Under the pieces are notes generated by a model. It ran no database searches and was not told the DNA's origin. It worked only from the letters and a program-made list of their open reading frames with translations. This document shows positions 1 through 64,000 of a stretch of DNA of 64,000 nt, piece after piece. Position 1 is the first letter of the stretch. Every line of letters starts with the position of its first letter. The stretch lies in contig NZ_MSCO01000001.1 in NCBI RefSeq assembly GCF_002954705.1, positions 2,031,248-2,095,247 on the forward strand, written 5' to 3'. Source of the DNA: Aliivibrio sifiae (GTDB lineage: Bacteria > Pseudomonadota > Gammaproteobacteria > Enterobacterales > Vibrionaceae). The translations under genes and the position numbers were made by a program.

Positions 1-391
1 CGCGCTTAAAGAAGAGTTTGGTTTCTCAATCTTATTCATTACGCACGATTTATCACTAATGGTTGAGTTTTCTGATCGCATTGGGATCATGTACTCAGGT
101 GAATTGATAGAGGTTGCTTCTTCAAAAGAGATCTTAACCTCTCCTTACCACCCATATACAAAAGGGCTGGGTAGTTCATTCCCACCACTAACGGGGCCAA
201 AAACAAAATTAACAGGTATCCCAGGGAATCCTCTTAATTTATTAGAAATACCGCAAGGTTGTCGCTTCCAGTCTCGTTGCCATCATGCACATGAGATATG
301 TCGAACTATCCCTACACAACTTCGTCAAATTGAAACTGGCCACTTTTCGAATTGCCATTTATTTACTCAACTTCAGTATTTGGAATCATGA
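1..391 (+). CDS. Oligopeptide ABC transporter ATPase, first subunit (5' end missing)
   Basis: Only the last ~129 codons are present; the frame is open from base 2 to the TGA at 389-391, so the gene starts before the window. The visible part has the H-loop (ITHDLSLMVE), a YSGELIE segment, and the C-terminal oligopeptide/dipeptide ATPase extension with HPYTKGL and a Cys-rich GCRFQSRCHHAHEIC motif. This places it in the DppD/OppD family, a cytoplasmic ATPase powering uptake of peptides or short oligosaccharides. Its stop overlaps the next ATPase start (ATGA at 388-391), so the two are translationally coupled and probably form a heterodimer. Substrate cannot be read from the sequence. Confidence 0.88.
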   Translation, partial: ALKEEFGFSILFITHDLSLMVEFSDRIGIMYSGELIEVASSKEILTSPYHPYTKGLGSSFPPLTGPKTKLTGIPGNPLNLLEIPQGCRFQSRCHHAHEICRTIPTQLRQIETGHFSNCHLFTQLQYLES

Positions 392-1383
392 TGAACAATA
401 AATTTGGCAAACTACTGATTGAAGGTAAAAATCTAGTTAAAGATTTCCCTGTTAGTAGCAACGCACTTAAAAACCCAATGATGCGAGCAATCAACGATGT
501 GTCATTCAAAATGTACAAAAGTCGTGGTCTTTCTGTTGTTGGTGAATCGGGTTCAGGTAAATCCACCACAGCAAAAATGATCGCAAAAATGTACGCACCG
601 ACAGACGGCGTAATCGAATACAAAGGCCGTGATATTCAAGATATCGTTAAGAAAAATGATCTCATGAAATATCGTGAAGGCGTACAAATGGTATGGCAAG
701 ACCCGTTTGGATCTTTAAACCCAACCCATAATATTTTTCATCACCTTGCTAGACCACTTCTTATTCATAAGAAAGTGACTCCAGGTAATCAAAAAGAGCT
801 GGAGGATCGCGTTTATGATCTTCTAGAACAAGTGGGGTTGATCCCACCAAAAGAAACGGCGGCTAAATTCCCGCACCAACTTTCTGGTGGCCAACGTCAA
901 CGTGTCAACCTTGCTCGAAATATAGCGGTTGGTGCAGAGGTAGTGCTTGCTGATGAACCGACCTCAATGCTTGATGTCTCTATACGTGCGGGCGTTCTTA
1001 ACCTAATGGAAGAGATGAAGTTTGAGAAAGAAATGTCTCTACTTTACATCACTCACGATATTGCAACGGCTCGTTATATCGCAGAAGATCTCGCGGTCAT
1101 GTACGTAGGACACATGGTTGAATGGGGTGATACCGATGAAATCATTCATGCTCCTCAACATCCATATACTCAACTATTAGTATCAGCGGTGCCAGACCCA
1201 AGTAAATCGATTCATACCAAACTGAAAGGCAACAAAGGTGAGATCCCTCTTTGGACACCAGAATCAACAGGTTGCCCATTTGCAGGTCGTTGTACTCACG
1301 TAACTAAAAAGTGTAAAGAACACATGCCTAGCGTAACTAAACTGTCAGACAATCATTTTGTACGTTGTTATTTATACGAATAA
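388..1383 (+). CDS. Oligopeptide ABC transporter ATPase, second subunit (DppF/OppF-like)
   Basis: 331 aa from ATG 388, chosen because it gives the ATGA overlap with the upstream ATPase; an in-frame start at 352 would overlap far more, and ATG 391 is also possible. Walker A (GESGSGKS) is near residues 52-59, signature LSGGQRQR near 165, Walker B VVLADEP near 185, H-loop His near 223. The C-terminal oligopeptide-ATPase tail carries HPYTQLL and CPFAGRCTH. All catalytic motifs are intact. It probably energises a peptide permease whose membrane and binding-protein genes lie left of the window. The same operon continues into an aminopeptidase and an asparaginase-like hydrolase, which suggests peptide or modified-peptide uptake. 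Confidence 0.9.
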   Translation: MMNNKFGKLLIEGKNLVKDFPVSSNALKNPMMRAINDVSFKMYKSRGLSVVGESGSGKSTTAKMIAKMYAPTDGVIEYKGRDIQDIVKKNDLMKYREGVQMVWQDPFGSLNPTHNIFHHLARPLLIHKKVTPGNQKELEDRVYDLLEQVGLIPPKETAAKFPHQLSGGQRQRVNLARNIAVGAEVVLADEPTSMLDVSIRAGVLNLMEEMKFEKEMSLLYITHDIATARYIAEDLAVMYVGHMVEWGDTDEIIHAPQHPYTQLLVSAVPDPSKSIHTKLKGNKGEIPLWTPESTGCPFAGRCTHVTKKCKEHMPSVTKLSDNHFVRCYLYE

Positions 1384-1398
1384 TTAAAAGGACTTTCC

Positions 1399-2772
1399 AT
1401 GCAGCATTTTACATTCATGCGCACAACGGATTATGAACATCGCGTTGTAAAAAATATACAGATCATTTTTGGTTCGACCAAACAACTTGAAATTGACCGT
1501 GATACCTTAGAATGTGATGGACTCATTACATTAAGTACTTATACCATCGCTAACATTCAAGATATTGGTCATCTTATTGCGACGACCTTTAAAACCGCAA
1601 CAGAACTGAATGTATTCTTAAGTGACGATGCTATCTCTCTGTTCCAACCCGAACTATGGGTAAAATGGCTTTCTTTTGGTTTATCACTCTCTGTTTATAA
1701 CTATAAACACAGCAACAGTCTGCAATTAGTACCAACATTGGCTTTATTTGCGTTAAATAGTTCATCGCTTTCACTTTTATCTGCCTTTGCGCAAGGGCAA
1801 TCCTTAGCGAAAAGCCAATTAATCTCACGCGAGTTAATGAATAAACCAGGCAATATCCTTTACCCTGAAAGTTTTGTTCATGCCGTTGAAGATCTTGCCA
1901 TTAAGAACATTTCCCTTTCCTCTCTTTCTGGAGAAGATATGTTAACCCAAGGCTTTGGCGGACTAATGGGAATAGCCCAAGGCAGCGATAAAGATGCTCG
2001 ACTGTTATGCTTGGACTATCATCCTGAAAAGGTTCAATCAACCGTAGTGCTTGTAGGTAAAGGCGTTACGTTTGATTCAGGTGGTATCAGCATTAAGCAA
2101 CCTCGCTACATGAGTACAATGAAAGTTGACATGGGTGGTGCCGCTGCCGTCGTTGGTGCCCTTAATGCGATTGCAGAACAAAACCTACCAATACGAGTGG
2201 TTGGGTTATGTGGTTTAGTTGAAAATATGCCTTCGGGCAATGCCGTTAAACCCGGTGATGTTGTTACTATGCTTTCAAAAACCAGTGTTGAGATTATTAC
2301 CACGGATGCAGAAGGACGCATGGTGTTAGCTGATGTACTTCATTATGCACAAGACACTTATCAACCTGATTATCTTATCGATATTGCAACCTTAACTGGC
2401 GCAACAGGAATTGCATTAGGAAAAGAATACGCGTCATTAATGGGCAATGATAATTCATTACTTTCTATCGCTAAAGAAGCCGGAAAGTCATGTGCTGAAG
2501 CGGTATGGCAGATGCCAACAGGCGGCTTATATGAAACAACATTAAAAAGTGATTTCGCCGATTTACGCCATGGCAGCGAAGATCCTGATGGCAGCGCGTG
2601 TGTCGCTGCGACTTTCTTAGAACACTTTATCGCACCGACACAAAAATGGATTCACATTGATTCGGCATCGATGTCATTAGGAATGACCCATCGTCATATT
2701 CACCCTAGTGCAACCAGTGGTTTTGGCGTTTTATTACTTTCTCAAATTTGTCAGCATATTGCTCAGCAATAA
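1399..2772 (+). CDS. M17 leucyl aminopeptidase family protein
   Basis: 457 aa, start ATG preceded by AAAGGA. The C-terminal catalytic domain carries the M17 metal and active-site motifs: VGKGVTFDSGG (K221, D226), KVDMGGA (D244) and TTDAEGR (D303, E305, R307), matching the two-zinc site of PepA. The N-terminal ~150 residues are weakly conserved, as usual in this family. It is expected to remove N-terminal residues from peptides in the cytoplasm as a hexamer. It follows the ABC ATPases by 15 bp and precedes an Ntn hydrolase, so it probably digests imported peptides. It is shorter than classical PepA (~500 aa) and lies in a peptide operon, so it is likely a specialised paralogue rather than the housekeeping pepA. 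Confidence 0.88.
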   Translation: MQHFTFMRTTDYEHRVVKNIQIIFGSTKQLEIDRDTLECDGLITLSTYTIANIQDIGHLIATTFKTATELNVFLSDDAISLFQPELWVKWLSFGLSLSVYNYKHSNSLQLVPTLALFALNSSSLSLLSAFAQGQSLAKSQLISRELMNKPGNILYPESFVHAVEDLAIKNISLSSLSGEDMLTQGFGGLMGIAQGSDKDARLLCLDYHPEKVQSTVVLVGKGVTFDSGGISIKQPRYMSTMKVDMGGAAAVVGALNAIAEQNLPIRVVGLCGLVENMPSGNAVKPGDVVTMLSKTSVEIITTDAEGRMVLADVLHYAQDTYQPDYLIDIATLTGATGIALGKEYASLMGNDNSLLSIAKEAGKSCAEAVWQMPTGGLYETTLKSDFADLRHGSEDPDGSACVAATFLEHFIAPTQKWIHIDSASMSLGMTHRHIHPSATSGFGVLLLSQICQHIAQQ

Positions 2773-2809
2773 TTCTCTTTATTTAAAATTATAATAAGGT
2801 AATCACGAT

Positions 2810-3736
2810 ATGATCCTACTCGCTAACTCCGAAGCATTCCCTGGAATTGAAGAATCAGCTCGCCGTCTACAAGCAAAAGAAGATGGCCTATTGTCACTGA
2901 TTGAAGGCATAAAAATTGTAGAATTAGACCCTAGAGTTCGTACTGTAGGTTACGGTGGTTGGCCTAATGTACTTGGTGAAATGGAATTAGACGCATCCGT
3001 GATGGATGGCAATAGTTTACGCACTGGTGCTGTCGGTGCGTTAAAAGGTTATATGCACCCAGTTGATGTTGCCTACCAAGTAATGCAAAAGCTGAATCAT
3101 GAAATTTTGGTCGGTGAAGGTGCAGCTATTTTTGCAAATGAAGTAAACGCCGTTGCCGGTAATAACTTAATTGAAGATTCTAAACAAGTATGGTGGGAAA
3201 AGCTGGCTCTGGCCATGACAGATGAGGAGCAAAAAGCGTTTCCTAACGTCCCTTTAGCGCCACTATCTAATAATGCAACAGATCCAGAGCGCGTTCGGGA
3301 TACTACGGTGTTTTTATCTTCTGATCATCAGGGAAAAATCAGTGCTGCTACCTCTACATCCGGTTGGGCTTGGAAGTATCCAGGTCGTTTAGGTGACAGC
3401 CCTATTATTGGAGCAGGATCTTACGCCGACAGTCGCTATGGTGCTTGTGCTTGTACTCATACAGGTGAAATGAGTATCCGTTGTGCTACCGCTCATTCTG
3501 TTGTGCTATATATGAAAATGGGGATGTCATTAAACGAGGCAGTTTACGAAGCAATTAATGATCTGACTTATCTTAAAGATGGCTATACAGAAGGCGTTAC
3601 AATTCACGCTATTGATAACAAAGGTAATCATAAAGTCGTTAGCTTAAATTGTCCGGGAAATATCACCTATTGGTTCTGGGAGTCAGGTATGGATAAACCA
3701 GAAGAACGCCAAGCAGAAGTCATCATGACAAAATAA
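2810..3736 (+). CDS. Glycosylasparaginase / isoaspartyl peptidase-like Ntn hydrolase
   Basis: 308 aa, start ATG with AAGG upstream. The self-cleaving nucleophile region is clear: RDTTVFLSS with Thr165 as predicted N-terminal nucleophile of the mature beta chain, followed by STSG, GRLGDSPIIGAGSYAD (substrate-binding Arg and Asp) and a Gly-rich CTHTGE segment. These are hallmarks of the asparaginase-2 family (glycosylasparaginase, isoaspartyl aminopeptidase/asparaginase). The motif set resembles glycosylasparaginase (AGA) more than plant-type asparaginases. It would cleave the amide of N-glycosyl-Asn or beta-aspartyl peptides in the cytoplasm. There is no signal peptide. It is the last gene of the peptide operon and is followed by a terminator. 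Confidence 0.85.
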   Translation: MILLANSEAFPGIEESARRLQAKEDGLLSLIEGIKIVELDPRVRTVGYGGWPNVLGEMELDASVMDGNSLRTGAVGALKGYMHPVDVAYQVMQKLNHEILVGEGAAIFANEVNAVAGNNLIEDSKQVWWEKLALAMTDEEQKAFPNVPLAPLSNNATDPERVRDTTVFLSSDHQGKISAATSTSGWAWKYPGRLGDSPIIGAGSYADSRYGACACTHTGEMSIRCATAHSVVLYMKMGMSLNEAVYEAINDLTYLKDGYTEGVTIHAIDNKGNHKVVSLNCPGNITYWFWESGMDKPEERQAEVIMTK

Positions 3737-3766
3737 CATAAAATTAATCGTAGCCATTCAACAAAG

Positions 3767-3792
3767 CCAGAGAAATTGTCTCTGGTTTTTTA
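3767..3792 (+). terminator. Rho-independent terminator of the peptide operon
   Basis: A perfect 7-bp stem CCAGAGA / TCTCTGG with a 5-nt loop is followed by six T residues. It lies 30 bp after the asparaginase-like gene and abuts the MITE-like repeat. Confidence 0.85.
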
Positions 3793-3953
3793 TACCAATC
3801 ACAGTGAGTAGGCGATCAGAAATAGTGCAGGGGAAATGCTTGAGAACAAGGCAAAATTTTTCGATAAGTAGTTATTCTACAATCAAAAATTTCAACGCAG
3901 TTATCGAGCATTTTAACCAGCTAGGATGATCAGTTACTTACTACGATTGGTAT
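3792..3953. repeat. MITE-like repeat, copy 1
   Basis: About 160 bp bounded by imperfect inverted ends, TACCAATC followed by ACAGTGAGTA on the left and its counterpart TACCAATC with GTAGTAAGTA on the right. TA dinucleotides sit at both edges, as for IS630/Tc1-type target sites. The interior is itself a loose palindrome: AAATGCT plus flanking sequence recurs in inverted form. A second copy in opposite orientation lies at 12922-13096. There is no coding potential. It sits directly after a terminator. Confidence 0.8.
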
Positions 3954-4175
3954 TATTATGTAAACGATCTATTACTCCGTCAATTTTCACTTTGCTTCCA
4001 TTTATTAGATAAACATACTCGAAAATGTGTTTTTACTGTGTTTTTTTGCATGATAGGATCTAATATTAATTTAACTAAGTACTTATTCACTTTTACTTAT
4101 TAAAATCATTTGATTAACTTCTTGCTCAGATTGATATTAAAATGACTCTTATTGAGCTTATCTAAGGAACTCACC
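3954..4175. other. AT-rich intergenic stretch before membrane protein gene
   Basis: This follows the MITE copy and must contain the promoter of the small membrane protein gene. I see no ORF, structured RNA or convincing -35/-10 pair; it is A/T-rich, with the ribosome site TAAGGA just before ATG 4176. Confidence 0.4.
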
Positions 4176-4775
4176 ATGTTTTCATCACTTAGAACACAAC
4201 CCTTCCTCGCCATCCTCACTTTACTTTATTCATGCGTTTTTCTCTTCACTGCTTTTAATCCAATATCACGCGCCGTTTGGGTAGCAGAAATCTTACCTGC
4301 ATTATTAATTCTTGCAGGTATTCTTTACATGGCAGCTCATTTTGAGTTTAGTAAAACAGCGTATGCATTAATGTTTATCTGGCTTGTTTTACATACCATA
4401 GGTGCTAAATATACGTTTGCCGATGTACCCTTTGATTGGTTTAATAATTTAATTGGTTCTGAACGTAATAATTATGACCGCGTCGCTCATTTCTCTATTG
4501 GGTTTTACGCCTACCCTATTGCCGAATACCTTATTAAAACAAAAAAATGCTCTGCACCACTCGCTATGGCGTTTGGTTTATTTACATTAATGAGTGTAGC
4601 AGCAGGGTATGAAATCATTGAATGGTGGTATGCCGCGACGGCTGGTGGTGACGAAGGAATTGCTTTTTTAGGGTCTCAAGGGGATATTTGGGATGCACAG
4701 AAAGACATGCTGTGCGATACCTCTGGAGCGTTAATGGCCTTATTACTAATGGTAACCCAACGTAAACGCGGCTAG
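4176..4775 (+). CDS. YjdF/DUF2238-like inner membrane protein
   Basis: 199 aa. ATG 4176 is chosen because TAAGGA lies 7-8 nt upstream; an earlier TTG at 4152 is in frame but overlaps that ribosome site. About five or six hydrophobic segments span the protein, with polar conserved patches NNYDRVAHF, YEIIEWW and GDIWDAQKDMLCDTSGA typical of the DUF2238 / YjdF family. The conserved His, Glu and Asp residues near membrane faces suggest an enzyme-like site, but no function is established that I can cite. It stands alone, convergent with mlaA. Confidence 0.75.
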   Translation: MFSSLRTQPFLAILTLLYSCVFLFTAFNPISRAVWVAEILPALLILAGILYMAAHFEFSKTAYALMFIWLVLHTIGAKYTFADVPFDWFNNLIGSERNNYDRVAHFSIGFYAYPIAEYLIKTKKCSAPLAMAFGLFTLMSVAAGYEIIEWWYAATAGGDEGIAFLGSQGDIWDAQKDMLCDTSGALMALLLMVTQRKRG

Positions 4776-4803
4776 TTTCAGGTTTCAGGTTTCAGGTTTC
4801 AGG
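4776..4803. repeat. Four tandem TTTCAGG heptamers
   Basis: Four perfect head-to-tail copies of the 7-mer TTTCAGG begin at the stop codon of the membrane protein gene. The last copies form the left arm of the hairpin at 4792-4826. It is non-coding. Confidence 0.85.
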
Positions 4804-4826
4804 AGAGGATAGTTCCTGAAACCTGA
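4792..4826. terminator. Hairpin between convergent genes, possible terminator
   Basis: A 12-bp perfect stem, TCAGGTTTCAGG (4792-4803) with CCTGAAACCTGA (4815-4826), closes an 11-nt loop. It lies between the plus-strand membrane protein gene and the minus-strand mlaA. No clean T tract follows, so termination activity is inferred. Confidence 0.5.
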
Positions 4827-4843
4827 GATGCTATTGTTAATTC

Positions 4844-5629
4844 TTACTCATCTATTTCATCTAAATAATCATCAAGATCGTCTTCAGCGTCTAAATCGAC
4901 TTCCGGTTCAACTTCTGCCTTAAAATCTTGGCGTTGTAGATAAACATCACGCGTTAATACGTATGGATCTGGTGATGCTTCTAATATAGGCTCTTGAGAG
5001 ATAAGCTGAACGCGAGACTCCATGCCCTCTAAACCCCATTTACCTAAACCTTGCCAGAAGTTTAAGTAAGATAGCGGCATATATAAACCATCTACAAAGT
5101 CTCCCGCTTCTCGTAATGTCCATGGCCCATATCCTGGCAACATAAAGTAAGGGCCATTACCGACACCATAATGACCTAATGCGTCACCAAAGGATTTACT
5201 GTCTGGTTTTTGTATCTCAGCAGCGCTAGCAATATCAATTAAGCCGACTAGACCTAATGTCGTGTTCAACCAAAATCGGTTGAAATGCACCATTGCCATT
5301 TCACCATTGCCCATGAATATATTGTTTATCATGCTCGATGGTTCATCTAAATTCGCTAAAAAGTTTGCTATTCCCATACGAATAGGGGTTGGCGTGTAAT
5401 CAACATAAGCAACAGAAACTGGGCGAACTAAATAAGGGTCTAGAATATCGTAATTCAGGTCCCACATGACACGATTAAAACCCTCTAGGGGATCACCACT
5501 ATGAGAGTCATCATAATCAACCTCTACAATCTCGGTTGTTTCTAATTCATTATTTTCTTGCTCTGGGGTTTGAGAACACCCAGCAATAAAAAACAGTAAC
5601 GAACAAGAGATCCATATTCTTTTAAGCAC
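4844..5629 (-). CDS. mlaA: MlaA (VacJ) outer membrane lipid-asymmetry lipoprotein
   Basis: 261 aa with a GTG start (5627-5629), AAGG upstream. A lipoprotein signal ends in LFFIAGC (Cys18). The body carries the MlaA/VacJ motifs DPLEGFNRVMWDLNYDILDPYLVRPV and FGDALGHYGVGNGPYFMLPGYGP. The known role is an outer-membrane component of the Mla system that removes misplaced phospholipids from the outer leaflet and passes them to MlaC. The C-terminal ~30 residues form an acidic tail (Glu/Asp repeats), a common variable end. It lies downstream of ccmI but is separated from it by a terminator, so it is probably transcribed separately. Confidence 0.93.
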   Translation of the reverse strand: MLKRIWISCSLLFFIAGCSQTPEQENNELETTEIVEVDYDDSHSGDPLEGFNRVMWDLNYDILDPYLVRPVSVAYVDYTPTPIRMGIANFLANLDEPSSMINNIFMGNGEMAMVHFNRFWLNTTLGLVGLIDIASAAEIQKPDSKSFGDALGHYGVGNGPYFMLPGYGPWTLREAGDFVDGLYMPLSYLNFWQGLGKWGLEGMESRVQLISQEPILEASPDPYVLTRDVYLQRQDFKAEVEPEVDLDAEDDLDDYLDEIDE

Positions 5630-5673
5630 AACACACCTTCGCCTAACTTTATTAATATTATTATAGTTTATAT

Positions 5674-5707
5674 AAAAAAACGGGTAGAAGCTTAATGCCT
5701 CTACCCG
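5674..5707 (-). terminator. Rho-independent terminator of the ccm operon
   Basis: On the minus strand, stem CGGGTAGA / TCTACCCG is followed by a T run (seven T). It lies between ccmI and mlaA and marks the end of the cytochrome c maturation operon. Confidence 0.85.
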
Positions 5708-5734
5708 CCGTAGTATGCCACTTGTTAAGAGATA

Positions 5735-6949
5735 TTAATATTGCTTATCAATCTCAACTGATACATTTTTACCAAGTGTACTTATTGAACTTTCACCGTA
5801 CCAATCGCCCTCTTTTGTCGATACATTACCGTCTTGATCGATACGTGCTCGAACAATAAAGTTTGGCATATCTGACAATTTACGTTGCTCAATCATATTG
5901 TTGTCATCAGACATCATGATTTTAAGCGGAAAGCGACTCAAAGGTACACGAGCAGCCGCTATTGGCATTGGTGAACCATCTGCTGGGTGAATAGAAACAA
6001 TCACGACACCTTGAGAAGGTAGCGTTACATTACTGCCTAGGTTAACCGTGATCGGAACTTGCTTATCTAGATTCGCTTCAGGGTTAATCTTAGATTGAGC
6101 ACGCTCAATACTACGAGTTAGCATTTCATAGCGAGAATCATCAGGACCAATCAGCATTTGCATTGCTTTCCAAGCCGATACTGCGCCTTTATAATCTTGA
6201 CGCTCAAACGAGCTGAAGGCTAATAATGATAAAGCACGTAAATTAGTGGCATCACCACGAAGCACTTGTTTTAGCATTTTCTTAGCTTGTTCAGCTTTTG
6301 CATCATCACCAGAAAGCATAAGCGATTGCGCATAGCCTAACTTAATATCAACATTCGTTGGTTCTAATACATACGCTTTTTTCATTGCTCCAATAGAAGT
6401 ATCGATATCTCGATTCGACATACCAATACGACCTAATAGGAACCAGCCCATTGCGTCTTTTGGCTCATTATGTAATTTAGTACGTAATGCCAATGTTAAG
6501 TTTGTCATTTCTGAATCGCTAAGAGAAACTCCCTCAGGATTCATTAATTGCTTAGATAGCTCAGGCAAGCGTGCGCTTACTTCTTGCCACTTTTCAATCT
6601 TATCGATATTACCAAACTTAAAATACAAACCATAAGAAATTGCGATAAAGATAATGATAGAAGGTAAAATAAACAGTCGTGCATTTAAGTTATCTTGCTC
6701 TGCTTTCTCTTTCGCTGGAATATCATCAAGTAATGATTGCTTTAGCTCTGTGATTAACTCATCTTGGTTATTAACAAGGCCTTCAGCATCTTCTTCTTTC
6801 AGTTCAGCTAAGCGATCTTTATAGAAAGCTTTATTCAATTCATCTCGGCGGGCTTCATCATCTTGCTCTCTTGCTTTCCATAAAGGAAGAATGATAAATA
6901 CCACACCAACAAAAATTAGGGCTAAGGTTGAAATCCAAAACAAAATCAT
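5735..6949 (-). CDS. ccmI: Cytochrome c biogenesis protein CcmI
   Basis: 404 aa. Two N-terminal transmembrane segments (about residues 2-22 and 90-110) flank a charged cytoplasmic loop. A periplasmic TPR-type domain follows (WFLLGRIGMSNRDIDTSIGAMKKAYVLEPTN and similar helices), then a C-terminal beta-rich domain. In System I cytochrome c maturation CcmI presents apocytochrome c to the CcmF/CcmH haem ligation complex. Its start overlaps the ccmH stop by ATGA. It is the last gene of the operon. Confidence 0.9.
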   Translation of the reverse strand: MILFWISTLALIFVGVVFIILPLWKAREQDDEARRDELNKAFYKDRLAELKEEDAEGLVNNQDELITELKQSLLDDIPAKEKAEQDNLNARLFILPSIIIFIAISYGLYFKFGNIDKIEKWQEVSARLPELSKQLMNPEGVSLSDSEMTNLTLALRTKLHNEPKDAMGWFLLGRIGMSNRDIDTSIGAMKKAYVLEPTNVDIKLGYAQSLMLSGDDAKAEQAKKMLKQVLRGDATNLRALSLLAFSSFERQDYKGAVSAWKAMQMLIGPDDSRYEMLTRSIERAQSKINPEANLDKQVPITVNLGSNVTLPSQGVVIVSIHPADGSPMPIAAARVPLSRFPLKIMMSDDNNMIEQRKLSDMPNFIVRARIDQDGNVSTKEGDWYGESSISTLGKNVSVEIDKQY

Positions 6950-7461
6950 TTGTTTACCTTCCCATCTTCATTGTTATTCTCATCTAATAAAGCGTTCAAA
7001 CGTTCTTCATGTTCGTTATCCCACTCTTCTGAATTTGCTTCTACCGTTGTTTTACTCTTTTTGCTACGCAGAACAATAAAACCGAAACCAAACACAAGTA
7101 CACCTAATGGACCTAACCATAAAACTAATGTACCAGCCGTTAATGGTGGATCGTAAGTTACAAAATTACCATAACGATCAATCATATAAGCTACGATTTC
7201 TTCATCCGTTTTCCCAGATTTGGTCATTTCATACACTTTATGGCGCATGTCTTGTGCAAGCTCTGCACTTGAATCAGCAATATTGTTGTTCTGACACTTA
7301 GGACAACGCAGTGTTTGTCCTAATTCTTTAAATTGCTGTTCTTGTTCTGGCGAATCAAATTTATATAAATCAATCGTGGCATAGCTTGCTTGTACAGCAA
7401 AGAAACTCAATGCAATTGCTGCAAAACTGCGAAGACCCCATTTACGTAAACGACTATTCAT
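6946..7461 (-). CDS. ccmH: Cytochrome c biogenesis protein CcmH (apocytochrome thiol reductase)
   Basis: 171 aa. A signal peptide (about 1-29) is followed by the redox motif LRCPKCQNNNIADS with Cys53 and Cys56, the family hallmark. One transmembrane helix (about 105-125) and a charged tail follow. It keeps apocytochrome c CXXCH cysteines reduced in the periplasm and works with CcmG and CcmF. It is the short form, corresponding to the N-terminal half of E. coli CcmH; CcmI supplies the TPR half. It overlaps ccmG by one base and ccmI by four. Confidence 0.93.
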   Translation of the reverse strand: MNSRLRKWGLRSFAAIALSFFAVQASYATIDLYKFDSPEQEQQFKELGQTLRCPKCQNNNIADSSAELAQDMRHKVYEMTKSGKTDEEIVAYMIDRYGNFVTYDPPLTAGTLVLWLGPLGVLVFGFGFIVLRSKKSKTTVEANSEEWDNEHEERLNALLDENNNEDGKVNK

Positions 7462-8012
7462 TATTTAGCCTCCGCAACAAGTTGATCATACATTGGTTTT
7501 AATACTTCATTCCAATTACGATCATTCACATCACCAACATGTCGATAGCGAACAATACCATTACTATCAATCAGGAAGGTTTCAGGAGCGCCATACACGC
7601 CTAAATCCATACCAAGCATGCCATCACCATCAAACAACGTGATCAAGTAAGGGTTACCCAACTCTTTTAGCCATTGGATTGCACCTGCTCGCTCATCTTT
7701 ATAGTTCATTCCAATAATTTTAACACCTTCAGTTGCAAGGGTATTTAGGTATTGATGCTCGGCATAACACGTTGGACACCAAGTCGCCCATACATTTAGT
7801 AGTAGAGGCTCGCCTTTAAAGATACTTTGATCGTACAGTTTGCCTTCTTCTGCTAAATCTTCTAAACGGAACTCTGGTACGTGTTTACCAACGAGAACTG
7901 ATTCCAGTTTCGTTGGATCATCACCATTTGAATTACGTGTTAACTGAGTAGCAAACACAGCAACCAAAATTAAAAACAGAGCTAAGGGTGCAAATAAAAA
8001 ATTCTTATTCAT
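7461..8012 (-). CDS. ccmG: Thiol:disulfide interchange protein CcmG (DsbE)
   Basis: 183 aa. An N-terminal membrane anchor (about 5-22) precedes a thioredoxin-like domain with WATWCPTCYAEH (Cys79, Cys82), a GVYGAPETFLID cis-Pro region and GDGMLGMDLGVYG, diagnostic of DsbE/CcmG. It receives electrons from DsbD and reduces CcmH or apocytochrome c in the periplasm. The gene lies 3 bp downstream of ccmF. Confidence 0.94.
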   Translation of the reverse strand: MNKNFLFAPLALFLILVAVFATQLTRNSNGDDPTKLESVLVGKHVPEFRLEDLAEEGKLYDQSIFKGEPLLLNVWATWCPTCYAEHQYLNTLATEGVKIIGMNYKDERAGAIQWLKELGNPYLITLFDGDGMLGMDLGVYGAPETFLIDSNGIVRYRHVGDVNDRNWNEVLKPMYDQLVAEAK

Positions 8013-8015
8013 AAT

Positions 8016-9974
8016 TTAAGCTTCCTGTTTTTTGTCTGTTTTACGAAAACGGTAACGTTTATCAGATAAAGCTAACATGCCGCCTATCGCCATAAATAAT
8101 GAACCAGCCCAAATCCAACGCACAAATGGTTTGTAATAAATACGCACAGCCCATGAACGGTTATCATCCAAGCGCTCACCCATTGCGATGTATAAATCAC
8201 GAGTAAAGCCACGATCAATCGCTGCTTCTGTCATCATTGAACCCGCTGTTTCATAAAAACGTTTTTCAGCATGAAGCGTGTTAATTGCTTTACCATCTAG
8301 CGTGATATCAAAGTCAGCCGTATAACCATCATAGTTAGGGCCATCAGTATCACGAACGCCTGCAAAGTAGAATTGGTAACCGTTCATTTCAATGTGCTCA
8401 CCTGGCGCTAAACGAACATCTTTTTCAATGCTGTAGTTTTGTACCATGGCAATACCAATAATAGTTACAGCTAGACCAATGTGCGCGAACATCATCGCCC
8501 AATGGCTGCGACCTAGTTTCGTAATACCTACAGAGAATGAATGGCGATGAGTTGCACGCTCGTACAATTCAAAACCGTGTAAAATCACAATCCAAATAGA
8601 CATCATCCAGCCAAGGTATGGCATGAATTGGAATCTATCGGCAAAGATAACCATGAAAATTGCCGCTAGTGGGATCGTAATCGCACCAGTAATTATCATG
8701 CGTTTTGCTAAATGACTTAAGTTATCGCGCTTCCAACGGATCAGAGGACCAATACCCATTAAGAAAGCGAACGGGATCATTAGCCATGCAAACAACATAT
8801 CAAAGAATGGTGCACCAATGGAAACTGAACCTAAACCAAGTTGTTTGTGAACAAGGGGTAATAAGGTACCAACAAGCACGACAACCAATGCTGTCATGAG
8901 AAGAATGTTATTCGCTAATAGCGCATTCTCGCGCGAAAACAGAGAGAAATTACCGCGCACTCTTACTGATGCTCCTTTTAATGCAAACAACAGTAATGAA
9001 CCGCCTATCACCATAACAAGGAAACCAAGTATAAACATGCCTCGCGCTGGATCTGAAGCAAAAGCATGAACCGATACTAAGATGCCTGAACGTACAAGGA
9101 ATGTGCCTAATAAACTTAATGAGAACGCTAAAATTGCGAGTAATACTGTCCACGCTTTAAACGTACCGCGCTTCTCTGTTACCGCTAATGAGTGCATTAA
9201 TGCGGTACCAGCTAGCCAAGGCATGAATGAGGCGTTTTCTACTGGATCCCAGAACCACCAGCCACCCCAGCCAAGTTCATAATATGCCCACCATGAACCT
9301 AGAGCGATACCTACCGTTAAGAATGACCACGCAGCGATAGTCCAAGGACGAGACCAACGAGCCCATGCAGTATCTAAACGACCAGCCATTAATGATGCGA
9401 TAGCGAAAGAGAAAGCAACCGAGAAACCAACATAACCCATGTATAGCATTGGCGGATGAATAATTAAACCCGGATCTTGTAGCAACGGGTTTAAATCACG
9501 ACCATCAATAGGGAAGAATGGTAGCGTACGCAAGAATGGGTTTGATGTAAGAATAATGAACAGTAAGAAACCGACGTTAATCCACCCCATTACAGCCAAA
9601 ACTCGTGCAACTGATTCTTGTGGCATGCCGCGGCTAAAGGTAGCAACGGCAACAGTCCAACCTGCTTGAATCAGAACCCAAAGTAATAGTGAGCCTTCAT
9701 GAGCCCCCCAAACTGCGGTTAAACGGTAATACCAAGGAAGTAAACTGTTTGAGTTACTTGCTACGTATTGCAAGGTGAAATCATTAATGTAGAACGCCCA
9801 CATTAAAATTCCGAATGATAAGCTGAGGAGTAAGAACATACCCCACGACAATGGTCTTGCACTTTGCATTAATGCTTTATTGCCACGGCTTGCACCGTAC
9901 ATAGGCAATATACTCAGTAGGATCGAAAGTCCTAAAGAAGCAATTAAGGCAAAATGACCGAGTTCTGCGATCAT
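8016..9974 (-). CDS. ccmF: Haem lyase subunit CcmF
   Basis: 652 aa polytopic membrane protein. The WWD haem-handling motif lies in [21 protein letters not shown], and the conserved histidines occur in flanking loops (for example [12 protein letters not shown] and [11 protein letters not shown]). Length is typical. It is the core of the CcmF/H/I complex that ligates haem from CcmE to apocytochrome CXXCH in the periplasm. It overlaps the ccmE stop by ATGA. Confidence 0.96.
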
Positions 9975-10456
9975 TGACCTGTTCCTTGTTTTTGTTGTTC
10001 TGTGTATTGAAGTGGTTCATGCGTTTTCTTCATTGCTTCTGCAATTTCAGGTGGCATGTACTCTTCATCATGCTTAGCTAATACTTCGTGAGCCTTTACT
10101 GTGGTTGCATCAACAAGAACACCTTGTGCAACAATACCTTGGCCTTCACGGAATAAATCAGGAAGAATGCCGTTATAAATAACCGTCACTTCAGGACCAA
10201 TATCAGCAACTTTAAATGACACTTCAAGAGACTCGCTATCACGTTTAACAGTACCCGCGACAACCATACCACCAATACGAAGACGCTGACCTACCTCTGG
10301 TTTAGTACCGTCTGGCTTACCATTAACAAGTTCTGTTGGTGTATAGAATAAGTCCATATTTTGATTCAATGCATATAACATTAAACCAATCGTTGCACTG
10401 ACCCCAAAGAATAGAGCAAGGATCAATCCCAGGCGCTTTTTACGTCTTGGATTCAT
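9971..10456 (-). CDS. ccmE: Haem chaperone CcmE
   Basis: 161 aa. An N-terminal membrane anchor (about 9-29) follows a basic start (MNPRRKKR). A beta-barrel OB-fold domain ends in [13 protein letters not shown], with His129 as the covalent haem-binding residue and Tyr133 as axial ligand. It carries haem from CcmC to CcmF in the periplasm. The start overlaps the ccmD stop by four bases. Confidence 0.95.
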
Positions 10457-10659
10457 AGTGTGTTCTCCATAGTTTTTGCTTTTTTAATTCGTTCTTCTCG
10501 TGCCATTTTCTGCTCTATCTCTTTTAGCAATTGGCGACGCTTGCCTAAGCTAGAAAACAAAATCCAGAATAATGAGAGAAAAGTGGCGCCGAATGCGCCC
10601 CACACATAAGTGGCGTATCCACCCATGGCTAAAAAATCACTGAATGTATCAAAATGCAT
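10453..10659 (-). CDS. ccmD: Haem exporter accessory protein CcmD
   Basis: 68 aa: one transmembrane helix (about 16-34) with a conserved [15 protein letters not shown] start and a basic cytoplasmic tail. CcmD is a small stabilising subunit of the CcmABC complex that helps release holo-CcmE. It overlaps both ccmC and ccmE. Confidence 0.9.
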
Positions 10660-11405
10660 TACAATAATTCCTTTTTCTCAACTAACGCTCTAACCCAAGG
10701 ACGATGGCTCTCTTTTGCTAAAATTTCATTCCTAAAGCGAATAAGAGTCACAGAACCGAAGAAAGTTGCAAAGCCAATGATATTTAATAATAAAGGCCAC
10801 AACATATCGGCAGAAATGGAAGGTTTATCAAACTTAGTAATACTTGCACCTTGATGAAGTGTATTCCACCACTCTACAGAGAAATGAATAATTGGCAGGT
10901 TAATTACTCCTACAATCGCAAGAATACCCGCAGCACGAGCTGCAGTGCGTTGATCATCAAATGCACTATAAAGCGCCATAACACCTAGGTATAAGAAAAG
11001 AAGAATAAGCTCAGAAGTTAAACGTGCATCCCATACCCACCATGCGCCCCACATTGGTTTACCCCAAACAGCACCGGTTAGTAAAGCAATGAACGTGAAG
11101 ACAGCACCAATTGGAGCCATTGCCGCTGCAGCCATATCAGACAATTTTAATTGCCATACTAGACCAATAAATGCCGCAATTGCCATCGACATATAAGCGC
11201 CCATAGACAAAATAGCGGAAGGTACATGAATATAAATAATTCTAAAGCTGTCACCTTGCTGATAATCAGACGGTGCAAACGCTAAACCCCAGATAGTTCC
11301 AACGATTAGACTAATGATCGAAATCACCGCAAACCATGGCAACAGTGTGGTACTTAATTGATACGCTTTTTCTGGTTTAGCGTAAGGATGTAGCCATTTC
11401 CACAT
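10659..11405 (-). CDS. ccmC: Haem handling protein CcmC
   Basis: 248 aa with six predicted transmembrane segments. The WWD motif is visible in WGAWWVWDARLTSELILL, with conserved His in IYIHVPSAI and INLPIIHFSVEWWNTLHQ. CcmC attaches haem to CcmE on the periplasmic side. The gene lies between ccmB and ccmD in the usual order. Confidence 0.95.
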   Translation of the reverse strand: MWKWLHPYAKPEKAYQLSTTLLPWFAVISIISLIVGTIWGLAFAPSDYQQGDSFRIIYIHVPSAILSMGAYMSMAIAAFIGLVWQLKLSDMAAAAMAPIGAVFTFIALLTGAVWGKPMWGAWWVWDARLTSELILLFLYLGVMALYSAFDDQRTAARAAGILAIVGVINLPIIHFSVEWWNTLHQGASITKFDKPSISADMLWPLLLNIIGFATFFGSVTLIRFRNEILAKESHRPWVRALVEKKELL

Positions 11406-11447
11406 TGGTTTATCTCACTTACTCAAATATAAAAATTATAATTATGT

Positions 11448-12116
11448 TTATTGGACACTAACACGCAAAGCTGAACTAATTGCAAATGGCGTTAAGGTTG
11501 CGGAGCCCATAAAAAGAGCACCTAAAATAGCTAGTTGGCCATTATAAGCCATCCCTAGGCCTGCAGCATCAATCGCTGATGTCGCAAAGATTAGAACCGG
11601 GATATATAAAGGTAGAATCAATAAGCTTAGTAAAACGCCACCTTTTTGTAATCCTACAGTTAAAGCAACGCCAACAGCTCCAAGAAAGCTCAATGTTGGT
11701 GTTCCCAGTAATAGTGTTAAAACAATTGCTAACCAAGAATCAAAATCCAAAGATAATAAAATAGCAAGCAATGGGCTAATAATGATCAATGGCAAGCCAG
11801 TTAGCACCCAATGAGCAAAAACCTTAGCCAAAACTAATACTGACAACGGTGTCGGCATCAGCATCATCTGTTCTAATGACCCATCAGAAAAATCATCTCT
11901 GAATAATCGTTCTAAAGAAAGCAATGCGGATAAAAGTGCGGCAACCCACACAATCCCTGCTGCTATACGTGCTAAAAGCATCGGTTCTGGGCCAATACTT
12001 AATGGAAAAAGCGTAATAACGATGATAAAAAACCACAACGGGTTAAGAACATCGGCCTTACGACGAAACGCTATTAATAATTCACGTCGAATAATTGTTG
12101 TCATTGAAGTCAGCAT
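11448..12116 (-). CDS. ccmB: Haem exporter permease CcmB
   Basis: 222 aa, six transmembrane segments and the family motif DGSLEQMMLMPTPLSVLVLAK. It is the membrane subunit of the CcmAB ABC transporter that drives holo-CcmE release from CcmC. Its start is directly adjacent to the ccmA stop. A ~42 bp gap separates it from ccmC. Confidence 0.94.
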   Translation of the reverse strand: MLTSMTTIIRRELLIAFRRKADVLNPLWFFIIVITLFPLSIGPEPMLLARIAAGIVWVAALLSALLSLERLFRDDFSDGSLEQMMLMPTPLSVLVLAKVFAHWVLTGLPLIIISPLLAILLSLDFDSWLAIVLTLLLGTPTLSFLGAVGVALTVGLQKGGVLLSLLILPLYIPVLIFATSAIDAAGLGMAYNGQLAILGALFMGSATLTPFAISSALRVSVQ

Positions 12117-12731
12117 CTACTCACCTAACCTAATTTTTTTCAATTCATCACTGTCGGTGAATAAATCTTGGTGAGTGGTCAATAAAACGATACCGCCTTG
12201 TTTTGCATGGTCCATGAATAATTGCTCAAGCACTTTCACGCCCTGTTTATCAATCGCGGTTAGTGGCTCATCTAAAATCCATAATTTGTGATTACTTAAC
12301 CACAATCGAGCCAATGCAACACGACGTTGCTGCCCTGCTGATAACTGTCCAGCGGCAACATCTTCTCTTCCTGCTAAACCAACACGAGCTAATGCATCCC
12401 AAATTGCGGGTTCATCGTAATTATTATGCATTGATTGATAGAAGGCTAAATTCTCAAATGCAGTTAGCTCTCGCTTAACTCCAGTATGATGCCCAAGAAA
12501 AAGTAAATCAGAATGAAACTCTTCTCTGTGCTGCTTAGTTAATTCGCCATTCCAATAGATATCTCCTTCATCCGCATAACCTAACCCTGCAATAATACGA
12601 AGTAAGGTTGTTTTACCTGCACCATTTTGTCCTTCAATTTGAATCAGCTCACCACTAGATATGGTAAAACTTAGTTTTTCAAATAAAACACGTTCATCTC
12701 GAATACAGGTTACGTTGCGAATTTCTAGCAT
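12117..12731 (-). CDS. ccmA: Haem exporter ATPase CcmA
   Basis: 204 aa ABC ATPase. Walker A is [12 protein letters not shown], the signature is [13 protein letters not shown] (LSAGQ, usual for CcmA), Walker B is LWILDEP and the switch is TTHQD. It supplies ATP hydrolysis for CcmB and is the first gene of the ccm operon. In Vibrio the gene preceding ccmA is the last gene of the chemotaxis operon (the DUF2802 gene); here the two are pushed apart by the IS island. Confidence 0.95.
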
Positions 12732-12921
12732 AACTGTCTATTGTTAAAAAATATTATCGGCATTCTAGCACAGCAAAAACCATGAAACTTAGATATAAAA
12801 CAAATCTATTTAGATAGATAAGTAAATAAGTATGTCCTTTCGTTTCATTTTTTTAATACCTTGTAATCTATAAGGGTATCAAATGGTTACTGAAAAGATA
12901 AGCGCATACTACTTTATGGCT
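12732..12921. other. ccmA upstream region
   Basis: This must hold the ccm promoter. A/T-rich -10-like sequences occur just upstream of ccmA but no -35/-10 pair stands out. No ORF or RNA gene was seen. Confidence 0.4.
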
Positions 12922-13096
12922 ATATCAATCGTAGTAAATAACTGTTCATCCTAGCAGGTTAAAATGCTCGATAACTGCGTTGAAGTTTTTGATTGTAGAA
13001 TAACTATTTATCAAAACTATTTGTTTAAAAGCAACGCCTTGTTCTCAAGCATTTTTCCTTCGCTATTTCTGGCCACTTACTTACTGTGATTGGTAT
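12922..13096. repeat. MITE-like repeat, copy 2 (inverted relative to copy 1)
   Basis: It is alignable along its whole length with the reverse complement of 3792-3953: shared blocks include TCCTAGC, GCTCGATAACTGCGTTGAA, TTGATTGTAGAATAACTA and CCTTGTTCTCAAGCATTT. It has an extra ~15 bp near its centre (CTATTTGTTTAAAAGCAA). The left end is degenerate (TATCAATCGTAGTAAATA); the right end is GTGATTGGTA. It lies between ccmA and the IS island. Confidence 0.8.
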
Positions 13097-13137
13097 TATT
13101 TTAATAATTTAAAAACAAACTGCTTTTCTCTGGACAT

Positions 13138-13158
13138 AAAAAAGCCCCTCAATATGAG
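13138..13158 (-). terminator. Distal half of chemotaxis-operon terminator, split by IS island
   Basis: Joined with 18039-18066, this restores a strong minus-strand terminator: AAGC-CCTC stem arms, loop ATATT, GAGG-GCTT, then six T. The 11-bp CTCAATATGAG at 13148-13158 is repeated at 18039-18049 as the target duplication. Confidence 0.8.
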
Positions 13159-14219
13159 TAATGCCACTCGCTTAAGGGCGAGTGCCATGTTTATTAGGAT
13201 ATTTGACTGCCTTTTTAAAAACTGCTCGGGGATATGGTTTCCTATTCCGTTTCTTGGGGAGAATAAGCCGTTTCCCACTTTCCCCTGAGAGCCTTTAAGT
13301 TTTTTGGTATCGCTCCTGGGCTTCGTGTATCACTCGCCCAAATCATCTCGTCCATAATTAAAAATAGTGCATTGATAAAGCTGATCCGCAGGGGCTCAAC
13401 TTCGTGCTGTTTAGCCATTTCAGCCTTACGATGTTGTAGCTGGTTAATATTCCCCATAACTCCTGATATACGCCAACTTTTTTACTGCTTGAGCTCTCCG
13501 TAACTGCGCTCGATTTCCCAACGCTCCCAATACACTTTAACCAATGTATCAAATGGGTAGCGTTCCGGGCATAGGCAAGAAGTAATAAAGCCTTTGATTT
13601 CACCCGTAGGCGTTGGGATAAGAAATAAGTCGAGCCTGCCACTTTTTATCAAGATAAGGAGCAAGCTTTTGAGCTTGTGGTGAAACGGGCATATCAATGA
13701 GATGATCATGTTCAGTATAACTCTCAACGATGTCATAACGCATCTTAGCCTTGATTGGTGTTAACCAAGGAGTGTTACTGCTTGCGCCACGCCAGGTGGT
13801 AAATAGCTCTGCAGAAGTGAACCCTCTATCAAAGAGTGTTAATGAATCATCAGGGGCTGAGCCCACTAGTTGTTGAGCATAGGATATTTCACTATTTGTC
13901 ACAGGCCCAAAAGCAGCATCAGAGACAAGATGGCTGCGTGTTGACATCAATGTTACCGCCAGCACACTCGGAAGCGATGCCCCTTTTTGAGCAAAGCCGA
14001 AGTGTTGATTTTCTTCTGTATTATGAGTTTTGAAATGTGTGCCATCGACATCTAAAGGAATATGTTTACTGAACACATCGATTGGACGTTCGTGGCAAAA
14101 CTCTGCGGTAATTTGTAACTCTTTTGAAAATTCAGACATAAAAAATCGGCCGTAACTTACGTTACGACCGATTATGAGGCCTCTGGAGGATCGTTCAAGT
14201 AGCTAAACGATCGGCATTA
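13159..14219 (-). mobile_element. IS4-family element, left copy, degenerate
   Basis: The ends are TAATGCCACTCGC (left) and TAATGCCGATCGT (right, read inward). Only ~1.06 kb is present, shorter than typical IS4-family elements (~1.4 kb), and the transposase lacks its N-terminal domain. Between the right end and the transposase ATG is a near-perfect hairpin (14145-14174), AATCGGCCGTAAC paired with GTTACGACCGATT. The same 111-bp right end is repeated at 17928-18038 with only a few differences. Confidence 0.8.
13172..14139 (-). pseudogene. IS4-family transposase, frameshifted and N-terminally truncated
   Basis: Reading from 14139, MSEFSKEL leads into the DDE domain: first Asp in LDVDGTHF, second Asp in LTLFDRGFTS, and the YREK signature in YWERWEIERSYGELKQ. 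The frame breaks near 13620 (after LISYP), near 13480 (just after GELKQ, with a small loss), near 13440 and near 13270. The last segment KRLILPKKRNRKPYPRAV and the stop at 13172-13174 are in a third frame. By comparison with the E. coli IS4 transposase, about 110 N-terminal residues are missing. It is not expected to be active. Confidence 0.85.
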
Positions 14220-14241
14220 CTAATTTTTTAGCGGCCTTTTT
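14220..14241. terminator. Half of a second terminator hairpin next to IS4 copy
   Basis: CTAATTTTTTAG followed by CGGCC and TTTTT reads as the loop, right arm and T tract of a hairpin whose left arm (GGCCG) would lie where the IS4 end now is. CTAA-TTTT-TTAG is the same kind of hairpin apex that forms the outer target duplication. It is probably the original terminator of the adjacent MCP gene. Confidence 0.5.
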
Positions 14242-14308
14242 AATTCTGACTACGGCTGTTATGGTAAATTAGTACTAAGTGTCGTTACGTTAAATCAACG
14301 AAAAAATG

Positions 14309-14320
14309 CCCCCCCCCCCC
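14309..14320. repeat. Run of 12 C
   Basis: An uninterrupted C12 tract 12 bp past the MCP stop codon, in non-coding DNA. Homopolymers this long are unstable during replication and in sequencing. Confidence 0.9.
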
Positions 14321-14332
14321 TTACAATGGGGA

Positions 14333-15955
14333 CTATGATTTATCCACCTTAAAAAATCCCAATTCAGCATTAAGCTCTTTCGTCACTTCGACTACCGATT
14401 CGTTGGCTTTAACTAAGTTGTCAACTCCTTCAATATTCTGCTGAACCAATACACTAATATTTTCAAGTTGATTAGAGATATCAGCGGTTACAGTACTCTG
14501 CTCTTCTGAAGCAGTAACTAAGATAGAGTTCACATCCGAAATGATCGATACCTTTTCGGATATAGCGTAAAACGATTGAATGAGTTGGTCTGTCGTGGAC
14601 TGAGTTAAGCTCATCAAATCCACATTTCGGCCCATTGATTCATCCGCTTGCTTTGATTGGTCTTGAAGCTGTGTAATTATTTCTTGAATATCAACCGTTG
14701 ATTGTTGAGTTTTCCCCGCCAACGCTCTAACCTCATCAGCGACAACAGCAAAACCTCGTCCTTGCTCACCGGCTCTAGCCGCCTCTATCGCAGCATTAAG
14801 AGCCAATAGGTTGGTTTGCTCTGAGATATTATTAATCACATCCACGACACTACTAATACTCTCCGAATGAGCTCTAAGTAAACTAACAATCGTCTGTGTT
14901 TCTGATATTGATTTAGATATCTGCTCGGTGGTGTCGGTGGACTTTTTAAGAGAGGTCTGACTCACCTGTATAATACCGTTTGCTTCCATTGCTAATTGCT
15001 CAGCTCTTTGAGCGTTGTCGGCAACGTCTCTTGCCGTTAAAGATATTTCTGTAGAAGCGGTTGCAATCTGCTCAGCATACGACAATTCATTTAAAGCGTT
15101 AGCCTGACTGATATCAATGAGACCAATAGACTGTTCTTGCTTTTGATTAATCGTCCACATATTGGAATTAACTTGAGATAAGGTAGCGTTCAGTTTCAAA
15201 GCTAAACTAGATAATGATTCAGAAATTGTATCTAATTCATTATTACTTTTTTTCAGTTTAACTTGAGATAAATCCCCTTCAGAAAGAGAGTTAATCCAAT
15301 TCAAAATTAAGGGTAAATTTCGAAACTCTCTCCTCATAATAAAGATCATAACAAAAACAAATAAAACACAAAACAAGACAACTCCCATCAAAGAACGCCA
15401 CACGCTACCTTCGATTTCTTTTCTTATGTCTTTAGTTTTAATACCATTACCCATGAACCAGCCCCATCCACTCGTTTTTAATGCAACACTGTTAACGTCT
15501 TCCACCAAGCCATTAGTAGTAAGTTCCCATGTATAATTTATTACGTCAGAGCCTCTCTTGTTAGAAAGGTTAGATATCAAGGCACTCTCAGTTTCCTGAC
15601 CTGAAATATCAGCAAATAGCTTACCTTGAAATTGAGGATCATTAGGCGTTGAGAGAAAACGTAACGATTCATCATCCCCTCTCGACGCAATCCAAACATA
15701 CTCAACATCCGAATAATCAATCCCCATCAAGATCTCTAAAGCAATATGTTTAGCTTGTGACTCGGACAAATAACCACTTTGCGTTAACTGCTCTAGTTTA
15801 GAGACTACTTGACCTTGTATATTTAAAATTTGTTCAACTCTAACTTTATTTTGCTCAGACAATAAGTTAAATGAAGAAAAGGCACCATACGAAACCAAAA
15901 TCACAGAAAGAGCAACACACAAAAACACCAACATTATTATTATTCTTTTAAGCAC
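14333..15955 (-). CDS. Methyl-accepting chemotaxis protein with periplasmic Cache-type sensor
   Basis: 540 aa from GTG 15955, chosen because AAGG lies 8 nt upstream and the product starts [10 protein letters not shown]; a GTG five codons earlier is in frame. Layout: TM1 (about 4-26), periplasmic sensor (about 30-185) resembling single Cache domains with [20 protein letters not shown] and GWGWFMGNG motifs, TM2 (about 185-207), HAMP (about 210-262), then a long coiled-coil signalling domain with the conserved tip [36 protein letters not shown]. It is intact, unlike every other ORF in the island. The ligand is unknown; the Cache type suggests a small organic acid or amino acid. No C-terminal CheR-binding pentapeptide is seen. 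It could feed the CheA/CheW system encoded next to it. Confidence 0.9.
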
Positions 15956-16064
15956 AGTATAGACCTTCACATAAATAAGCCCTATCCATAGTAAGACAGA
16001 GCAGGGATAGAGAGAACATTAACTTAAACACTCAATATAACCGTCATTGGAATGTAAATATCGC

Positions 16065-16876
16065 GGGGTTATTGCAAAAAATTCAGTTTAACGCCAAGAT
16101 CCCACAATCTTTCATATCATTTCGTAGTTAATGACCAATTCTGAATTTAAATGGAAACACTTTGCACCAGAAATTATACTTTGGTGTTTACGTTGGTATG
16201 GTTCAACACCAATGAGCTACGCAAATCTCAGTGATATGCTCGCAGAGCGAGGCATATCGGTTAATCGCTCCACTATTTACCGTTGGTTTATTGAGTATTC
16301 CCCTAAATTACGAAAAAAATTACGTCGTAATTATCAATTCATTAAAACCGACTCATCCTGGCAACTTGATGAAACTTACGTGAAAGTAAAGGGGAAATGG
16401 AACTATCTGTACCGAGCCATCAACAAGCAGGGGGAAACTTTAGACTTTTATTTCTCTCACAAGAGAAATAAAGAAGCGGCTTATCAACTCCTTAAACGTT
16501 GCTTGAGATATTATGACCAAGAACAACATCCCAAAACGTTAAATACAGATAAACATTCTTCATACGCGAATGCTATTGCCCGATTGAAGAAGGAAGGACG
16601 ACTACGAGAGGATGTGGAACAGCGGCAAGTTAAATGCCTCAATAATGGCATGAGTCCGATCATGCCCCCATTAAGAAGTTGATCGTGGCCGCCGGTGGTT
16701 TCAAACTGAGGAAGCTAGCCTAGTCAACCATTCAAGGATTTGAATCTTTGCGAATGTTGAATAAGGGACAGTTTGATTTCTGGTTACGTAATGATAAACG
16801 TGAAACCGTAGTACGGGAGAGATCCGCCTTCATGAATCGCTTATTCAATGTTGAGGTTGTTACCTAATTCTTGAAA
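16065..16876 (+). mobile_element. IS6-family element remnant (right end missing)
   Basis: The left end GGGGTTATTGCAAA resembles IS6/IS26 inverted repeats, which end in TTGCAAA, and lies 66 bp before the transposase start, the usual spacing. No matching right end is found: sequence breaks into the IS630 remnant about 10-20 bp after the transposase stop. The exact break between 16868 and 16884 is uncertain. Confidence 0.7.
16131..16867 (+). pseudogene. IS6-family transposase, frameshifted
   Basis: The first ~175 codons read well: FRWYG-like start (CLRWYGSTPMSYANL), helix-turn-helix VNRSTIYRWF, first catalytic Asp in SSWQLDETYVKVKGKW and second in LNTDKHSSYANA. Near 16650 one base is lost, so the NNGIESDH catalytic Glu region is out of frame. 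In the alternate frame APIKKLIVAAGGFK continues, is interrupted by a TAG at about 16720, and resumes as STIQGFESLRMLNKGQFDFW to the stop at 16865-16867. It is inactive. Confidence 0.88.
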
Positions 16877-17929
16877 AAGACCCTATGGACAGCATAGATA
16901 ATATTGATTTCAAAAAACTTGCCAGCCAACAAAAATCTATTCAAATGAAAATGCGATTACTCGCATTAGCTCACTTTAAAGATGGCTACTCCCGAACCCA
17001 AATCGCTAAGTTCCTCAAAGTAAGCAGGACAAGTGTAAATAAGTGGGTACAAACATTCCTTGCTGAAGGGCTTGAAGGACTCCACGAAAAACCAAGAACA
17101 GGTCGCCCAGCAGTACTCAACAACGCAGACAGCTAAGCCAGTTCATAAAATCATGTGCCGAAGATTCATCGGGAGGCAGATTAACTGGTACTGATATTCA
17201 TGCTTATATCGTGAAAGAGTTTGGTAAACATTATCACCCAGATTCTATCTACTATCTGCTTAATCAAATGGGCTTCTCTTTGATAACTTCACGCTCCAAA
17301 CATCCTAAACAATCCCAGCAAAATCAAGACGATTTTAAAAAAATTCAAAATTGAAACGATCCTTAAGATCCCCGGTCACATGAGTCTTGATAACGTTGAT
17401 GTCTGGTTTCAAGATGAAGCGAGGTTTGGTCAACAAAACACGACAACTCGACTTTGGGCTGAACGTGGTTCTAGACCAAGAGCAGTAAAACAACAGCAGT
17501 TTGAATATGCATATTTGTTTGGCTCAGTATGTCCTTCTAGAGGTATTGGCGAAGCAATGGTCGTTCCTTGGGTTAACCAAGATATTATGGTTGAGCACCT
17601 TGAGCAGATCTCCAAGGTGACTGAGAAAGGCCGCCATGCGGTGATCATCATGGATGGTGCAGGTTGGCATACAAATGACATTGCAGAGCAGTTTAGCAAT
17701 ATAAGTATCATCAAACTCCCGCCATATTCACCAGAGCTAAACCCAATAGAACAAGTGTGAGTTGGCTTAGACAACACTATCTTTCCAATCAGAGCTTTAC
17801 CGGCTATGAAGATATTGTTTCGAAAGTATGCACAGCATGGAATCGATTCTTGGAGAGTACAGATAGGGTCACTAAAATGTGCACGAGGGACTGGATTAAC
17901 CTGACCAGTTAATTTTCCAGATTGGTATA
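16877..17929 (+). mobile_element. IS630-family element remnant (left end missing)
   Basis: The right end is CCAGATTGGTA, joined at a TA to the IS4 sequence ACTTGTAACTC; the intact IS4 copy has TAATTTGTAACTC there, so IS630 inserted at a TA inside the second IS4 copy. The expected left end (TACCAATCTGG) is absent; the element runs straight into the IS6 remnant. A deletion removed both the IS630 left end and the IS6 right end, together with most of the second IS4 copy. Confidence 0.75.
16885..17912 (+). pseudogene. IS630-family transposase, multiply frameshifted
   Basis: An N-terminal HTH (MKMRLLALAHFKDGYSRTQIAKFLKVSRTSVNKW) reads to about 17130, where the frame shifts. The middle part (FGKHYHPDSIYYLLNQMGFS) is in a second frame to about 17350. 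The catalytic domain has Asp in WFQDEARFG, Asp in IIMDGAGWH and Glu in PPYSPELNPIEQ. One base is lost at about 17758 (EQV then SWLRQHYLSNQSFTGYEDI in another frame). The stop TAA is at 17910-17912. The complete DDE set is recognisable but split over at least three frames. Confidence 0.88.
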
Positions 17930-18038
17930 ACTTGTAACTCTTTTGAAAATTCAGACATAAAAAATCGGCCGTAACTTAGGTTACGACCGATTATGAGGCA
18001 TCTGGAGGATCGTTCAAGTAGCTAAACGATCGGCATTA
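17928..18038 (-). mobile_element. IS4-family element, right-end fragment
   Basis: 111 bp nearly identical to 14109-14219, including the first codons of the transposase (MSEFSKEL), the inverted-repeat hairpin before it and the terminal CGATCGGCATTA. It is flanked on the right by the outer target duplication. The rest of this copy was lost at the IS630 junction. Confidence 0.85.
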
Positions 18039-18066
18039 CTCAATATGAGGAGCTTAATAATTTTTT
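18039..18066 (-). terminator. Proximal half of chemotaxis-operon terminator, split by IS island
   Basis: CTCAATATGAG followed by GAGCTT and an AT-rich stretch ends the DUF2802/cheW operon. The partner arm and T tract are at 13138-13158, 4.9 kb away. As it stands the terminator is broken. Confidence 0.75.
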
Positions 18067-18083
18067 GCTATTAAAAACGAGAA

Positions 18084-18545
18084 TTAATCTTCGTCTTCTA
18101 AGCGCAATCGTGGAATTGAACCTTTACCAGCTGCAATTTTTGTCTGTAAAGACATCATTAACTCGGCTTCTGCTTTTGGCAATTCACACTCTTCCATCAA
18201 TTCATTAATGCCAGCACCTAACTGAACCAATTTGTTGGCTCTCGAATACAAACGGCTGTCTACATCTGTATTTTCTAACTCATTCAAACGATCATCAAAA
18301 TGTTGACTTAATTGAGTCATTTCCGCGACTTGCTGCCCTAAATTAATCGAACCCGTACGAAACTCAACAAATTGCTTATACAGCTTTTGTTGCTCATCTT
18401 GAAGATGTTTATTTTGCTTTTGAGCTAGCGCTAGTTCTTCCACTAACTTGTTGTTTTTGCGATTTAAAATAAAGAAAACCACAAGAACTAAGATCATTGC
18501 TGTTGCTGCGAATAGCTCTGAGAGCTGAGTTAATATATCAACCAT
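18084..18545 (-). CDS. DUF2802 protein, last gene of chemotaxis operon
   Basis: 153 aa. One N-terminal transmembrane helix (about 13-27) is followed by a coiled coil (about 30-95) and a C-terminal segment LVQLGAGINELMEECELPKAEAELMMSLQ typical of DUF2802. The start overlaps the cheW stop (TAATG), so it is translationally coupled to cheW. The same pairing occurs in other Vibrio chemotaxis operons; its function is unknown to me. It may be membrane-associated and related to chemosensory array or flagellar pole functions by context only. Confidence 0.8.
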   Translation of the reverse strand: MVDILTQLSELFAATAMILVLVVFFILNRKNNKLVEELALAQKQNKHLQDEQQKLYKQFVEFRTGSINLGQQVAEMTQLSQHFDDRLNELENTDVDSRLYSRANKLVQLGAGINELMEECELPKAEAELMMSLQTKIAAGKGSIPRLRLEDED

Positions 18546-19039
18546 TATAGGCTTGCCATGTCATCCCATTCGTCTTCAGACAAAAGTTTGTTAAGGTCTA
18601 CCAAGATAAGTAACTTGCCGTCACGGTTGCTAACGCCTTGGATGAACTTAGCGCTTTCTTCCGTACCAACACTTGGCGTAGTGTCAATCTCTGATGAACG
18701 TAAGTATACAACTTCTGCTACGCTATCAACAAGGATACCGATAACTTGACGCTCAGACTCAATAACGATAATACGTGTATTGTCAGTAATCTCACCTTGC
18801 ATTAGGCCAAAACGTGAACGAGTATCAATAACTGTTACTACGTTACCACGAAGATTAATAATACCTAGAACGTAGTCTGGAGCACCTGGTACTGGAGCAA
18901 TTTCTGTATGACGCAATACCTCACGTACTTGCATTACATTGATGCCGTAAGTTTCTTCTTCTAGTTGAAACGTTACCCACTGTAATACTTCATCATTAAC
19001 TTGATCTTTACGGATCTCTACTTCATTAATCTGAGACAT
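18545..19039 (-). CDS. cheW: Chemotaxis coupling protein CheW
   Basis: 164 aa, a single CheW domain (about 18-155) with EEETYGINVMQVREVLR, VLGIINLRGNVVTVIDTR and VDSVAEVVYL motifs. It couples MCPs to CheA at the polar array. Length is standard. It is preceded by parP (29 bp gap) and followed by the coupled DUF2802 gene. Confidence 0.95.
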   Translation of the reverse strand: MSQINEVEIRKDQVNDEVLQWVTFQLEEETYGINVMQVREVLRHTEIAPVPGAPDYVLGIINLRGNVVTVIDTRSRFGLMQGEITDNTRIIVIESERQVIGILVDSVAEVVYLRSSEIDTTPSVGTEESAKFIQGVSNRDGKLLILVDLNKLLSEDEWDDMASL

Positions 19040-19068
19040 CTTCTTTCCTCATCCTCTTTAGAGTTATC

Positions 19069-20189
<1,121 letters not shown>

Positions 20190-20190
<1 letters not shown>

Positions 20191-20957
20191 TAAGCTAATC
20201 TCTCTAAATAATTCAATAATGTTTTATAAGCAAAAACACCACGGCTATTTGGGGAAACAAATGAAGGTGGCATTCTTTTCAAACTTGCGTCTCTAAACTT
20301 AGTATCAATAGGAACGGCTGATGCCCATACCTGTTCAGAATACGTCGATTTCAGCTCCATTAATGTTTGTAATGAAGCATTTGTTCGTTTGTCGTACATG
20401 GTCGGAATGATGGTTACATCAAACAAAGAGGGTTTATTTCTCTGCATAATATTAAGTGTTCTCATCATTCTTTCTAAGCCTTTCATAGCCAAGAATTCGG
20501 TCTGTACTGGAATAAGGATTCGCGTGCTTGCTGCTAACGCATTAACCATCATGACTCCTAAAATAGGAGGGCAATCAATTAATACGTAATCATAGTCACC
20601 TTCTAACGCTTTCAATGCTCGCTTTAATACTAGCCCCATCCCATTACGGTTTCCCATAACACGATCAAGTGTCGCAAGAGACATGTGAGCAGGAATAATA
20701 TCCAACCCTGGGATATCACTTTTTAAAACAAACGGCGTTACCGTTGCTTTATTTAGCGTAGGCAATTGAAATAATTCAAATAAGCTGCACGACAAATTGT
20801 CTGAGTCATACCCCAGATAGGTTGTTAAAGAACCATGAGGATCAGTATCAACCATTAGCACACGCTTACCTCGCTGATTTAATAAACCAGCGAGCGTGAT
20901 TGTTGTGGTTGTTTTACCGACGCCGCCTTTCTGGTTCGCTATGCTCCAGACAATCAT
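20190..20957 (-). CDS. parC: ParC, ParA-like ATPase for polar chemotaxis arrays
   Basis: 255 aa. Deviant Walker A KGGVGKTTTT (about 10-19), VDTDPHGSLT (Walker A') and LIDCPPILG (Walker B) identify a ParA/Soj ATPase. Encoded inside a che operon between cheB and parP, it is the Vibrio ParC that directs inheritance and polar placement of chemosensory arrays. No ParB gene or parS site is near, so plasmid partition is unlikely. Confidence 0.92.
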
Positions 20958-20967
20958 TCGTATTTTC

Positions 20968-22077
20968 CTACTTCAATCCAACTTCGATCAGAATTCTTTC
21001 TGCAACACGTTCAAGAGGTAAACTTTCTGATGACAGACCCGCTTTATCAATCGCTTGAGGCATGCCATAAACAACACAACTTTGCTCGTCTTGAGACCAA
21101 ATGGTTGCTCCAGCAGCTTTAAGCATACGACAGCCTTCACGGCCATCAGCCCCCATACCAGTTAAGATCATTGAAAGTACTTTATCGCCATATACTTTTG
21201 CAGCAGACCCAAACGTCACATCAACACAAGGTTTATAATTCATGCGTTCGCCACCATCTAAGATCTTCAAACGTGAAGCTCCTGGGCGACCATCAATCAT
21301 CATTTGCAAACCACCCGGAGCAAGGTAAGCACAACCTGGTTTCAGCACATCACCATCTTCTGCTTCTTTTACTTGGATCTTACACAAATTATTCAAACGA
21401 GCCGCAAACGCTGCTGTAAATGTCGCAGGCATGTGTTGCACCAAAATAATCGGATGTGGGTAATTAGCTGGAATTGCCGTTAATATCTTTTGTAATGCAA
21501 CAGGACCTCCCGTTGAAGTCCCAATAGCAGTTAATTGATATTTTTTACCGGTTGCTTTAAAGCGCTGTGCGAGTGGTGCAACAGGAGCACTTTTAGCAGG
21601 CGCTGCAGTAGCACGAACGGTTGAACGAATCGTCGAAGTTGTTGTTTCCGTTGCCACTGATGGGCGACGCATAAACAATTTCTTACGAGCAATTTCAGCA
21701 ATACGTTTTTGCAATAAACTAACGGCTTCCTCTCTATTACGAGCGATATCTTCAAACTTCTTCGGTAAGAAATCTAAAGCTCCTGCGTCTAATGCATCCA
21801 GTGTTGCTTTTGCACCATCATGGGTAAGAGAAGAAAACATCAAGGTTGGCGTTGGGCAAGCCTTCATGATTTCTCTTACTGCTGAGATACCGTCCATGAC
21901 TGGCATCTCAATATCCATAGTAATGACATCTGGTTTTAATAATTTTGCTTTTTCTACCGCTTCTTTACCGTTAACCGCCACGTCGATAACTTCAAGACGA
22001 GGATCTGCATTAATGATTTCACTTACTCTACGACGGAAAAAACTAGAATCATCTACAACTAATACTTTTATTGCCAT
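20968..22077 (-). CDS. cheB: Chemotaxis protein-glutamate methylesterase CheB
   Basis: 369 aa. Receiver domain (1-~120) with phospho-acceptor Asp55 in [13 protein letters not shown]; linker rich in Ala/Thr/Pro (about 140-175); methylesterase domain with the catalytic Ser in [13 protein letters not shown], His in VQHMPATFT and Asp in [11 protein letters not shown]. It demethylates or deamidates MCPs when phosphorylated by CheA. It lies 15 bp after cheA. No cheR is in the window. Confidence 0.95.
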
Positions 22078-22092
22078 GTCAATCCTTGTGCA

Positions 22093-24279
22093 TTAACGCA
22101 TGCGAACAGCGTAACGCTTAAGCAAATTGGGAACATCAAGGATCAATGCAATATGACCATCTGAAGTAATGGTTGCGCCCGCCATTCCTGGCGTTCCTTG
22201 CAATAATTCATCAAGCGGTTTAATAACGACTTCCTCTTGACCAATTAATGTATCTACAACAAAACCAACTCGTTGAGCACCTAATTGAATAATAACCACA
22301 TGACCTAATCCCGTACGTTCTGTTTGACGAGAACCAGGAACTAACCAATCTTGTAAGAAGAACAGTGGGATCGACTTTTCACGCACGATCGTAGTCAATT
22401 GTCCATCAACCATGTTTGTCTTAGACAAATCAAGATGGAAAATTTCATTAACACTTGCTAATGGCAAGGCAAAAGGCTGATTAGCAACACCGACCATTAA
22501 GGTTGGGAGTATCGCTAATGTTAGCGGCACTTTAATAACAATTTTTGTGCCTTCACCCATGCTTGAGTCAATATCGATTGAACCGTTTAATTGGTTGATC
22601 GCAGTTTTTACTACGTCCATACCGACACCACGACCTGAAATATCTGAAATTTCAGTTTTGGTAGAGAAGCCAGGTGCAAAAATGAGGTTATAACATTCTT
22701 TATTGGTTAAACGAGACGCTGCATCACTGTCCATCAAACCACGAGTAACCGCAATACCACGAAGTTTATCTGCATCCATACCACCACCATCATCAATGAT
22801 GCTTAATAGAATGTGATCACCTTCTTGAGAAGCCGACAAGATAACTTTACCTGTGCGATCTTTACCTGTTTTTGCTCGAACATCCGGCATTTCGATACCA
22901 TGGTCCACAGAGTTTCGCACTAAGTGAATCAATGGATCGGCAAGCGCTTCAACCAAGTTTTTATCTAAATCTGTCTCTTCACCGCGCATTTCTAGCACGA
23001 TGTCTTTTTTCAATGTACGTGCTAAATCACGTACAACTCGTGGGAAACGACCAAATACTTTCTTGATCGGTTGCATACGAGTTTTCATTACTGCGCCTTG
23101 GATATCAGCAGTAACGACATCAAGATTTGAAACCGCTTTTGACATTTCTTCGTCATTGCTATTCAAACCTAGACTGACTAAACGGTTACGAACAAGAACT
23201 AGCTCACCCACCATATTCATGATGTTATCAAGCGTTGATGTATCAACACGAACTGTACTTTCAGCTTGAGGTTTAGACTGTGGCTTAGCAGGGGCTTTTG
23301 CTACAGGCTTCTCTTCTGGTGCTTGAGTTCTTGTTGGTGCTGGAGCAGTCGTTCGTGTTGGCGCTTCTTGCACTACAGGAGCTGGAGTAGCTGGAGCCAT
23401 TGCTACCGCTGGTTTCACTGCTTGATCAAGCTCTTCATCTGTTGGTCCTTTACCTGAACCATGCAGTTGATCTAACAGTTTTTCAAACTCGTCATCACTC
23501 ATTAGATCAGAGTCACCCGCTAATACTTCATCAACAGATTGAGTATTAACAGTTGGAGCCACTGATGCTTGTACTGTCGATGAATTCGTTGGACTTTTAC
23601 CTGAGCCATGAAGTTCATCAAGTAGACGTTCAAACTCATCGTCAGTGATATCTCCATCAGCAGCAGCCACTACTGGGGTCACTGGTTCTATTGGTGCAGG
23701 AGTAGAAGAAGTACTTGATGGAGCTGCACCTTTGCCGTGCAATTCATCTAATAATTTTTCAAATTCATCTTCAGTAATATCGTCCACTGAATCATGAATA
23801 TTACTTTCAATAACAGGCTCTTGAGGAATAACAGCTTCAACGACTGGAGCCGCAACTTCTGTTGTTGCTGCTGCAATTTCATCTTCAGTTGCTGGTTTGC
23901 TTAAATGATGAAGCAGATCCAATAAGCGCTGTTCGGCAGGTTCAACTGCTTCACCATTTTGAACCGCGCTGAACATTACGTTTACGCTATCAAGAGTTTC
24001 TAAAATGGTGTCCATTAACTCAGAGGTAACTTTACGTTTACCTGTTCTAAGAATATCAAACACATTTTCAGCACCATGACACGCATCAACCAGTTCTGTT
24101 AATGAAAGGAAGCCTGCGCCCCCTTTTACAGTATGGAAACCACGGAAAATAGCATTTAATAAATCAGAATCGTCAGGACGTTGTTCTAATTCAACTAATT
24201 GTTCAGAAAGTAGCTCAAGAATTTCTCCTGCTTCAATTAAGAAATCTTGTAGGATGTCTTCATCCATTTCAAAGCTCAT
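22093..24279 (-). CDS. cheA: Chemotaxis histidine kinase CheA
   Basis: 728 aa. HPt domain (1-~125) with phospho-acceptor His49 in FHTVKGGAGF; a long Pro/Ala-rich linker (130-335); P3 dimerisation (about 345-405); kinase domain with HLVRNSVDHGIE, DDGGGMD and GRGVGMDVV; P5 CheW-like domain to the C-terminus. The linker holds three copies of an acidic helix-like motif D-I-T-x-D-E-F-E-K/R-L-L-D-E-L-H-G (166-184, 208-228, 256-280). No clear CheY-binding P2 domain is seen; the linker corresponds to where Vibrio CheA carries its ParP-binding LID region. Confidence 0.95.
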   Translation of the reverse strand: MSFEMDEDILQDFLIEAGEILELLSEQLVELEQRPDDSDLLNAIFRGFHTVKGGAGFLSLTELVDACHGAENVFDILRTGKRKVTSELMDTILETLDSVNVMFSAVQNGEAVEPAEQRLLDLLHHLSKPATEDEIAAATTEVAAPVVEAVIPQEPVIESNIHDSVDDITEDEFEKLLDELHGKGAAPSSTSSTPAPIEPVTPVVAAADGDITDDEFERLLDELHGSGKSPTNSSTVQASVAPTVNTQSVDEVLAGDSDLMSDDEFEKLLDQLHGSGKGPTDEELDQAVKPAVAMAPATPAPVVQEAPTRTTAPAPTRTQAPEEKPVAKAPAKPQSKPQAESTVRVDTSTLDNIMNMVGELVLVRNRLVSLGLNSNDEEMSKAVSNLDVVTADIQGAVMKTRMQPIKKVFGRFPRVVRDLARTLKKDIVLEMRGEETDLDKNLVEALADPLIHLVRNSVDHGIEMPDVRAKTGKDRTGKVILSASQEGDHILLSIIDDGGGMDADKLRGIAVTRGLMDSDAASRLTNKECYNLIFAPGFSTKTEISDISGRGVGMDVVKTAINQLNGSIDIDSSMGEGTKIVIKVPLTLAILPTLMVGVANQPFALPLASVNEIFHLDLSKTNMVDGQLTTIVREKSIPLFFLQDWLVPGSRQTERTGLGHVVIIQLGAQRVGFVVDTLIGQEEVVIKPLDELLQGTPGMAGATITSDGHIALILDVPNLLKRYAVRMR

Positions 24280-24288
24280 AATATTCCT

Positions 24289-25005
24289 CTAAAATCCTAG
24301 ACTGGCTAATAGGTCATCAACGTCATCTTGAGATGCAACTGCATCTTCACGTTCATGTGGGTTTAAAATAGGACCTTCAGGTTGAGAAGGTTTATTAAGT
24401 TCGTCTTGTTCACCAAGTCGCTCTTCTACTTTAAACAAAGTCAAAATATCAACCAATCGGTCTTCAACTTCTTGAACTAACGTAATTACTCGTTTAATAA
24501 TTTGACCGGTAAGGTCTTGAAAATCTTGCGCCATCAAGATGTTAGTTAGCTCATTGCGTAGTTCTGAGCTATTCCCTTCAACTTGAGTAAGTAGACCATC
24601 AATGTTGTGACATAACGCTTTAAATTGAGTAAGCTCAATTCTGCCTTTCATTAAGCTGTTCCATTGAGGACGTACTTGAAGTAGCCCCTCGTGCAACTCG
24701 TCAGCAATAGGAAATGAACGGTCAACAGCATCCATTGTTTTATTGGCTGCCATTTCAGTTTTATCAATCACATATTGCAAACGATCACGTGCATCCGGGA
24801 TCTCATCATTAGCAATAGCAACAACTCGATGATCAAGCTTGAAGTTCTTTAATGACTCATGAAGATCACGAGTTAAAGAACCAATTTCTTGAAGCATTGG
24901 AGGCTCGCTAACGGCCGCTAATGAAGCGACGATTTGATCTGCTTCTTCTTGCTTGCCTGCTTCTAATAAAGCAACAAGCTCTTTGGCATCAGTTAATGAA
25001 ATCAT
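24289..25005 (-). CDS. cheZ: CheY phosphatase CheZ
   Basis: 238 aa, largely helical. The catalytic region ILMAQDFQDLTGQIIKRV contains the conserved Gln of CheZ (DFQDLTGQ) and the C-terminal peptide EDAVASQDDVDDLLASLGF matches the CheY-binding tail. It dephosphorylates CheY-P at the array. It lies between cheA and cheY as usual in Vibrio. Confidence 0.95.
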   Translation of the reverse strand: MISLTDAKELVALLEAGKQEEADQIVASLAAVSEPPMLQEIGSLTRDLHESLKNFKLDHRVVAIANDEIPDARDRLQYVIDKTEMAANKTMDAVDRSFPIADELHEGLLQVRPQWNSLMKGRIELTQFKALCHNIDGLLTQVEGNSSELRNELTNILMAQDFQDLTGQIIKRVITLVQEVEDRLVDILTLFKVEERLGEQDELNKPSQPEGPILNPHEREDAVASQDDVDDLLASLGF

Positions 25006-25038
25006 CTTATTGCTAATCCTTTACCGCGCAACATTTAC

Positions 25039-25419
25039 TTATAAACGTTCAAAAATTTTGTCTAATTTTTCTTTTAATGTTGCAGCCGTGAATGGCTTAA
25101 CAATATAACCATTTACACCAGCTTGAGCGGCTTCAATGATTTGCTCACGTTTTGCTTCAGCAGTAATCATTAATACTGGTAAATGTTTTAATTCGTCATC
25201 GGCACGAATCGTTTTTAGCAAGTCGATCCCTTGCATACCTGGCATGTTCCAATCGGTTACAACAAAATCAAAACCACCTTTTTTAAGCAGTGGTAATGCT
25301 GTTAAGCCATCATCCGCTTCTTGGGTGTTGTTAAAACCTAGGTCACGTAATAAGTTTTTTACAATACGGCGCATTGTTGAGAAGTCGTCAACAATAAGGA
25401 TCTTCATGTTTTTATTCAA
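25039..25419 (-). CDS. cheY: Chemotaxis response regulator CheY
   Basis: 126 aa from a TTG start at 25419: GGAGG lies 5 nt before it, whereas ATG 25407 would be 17 nt from that ribosome site, and an upstream TTG at 25440 has none. A single receiver domain has the acidic pair DD in [11 protein letters not shown], phospho-Asp in VVTDWNMPG, Thr in MITAEA and Lys in VKPFT. It binds FliM to switch rotation. It is nearly identical in sequence to Vibrio CheY-3, the motility CheY. Confidence 0.95.
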
Positions 25420-25455
25420 AATCGCCTCCAGTGAGGGCAAAGTAACGGGATTTAA

Positions 25456-26187
25456 TTATTCTACTGTCCAAGTTGATAACTTGGCCCGTAGTCGTTGCAT
25501 TGATTGGCTGTGGATTTGGCTGACACGAGATTCGCTGACACCAATAACCGCACCAATTTCTTTAAGGTTTAACTCTTCATCATAATAAAGAGATAAAACC
25601 AGAGCTTCTCTTTCAGGAAGCGTTTTAATCGCTTCCACAAGAGCTACTCTAAAGTGTTCATCGGCAACACCTTGAAATGGAGTATTATCGTCAGCATTAT
25701 CTTCTATTGTAATAACATCATCAGAAACACCTAAATCTTCCATGCCGACTAGTTTACCGCAATTTACATCATTAAGTATCTGATAATATTGATCTAACGG
25801 TAACTCTAAATATTCTGCTATCTCTTTATCGACCGGTTCACGAGAAAGTTTAGCTTCAAGAGCTTTAATTGCAGAATTAATCATACGACTGTTTTTATGA
25901 ACAGAACGAGGAACCCAATCACCACGTCGGATTTCATCCAACATTGAACCCCGAATACGGATCCCTGCGTAAGTTTCAAAGCTTGCGCCTTTACTACCAT
26001 CGTAATTCTGCTGAGCTTCTAACAGACCGATCATGCCAGACTGAATAAGATCATCAACTAGCACGCTCGCAGGTAACCTTGCCATTAAATGGTGAGCAAT
26101 TCGTTTCACTAAATCAGAATAGCGCTCTAAAAACGCCTTTTGACTGTTAACGTTACCCTTATGATCGTAAGTTAGCCCATCAGACAT
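25456..26187 (-). CDS. fliA: Flagellar sigma factor FliA (sigma28)
   Basis: 243 aa. Region 2 (DLIQSGMIGLLEAQQNYD, FETYAGIRIRGSMLDEIR), region 3 and region 4 with the HTH LKEIGAVIGVSESRVSQIHSQ are all present. It directs transcription of late flagellar genes, including flagellins flaB-flaE by inference from their promoter boxes. Its start overlaps flhG by 8 bp. Confidence 0.96.
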   Translation of the reverse strand: MSDGLTYDHKGNVNSQKAFLERYSDLVKRIAHHLMARLPASVLVDDLIQSGMIGLLEAQQNYDGSKGASFETYAGIRIRGSMLDEIRRGDWVPRSVHKNSRMINSAIKALEAKLSREPVDKEIAEYLELPLDQYYQILNDVNCGKLVGMEDLGVSDDVITIEDNADDNTPFQGVADEHFRVALVEAIKTLPEREALVLSLYYDEELNLKEIGAVIGVSESRVSQIHSQSMQRLRAKLSTWTVE

Positions 26188-27070
26188 AATCGTCCTCTAC
26201 CTCACTTGCTTTTTCTCCTCGCAGTAGTTTTTCTACGAAGAATTCCAAGTGACCGCTTGGCGCTTTTGGTACTGGCCAAGTGACTACTTTATTCGCCAAT
26301 GATTTCATCGCTAACGCTGCTGGAGAGCGAGGATAAGCATCAACAACTACTTTCTGTTTTCTAACAGATAAACGTACTTTTTCATCTAATGGAATACAAG
26401 CTACTAATTCCATATTTGCAGATAAAAAGCGGTCAGTTACTAATGTTAACTTAGCAAACAGCTCACGACCTTCACGGTAACTTCTCACCATGTTAGCCAC
26501 AATTTTAAAGCGCTGAACGTTGTGCTCACGGCTTAATAGTTTAATTAAAGCGTACGCATCTGTTATTGACGTCGGTTCATCACAAACAACAACAAGTACA
26601 TCTTGAGCGGCACGAGAAAAACTCGTTACCATGTCCGATATCCCTGCTGCAGTATCAATAAGAAGTACATCAATATCATCTTCTAAACTACTGAAAGCTC
26701 GAATTAATCCTACATGTTGTGCTGGGTTTAATTCTGCCATCGATTTAGAACCTGATGTCGCTGGAATTAATTTAACGCCATAGGGACCTTCAACAATAAT
26801 GTCTGCAAGATCGCATTCACCATCCAGAACATGGCCTAAGTTCTTATGTGTTCGAACTCCCAGCATAATATCAATATTTGCTAAGCCAAGGTCACCATCT
26901 AATACCATCACTTTCTTTCCCTGCTGAGCAAGTGATAATGCTAAATTTAATGTTACGTTTGTTTTACCTACACCACCTTTACCACCCGTTACGGCAACCA
27001 CTTTGGTCAGCGTAGGTTTGGTCAGTCGTCGTAATCCACTAGCCTGATCGTATATATTATTATCAATCAT
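26180..27070 (-). CDS. flhG: FlhG (FleN/YlxH), MinD-like flagellar number regulator
   Basis: 296 aa. An N-terminal DQASGLR motif, known to activate FlhF GTPase, precedes deviant Walker A GGKGGVGKTN, VLDGDLGLANIDIMLG and LLIDTAAGIS. The C-terminal amphipathic helix region (FFVEKLLRG) fits a membrane-targeting sequence. It limits flagellar number and antagonises FlrA/FlhF in polar flagellates. It overlaps flhF by ATGA. Confidence 0.95.
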   Translation of the reverse strand: MIDNNIYDQASGLRRLTKPTLTKVVAVTGGKGGVGKTNVTLNLALSLAQQGKKVMVLDGDLGLANIDIMLGVRTHKNLGHVLDGECDLADIIVEGPYGVKLIPATSGSKSMAELNPAQHVGLIRAFSSLEDDIDVLLIDTAAGISDMVTSFSRAAQDVLVVVCDEPTSITDAYALIKLLSREHNVQRFKIVANMVRSYREGRELFAKLTLVTDRFLSANMELVACIPLDEKVRLSVRKQKVVVDAYPRSPAALAMKSLANKVVTWPVPKAPSGHLEFFVEKLLRGEKASEVEDDYV

Positions 27071-28551
27071 AAATTGTCTGCCTCTGGCATGTCGCTATTC
27101 CAGAAATGAGGGTCCTTTTCCGTCGTTTTTTCTAGTAATTCGTTTGCTTTTGCTACTAAATATTTTGGTTGAGCGAGTACAATGTCTTCAGGTACTCTCT
27201 GCCCATTTGCTATATAAGCTATTGGCAATCCATTCTCAATTGTTACGCTAATTAACTCACCTAAACTTAACGATTCATCGATCTTACTCAAAATACATCC
27301 AGATAATGGGATACGTTTGAAGTGGTCGATTGTTTCTTGTAATACTCTGCGCTGCGCTGTCGCTGGCATCACTAAATAGCTGCTAATTTGTGAACCACTA
27401 TTTTCCATTAGTGTATCAAGCTGCTCTGTTAAACGAATATCACGTTGACCCATTCCCGCGGTGTCAACAAGAACAAGGCGGCGATTACGTAATTGGTATA
27501 ATACCGAAGCCAGTTCATCTGCGCCTTTAGCAATACGTACTGGACATCCCATAATACGACCATAAATAGCAAGTTGCTCCTGAGCCCCAATTCGGAATGT
27601 ATCAGTAGTTACTAATGCGACTTGATCTGGTCCATACTCCATTGCAGCTCTTGCCGCTAATTTAGCAATAGTTGTTGTTTTACCAACCCCCGTTGGCCCT
27701 AATAACGCAACAATACCGCCTCGCGATAAAGTATCAACTTTTGCTGTTGGTATTTGCTCTGCTAATAATTTAAGTAATGCAGGCCACGCATCTTTTGGTG
27801 CTGTATCTTCTGGAATATAACAAGCAAGTTGATCAGCAAGTTCTGCTGACAAACCCATCTTTTCTAATCGTTTAATCAACATAGCTCGCAACGGTTCACG
27901 TCGCTCAACTTCTTGCCACATTAAACCTGAAACTTGATGCTCTAATAAACGGCGAATAGACGACATTTCTGAACGCATGTGTTCTAAGTCTTCATTAGAG
28001 TCATGCGTTGAACGTCTTCCTTTCTCATAACGAGAAGGATCTAACCTTGGTTGTGCTGGCTGACTTTGCTGTCTCATTGGTTCATCTGAAATAAGGTGCG
28101 CTAAATTAGGATTACTTTGAATCGCACGAGTCATTTCAGATGTATCAAGCTTAGGAGCTTGAGCCTTCATTGATTGATAAGAGTTTGACGGCTGGCCTTG
28201 AAACTTAGATTGGCGCTTTAGTAATGCCGCTAAACTGTCTTCTTCTCTTTCTATTTTAACCAGTTCTGGTTCTTGATCAGCCGAGTCGCTATTAGAACCA
28301 TATTGTTTGACCATGTTAGCAAAGCGTCGAGTCATTGACCCCTTTCCAACGCTTACTTTATCTTCTTCAATTCGACGAGATGCAGGCGTAGAAAGTGAGC
28401 CCTGCTGAGAATTAGGGTCAATAGCTGCAACGATCTCAATACCACCGGTTACTTTTTTATTTGACATAATGACTGCATCAACGCCTAATTCTTCTTTTAC
28501 TTGAACTAGAGCTGAACGCATGTCTTTTGCAAAAAATCGTTTAATTTTCAA
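27067..28551 (-). CDS. flhF: FlhF, SRP-type GTPase for polar flagellum placement
   Basis: 494 aa. N-terminal basic domain, a poorly conserved Gln/Ser-rich middle (about 70-200), and a C-terminal SRP NG GTPase domain with GPTGVGKTTTIAKLA (G1), DTFRIGAQEQL (G2), DTAGMGQRD (G3) and LSKIDE (G4). It recruits the first flagellar components to the pole. Intact and in the usual flhA-flhF-flhG-fliA order. Confidence 0.96.
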   Translation of the reverse strand: MKIKRFFAKDMRSALVQVKEELGVDAVIMSNKKVTGGIEIVAAIDPNSQQGSLSTPASRRIEEDKVSVGKGSMTRRFANMVKQYGSNSDSADQEPELVKIEREEDSLAALLKRQSKFQGQPSNSYQSMKAQAPKLDTSEMTRAIQSNPNLAHLISDEPMRQQSQPAQPRLDPSRYEKGRRSTHDSNEDLEHMRSEMSSIRRLLEHQVSGLMWQEVERREPLRAMLIKRLEKMGLSAELADQLACYIPEDTAPKDAWPALLKLLAEQIPTAKVDTLSRGGIVALLGPTGVGKTTTIAKLAARAAMEYGPDQVALVTTDTFRIGAQEQLAIYGRIMGCPVRIAKGADELASVLYQLRNRRLVLVDTAGMGQRDIRLTEQLDTLMENSGSQISSYLVMPATAQRRVLQETIDHFKRIPLSGCILSKIDESLSLGELISVTIENGLPIAYIANGQRVPEDIVLAQPKYLVAKANELLEKTTEKDPHFWNSDMPEADNL

Positions 28552-28585
28552 TATCGTATTCCTGCGCTAAATTAAGTCGACGCGG

Positions 28586-30682
28586 TTAGTTACCAACAGC
28601 TTGAACTATTCTAATTTGCTTCTCATCTGGTATTTCTTGATAAGAAAGCACTCGTAAGTTAGGAATCGTATTCTTAACAAACTTGGCTAATGTCGAACGT
28701 AATACCCCAGAGGTCAATAAGACTGCCGCCTCTCCTTTTAACTCTTGCTCTTGAGTCGCTAAAGTTAAAGAAGTCTGTAAGCGTTCAGCTAGCCCTGGTT
28801 CAATACCTGTGGTCTCACCACCCGATGCCTGCATTGTTTGATGCAATATTTGTTCCAACTCAGGAATTAATGTAATAACAGGCATTTCTGCCTCTATACC
28901 ATTGATTTCCTGGATAATTAATCGTTTTAGAGCAATTCGAACTGCTGCCGTCAAAATGTCAGGTTCTTGACTCTTAGGCGCATATTCCGACAAAGTTTGG
29001 ACAATGGTTCTAATATCACGAACCGGAATTGCTTCATTTAATAAATTCTGAAGCACTTTAACTACCGCACCTAACGGTAGCTGATCTGGCACTAAACCTT
29101 CAACCAATTTAGGTGAGCTTTGTGAAAGCAACTCTAATAAGTTTTGAACTTCTTCATGACCTAATAACTGCGCCGCATTATTGGTTAATAATTGACTTAA
29201 ATGTGTTGCTAACACTGTAGCAGCATCCACTACAGTATAGCCCAGAGCTTGAGCATGTTCTCTTTGCTCGCCATTAATCCAAACCGCTTCTAAACCAAAA
29301 GCTGGGTCGAATGTTGGTTCACCTTCAATTGACCCATAAACTTGCCCTGGATTAATCGCAAGTTCTTTATCAGGACGAATTTCAGCTTCACCGCCTGCCA
29401 CACCCATTAAGGTAATTCGATATACGTTTGGTGGTAACTCTAAGTTATCTCGAATGTGCACAGCAGGAACAAGGAAACCAAAATCTTGTGATAGTTTCTT
29501 ACGAACGCCTTTAACACGATCAAGCAGTTCACCGCCTTGTTCTTTGTCTACCATTGGAATTAAACGATAGCCCACTTCAAGTCCGATAACATCAACAGGT
29601 TGTACATCATCCCATGACAATTCTTTAGGTTGTTGTGACGATGACATCTCCATAGGAGGCGCCGCTTTCTTGTCTTCGTTCTCTTGACCTTTCTTCTTGG
29701 TCAAATAATACGCCCAGCCACTCGCAAGAAGCGCAAGTAGGATAAATGGGAAATGAGGCATTCCAGGGACAATACCCATCACAAACATGATTCCAGCAGT
29801 CACCATTAATGCTTTTGGGTTATCTACTAATTGAAATACAAGTTGCTCACCCATGTCTTCATCGGTATTTTGACGAGTAACCATGATCGCAGCACCGATA
29901 GATAATAATAGCGATGGGATCTGAGCAACCAGACCATCACCAATCGTCAGCAATGTATATATTTGAATCGCTTCACCAAAACCTAAATTAAATTGCGCCA
30001 TACCGATAATAAGGCCGCCAATGATATTGATGAACAGAATAAGAATACCTGCAATGGCATCCCCTTTTACGAATTTAGACGCACCATCCATTGAGCCGTA
30101 GAAATCTGCTTCTTTGGTTACTTCAAAGCGACGAGTTCTTGCTTGTTCTTGGTCAATAAGCCCTGCATTCAAATCGGCATCAATCGCCATTTGTTTGCCC
30201 GGTAATGCATCCAAAGTAAAACGCGCACTTACTTCTGAAATACGACCAGCACCTTTGGTTACAACCATAAAGTTAATGATCATCAAGATAATAAATACGA
30301 TTAAACCCACCGCATAGTTCCCCCCGATAACTACGTTACCAAACGCATCAATTACGTTACCCGCAGCCCCAGGCCCTTCATGACCATGCAGTAATACCAC
30401 ACGAGTTGAGGCAACGTTCAATGCTAAACGAAGCAAGGTAGAAACTAAAAGAATGGTAGGAAAAGCTGCAAAATCAAGCGGTCTACGAGTATAGATGGTG
30501 ACTAATAGCACCACCATTGCCAAAGCGATATTGAAGGTAAACATTAAGTCGAGTAAAAATGCTGGTATTGGCAGTATCACCATCGCTAGAGTGGACAGTA
30601 CTAATACTGGTGCACCTATAGGCGGTAGTTTTGTACCTTTTAAGGCAGACAGCTTATTTGGAAGGGGCATTTGAAATTTCAT
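28586..30682 (-). CDS. flhA: Flagellar type III export gate protein FlhA
   Basis: 698 aa. About eight N-terminal membrane segments (20-330) with the FHIPEP-type motif region around YTRRPLDFAAFPTILL and DALPGKQMAIDADLNAG, then a cytoplasmic export-gate domain. It is the first gene of the operon and is preceded by a sigma54 promoter about 70 nt upstream. Confidence 0.96.
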   Translation of the reverse strand: MKFQMPLPNKLSALKGTKLPPIGAPVLVLSTLAMVILPIPAFLLDLMFTFNIALAMVVLLVTIYTRRPLDFAAFPTILLVSTLLRLALNVASTRVVLLHGHEGPGAAGNVIDAFGNVVIGGNYAVGLIVFIILMIINFMVVTKGAGRISEVSARFTLDALPGKQMAIDADLNAGLIDQEQARTRRFEVTKEADFYGSMDGASKFVKGDAIAGILILFINIIGGLIIGMAQFNLGFGEAIQIYTLLTIGDGLVAQIPSLLLSIGAAIMVTRQNTDEDMGEQLVFQLVDNPKALMVTAGIMFVMGIVPGMPHFPFILLALLASGWAYYLTKKKGQENEDKKAAPPMEMSSSQQPKELSWDDVQPVDVIGLEVGYRLIPMVDKEQGGELLDRVKGVRKKLSQDFGFLVPAVHIRDNLELPPNVYRITLMGVAGGEAEIRPDKELAINPGQVYGSIEGEPTFDPAFGLEAVWINGEQREHAQALGYTVVDAATVLATHLSQLLTNNAAQLLGHEEVQNLLELLSQSSPKLVEGLVPDQLPLGAVVKVLQNLLNEAIPVRDIRTIVQTLSEYAPKSQEPDILTAAVRIALKRLIIQEINGIEAEMPVITLIPELEQILHQTMQASGGETTGIEPGLAERLQTSLTLATQEQELKGEAAVLLTSGVLRSTLAKFVKNTIPNLRVLSYQEIPDEKQIRIVQAVGN

Positions 30683-30763
30683 TACTTCTGCTTCTTATAC
30701 TCGACGTTATTATTGAAAATTATCAATAATAAATAACTGATAACATGATTACTTCCCAAATAA

Positions 30764-30779
30764 AGCAAGTTTCGAGCCA
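30764..30779 (-). promoter_or_regulatory. sigma54 promoter of the flhA-flhFG-fliA-che operon
   Basis: Minus-strand TGGCTC-GAAAC-TTGCT, a close match to TGGCAC-N5-TTGCA with the required GG-N10-GC spacing. The predicted start is about 70 nt before flhA. In V. cholerae this operon is class II (FlrA-dependent). Confidence 0.8.
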
Positions 30780-30888
30780 GATTAATGTCACTTTTTTGGC
30801 TTTGCTACTCCACTTTTCTGACAGATATAACAATAATCACAAACTTTGAATTAACCATTTAATTCCTAAGGAAAAAGACCGAACAAGA

Positions 30889-30916
30889 TTGAAAATCATG
30901 ACGTCCTTTGTATAAT
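30889..30916 (+). promoter_or_regulatory. sigma70-type promoter of the PilZ gene
   Basis: TTGAAA, 16-bp spacer, TATAAT (perfect -10). The predicted start is about 25 nt before the PilZ gene's ATG. No strong Shine-Dalgarno sequence follows. Confidence 0.65.
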
Positions 30917-30946
30917 TATAGGCTTCTTCTTTGATTTGGTGTTTGT

Positions 30947-31618
30947 ATGACTGACGTATCACTTAGTACGGATCAAAACGTGCTTAATAAAATGGATATT
31001 GGTGCTAGAGTCATTATCGAAATTACTTCACCAAATGGCCAATCAGCTCAAGCAAGTTCAACATTAGTTGGATTTAAAAAAGGCCAATACATTTTCATCG
31101 ATTATCCTATTTCACCTCCTTTAGAATTTAACAAAATCTATTTAGAGGGCGCGGAAGTTACCTTTCGCTCCATTACCAATACAACACATCGCGACGTCAT
31201 CGCGTTTAGAACACAAGTCCACTCCGTTATTTACCGTCCAATGGAGATGATTTGTCTTCATGCGCCTAAAAGCATTTCAATGAGACAAATCCGAACTCAT
31301 CAACGCCTTAAAACTCAATTTTCCTGTAATTTAGCAATTCGAAGTCATAATCTAACGGGCGTAATGACGGATTTTTCGGTTGGAGGGTGCGCGGTTTCAC
31401 TCCCTGCGAAGTTGAATTCAAATAACCTACTTAATCAAAAAGTCAGTGTTTCCATTGAATTAGAAACGATTGCGCCAATCACGGTTACCGGTGAGATAAA
31501 AAATGTCGACGCAAAAGAAAAGCAATCAAAGCTTGGAGTGATGTTTGATTCCGGCAATATGAGTGAATCAGATCTTCAAACTCTTCATCACCAATGCATT
31601 CTTAAAGGTTGGAGTTAA
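30947..31618 (+). CDS. PilZ-domain c-di-GMP-binding protein (YcgR-like)
   Basis: 223 aa. The N-terminal half (about 12-105) is a YcgR-N-like flagellar-brake domain; the C-terminal half is PilZ with the c-di-GMP signature R116xxxR120 (RTHQR) and D142-F-S-V-G-G147. Both parts of the ligand motif are intact. It probably binds c-di-GMP and slows motility or affects the motor, given its place between flhA and flhB. It is the only plus-strand gene among the flagellar operons and has its own promoter. Confidence 0.85.
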   Translation: MTDVSLSTDQNVLNKMDIGARVIIEITSPNGQSAQASSTLVGFKKGQYIFIDYPISPPLEFNKIYLEGAEVTFRSITNTTHRDVIAFRTQVHSVIYRPMEMICLHAPKSISMRQIRTHQRLKTQFSCNLAIRSHNLTGVMTDFSVGGCAVSLPAKLNSNNLLNQKVSVSIELETIAPITVTGEIKNVDAKEKQSKLGVMFDSGNMSESDLQTLHHQCILKGWS

Positions 31619-31620
31619 TA

Positions 31621-31655
31621 AAGAAATAGGAATGACCTTGTTATTCCTATTTCTT
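31621..31655. terminator. Bidirectional hairpin between PilZ gene and flhB
   Basis: A perfect 13-bp stem, AAGAAATAGGAAT / ATTCCTATTTCTT, with a 9-nt loop, starts three bases after the PilZ stop. Its right arm includes the last codons and stop (TAG, 31647-31649) of flhB. It is T-rich on both sides. Confidence 0.7.
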
Positions 31656-32777
31656 TAGCTCATCTGGAATGGTCAGGGTATCTTCATCAAGCTCTGGCTT
31701 GGTTCCACCCTTTTTCTTGTATTGTTTCATCTGAAATATATACGCTAAAATCTGCGCTACAGCGGCAAATAATCCATCTGGAATTTGCTGCTCTACTTCC
31801 GTTGAATGGTATAGCGCACGAGCTAACGGTGGTGCTGGTAAAATATCGATATTATGCTCACGCGCAATTTCTCGAATTTTCATTGCTACATGATCAATAC
31901 CTTTGGCGACAACTATCGGCGCGGAGTCTTTACTTTGATCATAACGTAAAGCCACAGAATAGTGCTCTGGGTTAGTAACAATAACATCAGCTGAGGGTAC
32001 ATCCGCCATCATTCGTCGCTGAGTCATTTCTCGTTGAAGCATACGAATACGCCCTTTGACTTCAGGCTTACCCTCTGTTTCTTTATATTCATCTTTTATT
32101 TCTTGTTTCGTCATCTTCAATTGATTAGCATGTTGCCAAATTTGAAAAGGAATATCGATAGCAACCACAATCAATAAAGTACAACTTATCAATAAGATAA
32201 AATTCAATAAAATATCAAGAGAATGAAAGATATTAGATGGATAAGTATCTAAACTCAGTTGAAATAAATCCTCTTTACTTTTATCTATCAAATAATAAGC
32301 CGTTCCTCCAACCAGTGACACTTTTAATATCGACTTTAAAAGCTCCACCCAACTCTGCATACCAAACATACGTTTAATACCTGACATAGGGTTCATCTTC
32401 GATGGTTTCGGCATAGCCGCTTCTGCTGAAAAGCTGATCCCCCCAAGCCCTGCCGCACCAATTAATGCTGCAACAAATAAGGTAACCAATATCAATAATA
32501 CTGGGAAAACTAATGCCCCCAATGCACCACCAACAATTTCTAATAATTTATTGGTGTCAAAAATCTCTTCGCGTGAAAGGGAAAATAAACGCTCCATAAT
32601 AGAGAAAAGCGCTTTAGCAACATCTTCACCGAACCACATTAGCGCTACTGAACCACATACGAGTACCGATACTGACGCCAATTCTTTTGACCTTGCAACC
32701 TGCCCTTTATCTTTGGCTTGTTGCAAGCGTTTGGACGTGGCGTCTTCGGTACGTTCTTGGCCGTCACTTTCTGCCAT
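31647..32777 (-). CDS. flhB: Flagellar export switch protein FlhB
   Basis: 376 aa. Four membrane segments in the N-terminal half and a cytoplasmic domain with the autocleavage motif VTNPEHYSVALRY (NPEH; the family usually has NPTH), followed by LARALYHSTEVEQQIP. Autocleavage at N-P switches export from hook to filament substrates. It is the last gene of the fliK-flhB operon, and its 3' end forms part of the terminator hairpin. Confidence 0.95.
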   Translation of the reverse strand: MAESDGQERTEDATSKRLQQAKDKGQVARSKELASVSVLVCGSVALMWFGEDVAKALFSIMERLFSLSREEIFDTNKLLEIVGGALGALVFPVLLILVTLFVAALIGAAGLGGISFSAEAAMPKPSKMNPMSGIKRMFGMQSWVELLKSILKVSLVGGTAYYLIDKSKEDLFQLSLDTYPSNIFHSLDILLNFILLISCTLLIVVAIDIPFQIWQHANQLKMTKQEIKDEYKETEGKPEVKGRIRMLQREMTQRRMMADVPSADVIVTNPEHYSVALRYDQSKDSAPIVVAKGIDHVAMKIREIAREHNIDILPAPPLARALYHSTEVEQQIPDGLFAAVAQILAYIFQMKQYKKKGGTKPELDEDTLTIPDELKK

Positions 32778-32807
32778 GACTGACCTCCAATGATCTTAAT
32801 TCAGCCA

Positions 32808-33590
32808 TTAGCAATCCAACCTTATCATGCTGCATATTTGTTCTTCTGCTCGTCCCCAATGCAAATCATAATGAGTAAATAAACCAAGGATAATATAAGA
32901 AGTCAGTAATAACCCCACAAGTAATGCAAACGCAAAACCTAATGAGAATATGTTCAACTGAGGAGCAGCACGAGTCATTACACCAAACGATAAATTAACC
33001 GTTAATAAGGCAATAATTCCAGAAAGAGACATACTTAAGCCTGCTTTCATCATTATTCCAAGCCAACCTGCTAATGATTGAAAATCAACACTAGTTAACT
33101 TTCCTACGCCTACAGGTAACGTAGTAAAACTCATCACAACAAAGTTAATCATTTTTAAATGCCCGTCTGTTCCCAAGAAAAATAGGATAGACAGAAACAT
33201 AAATAATTGACCAAGTAAGGGAGTATTTTGTCCATTCGCAGGATCGACCATGGAAGCGAAACCGAGACTCGATTGCATACCCAGAATTTGCCCAAGTAAG
33301 ACAAAGGTTTGAGTAACAAAAACTGTCACCATTCCCATCGCTACACCAATAATGATTTGCTCAGCTGTGGTCATAAACCCCTGAAAAGAAACCAGTTGAA
33401 TTTCAGGTGGCATCGCTGGGATTACAGGCATGACAGCCAAAGTAATGCTTAAGCCCAAATAGAGTCGAATTCTTGGTGACACAAATCGCGCCCCAAATAC
33501 AGACATCACCATTAACATGGCAGAGATGCGAGTATAGGGCCAAAAATAGGTCGCTATAAAATCTAAAACTATTTGAGTTGGATATTCCAT
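32808..33590 (-). CDS. fliR: Flagellar export protein FliR
   Basis: 260 aa, six hydrophobic segments, with the family motif SLGFASMVDPANGQNTPLLGQL. It is part of the FliPQR export channel. It follows fliQ by 22 bp and precedes flhB. Confidence 0.95.
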   Translation of the reverse strand: MEYPTQIVLDFIATYFWPYTRISAMLMVMSVFGARFVSPRIRLYLGLSITLAVMPVIPAMPPEIQLVSFQGFMTTAEQIIIGVAMGMVTVFVTQTFVLLGQILGMQSSLGFASMVDPANGQNTPLLGQLFMFLSILFFLGTDGHLKMINFVVMSFTTLPVGVGKLTSVDFQSLAGWLGIMMKAGLSMSLSGIIALLTVNLSFGVMTRAAPQLNIFSLGFAFALLVGLLLTSYIILGLFTHYDLHWGRAEEQICSMIRLDC

Positions 33591-33612
33591 AACATCAGCT
33601 CAGCGTTATTCG

Positions 33613-33882
33613 TTAATACAAAACCGTCGGCATTCGCGCGATCAACTCGTAAAAATACTCCATTAGCATTCTGGTCATCCAATGCCCAAACAGCATTAAT
33701 GCTAATAACGTGATGATTAAACGCGGTAAAAAACTCAACGTTTGCTCATTGATTGAGGTTGCCGCTTGGAAAACAGCAACCACTAAACCAATCAATAAAC
33801 TTGGGATGATAATAGCACACACCATGATAAGCACCATGTACAGTGCACCGCGGAATAGCTCTATCGCCATTTCAGGGGTCAT
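33613..33882 (-). CDS. fliQ: Flagellar export protein FliQ
   Basis: 89 aa, two membrane helices, with LIGLVVAVFQAATSINEQTLSFLPR, the conserved FliQ core. Part of the FliPQR channel. Confidence 0.95.
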   Translation of the reverse strand: MTPEMAIELFRGALYMVLIMVCAIIIPSLLIGLVVAVFQAATSINEQTLSFLPRLIITLLALMLFGHWMTRMLMEYFYELIARMPTVLY

Positions 33883-33891
33883 GTTGGCTCC

Positions 33892-34761
33892 TTAAGTTGT
33901 AAAGCTACCAGCGAGAGTTGAAAGAATTAAATTCCAACCATCAACCAATACAAACAACATCAATTTAAACGGTAACGATACGATCATAGGTGAAAGCATC
34001 ATCATACCCATGGCCATCAAGACTGAAGCCACCACTAAGTCGATAATTAAGAACGGTAAGAAAAGCATAAAACCAATTTGGAATGCCGTTTTGAGCTCTG
34101 AAGTAATAAATGCAGGAATGATAACGGTAATAGGAACATCTTCAGGATTTTCCGCTTCAACGCCTGACATATTAACAAACGTTTCTAAATCTTTAACGCG
34201 AGTTTGTGCCAACATGAATTCTTTCATTGGTACTTGAGCAACATCAAATGCTTCACGAGCACTAATTTCTTCATTGATATAAGGCTGAATCGCGGTGTCA
34301 TTCACTTTATCAAACACGGGTGCCATGATGAAAAAAGTCAAAAACATAGCGATACCTATAATCACTTGATTTGATGGTGTTTGCTGTAGACCCATAGCTT
34401 GTCGGAGGATCGACATAACCACAACAATACGAGTAAATGATGTCATCAAAATAACCATGGCTGGCAAGAAGCCTAGCATGGTCATTAAACCTAATATCTG
34501 AAGGTTAACCGAATAATCTTCTCCACCATTCGCATTGGTTGTCATGGTAAAAGCAGGAATACCACTACCAGAGGAGCTGCCTTTTGCGATGGTTTTCGCG
34601 GCGCCTGAATCTTTTTCCATCGCAGTCACTGTCATGCTTTCACCGCTGGCGGCAGTGGCAGGAATAGAGCTTGCTAGATCATCAGCCGCCCATACAGAAG
34701 ATGCCATGAATAAGAGTGAAAAAACCGCCAAAGTGGCGGCAATTAATTTAGTTTTTAACAT
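33892..34761 (-). CDS. fliP: Flagellar export protein FliP
   Basis: 289 aa. A cleavable signal peptide (about 1-25) and a Ser/Thr/Gly-rich spacer precede the FliP membrane domain ([45 protein letters not shown]). Long N-termini of this kind are usual in gamma-proteobacterial FliP. It overlaps fliO by 14 bp. Confidence 0.95.
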
Positions 34762-35134
34762 TTTTTTTCATCAGTTGGCTTAGTTGTGTTGAAAATGGCG
34801 TCAGTGTGCTTTCTGTCATCTCTAGCGGTTTTTCAAGTTTGCTCAGCATATTGATATTTTGAGAAGTTATCCCGATAAGGAATTGCTCTTCTCCAACTTG
34901 AACGACAGCAATACGCTCTTTAGTTCCAACAGGAAGTTGTTTTACAATGCTCATTGCACTGCCGGAACCCCCTGTAACTCCCGGAACTCTCATTCGTTTT
35001 AGCAACCATGCAAAAAATAAGATGAGTGCGATAACAAAAATGAGTGACCCCAAAGTTGCAGCTAAATCAACATTGGTACCGCTTGCAGCGAACAAAGGAA
35101 AGGGCACGAAGGCCAATAACCATAGCTGTCTCAT
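34748..35134 (-). CDS. fliO: Flagellar export assembly protein FliO
   Basis: 128 aa from ATG 35134, chosen because AAGGAAAGGA precedes it; a TTG seven codons earlier would overlap that ribosome site. A signal-like N-terminus, one membrane helix (about 30-48) and a small cytoplasmic domain ([27 protein letters not shown]). It assists FliP assembly. Confidence 0.9.
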
Positions 35135-35176
35135 ATTCCTTTCCTTTTTGTTCAAGTACTTAGCTAAGTAGGTAAA

Positions 35177-35560
35177 TTAACGTAGCTTTTTGATACGTTC
35201 AGTTTGGCTAATAACGTCTGTTAGACGAATACCAAATTTATCATTCACGACAACAACTTCACCGTGAGCAATCAGCGTACCATTAACCATAACATCCAGT
35301 GATTCACCAGCGATACGGTCGAGCTCAACAACTGAACCTTGGTTAAGTTGTAATAGGTTACGAATACTAATATGTGAGCGCCCTACTTCCATAGAAATAG
35401 TTACTGGAATATCTAGAATTGTATCAAGCTTGCGACGTTCATCTTCGTTAAACGCCGGCGCTTTTTCTTCTAAATCTTCTAAAGGTGCTGATACCGCTTC
35501 TGCACTTTCACTTAACGCTGCTGCCCATTCGTCAGCCATTTGTTGTTCATTTGAATCCAT
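35177..35560 (-). CDS. fliN: Flagellar motor switch protein FliN
   Basis: 127 aa. An acidic N-terminal tail precedes the SpoA domain (LDIPVTISMEVGRSHISIRNLLQLNQGSVVELDR, NGTLIAHGEVVVVNDKFGIRLTDVIS). C-ring component, just downstream of fliM. Confidence 0.95.
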   Translation of the reverse strand: MDSNEQQMADEWAAALSESAEAVSAPLEDLEEKAPAFNEDERRKLDTILDIPVTISMEVGRSHISIRNLLQLNQGSVVELDRIAGESLDVMVNGTLIAHGEVVVVNDKFGIRLTDVISQTERIKKLR

Positions 35561-35581
35561 GATCCATTACCTTCTTTTATC

Positions 35582-36616
35582 TTATTCTTCGTCATCTAGA
35601 TCAAACAATACGTCTTTGCCTAAGAAGGCTAAATCCGTTTTCACCATATCAGGGCGTTTGATTTTCTCAGTGATCTGTACCGCTAATTTATCGTTAGATT
35701 TCCCTACTTTACCGCGATAGGTTGGCAGTTCTTCTACAAATACAGTTGCAGCCTCTGGCATCTCAACAGGGATTATATCGCCCGCTTCTAAATCCATTAA
35801 GTCTCGTAATGAAATTTGGCTTTCTAATAGATTAACCTTCATTTCAACAGGCACATCCATGATTTCATCACGCAGCGCCTTGCTCCAACGAACATCAGTG
35901 TCCATCTTGTCACTTTGAACACCGGCATCAAGCAATTCACGAATTGGTTCAACCATTGAATATGGAAACACTACGTGGAAATCACCACCACCGCCATCCA
36001 CTTCAATATGAAATGAACTGACTACGATAACCTCTGTTGGGCTCACAATGTTTGCCATGGTTGGGTTAACTTCTGAATCTAAATATTCAAATTCAACCCC
36101 CATCACTGGAGACCAAGCTTCTTTATAATCTTCAAAAACGACTTTTAGTAGTAATTGAATAATGCGTCGCTCTGTTGGTGTAAATTCACGACCTTCAATC
36201 TTGGCATGGAATCGACCATCACCACCAAAGAAGTTTTCTACTAGAATGAAAACTAAACGCGCTTCCATAGTCACTAGTGCCGTTCCTTTTAACGGACGGA
36301 AACGCACCATATTTAAACTGGTTGGTACATAAAGTGTATTTTGGTATTCACCAAATTTCACCATTGATACACCGTTGATTGACACTTCTGCCGTCTTTCT
36401 TAGCATATTAAACAAGCTAATACGCATATGACGAGCAAAACGCTCATTAATCAATTCCAGTGTTGGCATTCGACCACGAACGATGCGGTCCTGCGATGAG
36501 AAATCAAAGTTCTTCATTGAACCTACGTTTTCATCACCACCAGGCACTTCATCTTCGATGTCATCTACACCGTGGAGTAGAGCATCAATTTCATCTTGAG
36601 ATAATAGATCTGTCAC
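35582..36616 (-). CDS. fliM: Flagellar motor switch protein FliM
   Basis: 344 aa. N-terminal CheY-binding peptide LLSQDEIDALL (residues 3-13), a middle CheC-like domain (about 45-235) and a C-terminal SpoA domain. It receives CheY-P and sets rotation direction. Located 7 bp after fliL. Confidence 0.96.
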   Translation of the reverse strand: MTDLLSQDEIDALLHGVDDIEDEVPGGDENVGSMKNFDFSSQDRIVRGRMPTLELINERFARHMRISLFNMLRKTAEVSINGVSMVKFGEYQNTLYVPTSLNMVRFRPLKGTALVTMEARLVFILVENFFGGDGRFHAKIEGREFTPTERRIIQLLLKVVFEDYKEAWSPVMGVEFEYLDSEVNPTMANIVSPTEVIVVSSFHIEVDGGGGDFHVVFPYSMVEPIRELLDAGVQSDKMDTDVRWSKALRDEIMDVPVEMKVNLLESQISLRDLMDLEAGDIIPVEMPEAATVFVEELPTYRGKVGKSNDKLAVQITEKIKRPDMVKTDLAFLGKDVLFDLDDEE

Positions 36617-36623
36617 ATTGAAC

Positions 36624-37106
36624 CTATTGCATTACAAAGTCAGTAAATAATACTTTTTCAATTACAGGTTTAGCTGTAATTTTGGTAAAGGCATCTTGAA
36701 TATCACGCGTTGCCTGCTCTCGAAGATCAATACGACCACGAGGCTCTCTTAATTGCTCAACTGAAGCTGCGGCAAAAGTAGATAATAAGGCACTTTCAAT
36801 TAAAGGAGTATGTTGTATTGCAACCGCTTCATTATCTGTACCTCGCATTACAACTTGAACTTTCAATTGTACTAGACGATCTCGTTTATCACCTGTCACA
36901 TTGAAAATAAATGGTTGAGGTAGGTTTAAATATAACGCCGGCATTTTTGCTTCTAGTGCAGCAATATCTTGCTCTGTTGGTTCTGCTTTTGGTTCACTCG
37001 ACATAAAGAACCAAGCCCCTGCACCACCAATAAGTAATAATACAATCAATGCGATGAGAATGATCAGTTTCTTTTTATTTTTAAATGAGGCACCTTGATC
37101 AGCCAT
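36624..37106 (-). CDS. fliL: Flagellar basal body protein FliL
   Basis: 160 aa: short basic N-terminus, one membrane helix (about 13-31) and a periplasmic domain (YLNLPQPFIFNVTGDKRDRLVQLKVQVVMRG). It is stator-associated in polar flagella. Confidence 0.93.
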   Translation of the reverse strand: MADQGASFKNKKKLIILIALIVLLLIGGAGAWFFMSSEPKAEPTEQDIAALEAKMPALYLNLPQPFIFNVTGDKRDRLVQLKVQVVMRGTDNEAVAIQHTPLIESALLSTFAAASVEQLREPRGRIDLREQATRDIQDAFTKITAKPVIEKVLFTDFVMQ

Positions 37107-37146
37107 TGTTTTTCCTTTTGGATAAATCGTAAATTATTATTCTAAA

Positions 37147-38382
37147 TTAGGCGTAAAAACTAATGCCGTCATTTGGTTTTGATACTTGAACACTGACTTC
37201 ATGCTCTTCAGAAGACATTTCACTAAAACCAGAACCTTGACGAGAAGACTCTTCTTTTTGATAGCCATATTGTGAAGAATCGCCAGAGCTTTGTTGCTGT
37301 ACTGATGTATCGGCCAATTGAATGCCTTGTTGAGCAAACATTTCACGTAAACGCGGTAAACTTTGCTCTATAGCATCACGAGCATGTTGATTCGATACTG
37401 TAAACTGAACTCCAGCACTATCAGCCCCCATATTCAAACGAATATGCATGCGTCCCATTTCTGGTGGATCCAATCGAATATCAACATGCTTTAAGTTTTT
37501 TGCCATCATCATATTGATGCGCTCTGCAACTTCATCACTGGCCATTTCTTGACGGATATTTAAAGGCACATTCATCGGATCTGTTCGTTGCGCTTGAGCT
37601 GCTGCCGCTTGTTGTGTTGCTGTCGTCCCTGATGCCGTTGCTAATTGCTGAGCAAAAGAGTCTGTTGTTTTTGATTCGGTTAAATTAACTGCGTCACCGT
37701 TAACGACCTGTGTCATTCCTAACGCTGATATATCCAGTTTAGCTTTTTGTGCATCGGCTAATTTACCAGACTCAGCTTCTGCTTTTCCGATAAGAGCCGT
37801 TGAAGTTAACAGCTCCTTAGTTGATTCTTTGTTGCCAGAAGCTTCGCCTTTGGTTTGAGCTTCGCCACTCACAGCTTTAGATTGCTTACCCCATTGAATT
37901 TCTTGGGTAGGGTCTGACTCATCACCAACGGTTTTACTGCTTTCTTTACCAGCAGCGGCACCAACCGTTGCTTGAGTAAGTATAGCTTCTTTTCCGTCTT
38001 CCTGATCTAACTCTTCCCCACTAGATCCTGACGTTTTATCTGCATCTTCTTTGCTTTTCTTACTATCCACAAGCGTACCATTCGCTTGATCAAGACGAGA
38101 TAATAACTCAGAGCCTTCACCAACTTTGTCTTCTACGCTGTCTTCTTTTTTTTCTAACTCGTCGGCTTTTTCTTTTTTCTCAGCCTGTCTTGCTTTCTCA
38201 GCGGCTGATTTTTCTTCAACCGCTGCTTTTTTGGCGTCTTCTTTTTCACTTAATCCCATCAATTCTTTTAGCTCTTCAACAAAGCCTTCAGATTCTGTTT
38301 GTTCTACGGCAGCCGTTTTCGTATCAGGCTTTATAGGCACATTTTTATTGATACTGTTTAATGATAAGTCATGACTGCTCAT
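37147..38382 (-). CDS. fliK: Flagellar hook-length control protein FliK
   Basis: 411 aa from ATG 38382; an earlier in-frame start at 38436 would overlap the promoter-proximal region and has no ribosome site. A low-complexity Glu/Lys/Ala-rich ruler region (about 35-290) is followed by the conserved C-terminal domain with VDIRLDPPEMGRMHIRLNMGADSAGVQFTVSNQHARDAIE. It measures hook length and triggers the FlhB switch. First gene of the fliK-flhB operon. Confidence 0.92.
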   Translation of the reverse strand: MSSHDLSLNSINKNVPIKPDTKTAAVEQTESEGFVEELKELMGLSEKEDAKKAAVEEKSAAEKARQAEKKEKADELEKKEDSVEDKVGEGSELLSRLDQANGTLVDSKKSKEDADKTSGSSGEELDQEDGKEAILTQATVGAAAGKESSKTVGDESDPTQEIQWGKQSKAVSGEAQTKGEASGNKESTKELLTSTALIGKAEAESGKLADAQKAKLDISALGMTQVVNGDAVNLTESKTTDSFAQQLATASGTTATQQAAAAQAQRTDPMNVPLNIRQEMASDEVAERINMMMAKNLKHVDIRLDPPEMGRMHIRLNMGADSAGVQFTVSNQHARDAIEQSLPRLREMFAQQGIQLADTSVQQQSSGDSSQYGYQKEESSRQGSGFSEMSSEEHEVSVQVSKPNDGISFYA

Positions 38383-38451
38383 AGTATGTTCTCTACATTG
38401 AGTGTGGATTTTTTGACAAGAGCGATAGAGGCTCAACGTTTGATATTTTAA

Positions 38452-38467
38452 AGCAAATATTAAGCCA
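38452..38467 (-). promoter_or_regulatory. sigma54 promoter of the fliK operon
   Basis: Minus-strand TGGCTT-AATAT-TTGCT with GG-N10-GC spacing. The predicted start is about 58 nt upstream of the fliK ATG, in the gap after fliJ. Confidence 0.75.
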
Positions 38468-38511
38468 ATTTTAATAATAGAAAGGAAATCAAAAACAAAT
38501 ACTCAGAACCG

Positions 38512-38952
38512 TTAAGATTGAGAACGGCGAGAAAACTGTAACGTTGAAAATTCATCCATCATGTTTTGTTCTTGTTTATCTAACATTTTCTGACGTTCTG
38601 TTTTTTTCTTATCGATCATCCATTCATAAGAACGACGCTGTTTACGAGTTTCTTGCCAATAGGTTTGGCAATTATCCACTTGGGAAGTGAAATGAGATTC
38701 CGCACTCTTTTGTTTGGTTAAGGTTTCATCAAGTTGAACTAAAAACTTATTTAAGTGGCCATATTGACTCGCAGTAAGTCCTTGCTGGCCACGCTGCAAT
38801 AATTGATTACAGTAATCAAGACGATATTTTTCTATCTGCTTTACCTGCTCGTAGAAATCATCAAGCTCGGCTTTGGCTGTATTTAATGCCATTACTGCTT
38901 GATTCTCTCTTTCTTGAGATTGTTCTAATAAGAAATCAAACGTAGTACTCAT
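38512..38952 (-). CDS. fliJ: Flagellar export chaperone FliJ
   Basis: 146 aa, almost entirely coiled coil, with regularly spaced Gln/Glu/Leu. The order fliE-F-G-H-I-J supports the call. FliJ is the central stalk of the FliI ATPase and an export chaperone. It is the last gene of its operon. Confidence 0.92.
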   Translation of the reverse strand: MSTTFDFLLEQSQERENQAVMALNTAKAELDDFYEQVKQIEKYRLDYCNQLLQRGQQGLTASQYGHLNKFLVQLDETLTKQKSAESHFTSQVDNCQTYWQETRKQRRSYEWMIDKKKTERQKMLDKQEQNMMDEFSTLQFSRRSQS

Positions 38953-38980
38953 GATCTTTCTCTTTTTTCATTATTGCCAT

Positions 38981-40300
38981 TTAGCCACTCAGCAACATTT
39001 TTAGCATACTTTTACACATGTCAAATGGAACACTTTCTTTCATTCGCTGTTGTAAATACTCATCTAAACGCGGCTTCAACGTAAAGGCTTGATCTATCGC
39101 AGGATCTGTTCCTGGCTTATATGCACCAATCGAAACCAAATCTTGGTTTTTACGACAGATAGACAGTACTTGTCTCACCGCTTTCGACATGAGCATATGC
39201 TCTTCGTCAGTAATCTGTGGCATAACACGACTGACTGACTTCTCGACATCAATCGCTGGATAGTGACCGGCATCTGCCATTTCTCTTGAAAGTACAATGT
39301 GCCCATCAAGAATAGCTCGAGATGCATCCGCAATGGGATCTTGTAAATCATCACCTTCAGTTAACACGGTAAAGAATGCCGTAATGGAGCCTTGGCCATC
39401 ATTGCCATTACCAGCTCGCTCTACCAATGCAGGAAGCTTAGCAAATACTGATGGCGGATAGCCTTTGGTTGCTGGTGGTTCACCAACAGACAGTGCAATT
39501 TCACGCTGAGCTTGTGCAAAACGCGTCAATGAATCCATCAATAATAGAACATCTAAACCTTGATCGCGAAAGTATTCAGCAATAGTCAATGCGGTCTGGC
39601 AGCCTTTTAATCGCATTAGTGCTGATGAATCGGCAGGCGCTGCAACAACCACTGATCGTTGTCGCCCTTCTGGACCTAAAATCTCTTCGATGAACTCTTT
39701 TACTTCTCGTCCACGCTCACCAATCAGACCAACAACAACCACTTGCGCTGTTGTACCACGAGTCATCATGCCAAGAGTTACCGACTTACCCACACCCGAT
39801 CCGGCAAATAGACCCAAACGCTGTCCTTTACCAACCGTAAGTAAACCGTTAATTGCTTTCAAACCAACATCAAGCGGTTCTGAAATTGGTTTTCTTGCTA
39901 ATGGGTTGATAGGCTCTGAAGTAAATGATGCCGTCTCTTCAGTATATAACTCACCAAGATCATCAATAGGATTACCAACACCATCCACGACTCGTCCAAG
40001 CAGCTCCATACCAACAGAGATACCACTGCCGCCCACTATTGGGGTGACTTTTGCACCTGGCAACACACCTGATACTTGTTCATTTGGCATTAAAAATAGA
40101 TTTTCACCAGAAAAACCAACGACTTCTGCTTCAATTTCACCGTTAATAGTTTCGACTAAGCAAGAACTTCCGATAGGTGCTCGACAACCGGTCGCTTCTA
40201 ACGTTAAGCCAACAACACGCACTAACTTACCAGATGCAATCGCACGAGTAGTTAGCCCCGTTGTTTGATATTGAGAAAGGCGTTCAGATAATGGCAACAT
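38981..40300 (-). CDS. fliI: Flagellar export ATPase FliI
   Basis: 439 aa F1-beta-like ATPase. Walker A is GSGVGKS (about 167-173), Walker [17 protein letters not shown], and the family motif [14 protein letters not shown] is present. It powers the flagellar type III export gate with FliH/FliJ. It abuts fliH. Confidence 0.96.
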
Positions 40301-41097
40301 TACTGATTTCCTTGGTGACGGTTAACTCCACAAAATTTAGCTAATACGCTTTTGATGCGCTCTTCTAATAAGTAGCTAACTTTAGAATCGGAAGCTTGGA
40401 TATTAATGTCACCGACATTCATTGACGGTTCTGAAATAAGAGTCCATTGCTTTTGAGCTAATGTTTCTTCACCATAAGCATCAATAACGCGTTGTTGATC
40501 TTCTGGATTCAGCGAAATAGTGATTTCTCGTTCAGTGACAGGTAGAGTTTCGACAGCCTCACGAACCGTATCAAGAAGCACTTGAGGATTGGTTTTTACC
40601 TCAACATGAATTACTTCTTTTGTCAGAGCAAGTACCATATCTACTAACTGTTTTTCTACTTGAGAATCGACTAATTCTAGTGGTGCTGAAAATTTATCCG
40701 TCATTTCAATTAATTGTTTAATTAGCTCTTGAATCTCAGCTTGTCCTGCTGCGATACCTTCGTCATAACCAACTTGGTAACCCTCTGGCTTACCCGCTTC
40801 GAACCCTTCTACTTGGCCCTTTTCTAAGCCTTCTTTGTAGCCGAATTCTTGGCCTTCTAGTAAACCTTCGTTATAAGCTCCTTGTTTGATTTGCTCAATG
40901 ATTTCATCAGTAAGTACAAACTCTTCAGGCTCTTCTTCTTTAGGTAATGAAGGTGCCCAACTGGGATCGTAATTTAATGCGGTTTCACGGGCTGGTTTAT
41001 CAGGATCAGAATAATCTGGAGATTCCCAAATATTAGTTCGTTGCAGTTCACTCTCATCGGTAATGCGAATAAAGCCACGTTTTTTGCTGATACTCAT
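40300..41097 (-). CDS. fliH: Flagellar export ATPase regulator FliH
   Basis: 265 aa from ATG 41097 ([12 protein letters not shown], the usual Vibrio N-terminus); an upstream start at 41160 would add a hydrophobic stretch foreign to FliH. A Gly/Glu-rich heptad region with GxxxG spacing ([26 protein letters not shown]) is diagnostic of FliH. It is a regulatory stator of FliI. Confidence 0.9.
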
Positions 41098-41215
41098 GAT
41101 GATAATCCGTAAAATTAGAAGTTTAAAAAGCACAACGGCTATTTCAATAATACCAATCATGTTGATATCAAACCGAAATAGCCGTTTTATTATAACTTAA
41201 CGCACTGAAAACGTA

Positions 41216-42268
41216 TTATACGAATTCATCCGCACCACCAGAAAGCATTAGGTCACCAGAATCTGCCATTCGACGTGCCACTGCCAGAATTTCTTTCTGT
41301 GCAGCTTCAACATCAGCAACTCGTACTGGTCCCATCGCTTCAAGGTCATCACGCATAAGCTCTGCTGCACGTTTTGACATACACTTAAACATCTTCTCTT
41401 TAAGTGCATCATCTGCGCCTTTAAGTGCTTTTTGTAGCACTTCTTGCGGAACATCACGCAATAGCATTTGAATGCCTTGATCTTGAACATCAATAAGATT
41501 TTCAAAGACAAACATAAGATCTTGAATCTGCGTTGCTGTCTCTTCATCTTGGTCACGAATTTGATCCATCAACATACCTTCAATACTGTTATCTAGGTAG
41601 TTCATGATTTCTGCCGCTGCTTTCAGGCCGCCAATTTTGGCTGCTTGAGCACCAGATTGACCCGCAAACTGTTTCTCCATGATTTCGTTCAGTTCAGCCA
41701 GAGCTGAAGGCTGAACTTCTTCAAGGTGAGCAATTCGCATCATTAGATCAAGACGTACACGTTCAGGGAATTGAGATAAAATCTCTGCCGATTGATCTGG
41801 GTCTAGGTAAGACAATACGATAGTTTGGATCTGTGGATGCTCATTCATTATGATGCTTGCCACCTGACGAGGGTCCATCCATTTCAATGAATCCAAGCCT
41901 TTAGAACCACTACCAAGTAAAATCTGGTCAACAAGGTTATTTGCCTTATCTTCACCAAGAGCGGCAACCAATGCATTACGCATAAAGTCTTCGCTACCCA
42001 TACCGATACTAGTGTACTTCTGAATATCTTCTAAGAAAGCACGGTGAATAGCTGACACTTTAACCTGATTTAAATCAGATACCGTTGCCATTGCTGCACC
42101 CACTTTCTGAACTTGCTTTGGCTCTAAGTGGCGGATAATGCTCGCGGCATCATCCTCACTCAAACTAAGTAGCAAAATGGCTGCACGCTCTGAGCCTGCG
42201 AGTGATGAAAGATCAAACTCTTGGTTATCTTCATCTTTTTTTTCTGCTTCTACAATCTCATTAGCCAT
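41216..42268 (-). CDS. fliG: Flagellar motor switch protein FliG
   Basis: 350 aa from ATG 42268 (MANEIVEAEKK), preferred to an in-frame start 12 codons earlier that lies deep in fliF. FliG N, middle (EHPQIQTIVLSYL, EHPQ motif) and C-terminal charged torque domain (KRAAELMRDDLEAMGPVRVADVE) are complete. It overlaps the fliF stop by 8 bp. It couples the C-ring to the stator and MS ring. Confidence 0.95.
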   Translation of the reverse strand: MANEIVEAEKKDEDNQEFDLSSLAGSERAAILLLSLSEDDAASIIRHLEPKQVQKVGAAMATVSDLNQVKVSAIHRAFLEDIQKYTSIGMGSEDFMRNALVAALGEDKANNLVDQILLGSGSKGLDSLKWMDPRQVASIIMNEHPQIQTIVLSYLDPDQSAEILSQFPERVRLDLMMRIAHLEEVQPSALAELNEIMEKQFAGQSGAQAAKIGGLKAAAEIMNYLDNSIEGMLMDQIRDQDEETATQIQDLMFVFENLIDVQDQGIQMLLRDVPQEVLQKALKGADDALKEKMFKCMSKRAAELMRDDLEAMGPVRVADVEAAQKEILAVARRMADSGDLMLSGGADEFV

Positions 42269-43994
42269 TTTCAGATACCCAGTTTTTAACGACTTGCGCC
42301 GCAAGCTCTGGTTCGTTCGCTACAAGAGCACGAACCGCTTTCAATAAGTCTTCATCTTTATGTAGGTTTGGAAGGTCGATACCAGAGCCGAATTCAAATC
42401 CATCACCATCCAAATCACTACCAATTAAGCCCATTTCACCATCAGCATGACCTTCGCCATTTGCCATCGCATCATCTTCTGCTTGGTTAGGGAATAACAA
42501 TTTATTCATTGCTGGGCGAACAAGGATAAGAAGCACGGCAATAATAACCAGAGCACCAGCTAACCATTTAATCCAATCATTAAAGTTTGGATTTTCCCAA
42601 ATAGGCACATCAATGACGATTGGCTGTTCTTCAATAGCAAACTTAACACTTAATACGTTCAATAAATCACCACGTTGCTCATTAAGACCAACACTACCAA
42701 TGATGATTTGACGAATTTTATCAATTTGTTCAGCTGACATTGGAGTATATGTCACTTCCCCTGTATCAGGATTAACACTTTTAAGCTCTTTTATCGCAAC
42801 AGATACAGTTTGACGAGCAACGGTGCCACTTTGCTTACGCTCATGGCTAATCATAGTATCTAACTCAAAGTTTCGTGTTGCTTCCTTGTGTACAGAACCT
42901 TGACCCAATACTGAACCGTCTTTTAACTCAGCAATGTCTTGAGGGATAGCAGAATCAACCGGAGGCTGATTACTTAACGCCCCAGGAACCCCTGCAATAA
43001 CATTACCGTTATTATAATCCTCTAATGTATATTCACTTCGAGTCGATGGCGTTTGTGGGTCAAACTTCTTGCGAGTTTGTTCAACAGCACTAAAGTCCAT
43101 AGACACATCAACTTGAGCGGTATAGTTACCTAAACCTAATACTGGAATTAAAATTGCGTCAATTTTATCTCGCAGAGTTTGCTCTTGCTTACGTTCTAAT
43201 TCTTGCTCTTTACGATGAGCCATTGCCATTGGATCTTGCGAGCCTGAACTCAATAAACGCCCATGCTGATCTGTTACGGTAACGCGTGTTGGTTTCATTC
43301 CCGGAACCGCACTTGAAACCATATCAACAATAGAATCAACTTCTTCTTGCTTTAGGCTAGCACCCATACGCATTGTCAAAAATACGGTTGCTGACGCTTC
43401 TTGGTTATGACGAACAAACACACTTTGTTTTGGCATAGCAAGCAGTACTTGTGCTTTACGAATTGGACGCATTTGCTCAAATGTACTGGCTAATTGACGT
43501 TCACGGCTTAATTTTAGACGCTCTTGTTCTAAACGCTGTGAAACACCAAAGCCCATGTCTTGCAATAGAATCTCATCACCTTCATCAACTGATTTATTTA
43601 AACCAGCACGAGAAAGATCTAATTTCATTTTACTGAATTCAGAGGCAGGAACTAAGATAGTATTACCATCTAGTTTATATTCGGCTTTCTGCGCATCAAG
43701 GAGATCAAGAACTTGGATTAATTCATCCGTTTCATACATACCAAGCGGTCGCATTTCAGGTTCTTGCACCCAAAAGAAGAGCATTACAATTAAGGCTACA
43801 CAAATAGAAACAGATAACACTAAGATAACTTGACGCAATAGATCAAGATTACCCAGCGCTGAATCTAATTTTGAAGAACTTTGCTCATCTACATCAGGAT
43901 TTTGTACATCAACGGAGCCATCCAGTGTCATTGCACCGCCTGATGACATTCCATCAGATACCGTTAAGTCTGTATTTTTATTTTCTTCTGACAC
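42261..43994 (-). CDS. fliF: Flagellar MS-ring protein FliF
   Basis: 577 aa. Two membrane helices (about 54-74 and 470-490) flank the periplasmic YscJ-like ring-building domains (VQEPEMRPLGMYETDELIQVLDLL; MPKQSVFVRHNQEASATVFL). The C-terminal cytoplasmic tail (VRALVANEPELAAQVVKNWVSENG) binds FliG. It follows fliE by 17 bp. Confidence 0.96.
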   Translation of the reverse strand: MSEENKNTDLTVSDGMSSGGAMTLDGSVDVQNPDVDEQSSSKLDSALGNLDLLRQVILVLSVSICVALIVMLFFWVQEPEMRPLGMYETDELIQVLDLLDAQKAEYKLDGNTILVPASEFSKMKLDLSRAGLNKSVDEGDEILLQDMGFGVSQRLEQERLKLSRERQLASTFEQMRPIRKAQVLLAMPKQSVFVRHNQEASATVFLTMRMGASLKQEEVDSIVDMVSSAVPGMKPTRVTVTDQHGRLLSSGSQDPMAMAHRKEQELERKQEQTLRDKIDAILIPVLGLGNYTAQVDVSMDFSAVEQTRKKFDPQTPSTRSEYTLEDYNNGNVIAGVPGALSNQPPVDSAIPQDIAELKDGSVLGQGSVHKEATRNFELDTMISHERKQSGTVARQTVSVAIKELKSVNPDTGEVTYTPMSAEQIDKIRQIIIGSVGLNEQRGDLLNVLSVKFAIEEQPIVIDVPIWENPNFNDWIKWLAGALVIIAVLLILVRPAMNKLLFPNQAEDDAMANGEGHADGEMGLIGSDLDGDGFEFGSGIDLPNLHKDEDLLKAVRALVANEPELAAQVVKNWVSENG

Positions 43995-44011
43995 GCTTTA
44001 CTTCCTAGAAA

Positions 44012-44323
44012 CTATACAGGCATATTCATTAGTGCTTTATAAGCATCAACTAGCTTATTACGCACTTGAATTGTCGCATCAAATGCTACGCTTGATTTAT
44101 TACGTGCAATCATTACATCAGATAATGAAACCCCTTCATCACCACGATCAAAACGCACAGCCAAATCACTTGATGCTTGTTGTAAGCCATTCACGTTATT
44201 TACTGCTTTTGCAAACATAGCACTGAAGTCCGCACCGACCTCTTTACCTGTTGCTGGACGCGTTGTATTTGACGCGTCAAGCATCATTGCTTGCATTTCG
44301 TCCTGTAAACCACCAATCTTCAT
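44012..44323 (-). CDS. fliE: Flagellar hook-basal body protein FliE
   Basis: 103 aa with FSAMFAKAVNNVNGLQQASSDLAVRFDRGD and VMIARNKSSVAFDATIQVRNKLVDAYKALMNMPV, typical of FliE, which joins MS ring and rod. First gene of the fliEFGHIJ operon. Confidence 0.95.
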   Translation of the reverse strand: MKIGGLQDEMQAMMLDASNTTRPATGKEVGADFSAMFAKAVNNVNGLQQASSDLAVRFDRGDEGVSLSDVMIARNKSSVAFDATIQVRNKLVDAYKALMNMPV

Positions 44324-44380
44324 TTCTATTCTCCGACCCAGTCAACTAATTGACTTAATTTTACGACCCGAAGTATATAA

Positions 44381-44396
44381 AGCAATTTACATACCA
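44381..44396 (-). promoter_or_regulatory. sigma54 promoter of the fliE operon
   Basis: Minus-strand TGGTAT-GTAAA-TTGCT, GG-N10-GC spacing. The predicted start is about 46 nt before fliE. It lies just after the flrC stop. Confidence 0.75.
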
Positions 44397-44423
44397 AAAT
44401 ATCAATAACTATAACTAACTGTT

Positions 44424-45860
44424 TTAGCTTGGGATATCGATTCCAGCATCACGCATCTTAGCAAGTTTGTACCTCAGTGTTCTTGGGCTAATCCCTAGTT
44501 TTTCGGCTACATCTTTGCGCTTTCCATCACACGCTTTTATCGTTTCTAGAATAATAATGTACTCTTGCTCACGCAATTCACCACCTAAGCCTGTCGATGT
44601 ACTCATAGCATCAACATTTGTGCTTTCTAGTTCAATAGTTGATGGCTCATTTATTGACGGTATCTGCTGCTCAGGTCTAATTGTTGGAGCTTCGCCACTT
44701 ACAACTTGCTGTAAACTGCTAGCATCAGCCCAATCAACACCTTCAAGTAATACATCATCAGAAGTGATCTGATTACCTTCAGCCAAAATCAATGCTCGTT
44801 GAACAACATTGTCTAACTCACGCACATTACCAGGCCAAGGGTAAGACTCTAATTTAGCCATCGCATCAACGGTTAATGTTGGTACAGGTAAGCCTTGTTT
44901 TTGACAGTGACGCTCTATCAAATGTTTCGCTAAAGGGTTAATGTCTCCTTTACGCTCTTTTAATGGCGGCCATGCAATTGGGAATACGTTTAAACGGTAA
45001 TATAAATCTTCTCTAAAATTACCTTCTTCCACGTATTTTTTTAAATCACGGTTACTTGTCGCTAAAATACGAACATCAAGCTTAATACTCTTACGACCAC
45101 CTAGACGCTCAACCTCTCTTTCTTGTAGAACACGAAGTAATTTCGCTTGTAGGTTAAGGTCCATTTCACTGATCTCATCCAGTAAAATAGTGCCGCCCTG
45201 CGCTTGTTCAAATTTACCCGGACACGCTTGAACTGCGCCTGTAAATGCGCCTTTTTCATAACCAAATAGGGTTGCTTCTAACATGTTGTCAGGAATTGCG
45301 GCACAGTTAATTGCAACAAAAGGCCCTTCACTGCGTTGTGAATTGTTATGAATATAACGAGACATCACTTCTTTTCCTGAACCACTAGGGCCAAGCACCA
45401 TCACGTTTGCGTCAGTTCGAGCAACTTTATCTGCCAATTTAAGTAATTTAAGACTTTTCTCATCAGCAACAATGGCGTCGCCCGTTTGCTCATTTTTTAC
45501 TGGAGCATAGCGACTTACCATGTTTAAAAGCACTTCTGGTGCAAAAGGTTTCGCCATGTAATCTATTGCGCCTTCTTTCATTGCTGAAACCGCATCTTCA
45601 ATATTGGCATACGCTGTCATTAGAAGAACGGGCAAATTTGGCCAATTCAGCTTAATACTACGTAATAATGCCAAGCCGCCCATACCTGCCATTTGCACAT
45701 CTGAAACAACAATATCTACAGGCTCTTTTTTCAAAATCAATAGAGCAGCTTCCGCACTATCTGCTTCAATCCATTCATAACCAGCTAATTCTAAGGTGTC
45801 GATCAACGCTTCACGTAGGCCTTCATCATCTTCTACGATCAGTACTTTACTTTGCGCCAT
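44424..45860 (-). CDS. flrC: FlrC, sigma54-dependent flagellar response regulator
   Basis: 478 aa from ATG 45860 (MAQSKVLIVEDDEG); an upstream start at 45917 lies inside flrB. Receiver domain with Asp54 (VVSDVQMAG), AAA+ domain with GPSGSGKEV and the sigma54 contact motif GAFTGA, and a Fis-type HTH at the end (RKDVAEKLGISPRTLRYKLAKM). Activated by FlrB, it drives class III flagellar promoters such as flaA and flgK in Vibrio. Confidence 0.95.
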   Translation of the reverse strand: MAQSKVLIVEDDEGLREALIDTLELAGYEWIEADSAEAALLILKKEPVDIVVSDVQMAGMGGLALLRSIKLNWPNLPVLLMTAYANIEDAVSAMKEGAIDYMAKPFAPEVLLNMVSRYAPVKNEQTGDAIVADEKSLKLLKLADKVARTDANVMVLGPSGSGKEVMSRYIHNNSQRSEGPFVAINCAAIPDNMLEATLFGYEKGAFTGAVQACPGKFEQAQGGTILLDEISEMDLNLQAKLLRVLQEREVERLGGRKSIKLDVRILATSNRDLKKYVEEGNFREDLYYRLNVFPIAWPPLKERKGDINPLAKHLIERHCQKQGLPVPTLTVDAMAKLESYPWPGNVRELDNVVQRALILAEGNQITSDDVLLEGVDWADASSLQQVVSGEAPTIRPEQQIPSINEPSTIELESTNVDAMSTSTGLGGELREQEYIIILETIKACDGKRKDVAEKLGISPRTLRYKLAKMRDAGIDIPS

Positions 45861-45862
45861 GG

Positions 45863-46906
45863 TTATTCTCCAGATTCTGTTTGGGTTGCTGTTAGCGGGA
45901 TCGACATGGTGAAGCACGCACCATCATCCGGTTCTGAATACAATTCAAGTTGTCCTTTATGTGCTCGACACACCATTTGAACTACCGCTAAACCAAGACC
46001 TGTGCCTTGAGAGCGTGTAGTGAAAAATGGTTCCATAATTTTATCTTGTAGTTCTAATGGAATACCGGGACCGTTGTCTTGTACCGATATTTTTAAAAAT
46101 CCGTTCACCGGTCTAAAGAAGACGTCGATTTGACACTCTTTACCAATCACTTGAATGGCATTCATGATCAAATTACTGATCGCACTCGCAATGGCGTTTG
46201 CATTACCCATGAGTAATGTATCTTCCTCTTCAACCTCTAAAGCATAATCAACTTGGTTTGACTGCAATGCGGTTTCAACCATGGGTTGGTATTCAGCAAC
46301 TAAATCAGCAATCGTAAAGGAGTTAACAACTTTGTTATCACCACCTTTTGCAAAAAGCAGCATATCATTCACTTGCTTTTCAAGATCATGAAGACGGTCA
46401 ACTAATTTAGTTTGAAAACGTTTATGTGTCGCGGCAGGTAAATTAGGAGAACCCAGATTAGATGCGTATAGCATTGCACTTGATAGTGGTGTTCTTACTT
46501 GGTGTGCAAGGGAAGCCACCATTTTTCCTAATGATGACAAGCGTTGTAAATCACTGACTCTAGATTGCAGTAGACGAGTTTCTGTCAGATCCGTAATAAG
46601 AATAAGCTGGCCCGTTTCTGATGCAGAAATAGCTAAGCGTACCTTACGCCCATTACGTAACGAAATTTCATGGCCATCATCTTCTCTTGGGTCAAATGAT
46701 CGTTGAATTACTTCAAACCAACGTTCACCTAATAATGGAGGACCAAGAAGTCTGATCGCTTCTGGGTTAACTTCACACACGACGCCTTGAGTATTCAATA
46801 ATATTACGCCTGCTGGCATTACATCTAATACTTGCTTATAACGTGTATTTTGTTCTTCTACTGTACCAAGAGGTGAGTTGGTCTCACTCTCTAAATTACC
46901 CTGCAT
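45863..46906 (-). CDS. flrB: FlrB, flagellar sensor histidine kinase
   Basis: 347 aa, no membrane segments. PAS domain (about 22-115), HisKA with phospho-His135 in LAHQVRTPLSS, and HATPase with NLIMNAIQV, DNGPGIP and GTGLGLAVVQ. It phosphorylates FlrC. Cytoplasmic, stimulus unknown. It is separated from flrC by 2 bp. Confidence 0.94.
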   Translation of the reverse strand: MQGNLESETNSPLGTVEEQNTRYKQVLDVMPAGVILLNTQGVVCEVNPEAIRLLGPPLLGERWFEVIQRSFDPREDDGHEISLRNGRKVRLAISASETGQLILITDLTETRLLQSRVSDLQRLSSLGKMVASLAHQVRTPLSSAMLYASNLGSPNLPAATHKRFQTKLVDRLHDLEKQVNDMLLFAKGGDNKVVNSFTIADLVAEYQPMVETALQSNQVDYALEVEEEDTLLMGNANAIASAISNLIMNAIQVIGKECQIDVFFRPVNGFLKISVQDNGPGIPLELQDKIMEPFFTTRSQGTGLGLAVVQMVCRAHKGQLELYSEPDDGACFTMSIPLTATQTESGE

Positions 46907-46929
46907 AATTTTATTCCCGCCAAAACAAC

Positions 46930-46964
46930 AAAAGGGCTAATGCATTTTACATGCCAGCCCTTTT
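46930..46964 (-). terminator. flrA terminator, with a promoter in its loop
   Basis: Stem AAAAGGGCT / AGCCCTTTT (9 bp) closes an ~17-nt loop. It has a T-rich tail on the minus strand and is symmetrical enough to act both ways. It follows flrA and precedes flrB. Confidence 0.75.
46941..46956 (-). promoter_or_regulatory. sigma54 promoter of flrBC
   Basis: Minus-strand TGGCAT-GTAAA-ATGCA, exact GG-N10-GC spacing. The predicted start is about 23 nt before flrB. It occupies the loop of the flrA terminator hairpin, overlapping its right arm by one base. In V. cholerae flrBC is FlrA/sigma54-dependent. Confidence 0.75.
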
Positions 46965-47033
46965 ATTAATTATTATCAACAACTTACAACAAAGTGCAAG
47001 TTTGACGAGTCAATTATTTGTCAGTAGACCTTA

Positions 47034-48515
47034 TTAACGAATATCATCTTTATTCAGATTATATTTACGCATTTTCTCTACTAATGTCGTTCTTCGCATG
47101 CCCAGCATATCAGCCGCTCTTGCAACAACGCCATTTTGCGCCTCAAGTGCTTGGCATATCATATTAACTTCAACATCAGCCAGCATCTCTTTTAGATTTA
47201 AACCATCTTCTGGTAAATCATTTGATGCAGGACCAAAGCTTGGTGTTGCCGCTTGCGGGACGCCACCGTCACTGAAGTTTGCAAACATATCAGCAAGTGC
47301 TGCTTGTTCTTGCTCTTCAATGGTTTGTTGGTTGTAATTCTCAGGTTGAAACTCTGGAATATCACTATAACGATATTTTGTCGGTAAATGATTTACATCA
47401 ACAGATTCACCAGGGAATAAGATCATCAATCGCTCAATTAAATTCGCTAATTCACGAACGTTACCAGGCCAATGATGCTCCATTAAGGAATTAACTGCAC
47501 GAGGAGTTAAACGAACACGAATACTCCCTTCAGCTTCCATTCTTGCAAGTAATTCTTGCAATAACAGAGGAATATCTTGTTTACGCTCACGTAGTGCTGG
47601 CATTTCAATTGGGAAGACATTTAAGCGATAATATAAATCTTCACGAAATGTGCCTTTCTCAATCATATAATCAAGGTTTCGATGCGTTGCGGCAACAATA
47701 CGAACATCCGCTTTAATACTTTGATTTCCGCCAACACGCTCAAAACAACGCTCTTGTAATACACGCAATAGCTTTACTTGCATTGGCATTGGCATATCAC
47801 CAATTTCATCTAAGAAAAGAGTGCCGCCTTGAGCCAGTTCAAAACGACCTTTACGAGCGGTAATTGCTCCTGTAAATGCCCCTTTTTCGTGACCAAAAAG
47901 CTCGCTCTCTAAAAGATCAGGTGGAATAGCACCACAATTTACAGGTACGAATGGTCCCTTACGACGTGGAGAGTGGTAATGTAAGTTTCGTGCAACCACT
48001 TCCTTACCTGTGCCTGATTCCCCCAAAACAAGAACACTTGCTTCGGTACCAGAGACTTGTTCAATTAAATGACGAACAGCGCTAATTGCTGAGCTTTGCC
48101 CAACCATACTACGGAATAGCGTATTTTTTCGACCTAGGTGTGGAATCCCCAAACCACGACGTCCCATAAATTCTTGGCAATGACGAAGGGCGTCCGTTAA
48201 TTGAGGATAATTAACAGGTTGGTTTAATTCACCAACATAATTGGTAAGATCATCAAGATCGTACATAGCGCCAGTCATAATTACGACAGGGATATGGTTA
48301 TGATCGATTAATGATTTTTTGATCAGCTCTTTCTGCGATTCATTAGTTGCTTGGCCTAAAAAACAAGCACTCCAAGGAGCACTCCACTCAAAAGTAGACA
48401 GTTCTGAAGTTGAAATAGCATGACAATGCTCACCGATAAACTCAAGAATAACCTTGAGATTATGTCGGTTCTGCTCATCATCTTCAATAATTAGAGTCTT
48501 TGCTAAACCTTTCAT
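47034..48515 (-). CDS. flrA: FlrA, master sigma54 activator of the flagellar cascade
   Basis: 493 aa from ATG 48515 ([15 protein letters not shown]); an upstream start at 48614 lies before the predicted promoter and is rejected. FleQ-type receiver-like N-domain, AAA+ domain with [21 protein letters not shown] and [16 protein letters not shown], and a Fis-type HTH ([24 protein letters not shown]). In Vibrio it starts the hierarchy (flrBC, fliE, flhA operons) and responds to c-di-GMP. Confidence 0.95.
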
Positions 48516-48588
48516 AGAAGTGTTATGCGCCTTAATTCTTTGATTTAATTGGTCTATATCTTGGACAACACCGAAGTTATTTAACCAT

Positions 48589-48597
48589 ATTATAGCA
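48589..48597 (-). promoter_or_regulatory. Extended -10 promoter of flrA
   Basis: Minus-strand TGCTATAAT: perfect -10 with a TGn extension; no strong -35. The predicted start is about 67 nt before the flrA ATG. This fits a sigma70-type, sigma54-independent master gene. Confidence 0.6.
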
Positions 48598-48616
48598 TAA
48601 GAAAAATAAGGCAACT

Positions 48617-48642
48617 ATGACTGTCAACTAATAGACAGTCAT
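48617..48642 (-). terminator. Hairpin ending the flaG-fliD-flaI-fliS operon
   Basis: Perfect 9-bp stem ATGACTGTC / GACAGTCAT with an 8-nt loop, ~60 bp after fliS. On the minus strand it is followed by a TTATTTTTC stretch. It lies just upstream of the flrA promoter and should insulate it. Confidence 0.6.
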
Positions 48643-48704
48643 ACCGTAAATGAGAGGTTAATATAAAAATCAGAAAATAAATTTGATTTATAAAATATAT
48701 TTTA

Positions 48705-49115
48705 TTATATGCCAACTTTATCAGCGGTAAGGTTATGAAACTCTGCAGGAATCTGGTCCCAAGCGGATTTAATTTCACGCAACATATCAACGACATCATC
48801 AATCGGCTGAGATTCATTATTTTGGTTTGCTTGTGAAATTTGACGGATCATAAAGTCATACAAAGAATCAAGATTGTTTGCGATATCACCACCATCATCC
48901 ATTGAAAGACATGAACGCAAGCTGATCACGATATCCAATGCTTTACCAAGACGTTCGCCTTTTACAGCTGTATTGCCTTGCTGCATTGCTGCTTTTCCTT
49001 GGATTAAGCGCTCGATAGCGCCAGCCATTAGCATTTGAATGACCTTATGAGGTGATGCAGCACTTAATTGGCTATCAATTGATACCTTCTTATATGCTTG
49101 TAGTGAACCTCTCAT
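48705..49115 (-). CDS. fliS: Flagellin export chaperone FliS
   Basis: 136 aa helical protein with MRGSLQAYKKVSIDSQLSAASPHKVIQMLMAGAIERL, the conserved FliS start, and LYDFMIRQISQAN. It binds the flagellin C-terminus. Last gene of the flaG-fliD-flaI-fliS cluster. Confidence 0.95.
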   Translation of the reverse strand: MRGSLQAYKKVSIDSQLSAASPHKVIQMLMAGAIERLIQGKAAMQQGNTAVKGERLGKALDIVISLRSCLSMDDGGDIANNLDSLYDFMIRQISQANQNNESQPIDDVVDMLREIKSAWDQIPAEFHNLTADKVGI

Positions 49116-49130
49116 CGTATTTCCTCAGTT

Positions 49131-49421
49131 TTATTGAAATTTTCTATATAACTGAACCGATTTTTTTGCATGGTTCAGTTTTTGATAATCTAAAGCAAAT
49201 TGTTGTCCTAAACCATTCATCTCATTGATAATTAGTTGAGTTCTTTCAATTGCAGCTTGCCATTCAGTAGAATGCACTATTTCTGACACTTTCATGCATT
49301 GATGCAAGAGTTGTTCCCGATCTGATAAAAAAACCGCCACTTGCTCAAAATTAATATCATCACATCGATATGAGATCTGTAGCTCTCGATCTAATTTTGC
49401 TAATTGTTGTAATAACACCAT
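49131..49421 (-). CDS. flaI: FlaI/FliT-like flagellar chaperone
   Basis: 96 aa from ATG 49421 (an adjacent TTG is possible), helical, no recognisable motif. The call rests on position between fliD and fliS, where Vibrio carries flaI, and on size similar to FliT, the FliD chaperone. Confidence 0.7.
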   Translation of the reverse strand: MVLLQQLAKLDRELQISYRCDDINFEQVAVFLSDREQLLHQCMKVSEIVHSTEWQAAIERTQLIINEMNGLGQQFALDYQKLNHAKKSVQLYRKFQ

Positions 49422-49481
49422 CAAAGATACCTATTATTAAAGACAGCTATTTATCGGTTTATTTTTTCTTAATCGCATTAA

Positions 49482-51452
49482 TTAACCTAACGCATTCTTC
49501 ATGCCTGACAACTGGGCTTTCATTTTTCCTGTCACATCTTGCATGTTGGCAAACTTATTACGAGTACGTTCTTGTAAGCTATCCATTCGACGGTCTAAGT
49601 CAACCTGCTGATCATTAAGGCGATAGTTTTGATCTCGCATCGTATTCATTCGTGTACGAATTGGACCACTCACCCCTGTCATGCTTTGAATAACATCTTC
49701 AACTTTCTTAGCAAAGCCTTTTGAACCATCAAAGAAAGTATGCAACTGACTGAAATTTTCATTCAATTGACGATCTAACATAGATTGGTTTATTTCAAGT
49801 GTGCCTTGCCGAGTTGTTGAAATACCAAGCTCTATCAGAGTTTTTATTCCTGTAGGAGCCGATTCGACTGGCGCGACAAATACAGATTTTAAGCGAGACT
49901 CAGCCGAACGGACGACACTGTCTCCCGCAAGTGGACCACTTTGACCTGTTGCCGGATCAAAACCACTCAATGCTTTGGTGGTTTCATAGAACTGATTGTA
50001 AGTATTAACAAATTGTTCGATAGCAGATTTTACGGTATCTCTATCAAATTGCACGTCTAAATCGATATGCTTGCTTGCTTCTGCTGTTGTACCTTTTAAA
50101 GTGATATCAACACCTTGAACCGCATCTTGAATAACATTGGTGTCACTGCTTATTCTTGCAACACCATCCAAGACCACTTTTGCACTGCTTGCCGATTGAA
50201 CTTCTTGAAGACCAGAATATAAAGGTTTGCGTGGACCTTCAGGTTTAATGGTCTCTACAACCTTTTCAATCGGTTCTAATTTTTCTTTTGCTATTTCTTT
50301 AATTGTTGGTGGCAGTTTTTCTACTTTTTCTTTTGCTATATCAACAATTTCTTTTTTCGGTGCTTCTTGCTGAGGCGCTTCGTAAGTAATGCCAGCAGCT
50401 TGGAACACCGTATCTGGCGTTTGTCCAATTTCTGCAAGCGCTTCTGCAGCGTCTTGATCGCCTTGCTTTGCCGCTTTAGCTAATTCAATCTTTTCATCTT
50501 CATTTGGAAGTGCCGCTTGCAGTGTTCCTGCAGTACGCTCACTCCATCCTGACATGCCAGATGTTGGATCGGTTGGATCTTCTAACGTCGCTAATGCCGC
50601 TGTTGCTTCTTGCTGCATCATGATTTCTTTAGCTGCTTTTTCTTCACGCGCAAGATCTCTATTCGCAACATCAATTAACGGTTTAAAATAAGCGTATTTT
50701 TCTTCATCACTCAGTTCAGGAACTTGTTCTTGAGTTAACGGTTCTCCCGCTTGTTGCGCCGCTATTTCAGGGGTATTTTGGTATTGAAGAAGTGTTGGAA
50801 TATCGAACTTAGTTGATACTGTAGGATCAAAATTTGGATTAAAGGCAAGACGATGAAGTTGATCGTTATACTCCGCATCAACTTCAATTTTTACTTTATG
50901 ACTTTCTCCAGGCTTATCTGATGCTAAGATAAGACGAGAACCACCATCGTCTTTTACGATAGAAGCTTGCACTCCAGGGTTAGATGGCGCGCTATTAATT
51001 TGTCTTAATAAATCGGTAATTTTATTATTTTTACCAATAACATCGATAGTGAAACTTTTGTCACCTAACGATATATCAAGTTTACCTGGACCAAATTTAG
51101 CACCATCACGAATTGGGGATGACGCTAATTTTTGAGCTTGAGCCAATTGTAAAACGTCAATGCTGTATCGACCAGCCAAGGCTTCAGGAGTCGCTGTTGC
51201 ACTTACGACTTCATCATCACTGCTTGAGATGGTTCGAGATGCAAAAGTATCCTCTTGGCGAAAAGTCGACATGAGATTTTTCATGGTATCTAACGATTCT
51301 TGCAGACGGCCGTAACCACTGATATTCGTGTCTATGTCTGAGCGCTCACGGTCGATGCGCTGCTGCTTTGGTAAGCGCTCGCTTTCAACTATTTTACCCA
51401 CCATAGAATTAATATCTAGGCCACCACCCATCCCCATCGGGCTCATACTCAT
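49482..51452 (-). CDS. fliD: Filament cap protein FliD
   Basis: 656 aa. FliD N-domain (LDINSMVGKIVESERLPKQQRIDRE) and C-domain (FDRDTVKSAIEQFVNTYNQFYETTKALSGFDPATGQSGPLAGD) flank an insertion of ~190 residues (about 230-420). The insertion is Ala/Glu/Lys/Pro-rich with repeated IAKEK-E-LPPTIKEIAKEKLEPIEK segments. Vibrio FliD is long, unlike the ~470 aa enteric form. It caps the filament and is needed for flagellin polymerisation. Confidence 0.93.
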   Translation of the reverse strand: MSMSPMGMGGGLDINSMVGKIVESERLPKQQRIDRERSDIDTNISGYGRLQESLDTMKNLMSTFRQEDTFASRTISSSDDEVVSATATPEALAGRYSIDVLQLAQAQKLASSPIRDGAKFGPGKLDISLGDKSFTIDVIGKNNKITDLLRQINSAPSNPGVQASIVKDDGGSRLILASDKPGESHKVKIEVDAEYNDQLHRLAFNPNFDPTVSTKFDIPTLLQYQNTPEIAAQQAGEPLTQEQVPELSDEEKYAYFKPLIDVANRDLAREEKAAKEIMMQQEATAALATLEDPTDPTSGMSGWSERTAGTLQAALPNEDEKIELAKAAKQGDQDAAEALAEIGQTPDTVFQAAGITYEAPQQEAPKKEIVDIAKEKVEKLPPTIKEIAKEKLEPIEKVVETIKPEGPRKPLYSGLQEVQSASSAKVVLDGVARISSDTNVIQDAVQGVDITLKGTTAEASKHIDLDVQFDRDTVKSAIEQFVNTYNQFYETTKALSGFDPATGQSGPLAGDSVVRSAESRLKSVFVAPVESAPTGIKTLIELGISTTRQGTLEINQSMLDRQLNENFSQLHTFFDGSKGFAKKVEDVIQSMTGVSGPIRTRMNTMRDQNYRLNDQQVDLDRRMDSLQERTRNKFANMQDVTGKMKAQLSGMKNALG

Positions 51453-51476
51453 GAAGCATTTTCCTCAGTTAACGTT

Positions 51477-51896
51477 TTATATCCTCTCAGCTATCAATCC
51501 AGAGGCACTGGCAGCTAATTCTCTAGCAACTTCCAACATTTTGTCATCGGGGATTTGACGGATAATTTCACCAGAGCTGATTTCACGAACGGTAATAACC
51601 TGCCGCCCTGATTCGTTATCTAAATGAAATGATAATCCTCGTCCCATGCTTTTAACGTATTCATTCAGCTCTTTTACTGCATGATGAATTTCTTCTTTCT
51701 TTTTCGTTTCAAGCTTTTGCTCTGCTTCTACTACAATCGCTTGGCTTGGCGTCAATGTTTCTAACGATTCGCTTGCTGCTATTTTATTTATAGTATTGAC
51801 AGATGATGTCGGTTGCTGATTAGAACTAGCAATTTGCGTGCCGTTATTGGAAGGTGAAGATGTGAGGACTGGTGAAGATACAAATGAGGGGTTCAT
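51477..51896 (-). CDS. flaG: FlaG, filament-associated protein
   Basis: 139 aa. A Ser/Asn/Thr-rich N-terminus is followed by the FlaG domain (LNEYVKSMGRGLSFHLDNESGRQVITVREISSGEIIRQIPDDKMLEVARELA). It affects filament length in other species. First gene of the fliD cluster; no clear sigma54 or sigma28 promoter was found in the gap before it. Confidence 0.9.
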   Translation of the reverse strand: MNPSFVSSPVLTSSPSNNGTQIASSNQQPTSSVNTINKIAASESLETLTPSQAIVVEAEQKLETKKKEEIHHAVKELNEYVKSMGRGLSFHLDNESGRQVITVREISSGEIIRQIPDDKMLEVARELAASASGLIAERI

Positions 51897-51916
51897 AACT
51901 CTTTCCTCCTAATACG

Positions 51917-51949
51917 AAAAAAGACAGCAGGAGAGCGGCCCTGCTGTCA
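51917..51949 (-). terminator. flaE terminator
   Basis: Minus-strand stem GACAGCAG / CTGCTGTC followed by TTTTTT, between flaE and flaG. Confidence 0.85.
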
Positions 51950-52020
51950 TATTTCAGTAAGTGGGTTGACGATGAAGCCGCCCACCTACCTATTTAGGTA
52001 TTATTAATTAATCGTGTAGA

Positions 52021-53157
52021 TTAACGTAATAGACCTAGAGCAGCGTTAGGCGCTTGCTTAGCTTGAGCTAAGATAGAAGAGCTTGCTTGCTGTAGGATTT
52101 GTGCTTTAGTCATTTCAGTTGTTTCTTTCGCGAAATCAACGTCTTTGATTTGGCTCTTAGCAGCAGAAACGTTTTCGTTAATGTTGTCTAAGTTGTTGAT
52201 TGTATGACCCATACGGTTTTGAGCAGCACCTAGCTCAGAACGGTGGCTATCAACAAATTTCATTGCTGCATCAACAACTGCTACTGCGTCTTGAGAACCA
52301 GCGACCGTTGTAACGTCGATGTTACCAACTGTTTTTTGAGCTTGAACAGCGTCAGACATACCAGTTTCGTTAGCTAGAGCACCAGAGAATTCGATTTCGC
52401 CTTCGATTGTACCTTTAGCTGCAAATACTTGCAGTTTGCCATCTTCACCAACAGATGCGCTAACTTTGTCAGTTTGGCCGTTGATGTATGTTGCTACTTC
52501 TTCGATATCGTCGCCAGCTTTAGCGTTGATAGAAACAGATTGCTCTTCACCCGCTTTGTCTGTGAAAGAAATAGTCATGTTTGCGTCTTTACCAGCAGTC
52601 CAACCAGCAGCAACACCTTCTTTAGCAGTGAAAGATTGGCCACCCATGTTTGCTTCGTCAGCACGTAGGTTATTTAGAGTAAGCATTACTGCTTCACCTG
52701 AATCTGCACCAACTTGGAAAGATTTAGTACCGAAGTTACCGTTAAGTAGACGTGTGCCACCAAAAGAAGTTGTTTCTGCGATACGGTTCATTTCATCAGA
52801 AAGAGCCGTTACTTCTTGTTGGATCGCGCTACGGTCAGCATCAGTGTTTGAACCATTTGACGATTGCAGTGCAAGATCACGTACACGAGAAAGGATGTTT
52901 GAAGTCTCTTTCATTGCGCCTTCAGCAGTTTGCATCATAGAGATACCGTCGTTTGCGTTACGAACCGCTACGTCTAGACCACGAGTTTGCGTGTTTAGAC
53001 GGTTAGAGATTTGTAGGCCAGCTGCATCATCTTTAGCACTGTTGATTTTGCTACCAGAAGACAGACGCTCCATTGATTGGTTAACGTCAGATGTTGCGCT
53101 GTTTAAGTAACGCTGTGCAGTCATTGCTGATACGTTAGTATTTACTGTAATAGACAT
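52021..53157 (-). CDS. flaE: Polar flagellin FlaE
   Basis: 378 aa. Conserved D0/D1 ends ([41 protein letters not shown]) and a variable middle with the [16 protein letters not shown] motif shared by all five paralogues. Exported by the flagellar type III system without a signal peptide. The name is by position, by analogy with the A. fischeri flaABCDE cluster. Confidence 0.9.
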
Positions 53158-53235
53158 AAATAGATCTCCTAAGGAAAATTGTACAACAGTGGTTTGGTCT
53201 CATCCTCCAAACCAGCTATTGATTCTCACATATAT

Positions 53236-53262
53236 TTATAAAGCGTATCTCTATGCACTTTG
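53236..53262 (-). promoter_or_regulatory. Weak sigma28-like promoter of flaE
   Basis: Minus-strand CAAAGTGC-N11-CTTTATAA: correct spacer and distance (~73 nt from start to ATG) but only half of the -10 box matches GCCGATAA. Confidence 0.3.
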
Positions 53263-53401
53263 TAGACTCTCACCTCTACAAAATACATGCGGAATAGCCT
53301 AAGTTAATTTTAAAAGGTAAGTCAGACTCACTTATGACCTGTTGGGAAGGAACTCAGCGTGTCGCATAAATTCCCATTCTCACAAGTATTTACTATGCTT
53401 A

Positions 53402-54529
53402 TTAGCCCAACAGGCCTAATGCTGCATTTGGTGCCTGCTTAGCTTGAGCAAGGATAGACGAGCTCGCTTGTTGCAGGATTTGAGCTTTCGTCATTGCTGT
53501 CGTTTCTTTAGCAAAATCAACATCTTTGATTTGGCTGTTAGACGCATTAACGTTCTCATTAATATTTTCTAAGTTGTTGATAGCGTGACCAAAGCGGTTT
53601 TGGAAAGCACCTAGGTCAGCACGGTTTGAGTCAACGTATTCCATAGCTGAATCAAGAATAGCAACCGCTTTTTGTGAACCACCCACGGTAGTTACATCGA
53701 TGCTTTTCACTGTATCGGCAACTTTATTACCCATACCTAATTCATTGCTTAATGAACCACTAAACTCAATGTCTGTTGCTTCTGCTGCTGCGAATACTTG
53801 CAGCTTGCCATCTTCAGTAACAGATGCGTTGATTGCGTTGCTTTGACCATTGATGTAAGTCGCTACTTCTTCAATATCATCGCCTGCTTTTGCATTGATT
53901 GAGATATTTTGCTCTTTGCCTTCTTTATCGACAAAGTTCATTGTTAATTCTGTGTTTTCTGCACTTACTGACCAATTTGCATCTTTACCTTCTGTCGCTG
54001 AGTAAGTATGTCCCCCCATCGCTGTTGTATCAGAACGCATGTTATTCAGTGTTAGCATTACCGCTTCACCTGAATCGGAACCGATTTGGAAAGATTTAGT
54101 ACCAAACTGACCATTTAGTAGGCGAGAGCCACCAAACGATGTTGTTTCTGCAATACGGTTTAATTCGTCATTCAAAGCGACCACTTCTTCTTGAATCGCA
54201 GTACGGTCAGCATGTGTATTTGAACCGTTTGAAGATTGAAGTGATAAATCACGCATACGTTGAAGGATGTTCGTTGTTTCGTTCATCGCACCTTCAGCAG
54301 TTTGCGCCATTGAGATACCATCATTTGCATTTCGAACTGCCACATCTAAGCCGCGAGCTTGAGAAGTTAGACGGTTTGAAATTTGTAGGCCAGCCGCATC
54401 ATCTTTTGCACTGTTAATTTTAAGACCAGAAGACAAGCGCTCCATTGAGCTGTTTAGGTCATTCGTTGCGCTGTTTAAGTAACGCTGTGCAGTCATTGCT
54501 GATACGTTTGTGTTTACATTGATAGCCAT
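53402..54529 (-). CDS. flaD: Polar flagellin FlaD
   Basis: 375 aa, same architecture as its neighbours: conserved N-terminal ~150 and C-terminal ~100 residues, variable centre (about 165-280). It ends ALGLLG. It has a sigma28-like promoter. No clear terminator follows; a distant inverted repeat CCTGTTGGG (53338) / CCCAACAGG (53406) is the only candidate structure. Confidence 0.9.
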
Positions 54530-54606
54530 AATTTATTTCTCCACTTTGGTTCCGAATCACTCCGCTCCTGGACCGGAAACCGTATTAATCATCGTTGATA
54601 CTTAAC

Positions 54607-54633
54607 TTAACGACCGCGTTTTGAATTACTTTA
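54607..54633 (-). promoter_or_regulatory. sigma28-like promoter of flaD
   Basis: Minus-strand TAAAGTAA-N11-GTCGTTAA, compared with TAAAGTTT-N11-GCCGATAA. The predicted start is ~70 nt before flaD. Confidence 0.6.
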
Positions 54634-54843
54634 GAAAAACTTTTAATTTTTTAAGTTTTTCTTTTTAAAGAATTTTCAAGCGATTTTCTTAATCGTCATG
54701 CCTTGTAATTAAGTTATCGCTCGCGTTCGGAAACTCTTTAGAGAAAAATGCAAAAAAATCGAAAATAATTTAAATATCAGGTTAAATGTGAGGGAAATCA
54801 CTTACTTTAGAGAGAAATAAATATTTATTGATGGTTTTACAAA
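54634..54843. other. AT-rich spacer upstream of the flaD promoter
   Basis: A/T-rich non-coding sequence between the flaC terminator and the flaD promoter. No further element seen. Confidence 0.5.
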
Positions 54844-54873
54844 CAAAAAAAGCCGAGGCAAGCCCCGGCTTTG
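54844..54873 (-). terminator. flaC terminator
   Basis: Minus-strand AAAGCCGGGG / GCCTCGGCTTT-type stem (AGCCG / CGGCT core) followed by seven T. Confidence 0.85.
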
Positions 54874-54929
54874 GTATAGTGTGAGAGCACTATTACCTTA
54901 GAAGTAAGTAATTATTCTTAACGAGCTAA

Positions 54930-56063
54930 TTATCTCAGTAAACCAAGTGCAGCATTAGGTGCTTGCTTAGCTTGAGCTAAAATAGATGAACTTGCCTGTT
55001 GAAGAATTTGAGCTTTTGTCATTTCTGTCGTTTCTTTAGCAAAATCGACGTCTTTAATACGACTATTTGATGCAGATACATTTTCATTAATGCTATCTAA
55101 GTTTGAAATTGCGTGATTAAAGCGGTTTTGAAATGCACCAAGATCTGCTCGGTTAGAATCGACAAACTGCATTGCCGCATCTAGAATAGCAACGGCCTTT
55201 TGTGAACCACCAACAGTCGTTACATCAATGCTTTTTACGGTTTCAGCTTGAGCTGTACCCATATTTAATTCGCCAGCAAGAGAACCACCGAAGCTCACCT
55301 CCCCTTGAACTTTATCATTAGAGGTAACAATTTGAAGCTCACCCTTTTCTGATACAGAGGCATTAATTGAATCTGTTTGACCATTAATATACGTCGCTAC
55401 TTGTTCGATATCATCGCCAGCTTTCGCATTAATCGTTAGTTCTTTCTCTTCACCCGCGTTGTTTAAAAACGACACAGTTAGTTCTGATTTCTCAGCATTT
55501 ACTGACCAATCAGCGCCCAGCTCTGTTTCTGCTTTATAACTTGTTCCGCCCATTGATGCCGAGTCTGAACGCATGTTATTTAAACTAAGCATTACCCCTT
55601 CACCAGAATCAGCACCGATTTGGAATGACTTTGTACCAAATTGACCATTTAGAAGGCGAGAGCCACCAAACGACGTTGTTTCTGCGATACGGTTTAACTC
55701 ATCATTTAATGCGCCAACCTCTTGTTGAATCGCTTCACGATCAGCTGAAGTATTTGAACCATTTGAAGATTGAAGAGATAAATCACGCATACGTTGAAGG
55801 ATGTTTGTCGATTCATTCATCGCACCTTCAGCTGTTTGTGCAATTGAAATACCGTCGTTTGCATTACGTACTGCTACATCTAAACCACGAGATTGTGACG
55901 TTAAACGGTTTGAGATTTGTAAACCTGCCGCATCGTCTTTTGCACTGTTAATTTTATAGCCAGAAGATAAGCGTTCCATTGATTTATTTACGCCATCCGT
56001 TGCACTATTCAGGTAACGCTGAGCTGTCATTGCCGATACGTTAGTATTTACTGTAATTGACAT
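54930..56063 (-). CDS. flaC: Polar flagellin FlaC
   Basis: 377 aa flagellin with the shared ends and a variable middle; very similar to FlaD in the N-terminal 160 residues ([23 protein letters not shown]). It ends ALGLLR. It has its own terminator and promoter, so it is monocistronic. Confidence 0.9.
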
Positions 56064-56164
56064 AGTTGTATCTCCGTTTAGTTTTCCGATTGTTTTCCGT
56101 TTTCGGAAAACTGAGCTTCATTATTTGGAACTAACAATGTTGCCATTAGCGCCTGATACTTAAT

Positions 56165-56191
56165 GTAACGACGGTTAAAAATAAACCTTTA
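56165..56191 (-). promoter_or_regulatory. sigma28-like promoter of flaC
   Basis: Minus-strand TAAAGGTT-N11-GTCGTTAC. Same spacer as at flaB and flaD; the predicted start is ~95 nt before flaC. Confidence 0.55.
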
Positions 56192-56364
56192 TTGATTTTC
56201 TTATAAAATTATCGATTACTTTATGAACTATGATCGTGCTTCAAAGTTTTTTAAATTTGACAGAAAAATAGCTAAAGTTTTATGTTTATCATTAAAACCC
56301 CTTAAGCTATTGATATAAAAGAAATCTACTCAAGTTCTCATTAATAAATACCTTTTTACAGATG

Positions 56365-56392
56365 AAAAAAAACCAGCAAACGCTGGTTTTTT
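56365..56392 (-). terminator. flaB terminator
   Basis: AAAACCAGC-AAAC-GCTGGTTTT: a 9-bp stem with A and T tracts on both sides, just after flaB. Confidence 0.85.
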
Positions 56393-56410
56393 ATACGTAA
56401 AGAACTAAAA

Positions 56411-57544
56411 CTACCCAAGCAGCTTTAAAGCGACATCAGGTGCTTGCTTAGCTTGAGCCAATATTGTTGAACTCACTTGTTGTAATATCTGAGCTTTCAT
56501 CATTTCAACTGTTTCTTTAGCAAAATCAGTATCTTCAATACGACTGTTCGATGCCGAGATGTTCTCATTAATATTATTTAGATTATTAATCGCATGACCA
56601 AAACGATTTTGAAAAGCACCTAAAGTAGCACGTTCTTTATCAACAAACCCCATTGCCGCATCTAACGTTGCAATGGCTTTTTGAGAACCACCAACACTGG
56701 TTAAATCTAAATCATTAACTGTATCAAATACCGCCCCACCAATAGCAAGTTCTGCTGATAAAGAGCCACCAAAGGTCACTGCACTTGAGACTAGATCTCC
56801 GGCAGTAAATAACTGCAACTGACCTTTTTCATCTACGGATGCTTGAACGGTATCATTCTGTCCATTGATGTAAGTGGCTAACTCTTCAATATCATCGCCA
56901 GCTTTCGCTTCTATCGTAATCTCTTGAGCTTTTCCATTTTCATCAGCAAATGACATTGTTAAAGTTTGCTCACCTTCAGGTACAGTCCAACCTTTATTAA
57001 GCTGATTTTGTGAGGTGTAATGAAAACCACCCATCGCTAAGGTATCAGAGCGCATACTACCTAAAGTAAGTTGAACCGCTTCACCTGCATTAGCACCTAT
57101 CTGGAAGGTTGATGTCCCAAATTGGCCATTCAATAAACGACGGCCACCAAAAGAAGTTGTTTCTGCAATGCGATTTAATTCATCATTTAAAGCATCAGCT
57201 TCTTCTTGGATCGCTTGTCTATCTTGCAAGGAATTTGAACCATTAGATGACTGCAAGGCTAAATCGCGCATACGCTGAAGGATGTTAGTCGATTCGTTCA
57301 TCGCCCCTTCCGCCGTTTGAGCAATAGAGATCCCATCATTGGCATTACGGACAGCAACATTTAAACCGCTCATTTGAGCTTGCAGTCGATTGGATATTTG
57401 TAACCCTGCCGCATCATCTTTCGCGCTATTAATACGCTTACCCGAAGAAAGGCGTTCCATTGACTGGTTTAAATGCTCCGTCGCTTGATTCAAATATCGC
57501 TGTGCCGTCATGGCAGACACATTGGTGTTTACTGTCACTGTCAT
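56411..57544 (-). CDS. flaB: Polar flagellin FlaB (divergent)
   Basis: 377 aa. It keeps the flagellin fold, but the usually invariant C-terminus is altered: [30 protein letters not shown] compared with [29 protein letters not shown] in FlaC-E. The N-terminal core also differs ([17 protein letters not shown]). It has the best sigma28 promoter of the group. Confidence 0.88.
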
Positions 57545-57603
57545 AATGACCTCTCAATAAAATAGCTCTTTGCTGATATAGCAAAGCAGACTCTTATAAC
57601 GCT

Positions 57604-57630
57604 TTATCGGCATAAAAAAAATAAACTTAA
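57604..57630 (-). promoter_or_regulatory. sigma28 promoter of flaB
   Basis: Minus-strand TTAAGTTT-N11-GCCGATAA, with a perfect -10 box. The predicted start is ~53 nt before flaB. Confidence 0.85.
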
Positions 57631-57675
57631 GAGAAAAAGGATAGACAATACTTGAGAGGTAAGTAGAAAAGGGTA

Positions 57676-57691
57676 GCCCCAATTAAGGGGC
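57676..57691. other. Short hairpin between flaB promoter and flaA
   Basis: GCCCC-AATTAA-GGGGC perfect palindrome, ~45 bp upstream of the flaB promoter. It could be a weak terminator for flaA readthrough or a regulator site. Confidence 0.4.
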
Positions 57692-57774
57692 ATAAAGCTA
57701 GGTTGGTTTTTTATGAGGAGATCTGTGAGAAGAACACAAAAAACCAGTTACCTGAAGCTTGCACAACAATCAAA

Positions 57775-57815
57775 TGAACAAGAGGATGATGAGAGATGAG
57801 AGCACCTCTTGTTCA
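57775..57815 (-). terminator. Hairpin after flaA
   Basis: TGAACAAGAGG / CCTCTTGTTCA perfect 11-bp stem, 19-nt loop, 26 bp after the flaA stop. The T tract is poor, so it may stabilise mRNA rather than terminate. Confidence 0.5.
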
Positions 57816-57840
57816 CTCAGATGACTGTTGTTAGTTACTA

Positions 57841-58980
57841 TTACTGCAGTAATTTTAGTGCAGCGTTTGGTAACTGTTTCGCTTGAGCAAGAATAGACGT
57901 ACTAGACTGCTGAAGGATTTGTGCTTTTGTCATGTTTGTTGTTTCTTTAGCAAAATCAGTATCTTTGATTCGGCTGTTAGAAGCAGACACATTCTCTTGA
58001 ATGTTTGACAAGTTGTTTATACTGTGACCTAAACGGTTTTGTTTAGCACCTAAATCAGCACGTTCGCGATCGATGTAAGCAAGTGCTGAATCAATAACGC
58101 CAACAGATGCTTGAGCATCACCAACAGAAGTTACGTCAAGTTTATCAACGGTAGCTTTCATACCAGAACCGCTAGCTAAGCCTAGTTCAGTAGCAAGGTT
58201 ACCAGATACTGCTAACTCACCTTCAATAGATGGTTCAGCAACAAACAATTGAAGTTTACCTTCATCGCCAACAGATGCAGAGATCTTGTCTGATTGACCG
58301 TTGATGTAAGTCGCCAATTCTTCGATATCATCACCTGCTTTAGCACTAATATCGATAGAAACAGCTTCACCCTTTTTAGTTGTGAATTCTAATTTCAGGT
58401 CATTTTTGCCAGGTTCTACGTTCCAAGATGCATCTTTGCCGTTTTCAGAAACAAAACGTTGTCCCCCCATGCTGGCATCATCAGCACGAACTGAAGGTAA
58501 CTTGATTAGAATAGCTTCACCAGCGTTAGCACCAATTTGGAATGCTGATTCGCCGAACTGACCATTAAGTAGGCGACGACCACCAAAAGAGGTTGTTTCA
58601 GCAATACGGTTTATTTCATCAGAAAGAGCATGCACTTCTTCTTGGATAGAAGAACGATCTTGGTCTGAGTTAGAACCATTTGCCGCTTGTAGTGATAAAT
58701 CACGCATACGTTGAAGGATATTTGTCGATTCGTTCATCGCACCTTCAGCCGTTTGAGCGATAGAGATACCATCGTTCGCATTACGCACAGCAACGTCAAG
58801 ACCGCGAGTCTGCGCTGTTAAACGGTTAGAAATTTGTAGACCAGCAGCGTCATCTTTTGCGCTGTTGATTTTAGTACCTGAAGACAAACGCTCCATTGAG
58901 TTGTTTAGATCGTTCGTTGCGTTATTTAGGTAACGCTGCGCAGTCATCGCAGATACGTTAGTATTTACATTTACAGCCAT
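57841..58980 (-). CDS. flaA: Polar flagellin FlaA (major, sigma54-type)
   Basis: 379 aa flagellin, with C-terminal [25 protein letters not shown] differing from FlaC-E. It is the first flagellin after flgL and the only one with a sigma54-type promoter, matching A. fischeri and V. cholerae FlaA, the essential flagellin. Confidence 0.9.
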
Positions 58981-59188
58981 CGTTGCTCTCCTTTAGCTTC
59001 GTTTTCACGAAATCTAATTTCTGCTCTATTCAGAAATATTTAAAATTCATAGTTAAATATCAGCCACAATTGGCTAATGTTTTTCAATGTCATGTAATTT
59101 AATTTACATATCAAGTCTCATGCCAAGATGAGAAGAAAATACATACATTAATGACTGACATACAAAAGCAAAAAGAGTAACTCTACTT

Positions 59189-59204
59189 TGCCACTGTCAT
59201 GCCA
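59189..59204 (-). promoter_or_regulatory. sigma54 promoter of flaA
   Basis: Minus-strand TGGCAT-GACAG-TGGCA with GG-N10-GC spacing; the -12 box has one mismatch (TGGCA for TTGCA). The predicted leader is ~200 nt. Confidence 0.65.
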
Positions 59205-59386
59205 CTATTTACCATTGGCAAACTGTGAGCGTCTCAGTCATAGTTATTAATTAGCATAAGCTGTGCCAATTTTAGTAAAAAATACATTTTAAATAAAAAA
59301 AAACAATCAACTTATACAATTTCAATAAGTTAAATAGGGTTATTCAGTGTTATTTAACTCTTAACTTTACTATCTGAATTATTTTT

Positions 59387-59550
59387 TTGCCGCTTTTCAA
59401 GTCGATTTGCCGCTCTTTCCTCTTTAATGCTTCCGTCGTATCTATCTTTATTTATATAAGAAAAACAAAATTCTTATTCATCCCAAAAATAAGTACTTAT
59501 ACATAATCAAAGACACATCAACTGCGGCAAAAAACAAAGAGAAACGGCAA
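59387..59550. promoter_or_regulatory. Phased TTGCCG motifs upstream of flaA (candidate enhancer)
   Basis: TTGCCGC occurs at 59387 and 59407 (20 bp apart) on the plus strand, and on the minus strand as GCGGCAA at 59524 and ACGGCAA at 59544 (again 20 bp apart). All lie 180-360 bp upstream of the flaA sigma54 promoter in otherwise A/T-rich DNA. They are candidate FlrC sites. Confidence 0.4.
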
Positions 59551-59596
59551 TTCATTTCCCATATAAAAACTTATTATTCATACAGTTAAATTTAAA

Positions 59597-59627
59597 ACAA
59601 AAAAGCCTAGCATCTCAGCTAGGCTTG
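59597..59627 (-). terminator. flgKL terminator
   Basis: Stem AGCCTAG / CTAGGCT with TTTTTTG on the minus strand, just after flgL. Confidence 0.85.
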
Positions 59628-59644
59628 TCATCAAACTTGTTAAT

Positions 59645-60838
59645 TTACACGTAATTAAATAATGTAATGTCTTTTACTTTCCCGAAAGCTTGTTGGGAAG
59701 CCTGAAGTGCACGTGTATTTTCATTAAACTCAATCACAGCTTGAGCGTAATCTAAATCTTCAATCGAACTTAATGATTTTGAGAGAGTTAAATCAAAATC
59801 TTGATGCTGTGATTCTTGCTGATCAAGCGTATTTTGCCTTGTACCCACTTCCGCTCTTGCTTGGCTTAAGTGAATAAATGCAGCATGAAATTCATCTGTT
59901 ACTTGCTGTAACTCTGCTGTATTAGAAGCATCAGAGACATCTTTCAATGCAAATTCTTGTGCTTTCTTAAATGCATCAAAAATACTGATGGTTTTCTTTG
60001 GTTCAAGCGTAATGATATCGCCTGCTTTTAATTGACCACGAACTTGAATATCAACGCCTTCATATTTAATCCCTTCAGAAGGATCAAACTGTCCATTTTT
60101 TACCACGCTACCGTCTTGAGATAACTGATAATTATATTGACCATCTGCCGCCGCTTTAAAAGTGACTTCATAGGTAGATGGATCGGTATAATTAGAATTT
60201 GTTGCTTTTGAAAGCAGTAACTCAGACCCTTCTTGTAATGCATATTGTGGATCATAGTCCCCAAATGGATTTTTTATCTCAGTAAACAATTTACTACCAG
60301 AGTCATTCACTGCCACCTCAATAGAACCGGAAACCTTTAAGCTACGCTGATATTCATCACCTGCGTAAGCTACAGTTCCGTCATTCGCTCTAAAGAAAGG
60401 CTGTGTTTTCGACTTTGTACCTGAAAATAAATAGTTACCTGATTCATCTAACATGTTTGTTAGGTTTAAGAAGTTATCTGCAATACCTTTAATGTCTTGC
60501 GCATGAGCATAACGATCTTCTGGTGCAAGAGAACCGTTAATCAGTTCCATCACGCTGCGCTTTGCGTCATCAGCAAATTGCTCTGCATTCGCAATCGCAA
60601 CCTCATGACGCTCTAAACGGTTACGCGCTAAGATAATGGTATCGCTGTATTGACGTAACTCTTCTTTCTTTTGCGTTAGGTTTTGCGCGTATAACGCAGC
60701 TACGGGGTCGTCACCTGCGGTTAATAGCTTTTTACCTGACGCCAGTTGTGCGCTATTTTGATGAACTTTCGCTTCTTGACGAGAAATATCATTCTGCACT
60801 GATTGGTAGTTATGAAAGCTTGAAATACGATTTAACAT
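59645..60838 (-). CDS. flgL: Hook-filament junction protein FlgL (HAP3)
   Basis: 397 aa with flagellin-like ends (SGKKLLTAGDDPVAALYAQNL; SIEDLDYAQAVIEFNENTRALQASQQAFGKV) and FlgL-specific YLFSGTKSKTQPFF. It joins FlgK to the filament. It follows flgK by 17 bp. Confidence 0.95.
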   Translation of the reverse strand: MLNRISSFHNYQSVQNDISRQEAKVHQNSAQLASGKKLLTAGDDPVAALYAQNLTQKKEELRQYSDTIILARNRLERHEVAIANAEQFADDAKRSVMELINGSLAPEDRYAHAQDIKGIADNFLNLTNMLDESGNYLFSGTKSKTQPFFRANDGTVAYAGDEYQRSLKVSGSIEVAVNDSGSKLFTEIKNPFGDYDPQYALQEGSELLLSKATNSNYTDPSTYEVTFKAAADGQYNYQLSQDGSVVKNGQFDPSEGIKYEGVDIQVRGQLKAGDIITLEPKKTISIFDAFKKAQEFALKDVSDASNTAELQQVTDEFHAAFIHLSQARAEVGTRQNTLDQQESQHQDFDLTLSKSLSSIEDLDYAQAVIEFNENTRALQASQQAFGKVKDITLFNYV

Positions 60839-60855
60839 ACTCTATTGCCTCCTAA

Positions 60856-62736
60856 TTACGATAATTGCAAGATTGAATTAAACGTCTCATCTGCCGCTTT
60901 CATGATTCGAGAAGAGGCCATGTACGCTTGTTGGAATTTCATCATATTCGCTGCTTCTTCATCTAAGTTTACGCCAGCAACTGAAGCAACACGACTTTGC
61001 GCCGCTTCATTCTCTACACGTGAAACTTCAGATAAACGAGAAGCGGTGGCTTTTTTAAGACCAATTTCTGTATTTACGTTTTCGTATAGGTCAATCACCG
61101 TTGAGCGGCCTTCGTCCATTACTTTACGTGTCTGTAAGCCTTGCATTAGCAATAAGTTACCATTATCACCTTCTGATGGGACTAAGTTAGCCGCAAATTT
61201 ATCATTTGCTGCTGCACCACCAGAAAGCTCAAAAGTAGTACCACCAACAGTTACTGGACCTTGAGGTGGGTACGTTTGTGGTTCTAATAACATTTTGCCT
61301 TTCATATCCAATACAGCAAATTGATTTGCCGCAGGAGAAATAACAACTTGGAACTCTTTTAATGGGCCAGCTTGTAATACTTTAAATTTAGCATTACCTG
61401 TTGCAAAGGTTGCTGAGCTTGCATAGCTTTGCGCGGCTATTTTCTCTGCTTCATTCATCTCAAGCTTCATTGTGCCTGCCGCTATACGCGTTGGGCGAAG
61501 TAATACACGCTCACCGGCACTTAGTGGTTCACGAATTTCAACTCGCATACCGTCTAAGAAAAAGGTCGATGGGTTACCGGTTGGGTCTAAGCGCTGAACT
61601 TCACCCGTAGGTCGGGTCACGGTATATTGGCTACCATCATATTTAAGAGCGTAATCCCCTGCTTTTAGTTGGCTAATATCATCAATAAATACGCCGACTT
61701 CAGCAGACGAGTCACCAGAAATGATGGCACGGCTACGGACTGCTTGTTCTGAATTCACATCAGAGAAAATATTTTCACCAACTTGACCACGTAAATCAAT
61801 TGCTTGACTCTGTAAACGGTTAACTTCACTGCTGAAGCCAACAGCCACACGGCCTAGTTCATCCATAATTGTTGGGATTGTGCTATCACGCAATTCAAAT
61901 AGTGACGATAATTTACCGCCAATACTATCATGTTGAATCGCTTTCATTCCCTTACCTTCAACCATTGCTAGTCGGCGCTGTAATGGGTCAGGAGAACCTG
62001 CAATCATTTTCAATTCACTTGCATTAGTACCAGACACTAACATATGCCCACCACCAATTAAGACATTGAATGCGTTCTCGTTATCACGCTTAGTAATGGT
62101 AACTTTTGTGTATTGAGACAGTTCTTTAATTAACTTTTCATGACGATCCATTAGGTCATTGTGCGGACCTGGGGTCTTGACCATCATTTGGTTAATATCT
62201 TTTAACTCTAGAGCAATACCATTCATACGCTCTACCGTTAGATCCATCTTTTTATTTACGTCTGCATTTTGCTGACGTACGTTCTCATAAAAGTCATTTA
62301 AGCTTTGTGAAACAAGACGCGATTTTTCTAGGACTACTTTACGTGCACCGATTTCGTTAGGGCTGTCGGCAAGAGTTTTTACGGCATCAAACCAATCATT
62401 GATGTTTTCAGGAATACGTTTAGCGCCAATAGACGACATCATATTCGTTAGAACATCTAGGTTAGCTTCTGTATCCATAGAGTAATTAAGGTTAGTTGTT
62501 GATAGGTTCAGTTCATTCGTTGCAAACTGATCAAACGAACGTCGCACAGCGGCAACATGCACGCCTGCGCCGAGGTTTGCACCCGAAACCCAATGAGGCA
62601 TATTTGTTTCTTGAACAACCGATTGACGACTAAAGCCTTCAGTATTAACGTTGTTAATATTATGACTGGTCGTATTCAGTTGACGCTGCGCCGTAAGCAC
62701 ACCTTGTGTACCCAAATGTAGCAGATCAAGTCCCAT
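60856..62736 (-). CDS. flgK: Hook-filament junction protein FlgK (HAP1)
   Basis: 626 aa. N-terminal GLDLLHLGTQGVLTAQRQLNTTSHNINNVNTEGFSRQ and C-terminal GVNLDEEAANMMKFQQAYMASSRIMKAADETFNSIL, both conserved in FlgK. First gene of flgKL with its own sigma54 promoter. Confidence 0.96.
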   Translation of the reverse strand: MGLDLLHLGTQGVLTAQRQLNTTSHNINNVNTEGFSRQSVVQETNMPHWVSGANLGAGVHVAAVRRSFDQFATNELNLSTTNLNYSMDTEANLDVLTNMMSSIGAKRIPENINDWFDAVKTLADSPNEIGARKVVLEKSRLVSQSLNDFYENVRQQNADVNKKMDLTVERMNGIALELKDINQMMVKTPGPHNDLMDRHEKLIKELSQYTKVTITKRDNENAFNVLIGGGHMLVSGTNASELKMIAGSPDPLQRRLAMVEGKGMKAIQHDSIGGKLSSLFELRDSTIPTIMDELGRVAVGFSSEVNRLQSQAIDLRGQVGENIFSDVNSEQAVRSRAIISGDSSAEVGVFIDDISQLKAGDYALKYDGSQYTVTRPTGEVQRLDPTGNPSTFFLDGMRVEIREPLSAGERVLLRPTRIAAGTMKLEMNEAEKIAAQSYASSATFATGNAKFKVLQAGPLKEFQVVISPAANQFAVLDMKGKMLLEPQTYPPQGPVTVGGTTFELSGGAAANDKFAANLVPSEGDNGNLLLMQGLQTRKVMDEGRSTVIDLYENVNTEIGLKKATASRLSEVSRVENEAAQSRVASVAGVNLDEEAANMMKFQQAYMASSRIMKAADETFNSILQLS

Positions 62737-62794
62737 GTAGCCTCCAAAAAACTCTATAAAAGATGCAATAAATATTTCCTAACGAATCTAATAT

Positions 62795-62810
62795 AGCAAT
62801 CAATGTGCCA
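62795..62810 (-). promoter_or_regulatory. sigma54 promoter of flgKL
   Basis: Minus-strand TGGCAC-ATTGA-TTGCT, a nearly perfect consensus. The predicted start is ~47 nt before flgK. Confidence 0.88.
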
Positions 62811-62869
62811 ACTTTTATTTCCTTTAATATCAACAAAATAGAAGATAAAATAATCATTACGACTCCTTA

Positions 62870-62930
62870 TTGCCTCTTTCTAATCTATTTTATTGCCTTT
62901 CTTTGCCTCTTTTATTTAGTCAAGCGGCAA
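62870..62930. promoter_or_regulatory. TTGCC motif cluster upstream of flgK (candidate enhancer)
   Basis: TTGCCTC at 62870, TTGCCTTT at 62893, TTGCCTC at 62903 (10 bp further) and inverted GCGGCAA at 62924, 60-135 bp upstream of the sigma54 promoter. The same kind of cluster is found upstream of flaA. Confidence 0.4.
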
Positions 62931-62932
62931 AA

Positions 62933-62970
62933 ATAAAAAAATCCTGCCGCTTATATAAACGACAGGATGC
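62933..62970 (-). terminator. flgJ operon terminator
   Basis: Minus-strand CATCCTGTCG / CGGCAGGAT stem followed by a run of seven T and an AT-rich tail, 31 bp after flgJ. Confidence 0.85.
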
Positions 62971-63000
62971 TTATGAATAGGTTTTACAAGTAGATAAGCG

Positions 63001-63987
63001 CTATTTAGTTAAGCTTTCTACCGTTTTCATCACGCTCATTACTTTATCTGAGTAATTTGGATCCGTTGCATAACCCGCACTGTGAATACCTTTAATAAAA
63101 CTTTCAGAACTTTGGGTCTGCTGAAGTGCACGTTCATAACGTGGATTTTGATTTAAGAAGCGAACAAAATCACTGAAACTTTCTTCATAATTATCGTATG
63201 AACGGAAAGCAGCGTTTTCAGTAACAGCGATATTATCGTGATACTCCAAGGTGTTTTTAGCGATCTTATCACCCTGCCAACTTCTGTCTGCTTTAATGTT
63301 GAATAAGTTATGACTTGAATCTACAGAGTTTTGAATCACTTTTTTACCCCAACCTGTCTCTAATGCGGCTTGAGCAATAAGAACATTTGAATCAATACCT
63401 AACGCTTTTGCTGCTTTTTCTGCATAAGGCTTCATGGTGTCGACAAACTGCTGAGGAGAATCGAATTTCTGTGGTTGTTGCACAGGTCTTGCTACCAATG
63501 CTTTTTCTAATTGTGCAATCGCTGGAGATTCTACTTGTGACTCTTGTTTTACTTCAGATGTATTTGGATAAACATAATCAGAAGGTAAACGTAACGTTTC
63601 ATCGGTTGCCGCCTTACGCATTGCCGTGCGTGCATCTTGCTCTAAATTATTGCCGCTTTGAACTGGTGGCTCTTGATTCATTGATGCACCAAGTTGAGCG
63701 ACGATCATATCGGCTAAACCGAGAGATCCTTTTTTCGATAACTCAGTCGACATTTGGTCATCACGCATTTGCTCAAAAAACTTCTGATTATCACTACTCA
63801 TCATGTCTGATTTAAATGAGCTATTCGCATTACGCATTGATTTAAAAAGCATTTGTGTAAATATCGATTCAAATTGCTCAGCAGCAGCACGCAGCGCTTT
63901 ATCTTGGCTATCTTGATCGCCATTAACTGCACTTTTACGTAATTTATCTAGACCACCCACATCATGGATGAAACCGACATCTGTCAT
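63001..63987 (-). CDS. flgJ: Flagellar rod cap and peptidoglycan hydrolase FlgJ
   Basis: 328 aa. N-terminal rod-capping domain (EQFESIFTQMLFKSMRNANSSF; ELSKKGSLGLADMIVAQLG) and a C-terminal glucosaminidase domain with catalytic Glu210 in AQAALETGWGKK and YDNYEESFSDFVRFL. It opens peptidoglycan for the growing rod. The ATG lies 13 bp from the window end; flgI is expected upstream. Confidence 0.95.
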   Translation of the reverse strand: MTDVGFIHDVGGLDKLRKSAVNGDQDSQDKALRAAAEQFESIFTQMLFKSMRNANSSFKSDMMSSDNQKFFEQMRDDQMSTELSKKGSLGLADMIVAQLGASMNQEPPVQSGNNLEQDARTAMRKAATDETLRLPSDYVYPNTSEVKQESQVESPAIAQLEKALVARPVQQPQKFDSPQQFVDTMKPYAEKAAKALGIDSNVLIAQAALETGWGKKVIQNSVDSSHNLFNIKADRSWQGDKIAKNTLEYHDNIAVTENAAFRSYDNYEESFSDFVRFLNQNPRYERALQQTQSSESFIKGIHSAGYATDPNYSDKVMSVMKTVESLTK

Positions 63988-64000
63988 GTTTACTGAATTA

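Follow-up and report, generated by a model that had tools for sequence, protein, structure and literature searches.

Why does an IS4-type element lie exactly between the two arms of a terminator hairpin, and do its relatives choose their sites in the same way? Both questions are raised by positions 13138-18066 of the window, i.e., the whole stretch of 64,000 nucleotides of Aliivibrio sifiae DNA analysed here, in which the terminator of a chemotaxis operon is split by mobile DNA.

Results

A composite element splits the chemotaxis-operon terminator

The preliminary description of this DNA had placed a single IS4-type element, flanked by an 11-bp target duplication, at the apex of the terminator. 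The IS4-type insertion and its duplication stand, with TAATGCC starting at 13159 and GGCATTA finishing at 18038 (as read from the sequence), but the element is not one IS, since the duplications enclose a composite of 4.88 kb in which two IS ends are present:

13138-13158, no strand assigned: left half of the split chemotaxis-operon terminator, with A-tract, arm and loop (sequence, congeners, fold)
13148-13158, no strand assigned: 11-bp target duplication, copy 1, CTCAATATGAG (read from sequence)
13159-14219, minus: degenerate IS4-subgroup copy, 1061 bp, broken transposase (DDE_Tnp_1 in ORF 13600-14139)
13163-13186, plus: hairpin from the left IS end (tnp 3' end), reading inward (by eye; a terminator-like inward hairpin occurs at this end in 51/79 distinct IS end pairs)
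14220-14241, minus: half terminator downstream of the MCP gene, apex-split by the left IS copy (related loci L388, L389)
14333-15970, minus: methyl-accepting chemotaxis protein (MCP) gene inside the composite (MCPsignal, sCache_2)
16131-16682, plus: IS6/IS240-type transposase gene remnant (DDE_Tnp_IS240, E 2.3e-40)
16885-17760, plus: transposase gene remnant, which we take to be IS630-type, in two separate ORFs (HTH part with HTH_23, 16885-17136; DDE_3 part, 17380-17760)
17928-18038, plus: right-end fragment of a second IS4-subgroup copy (97% identity over 111 bp to the left copy end)
18039-18049, no strand assigned: 11-bp target duplication, copy 2, CTCAATATGAG (read from sequence)
18050-18066, no strand assigned: right half of the split chemotaxis-operon terminator (sequence, fold)

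On the minus strand, which is the operon strand, the rejoined segments 13126-13158 and 18050-18072 read AAGCTCCTCATATTGAGGGGCTTTTTT and form a 10-pair stem with one U.G pair, together with a six-T run whose first two T are paired within the stem; the claim that rejoining the halves restores a terminator with six T is borne out on this strand. On the plus strand the rejoined stem includes a C/A mismatch and is separated by 5 nt from the T6 that follows at 18061-18066, so that the stem-adjacent T-tract is the minus-strand reading of the A-run 13138-13143. An intact, insertion-free terminator stands at the same gene end in 13/13 congeners examined (e.g., AGCTCCTCATTTGAGGGGCTTTTTTT), which, along with the fold of the rejoined halves, confirms insertion at the apex.

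The inner flank of the left IS copy, 14220-14241 (CTAATTTTTTAGCGGCCTTTTT), had likewise been read as half a terminator. This reading was upheld by two congeners, G005 and G013 (loci L388 and L389), in which the partner arm is present and an intact counterpart (AAAGGCCGCTAAAATTTAGCGGCTTTTTTT) lies amid 89-90% identical sequence. In the genome to which the window belongs, no partner arm was found with up to 1 mismatch; with 2 mismatches 7 places were found, vs. 4 for a backward-pattern control.

The left copy measures 1061 bp, compared with about 1418 bp in intact relatives, and its transposase frame is broken; the genome holds 12 matches to it, including the left copy itself and the piece at 17928-18038. 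ORF 13600-14139 matches DDE_Tnp_1 (E 1.1e-09), an intact congener copy matches NF033592 (E 1.8e-72), and ORF 13482-13736 contains YWERWEIERSYGELKQ, i.e., the Y(2)R(3)E(6)K signature, whose residues Y307, R310, E314 and K321 are invariant among 10 aligned transposases including E. coli InsG. The TAATGCC ends and the 11-bp duplication agree with the -AATR ends and 10-13 bp duplications of subgroup IS4, although some relatives begin with TAAC or CAAT. The decayed window copy is shorter than the 1400-1650 bp typical of the subgroup; intact relatives are 1379-1460 bp long, mostly at least 1400 bp. In its NF033592/DDE_Tnp_1 transposase, YREK spacing, ends and duplications the element resembles the IS4 subgroup, as far as this is set out in the main text of the IS4-family review (De Palmenaer et al., 2008; PMC2266710).

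Empty sites carry a hairpin centred on the duplication

The survey covered IS4-subgroup elements of Vibrionaceae and other named gamma- and betaproteobacteria, whose genomic copies are survivors filtered by selection. Sites were resolved only where a duplication could be recognised, i.e., for 136 of 144 copies (the other eight being L069, L071, L078, L089, L090, L112, L150 and L195) and for 51 of 80 named loci, the remaining 29 being dropped. After removal of 2/187 sites with short flanks and 21/185 duplicate sites, 164 non-redundant empty sites were scored, with thresholds chosen after part of the sites had been inspected. By eye, some of the eight unresolved copies have unmatched half terminators on both sides, as after recombination.

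A terminator-like hairpin centred on the duplication was found at 143 of the 164 sites (118/136 in the family-wide set, before named loci were added and duplicates removed). Hairpin and duplication centres coincided in 109 of these 143 and lay at most 0.5 bp apart in 139; as expected from the two insertion points in the window, most other copies have terminator hairpins at their empty sites, and the opposite outcome, most copies lacking one, did not occur. The same score was passed by 550/16320 positions drawn at random from the flanks, by 368/7320 intergenic window positions, by 71/2720 shuffles and by 3/35 IS3-family insertions (40 copies fetched, five of them, from G144, unscored for want of an identifiable left end). 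For NF033591 elements, which are presumably of the IS10 type, a duplication was recognised at 4/30 loci only, and 0/4 passed, a tiny sample.

The first hairpin score read one strand, on which alone a G.T pair may pass, and rescoring on both strands followed. The 164 sites passed in 143 cases on the transposase strand, in 146 on the other, in 147 on either and in 142 on both, compared with 259/16320 flank positions (737 on either strand) and 1/35 IS3-family insertions when both were demanded. In the congener G002 a hairpin was present at the empty sites of 9/9 complete copies on the locus strand and of 8/9 on both, L014 failing; L014 and L101 passed in the 136-site scoring and failed in the 164-site scoring, and L156 did the reverse.

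The duplications are 10-13 bp long at 158/164 sites and 14-15 bp at 6. Their length correlates with the spacing of the A- and T-tracts, but this spacing includes the duplication, and the correlation was discarded as evidence. Targets differ from site to site, which rules out a required fixed sequence; nor do they form one repeated family (REP/PU), as arms and loops vary and what is shared is composition and complementarity.

Arm sequence and inverted repeat

Across the sites, A is found at position -6 in 94% and T at +6 in 95%. Between 3 bp inside and 4 bp outside the edge of the duplication, the bases at mirrored positions complement each other in 74-87% of sites, whereas independent columns predict 30-60%. 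At matched moderate arm scores, hairpins occur in 11/14 insertions vs. 14/52 background sites (Fisher p 0.001); at scores of 13-16 there is no difference (fraction 0.76 of 17 insertions vs. 0.75 of 12 background sites). Below 10, hairpins occur in 17/29 insertions, a range of scores at which no background was drawn, and all 9/9 background sites scoring at least 19 are hairpins. As high-scoring background arms are nearly all terminators, the numbers that speak for an effect of the hairpin by itself are modest. At the 21 failing sites the A and T arms nevertheless exceed background by far, which is what a tolerant recognition of DNA would lead one to expect.

Insertion is thus at the apex, symmetric and general across genera, with more hairpins than arm composition predicts. 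The structural target preference postulated in the preliminary description holds insofar as an inverted repeat is favoured beyond arm composition, on the modest numbers given above; as to the structure itself, duplex and extruded hairpin both fit.

E. coli IS4, IS50-type relatives and an IS3-family element

For E. coli IS4, of which 5360 places were found, 22 copies were read and gave 11 distinct sites with a duplication, in a non-random sample that we chose from 60 listed of 2739 records, plus the K-12 record. The hairpin rule was obeyed at 9/11 sites, and at 8/11 on both strands, the K-12 site passing on one strand only and right at the threshold. The sites include the 3' ends of crr, adhE, glgP, bamD and metK, and the adhE terminator received two of the 11 insertions, in opposite orientations.

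Relatives with IS50/Tn5-like ends (the IS4_3 set, L407-L436), which had been meant as a negative control, obeyed the apex rule as well, at 16/18 sites and at 14/18 on both strands; 18 of 30 loci were scored, 7 being without both ends and 5 without an exact duplication. Their scored duplications are 8-12 bp, where the IS50 subgroup has 8-9 bp, and site symmetry can by chance lengthen the apparent repeat. The IS50 end pattern CW------Y---CA-A--W- (Table 1 of PMC2266710) is present in 45/46 of their ends.

In G002 an IS3-family element has 16/20 copies just downstream of terminators, i.e., not at the apex, and hence there may be more than one reason why terminators are favoured.

Discussion

We propose that the target chosen by the IS4-subgroup transposase is an inverted repeat flanked by an A-tract and a T-tract, in most cases an intrinsic terminator, and consider this reading of the compared sites highly probable. 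The target would begin with an A-tract whose end lies about 3-4 bp outside the cut, followed by an arm rich in G+C, the dyad, the arm that mirrors the first and a T-tract. Two IS ends bound by transposase would cut both strands symmetrically about the dyad, so that the element would sit in the hairpin apex and 10-13 bp around the dyad axis would be duplicated on insertion; since intrinsic terminators would be the main sites of this type in these genomes, copies would collect there. In the window, the chemotaxis-operon terminator would have received a composite, and an earlier event would have left its trace in the half terminator at 14220. We infer that the transposase itself picks the target and that what it recognises is the duplex, not RNA or an extruded hairpin.

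Alternatively, pure recognition of sequence or DNA shape (A-tract, G+C step, spacer, G+C step, T-tract), of the kind reportedly suggested for IS231A, with complementarity irrelevant and terminators merely resembling the motif, is possible but rather doubtful. The very strong arm consensus at -6 and +6, the arms retained at weak-hairpin sites and the hairpins at all high-scoring background sites are what it would lead one to expect, whereas it does not account for the hairpins in excess at moderate arm scores (with none extra at 13-16), nor for those below a score of 10, where background was not drawn. A coupling to transcription or structure, in which a paused RNA polymerase or an extruded cruciform exposes the loop to the transposase, is unlikely. 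Terminators are indeed places where polymerase pauses and hairpins can form, and the precise apex position agrees with it; against this, IS orientation relative to the neighbouring gene shows no bias (38 against 35, which also rules out that this gene sets the orientation), some sites inside ORFs are used (13/161 span one), and the upstream A-tract is strongly favoured although, to our knowledge, termination does not need one.

Selection instead of targeting, with insertions widespread and survivors only in terminators between genes, seems very improbable. It is in line with the 129/161 sites at which the 3' end of an ORF of at least 100 codons points at the site within 120 bp, and with the IS3-family element downstream of terminators in G002. 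However, selection for intergenic sites would not explain why 139/143 insertions lie 0.5 bp or less from the dyad axis, the IS3-family insertions are at an apex in 3/35 cases only, and A- and T-rich arms are retained at the 21 weak sites, of which six or more span an ORF. That the two cases in the window are coincidence or leftovers of recombination is hardly credible: the composite is decayed and the inner flanks of its left and right IS copies differ, but 143/164 sites elsewhere behave alike, and intact orthologous terminators exist for both window sites.

The comparison with IS1397 made in the preliminary description is apt for the palindrome-axis logic, but not for family and target, as IS1397 belongs to the IS3 family and inserts in the hairpin loops of palindromic units, a fixed repeated target sequence. 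The target of IS231A, an IS4-family element, was reportedly characterised by Hallet in 1994 as symmetric and bendable, with the consensus GGGN5CCC; the family and the symmetry are shared, but that target was described as a sequence consensus and not as terminators.

ISRm22, an IS4-family element placed in subgroup IS4Sa (PMC2266710), has 10/10 copies in REP elements, at the axis of palindromy, and ISPsy8 inserts at a hairpin axis, according to Tobes and Pareja (2006; PMC1525189). Palindrome-axis insertion in most copies is common to these IS and the present elements (143/164, or 142/164 on both strands), whereas a repeated sequence family is the target of REP-targeting IS and unrelated sequences of one structural class are targeted here; moreover, the REP-targeting IS named there other than ISRm22 are of other families (PMC1525189). 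The 2008 review speaks of a "spectacular" target-arm specificity; a term search of its main text did not find the word terminator, and the literature searched, which included few subscription papers, yielded no statement on IS4-family insertion into terminators. Beyond that main text (PMC2266710), the arms are here identified as intrinsic terminator halves, measurements are given for the dyad and for complementarity, and the rule is shown to hold for the type element and in many genera. Group IIC introns, as summarised in PMC3522654 (citing Robart 2007), are mobile and home to intrinsic terminators; they are RNA-based and insert downstream of the stem, while the IS4 subgroup uses a DDE transposase and inserts at the apex.

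Tentatively, homing to terminator dyads could be an old strategy common to the subgroups IS4 and IS50/Tn5, and the IS ends would in turn act as terminator hairpins: the terminal repeat at the tnp 3' end would be the stem of an inward terminator, and the element would break one terminator and bring another, insulating both the host operon and the transposase gene. Since relatives with IS50/Tn5-like ends obey the rule, it offers a lead on site choice by Tn5-type transposases.

What was a vague "arm specificity" in a classic family of IS thus becomes a simple structural rule that predicts landing sites, including those of E. coli IS4. The rule points to intrinsic terminators, cut at the dyad, as a class of safe harbours, a position unlike the site of group IIC introns, and provides a cheap way of spotting old insertions and the terminators broken by them.

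Results

A composite unit splits the chemotaxis-operon terminator

Rejoining the chemotaxis-operon flanks yields, on the operon strand, a 10-pair stem with one U.G pair and a T6 run whose first two bases are paired. The gene ending at this site is present in 14/14 genus genomes searched, and an intact terminator lies behind it in 13/13 congeners (the window's own genome excluded), with folding energies of -9.7 to -12.4 kcal/mol for the matched terminator pieces. The duplication, the split terminator and its intact congener versions uphold the preliminary description of an IS4-type insertion at the terminator apex, but the inserted unit is a composite and not a single IS, since several pieces lie between the copies of the duplication:

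Features of the inserted unit (window positions)
13148-13158 and 18039-18049: target duplication CTCAATATGAG (11-mer), directly outside the IS ends
13159 (TAATGCC) and ending at 18038 (GGCATTA): IS ends, read from the sequence
13159-14219: degenerate IS copy, 1061 bp (DDE_Tnp_1, reading frame broken)
14220-14241: half of the MCP-gene terminator
14333-15970, minus strand: methyl-accepting chemotaxis protein (MCP) gene, between the two CTCAATATGAG copies
Between the two CTCAATATGAG copies: remnant of an IS240/IS6-type transposase gene
Between the two CTCAATATGAG copies: remnant of a second transposase gene, which we take to be of IS630 type
17928-18038: end of a second IS copy, 111 bp

The flank at 14220-14241 had been regarded as half a terminator, and its partner arm is indeed present at related loci: sequence 89-90% identical in the congeners G005 and G013 continues to a complete two-armed terminator. 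In the simplest history of the composite, insertion of an IS copy would first have interrupted the MCP-gene terminator, another copy would have sat at the opposite side of the gene, and the entire unit would then have transposed into the chemotaxis-operon terminator, the half terminator at 14220-14241 being left over from the earlier split. The same composite picture could be obtained by recombination between IS copies.

A short conserved stretch leading into a terminator (CTAATTTACCATAACAGCC...) is common to window positions 14226-14272 and two related loci (L388:699-746 and 1001-1047; L389:1001-1047). It occurs twice inside 350 bp in L388 and may be a repeated gene-end module. A run of 12 C at 14309-14320, downstream of the MCP gene, is a possible slippage or assembly-error site.

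Most empty sites of related IS copies are centred on terminator-like hairpins

The genome of the window contains 12 matches to the IS (including the window copy and right-end piece), none of them full-length; by eye, the outer flanks of the end pieces are mostly half terminators, with the exception of L009, and two pieces 4.4 kb apart (L003 and L011) frame a AGAGTATATGCTCT duplication inside GGCC arms. The congener G002 carries nine complete 1418-bp copies. When their targets were rebuilt without the IS, keeping one duplication copy, 9/9 of these empty sites showed a terminator-like hairpin centred on the duplication on the locus strand, and 8/9 on both strands (L014 failed).

A protein search across the family detected relatives in 80/329 genomes; 135 copies taken from the matches listed and the nine from G002 made 144, with ends and duplication resolved in 136. 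A centred hairpin with an A- or T-tract was found in 118/136 empty sites, the reverse of most lacking one, while the same score accepted 550/16320 random positions in the same flanks, 368/7320 intergenic positions of the window and 71/2720 shuffles. In a scan of named genomes restricted to the best 80 of 399 relatives, 51/80 loci were resolved (from Vibrio, Photobacterium, Shewanella, Psychromonas, Pseudomonas, Colwellia, Idiomarina, betaproteobacteria and others) and 45/51 passed, several sites being identical to those of the first set. With duplicate sites removed, 143/164 passed; the hairpin and duplication centres coincided in 109/143 and lay at most 0.5 bp apart in 139/143. Because the main score reads a single strand and allows G.T pairs, the sites were rescored: 147 of 164 passed on at least one strand and 142 passed on both, and the flank control gave 737 and 259 of 16320, respectively.

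Contribution of arm composition and complementarity

In an alignment on the duplication edges, the left arm has A from -10 to -4 (94% at -6) and then mainly G or C beside the cut; the mirror image is seen in the right arm (T 95% at +6). Over the stretch from 3 bp inside to 4 bp outside the edge, 74-87% of sites have complementary bases at mirrored positions; the expectation under independent columns is 30-60%. When 364 kb of background were scanned with a model built on arm composition only, strong arm matches proved rare and nearly all were hairpins (9/9 at scores of at least 19). At arm scores of 10-13, hairpins occurred in 11/14 insertions versus 14/52 background sites (p 0.001); at 13-16 there was no difference, with about three quarters in both (17 insertions, 12 background sites). 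Hence, the arms clearly count toward target choice, and complementarity probably adds to their effect. The 21 failing sites had A-/T-rich arms at 3.5 and 3.0 of 5 positions, versus 1.4 and 1.4 in the background. An ORF of 110 codons or more was spanned by 13/161 sites with enough flank, though some of these ORFs may be spurious.

The apex trait in E. coli IS4 and IS50-type relatives

The E. coli K-12 copy of IS4 and 21 others from E. coli records gave 11 distinct sites with duplication, 9 of which passed. Passes were clear at the 3' ends of crr, glgP, bamD, metK, ymcF, glcA and adhE, the K-12 site passed at threshold only and on one strand only, and the two failures were insertions into yicI and into an oxidoreductase gene adjoining paaF. 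The adhE terminator apex was hit twice, in opposite orientation, in two E. coli strains (L400, L403).

The neighbouring model IS4_3 (NF033590; loci L407-L436) was chosen as the intended control. Its element ends fit, in 45/46 cases, the IS50-subgroup pattern given by De Palmenaer et al. (2008; PMC2266710), and 16/18 resolved sites were apex terminators (14/18 on both strands); L407 (genome G068) and L434 (G033) failed, and L427 scored low. Thus, the apex trait reaches past one subgroup and is not universal in the IS4_3 set.

IS3-family elements

Three IS3-family elements, two in G002 and one in G228, served as a negative control. Apex matches were found in 3/35 of their sites (four on either strand, one on both), versus 143/164 for the IS4 subgroup (Fisher p about 1e-19). 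One G002 element (L333-L352; ends TGTCTCGTCC..GGACGAGACA, 3-bp duplication in 19/20) sits immediately 3' of a strong terminator stem in 16/20 copies versus 13/1000 random positions, with the same end toward the terminator. Other IS3-family elements, L353-L359 (G002) and L368-L372 (G144), by eye abut tandem 7-bp repeats whose unit varies by copy (e.g., CCTGAAA, CCTAGAC), suggesting that they prefer, or create, heptamer repeats.

IS ends as terminator-like hairpins

In 51/79 distinct IS end pairs, the end that lies 3' of the transposase gene carries an inward hairpin with a T-rich tail (e.g., 13163-13186). The stem starts at most 10 bp from the tip in 46/51, so that the terminal repeat forms the 5' arm. 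The opposite end has an inward hairpin in 17/79 (8 of 17 at the tip), and internal IS stretches in 48/1640. The IS thus often carries its own terminator along. Relative to the neighbouring gene the IS shows no orientation bias (38 vs 35), so this terminator cannot always substitute for the broken one of the host, and insulation of the transposase gene would be the more cautious reading.

Discussion

Our results confirm the observation of the preliminary description, and the terminator-apex target preference proposed there is supported and much widened. The IS4-family review of De Palmenaer et al. (2008) describes a 'spectacular' specificity for target arms, without the word terminator appearing in its main text. 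ISRm22, from a sister subgroup, is similar in that it sits at the palindromy axis, in its case of REP elements, according to Tobes and Pareja (2006; PMC1525189), and for group IIC introns insertion occurs on the downstream side of terminators (PMC3522654). The portion of the literature covered by our search contained no statement that IS4-type elements insert into terminators. We consider it likely that the transposase targets the dyad of terminator-like inverted repeats, and are less confident about the mode in which it reads them. Terminators draw more than one element, and the exact positions differ, which argues for element-specific recognition, to which safe-site selection may add.
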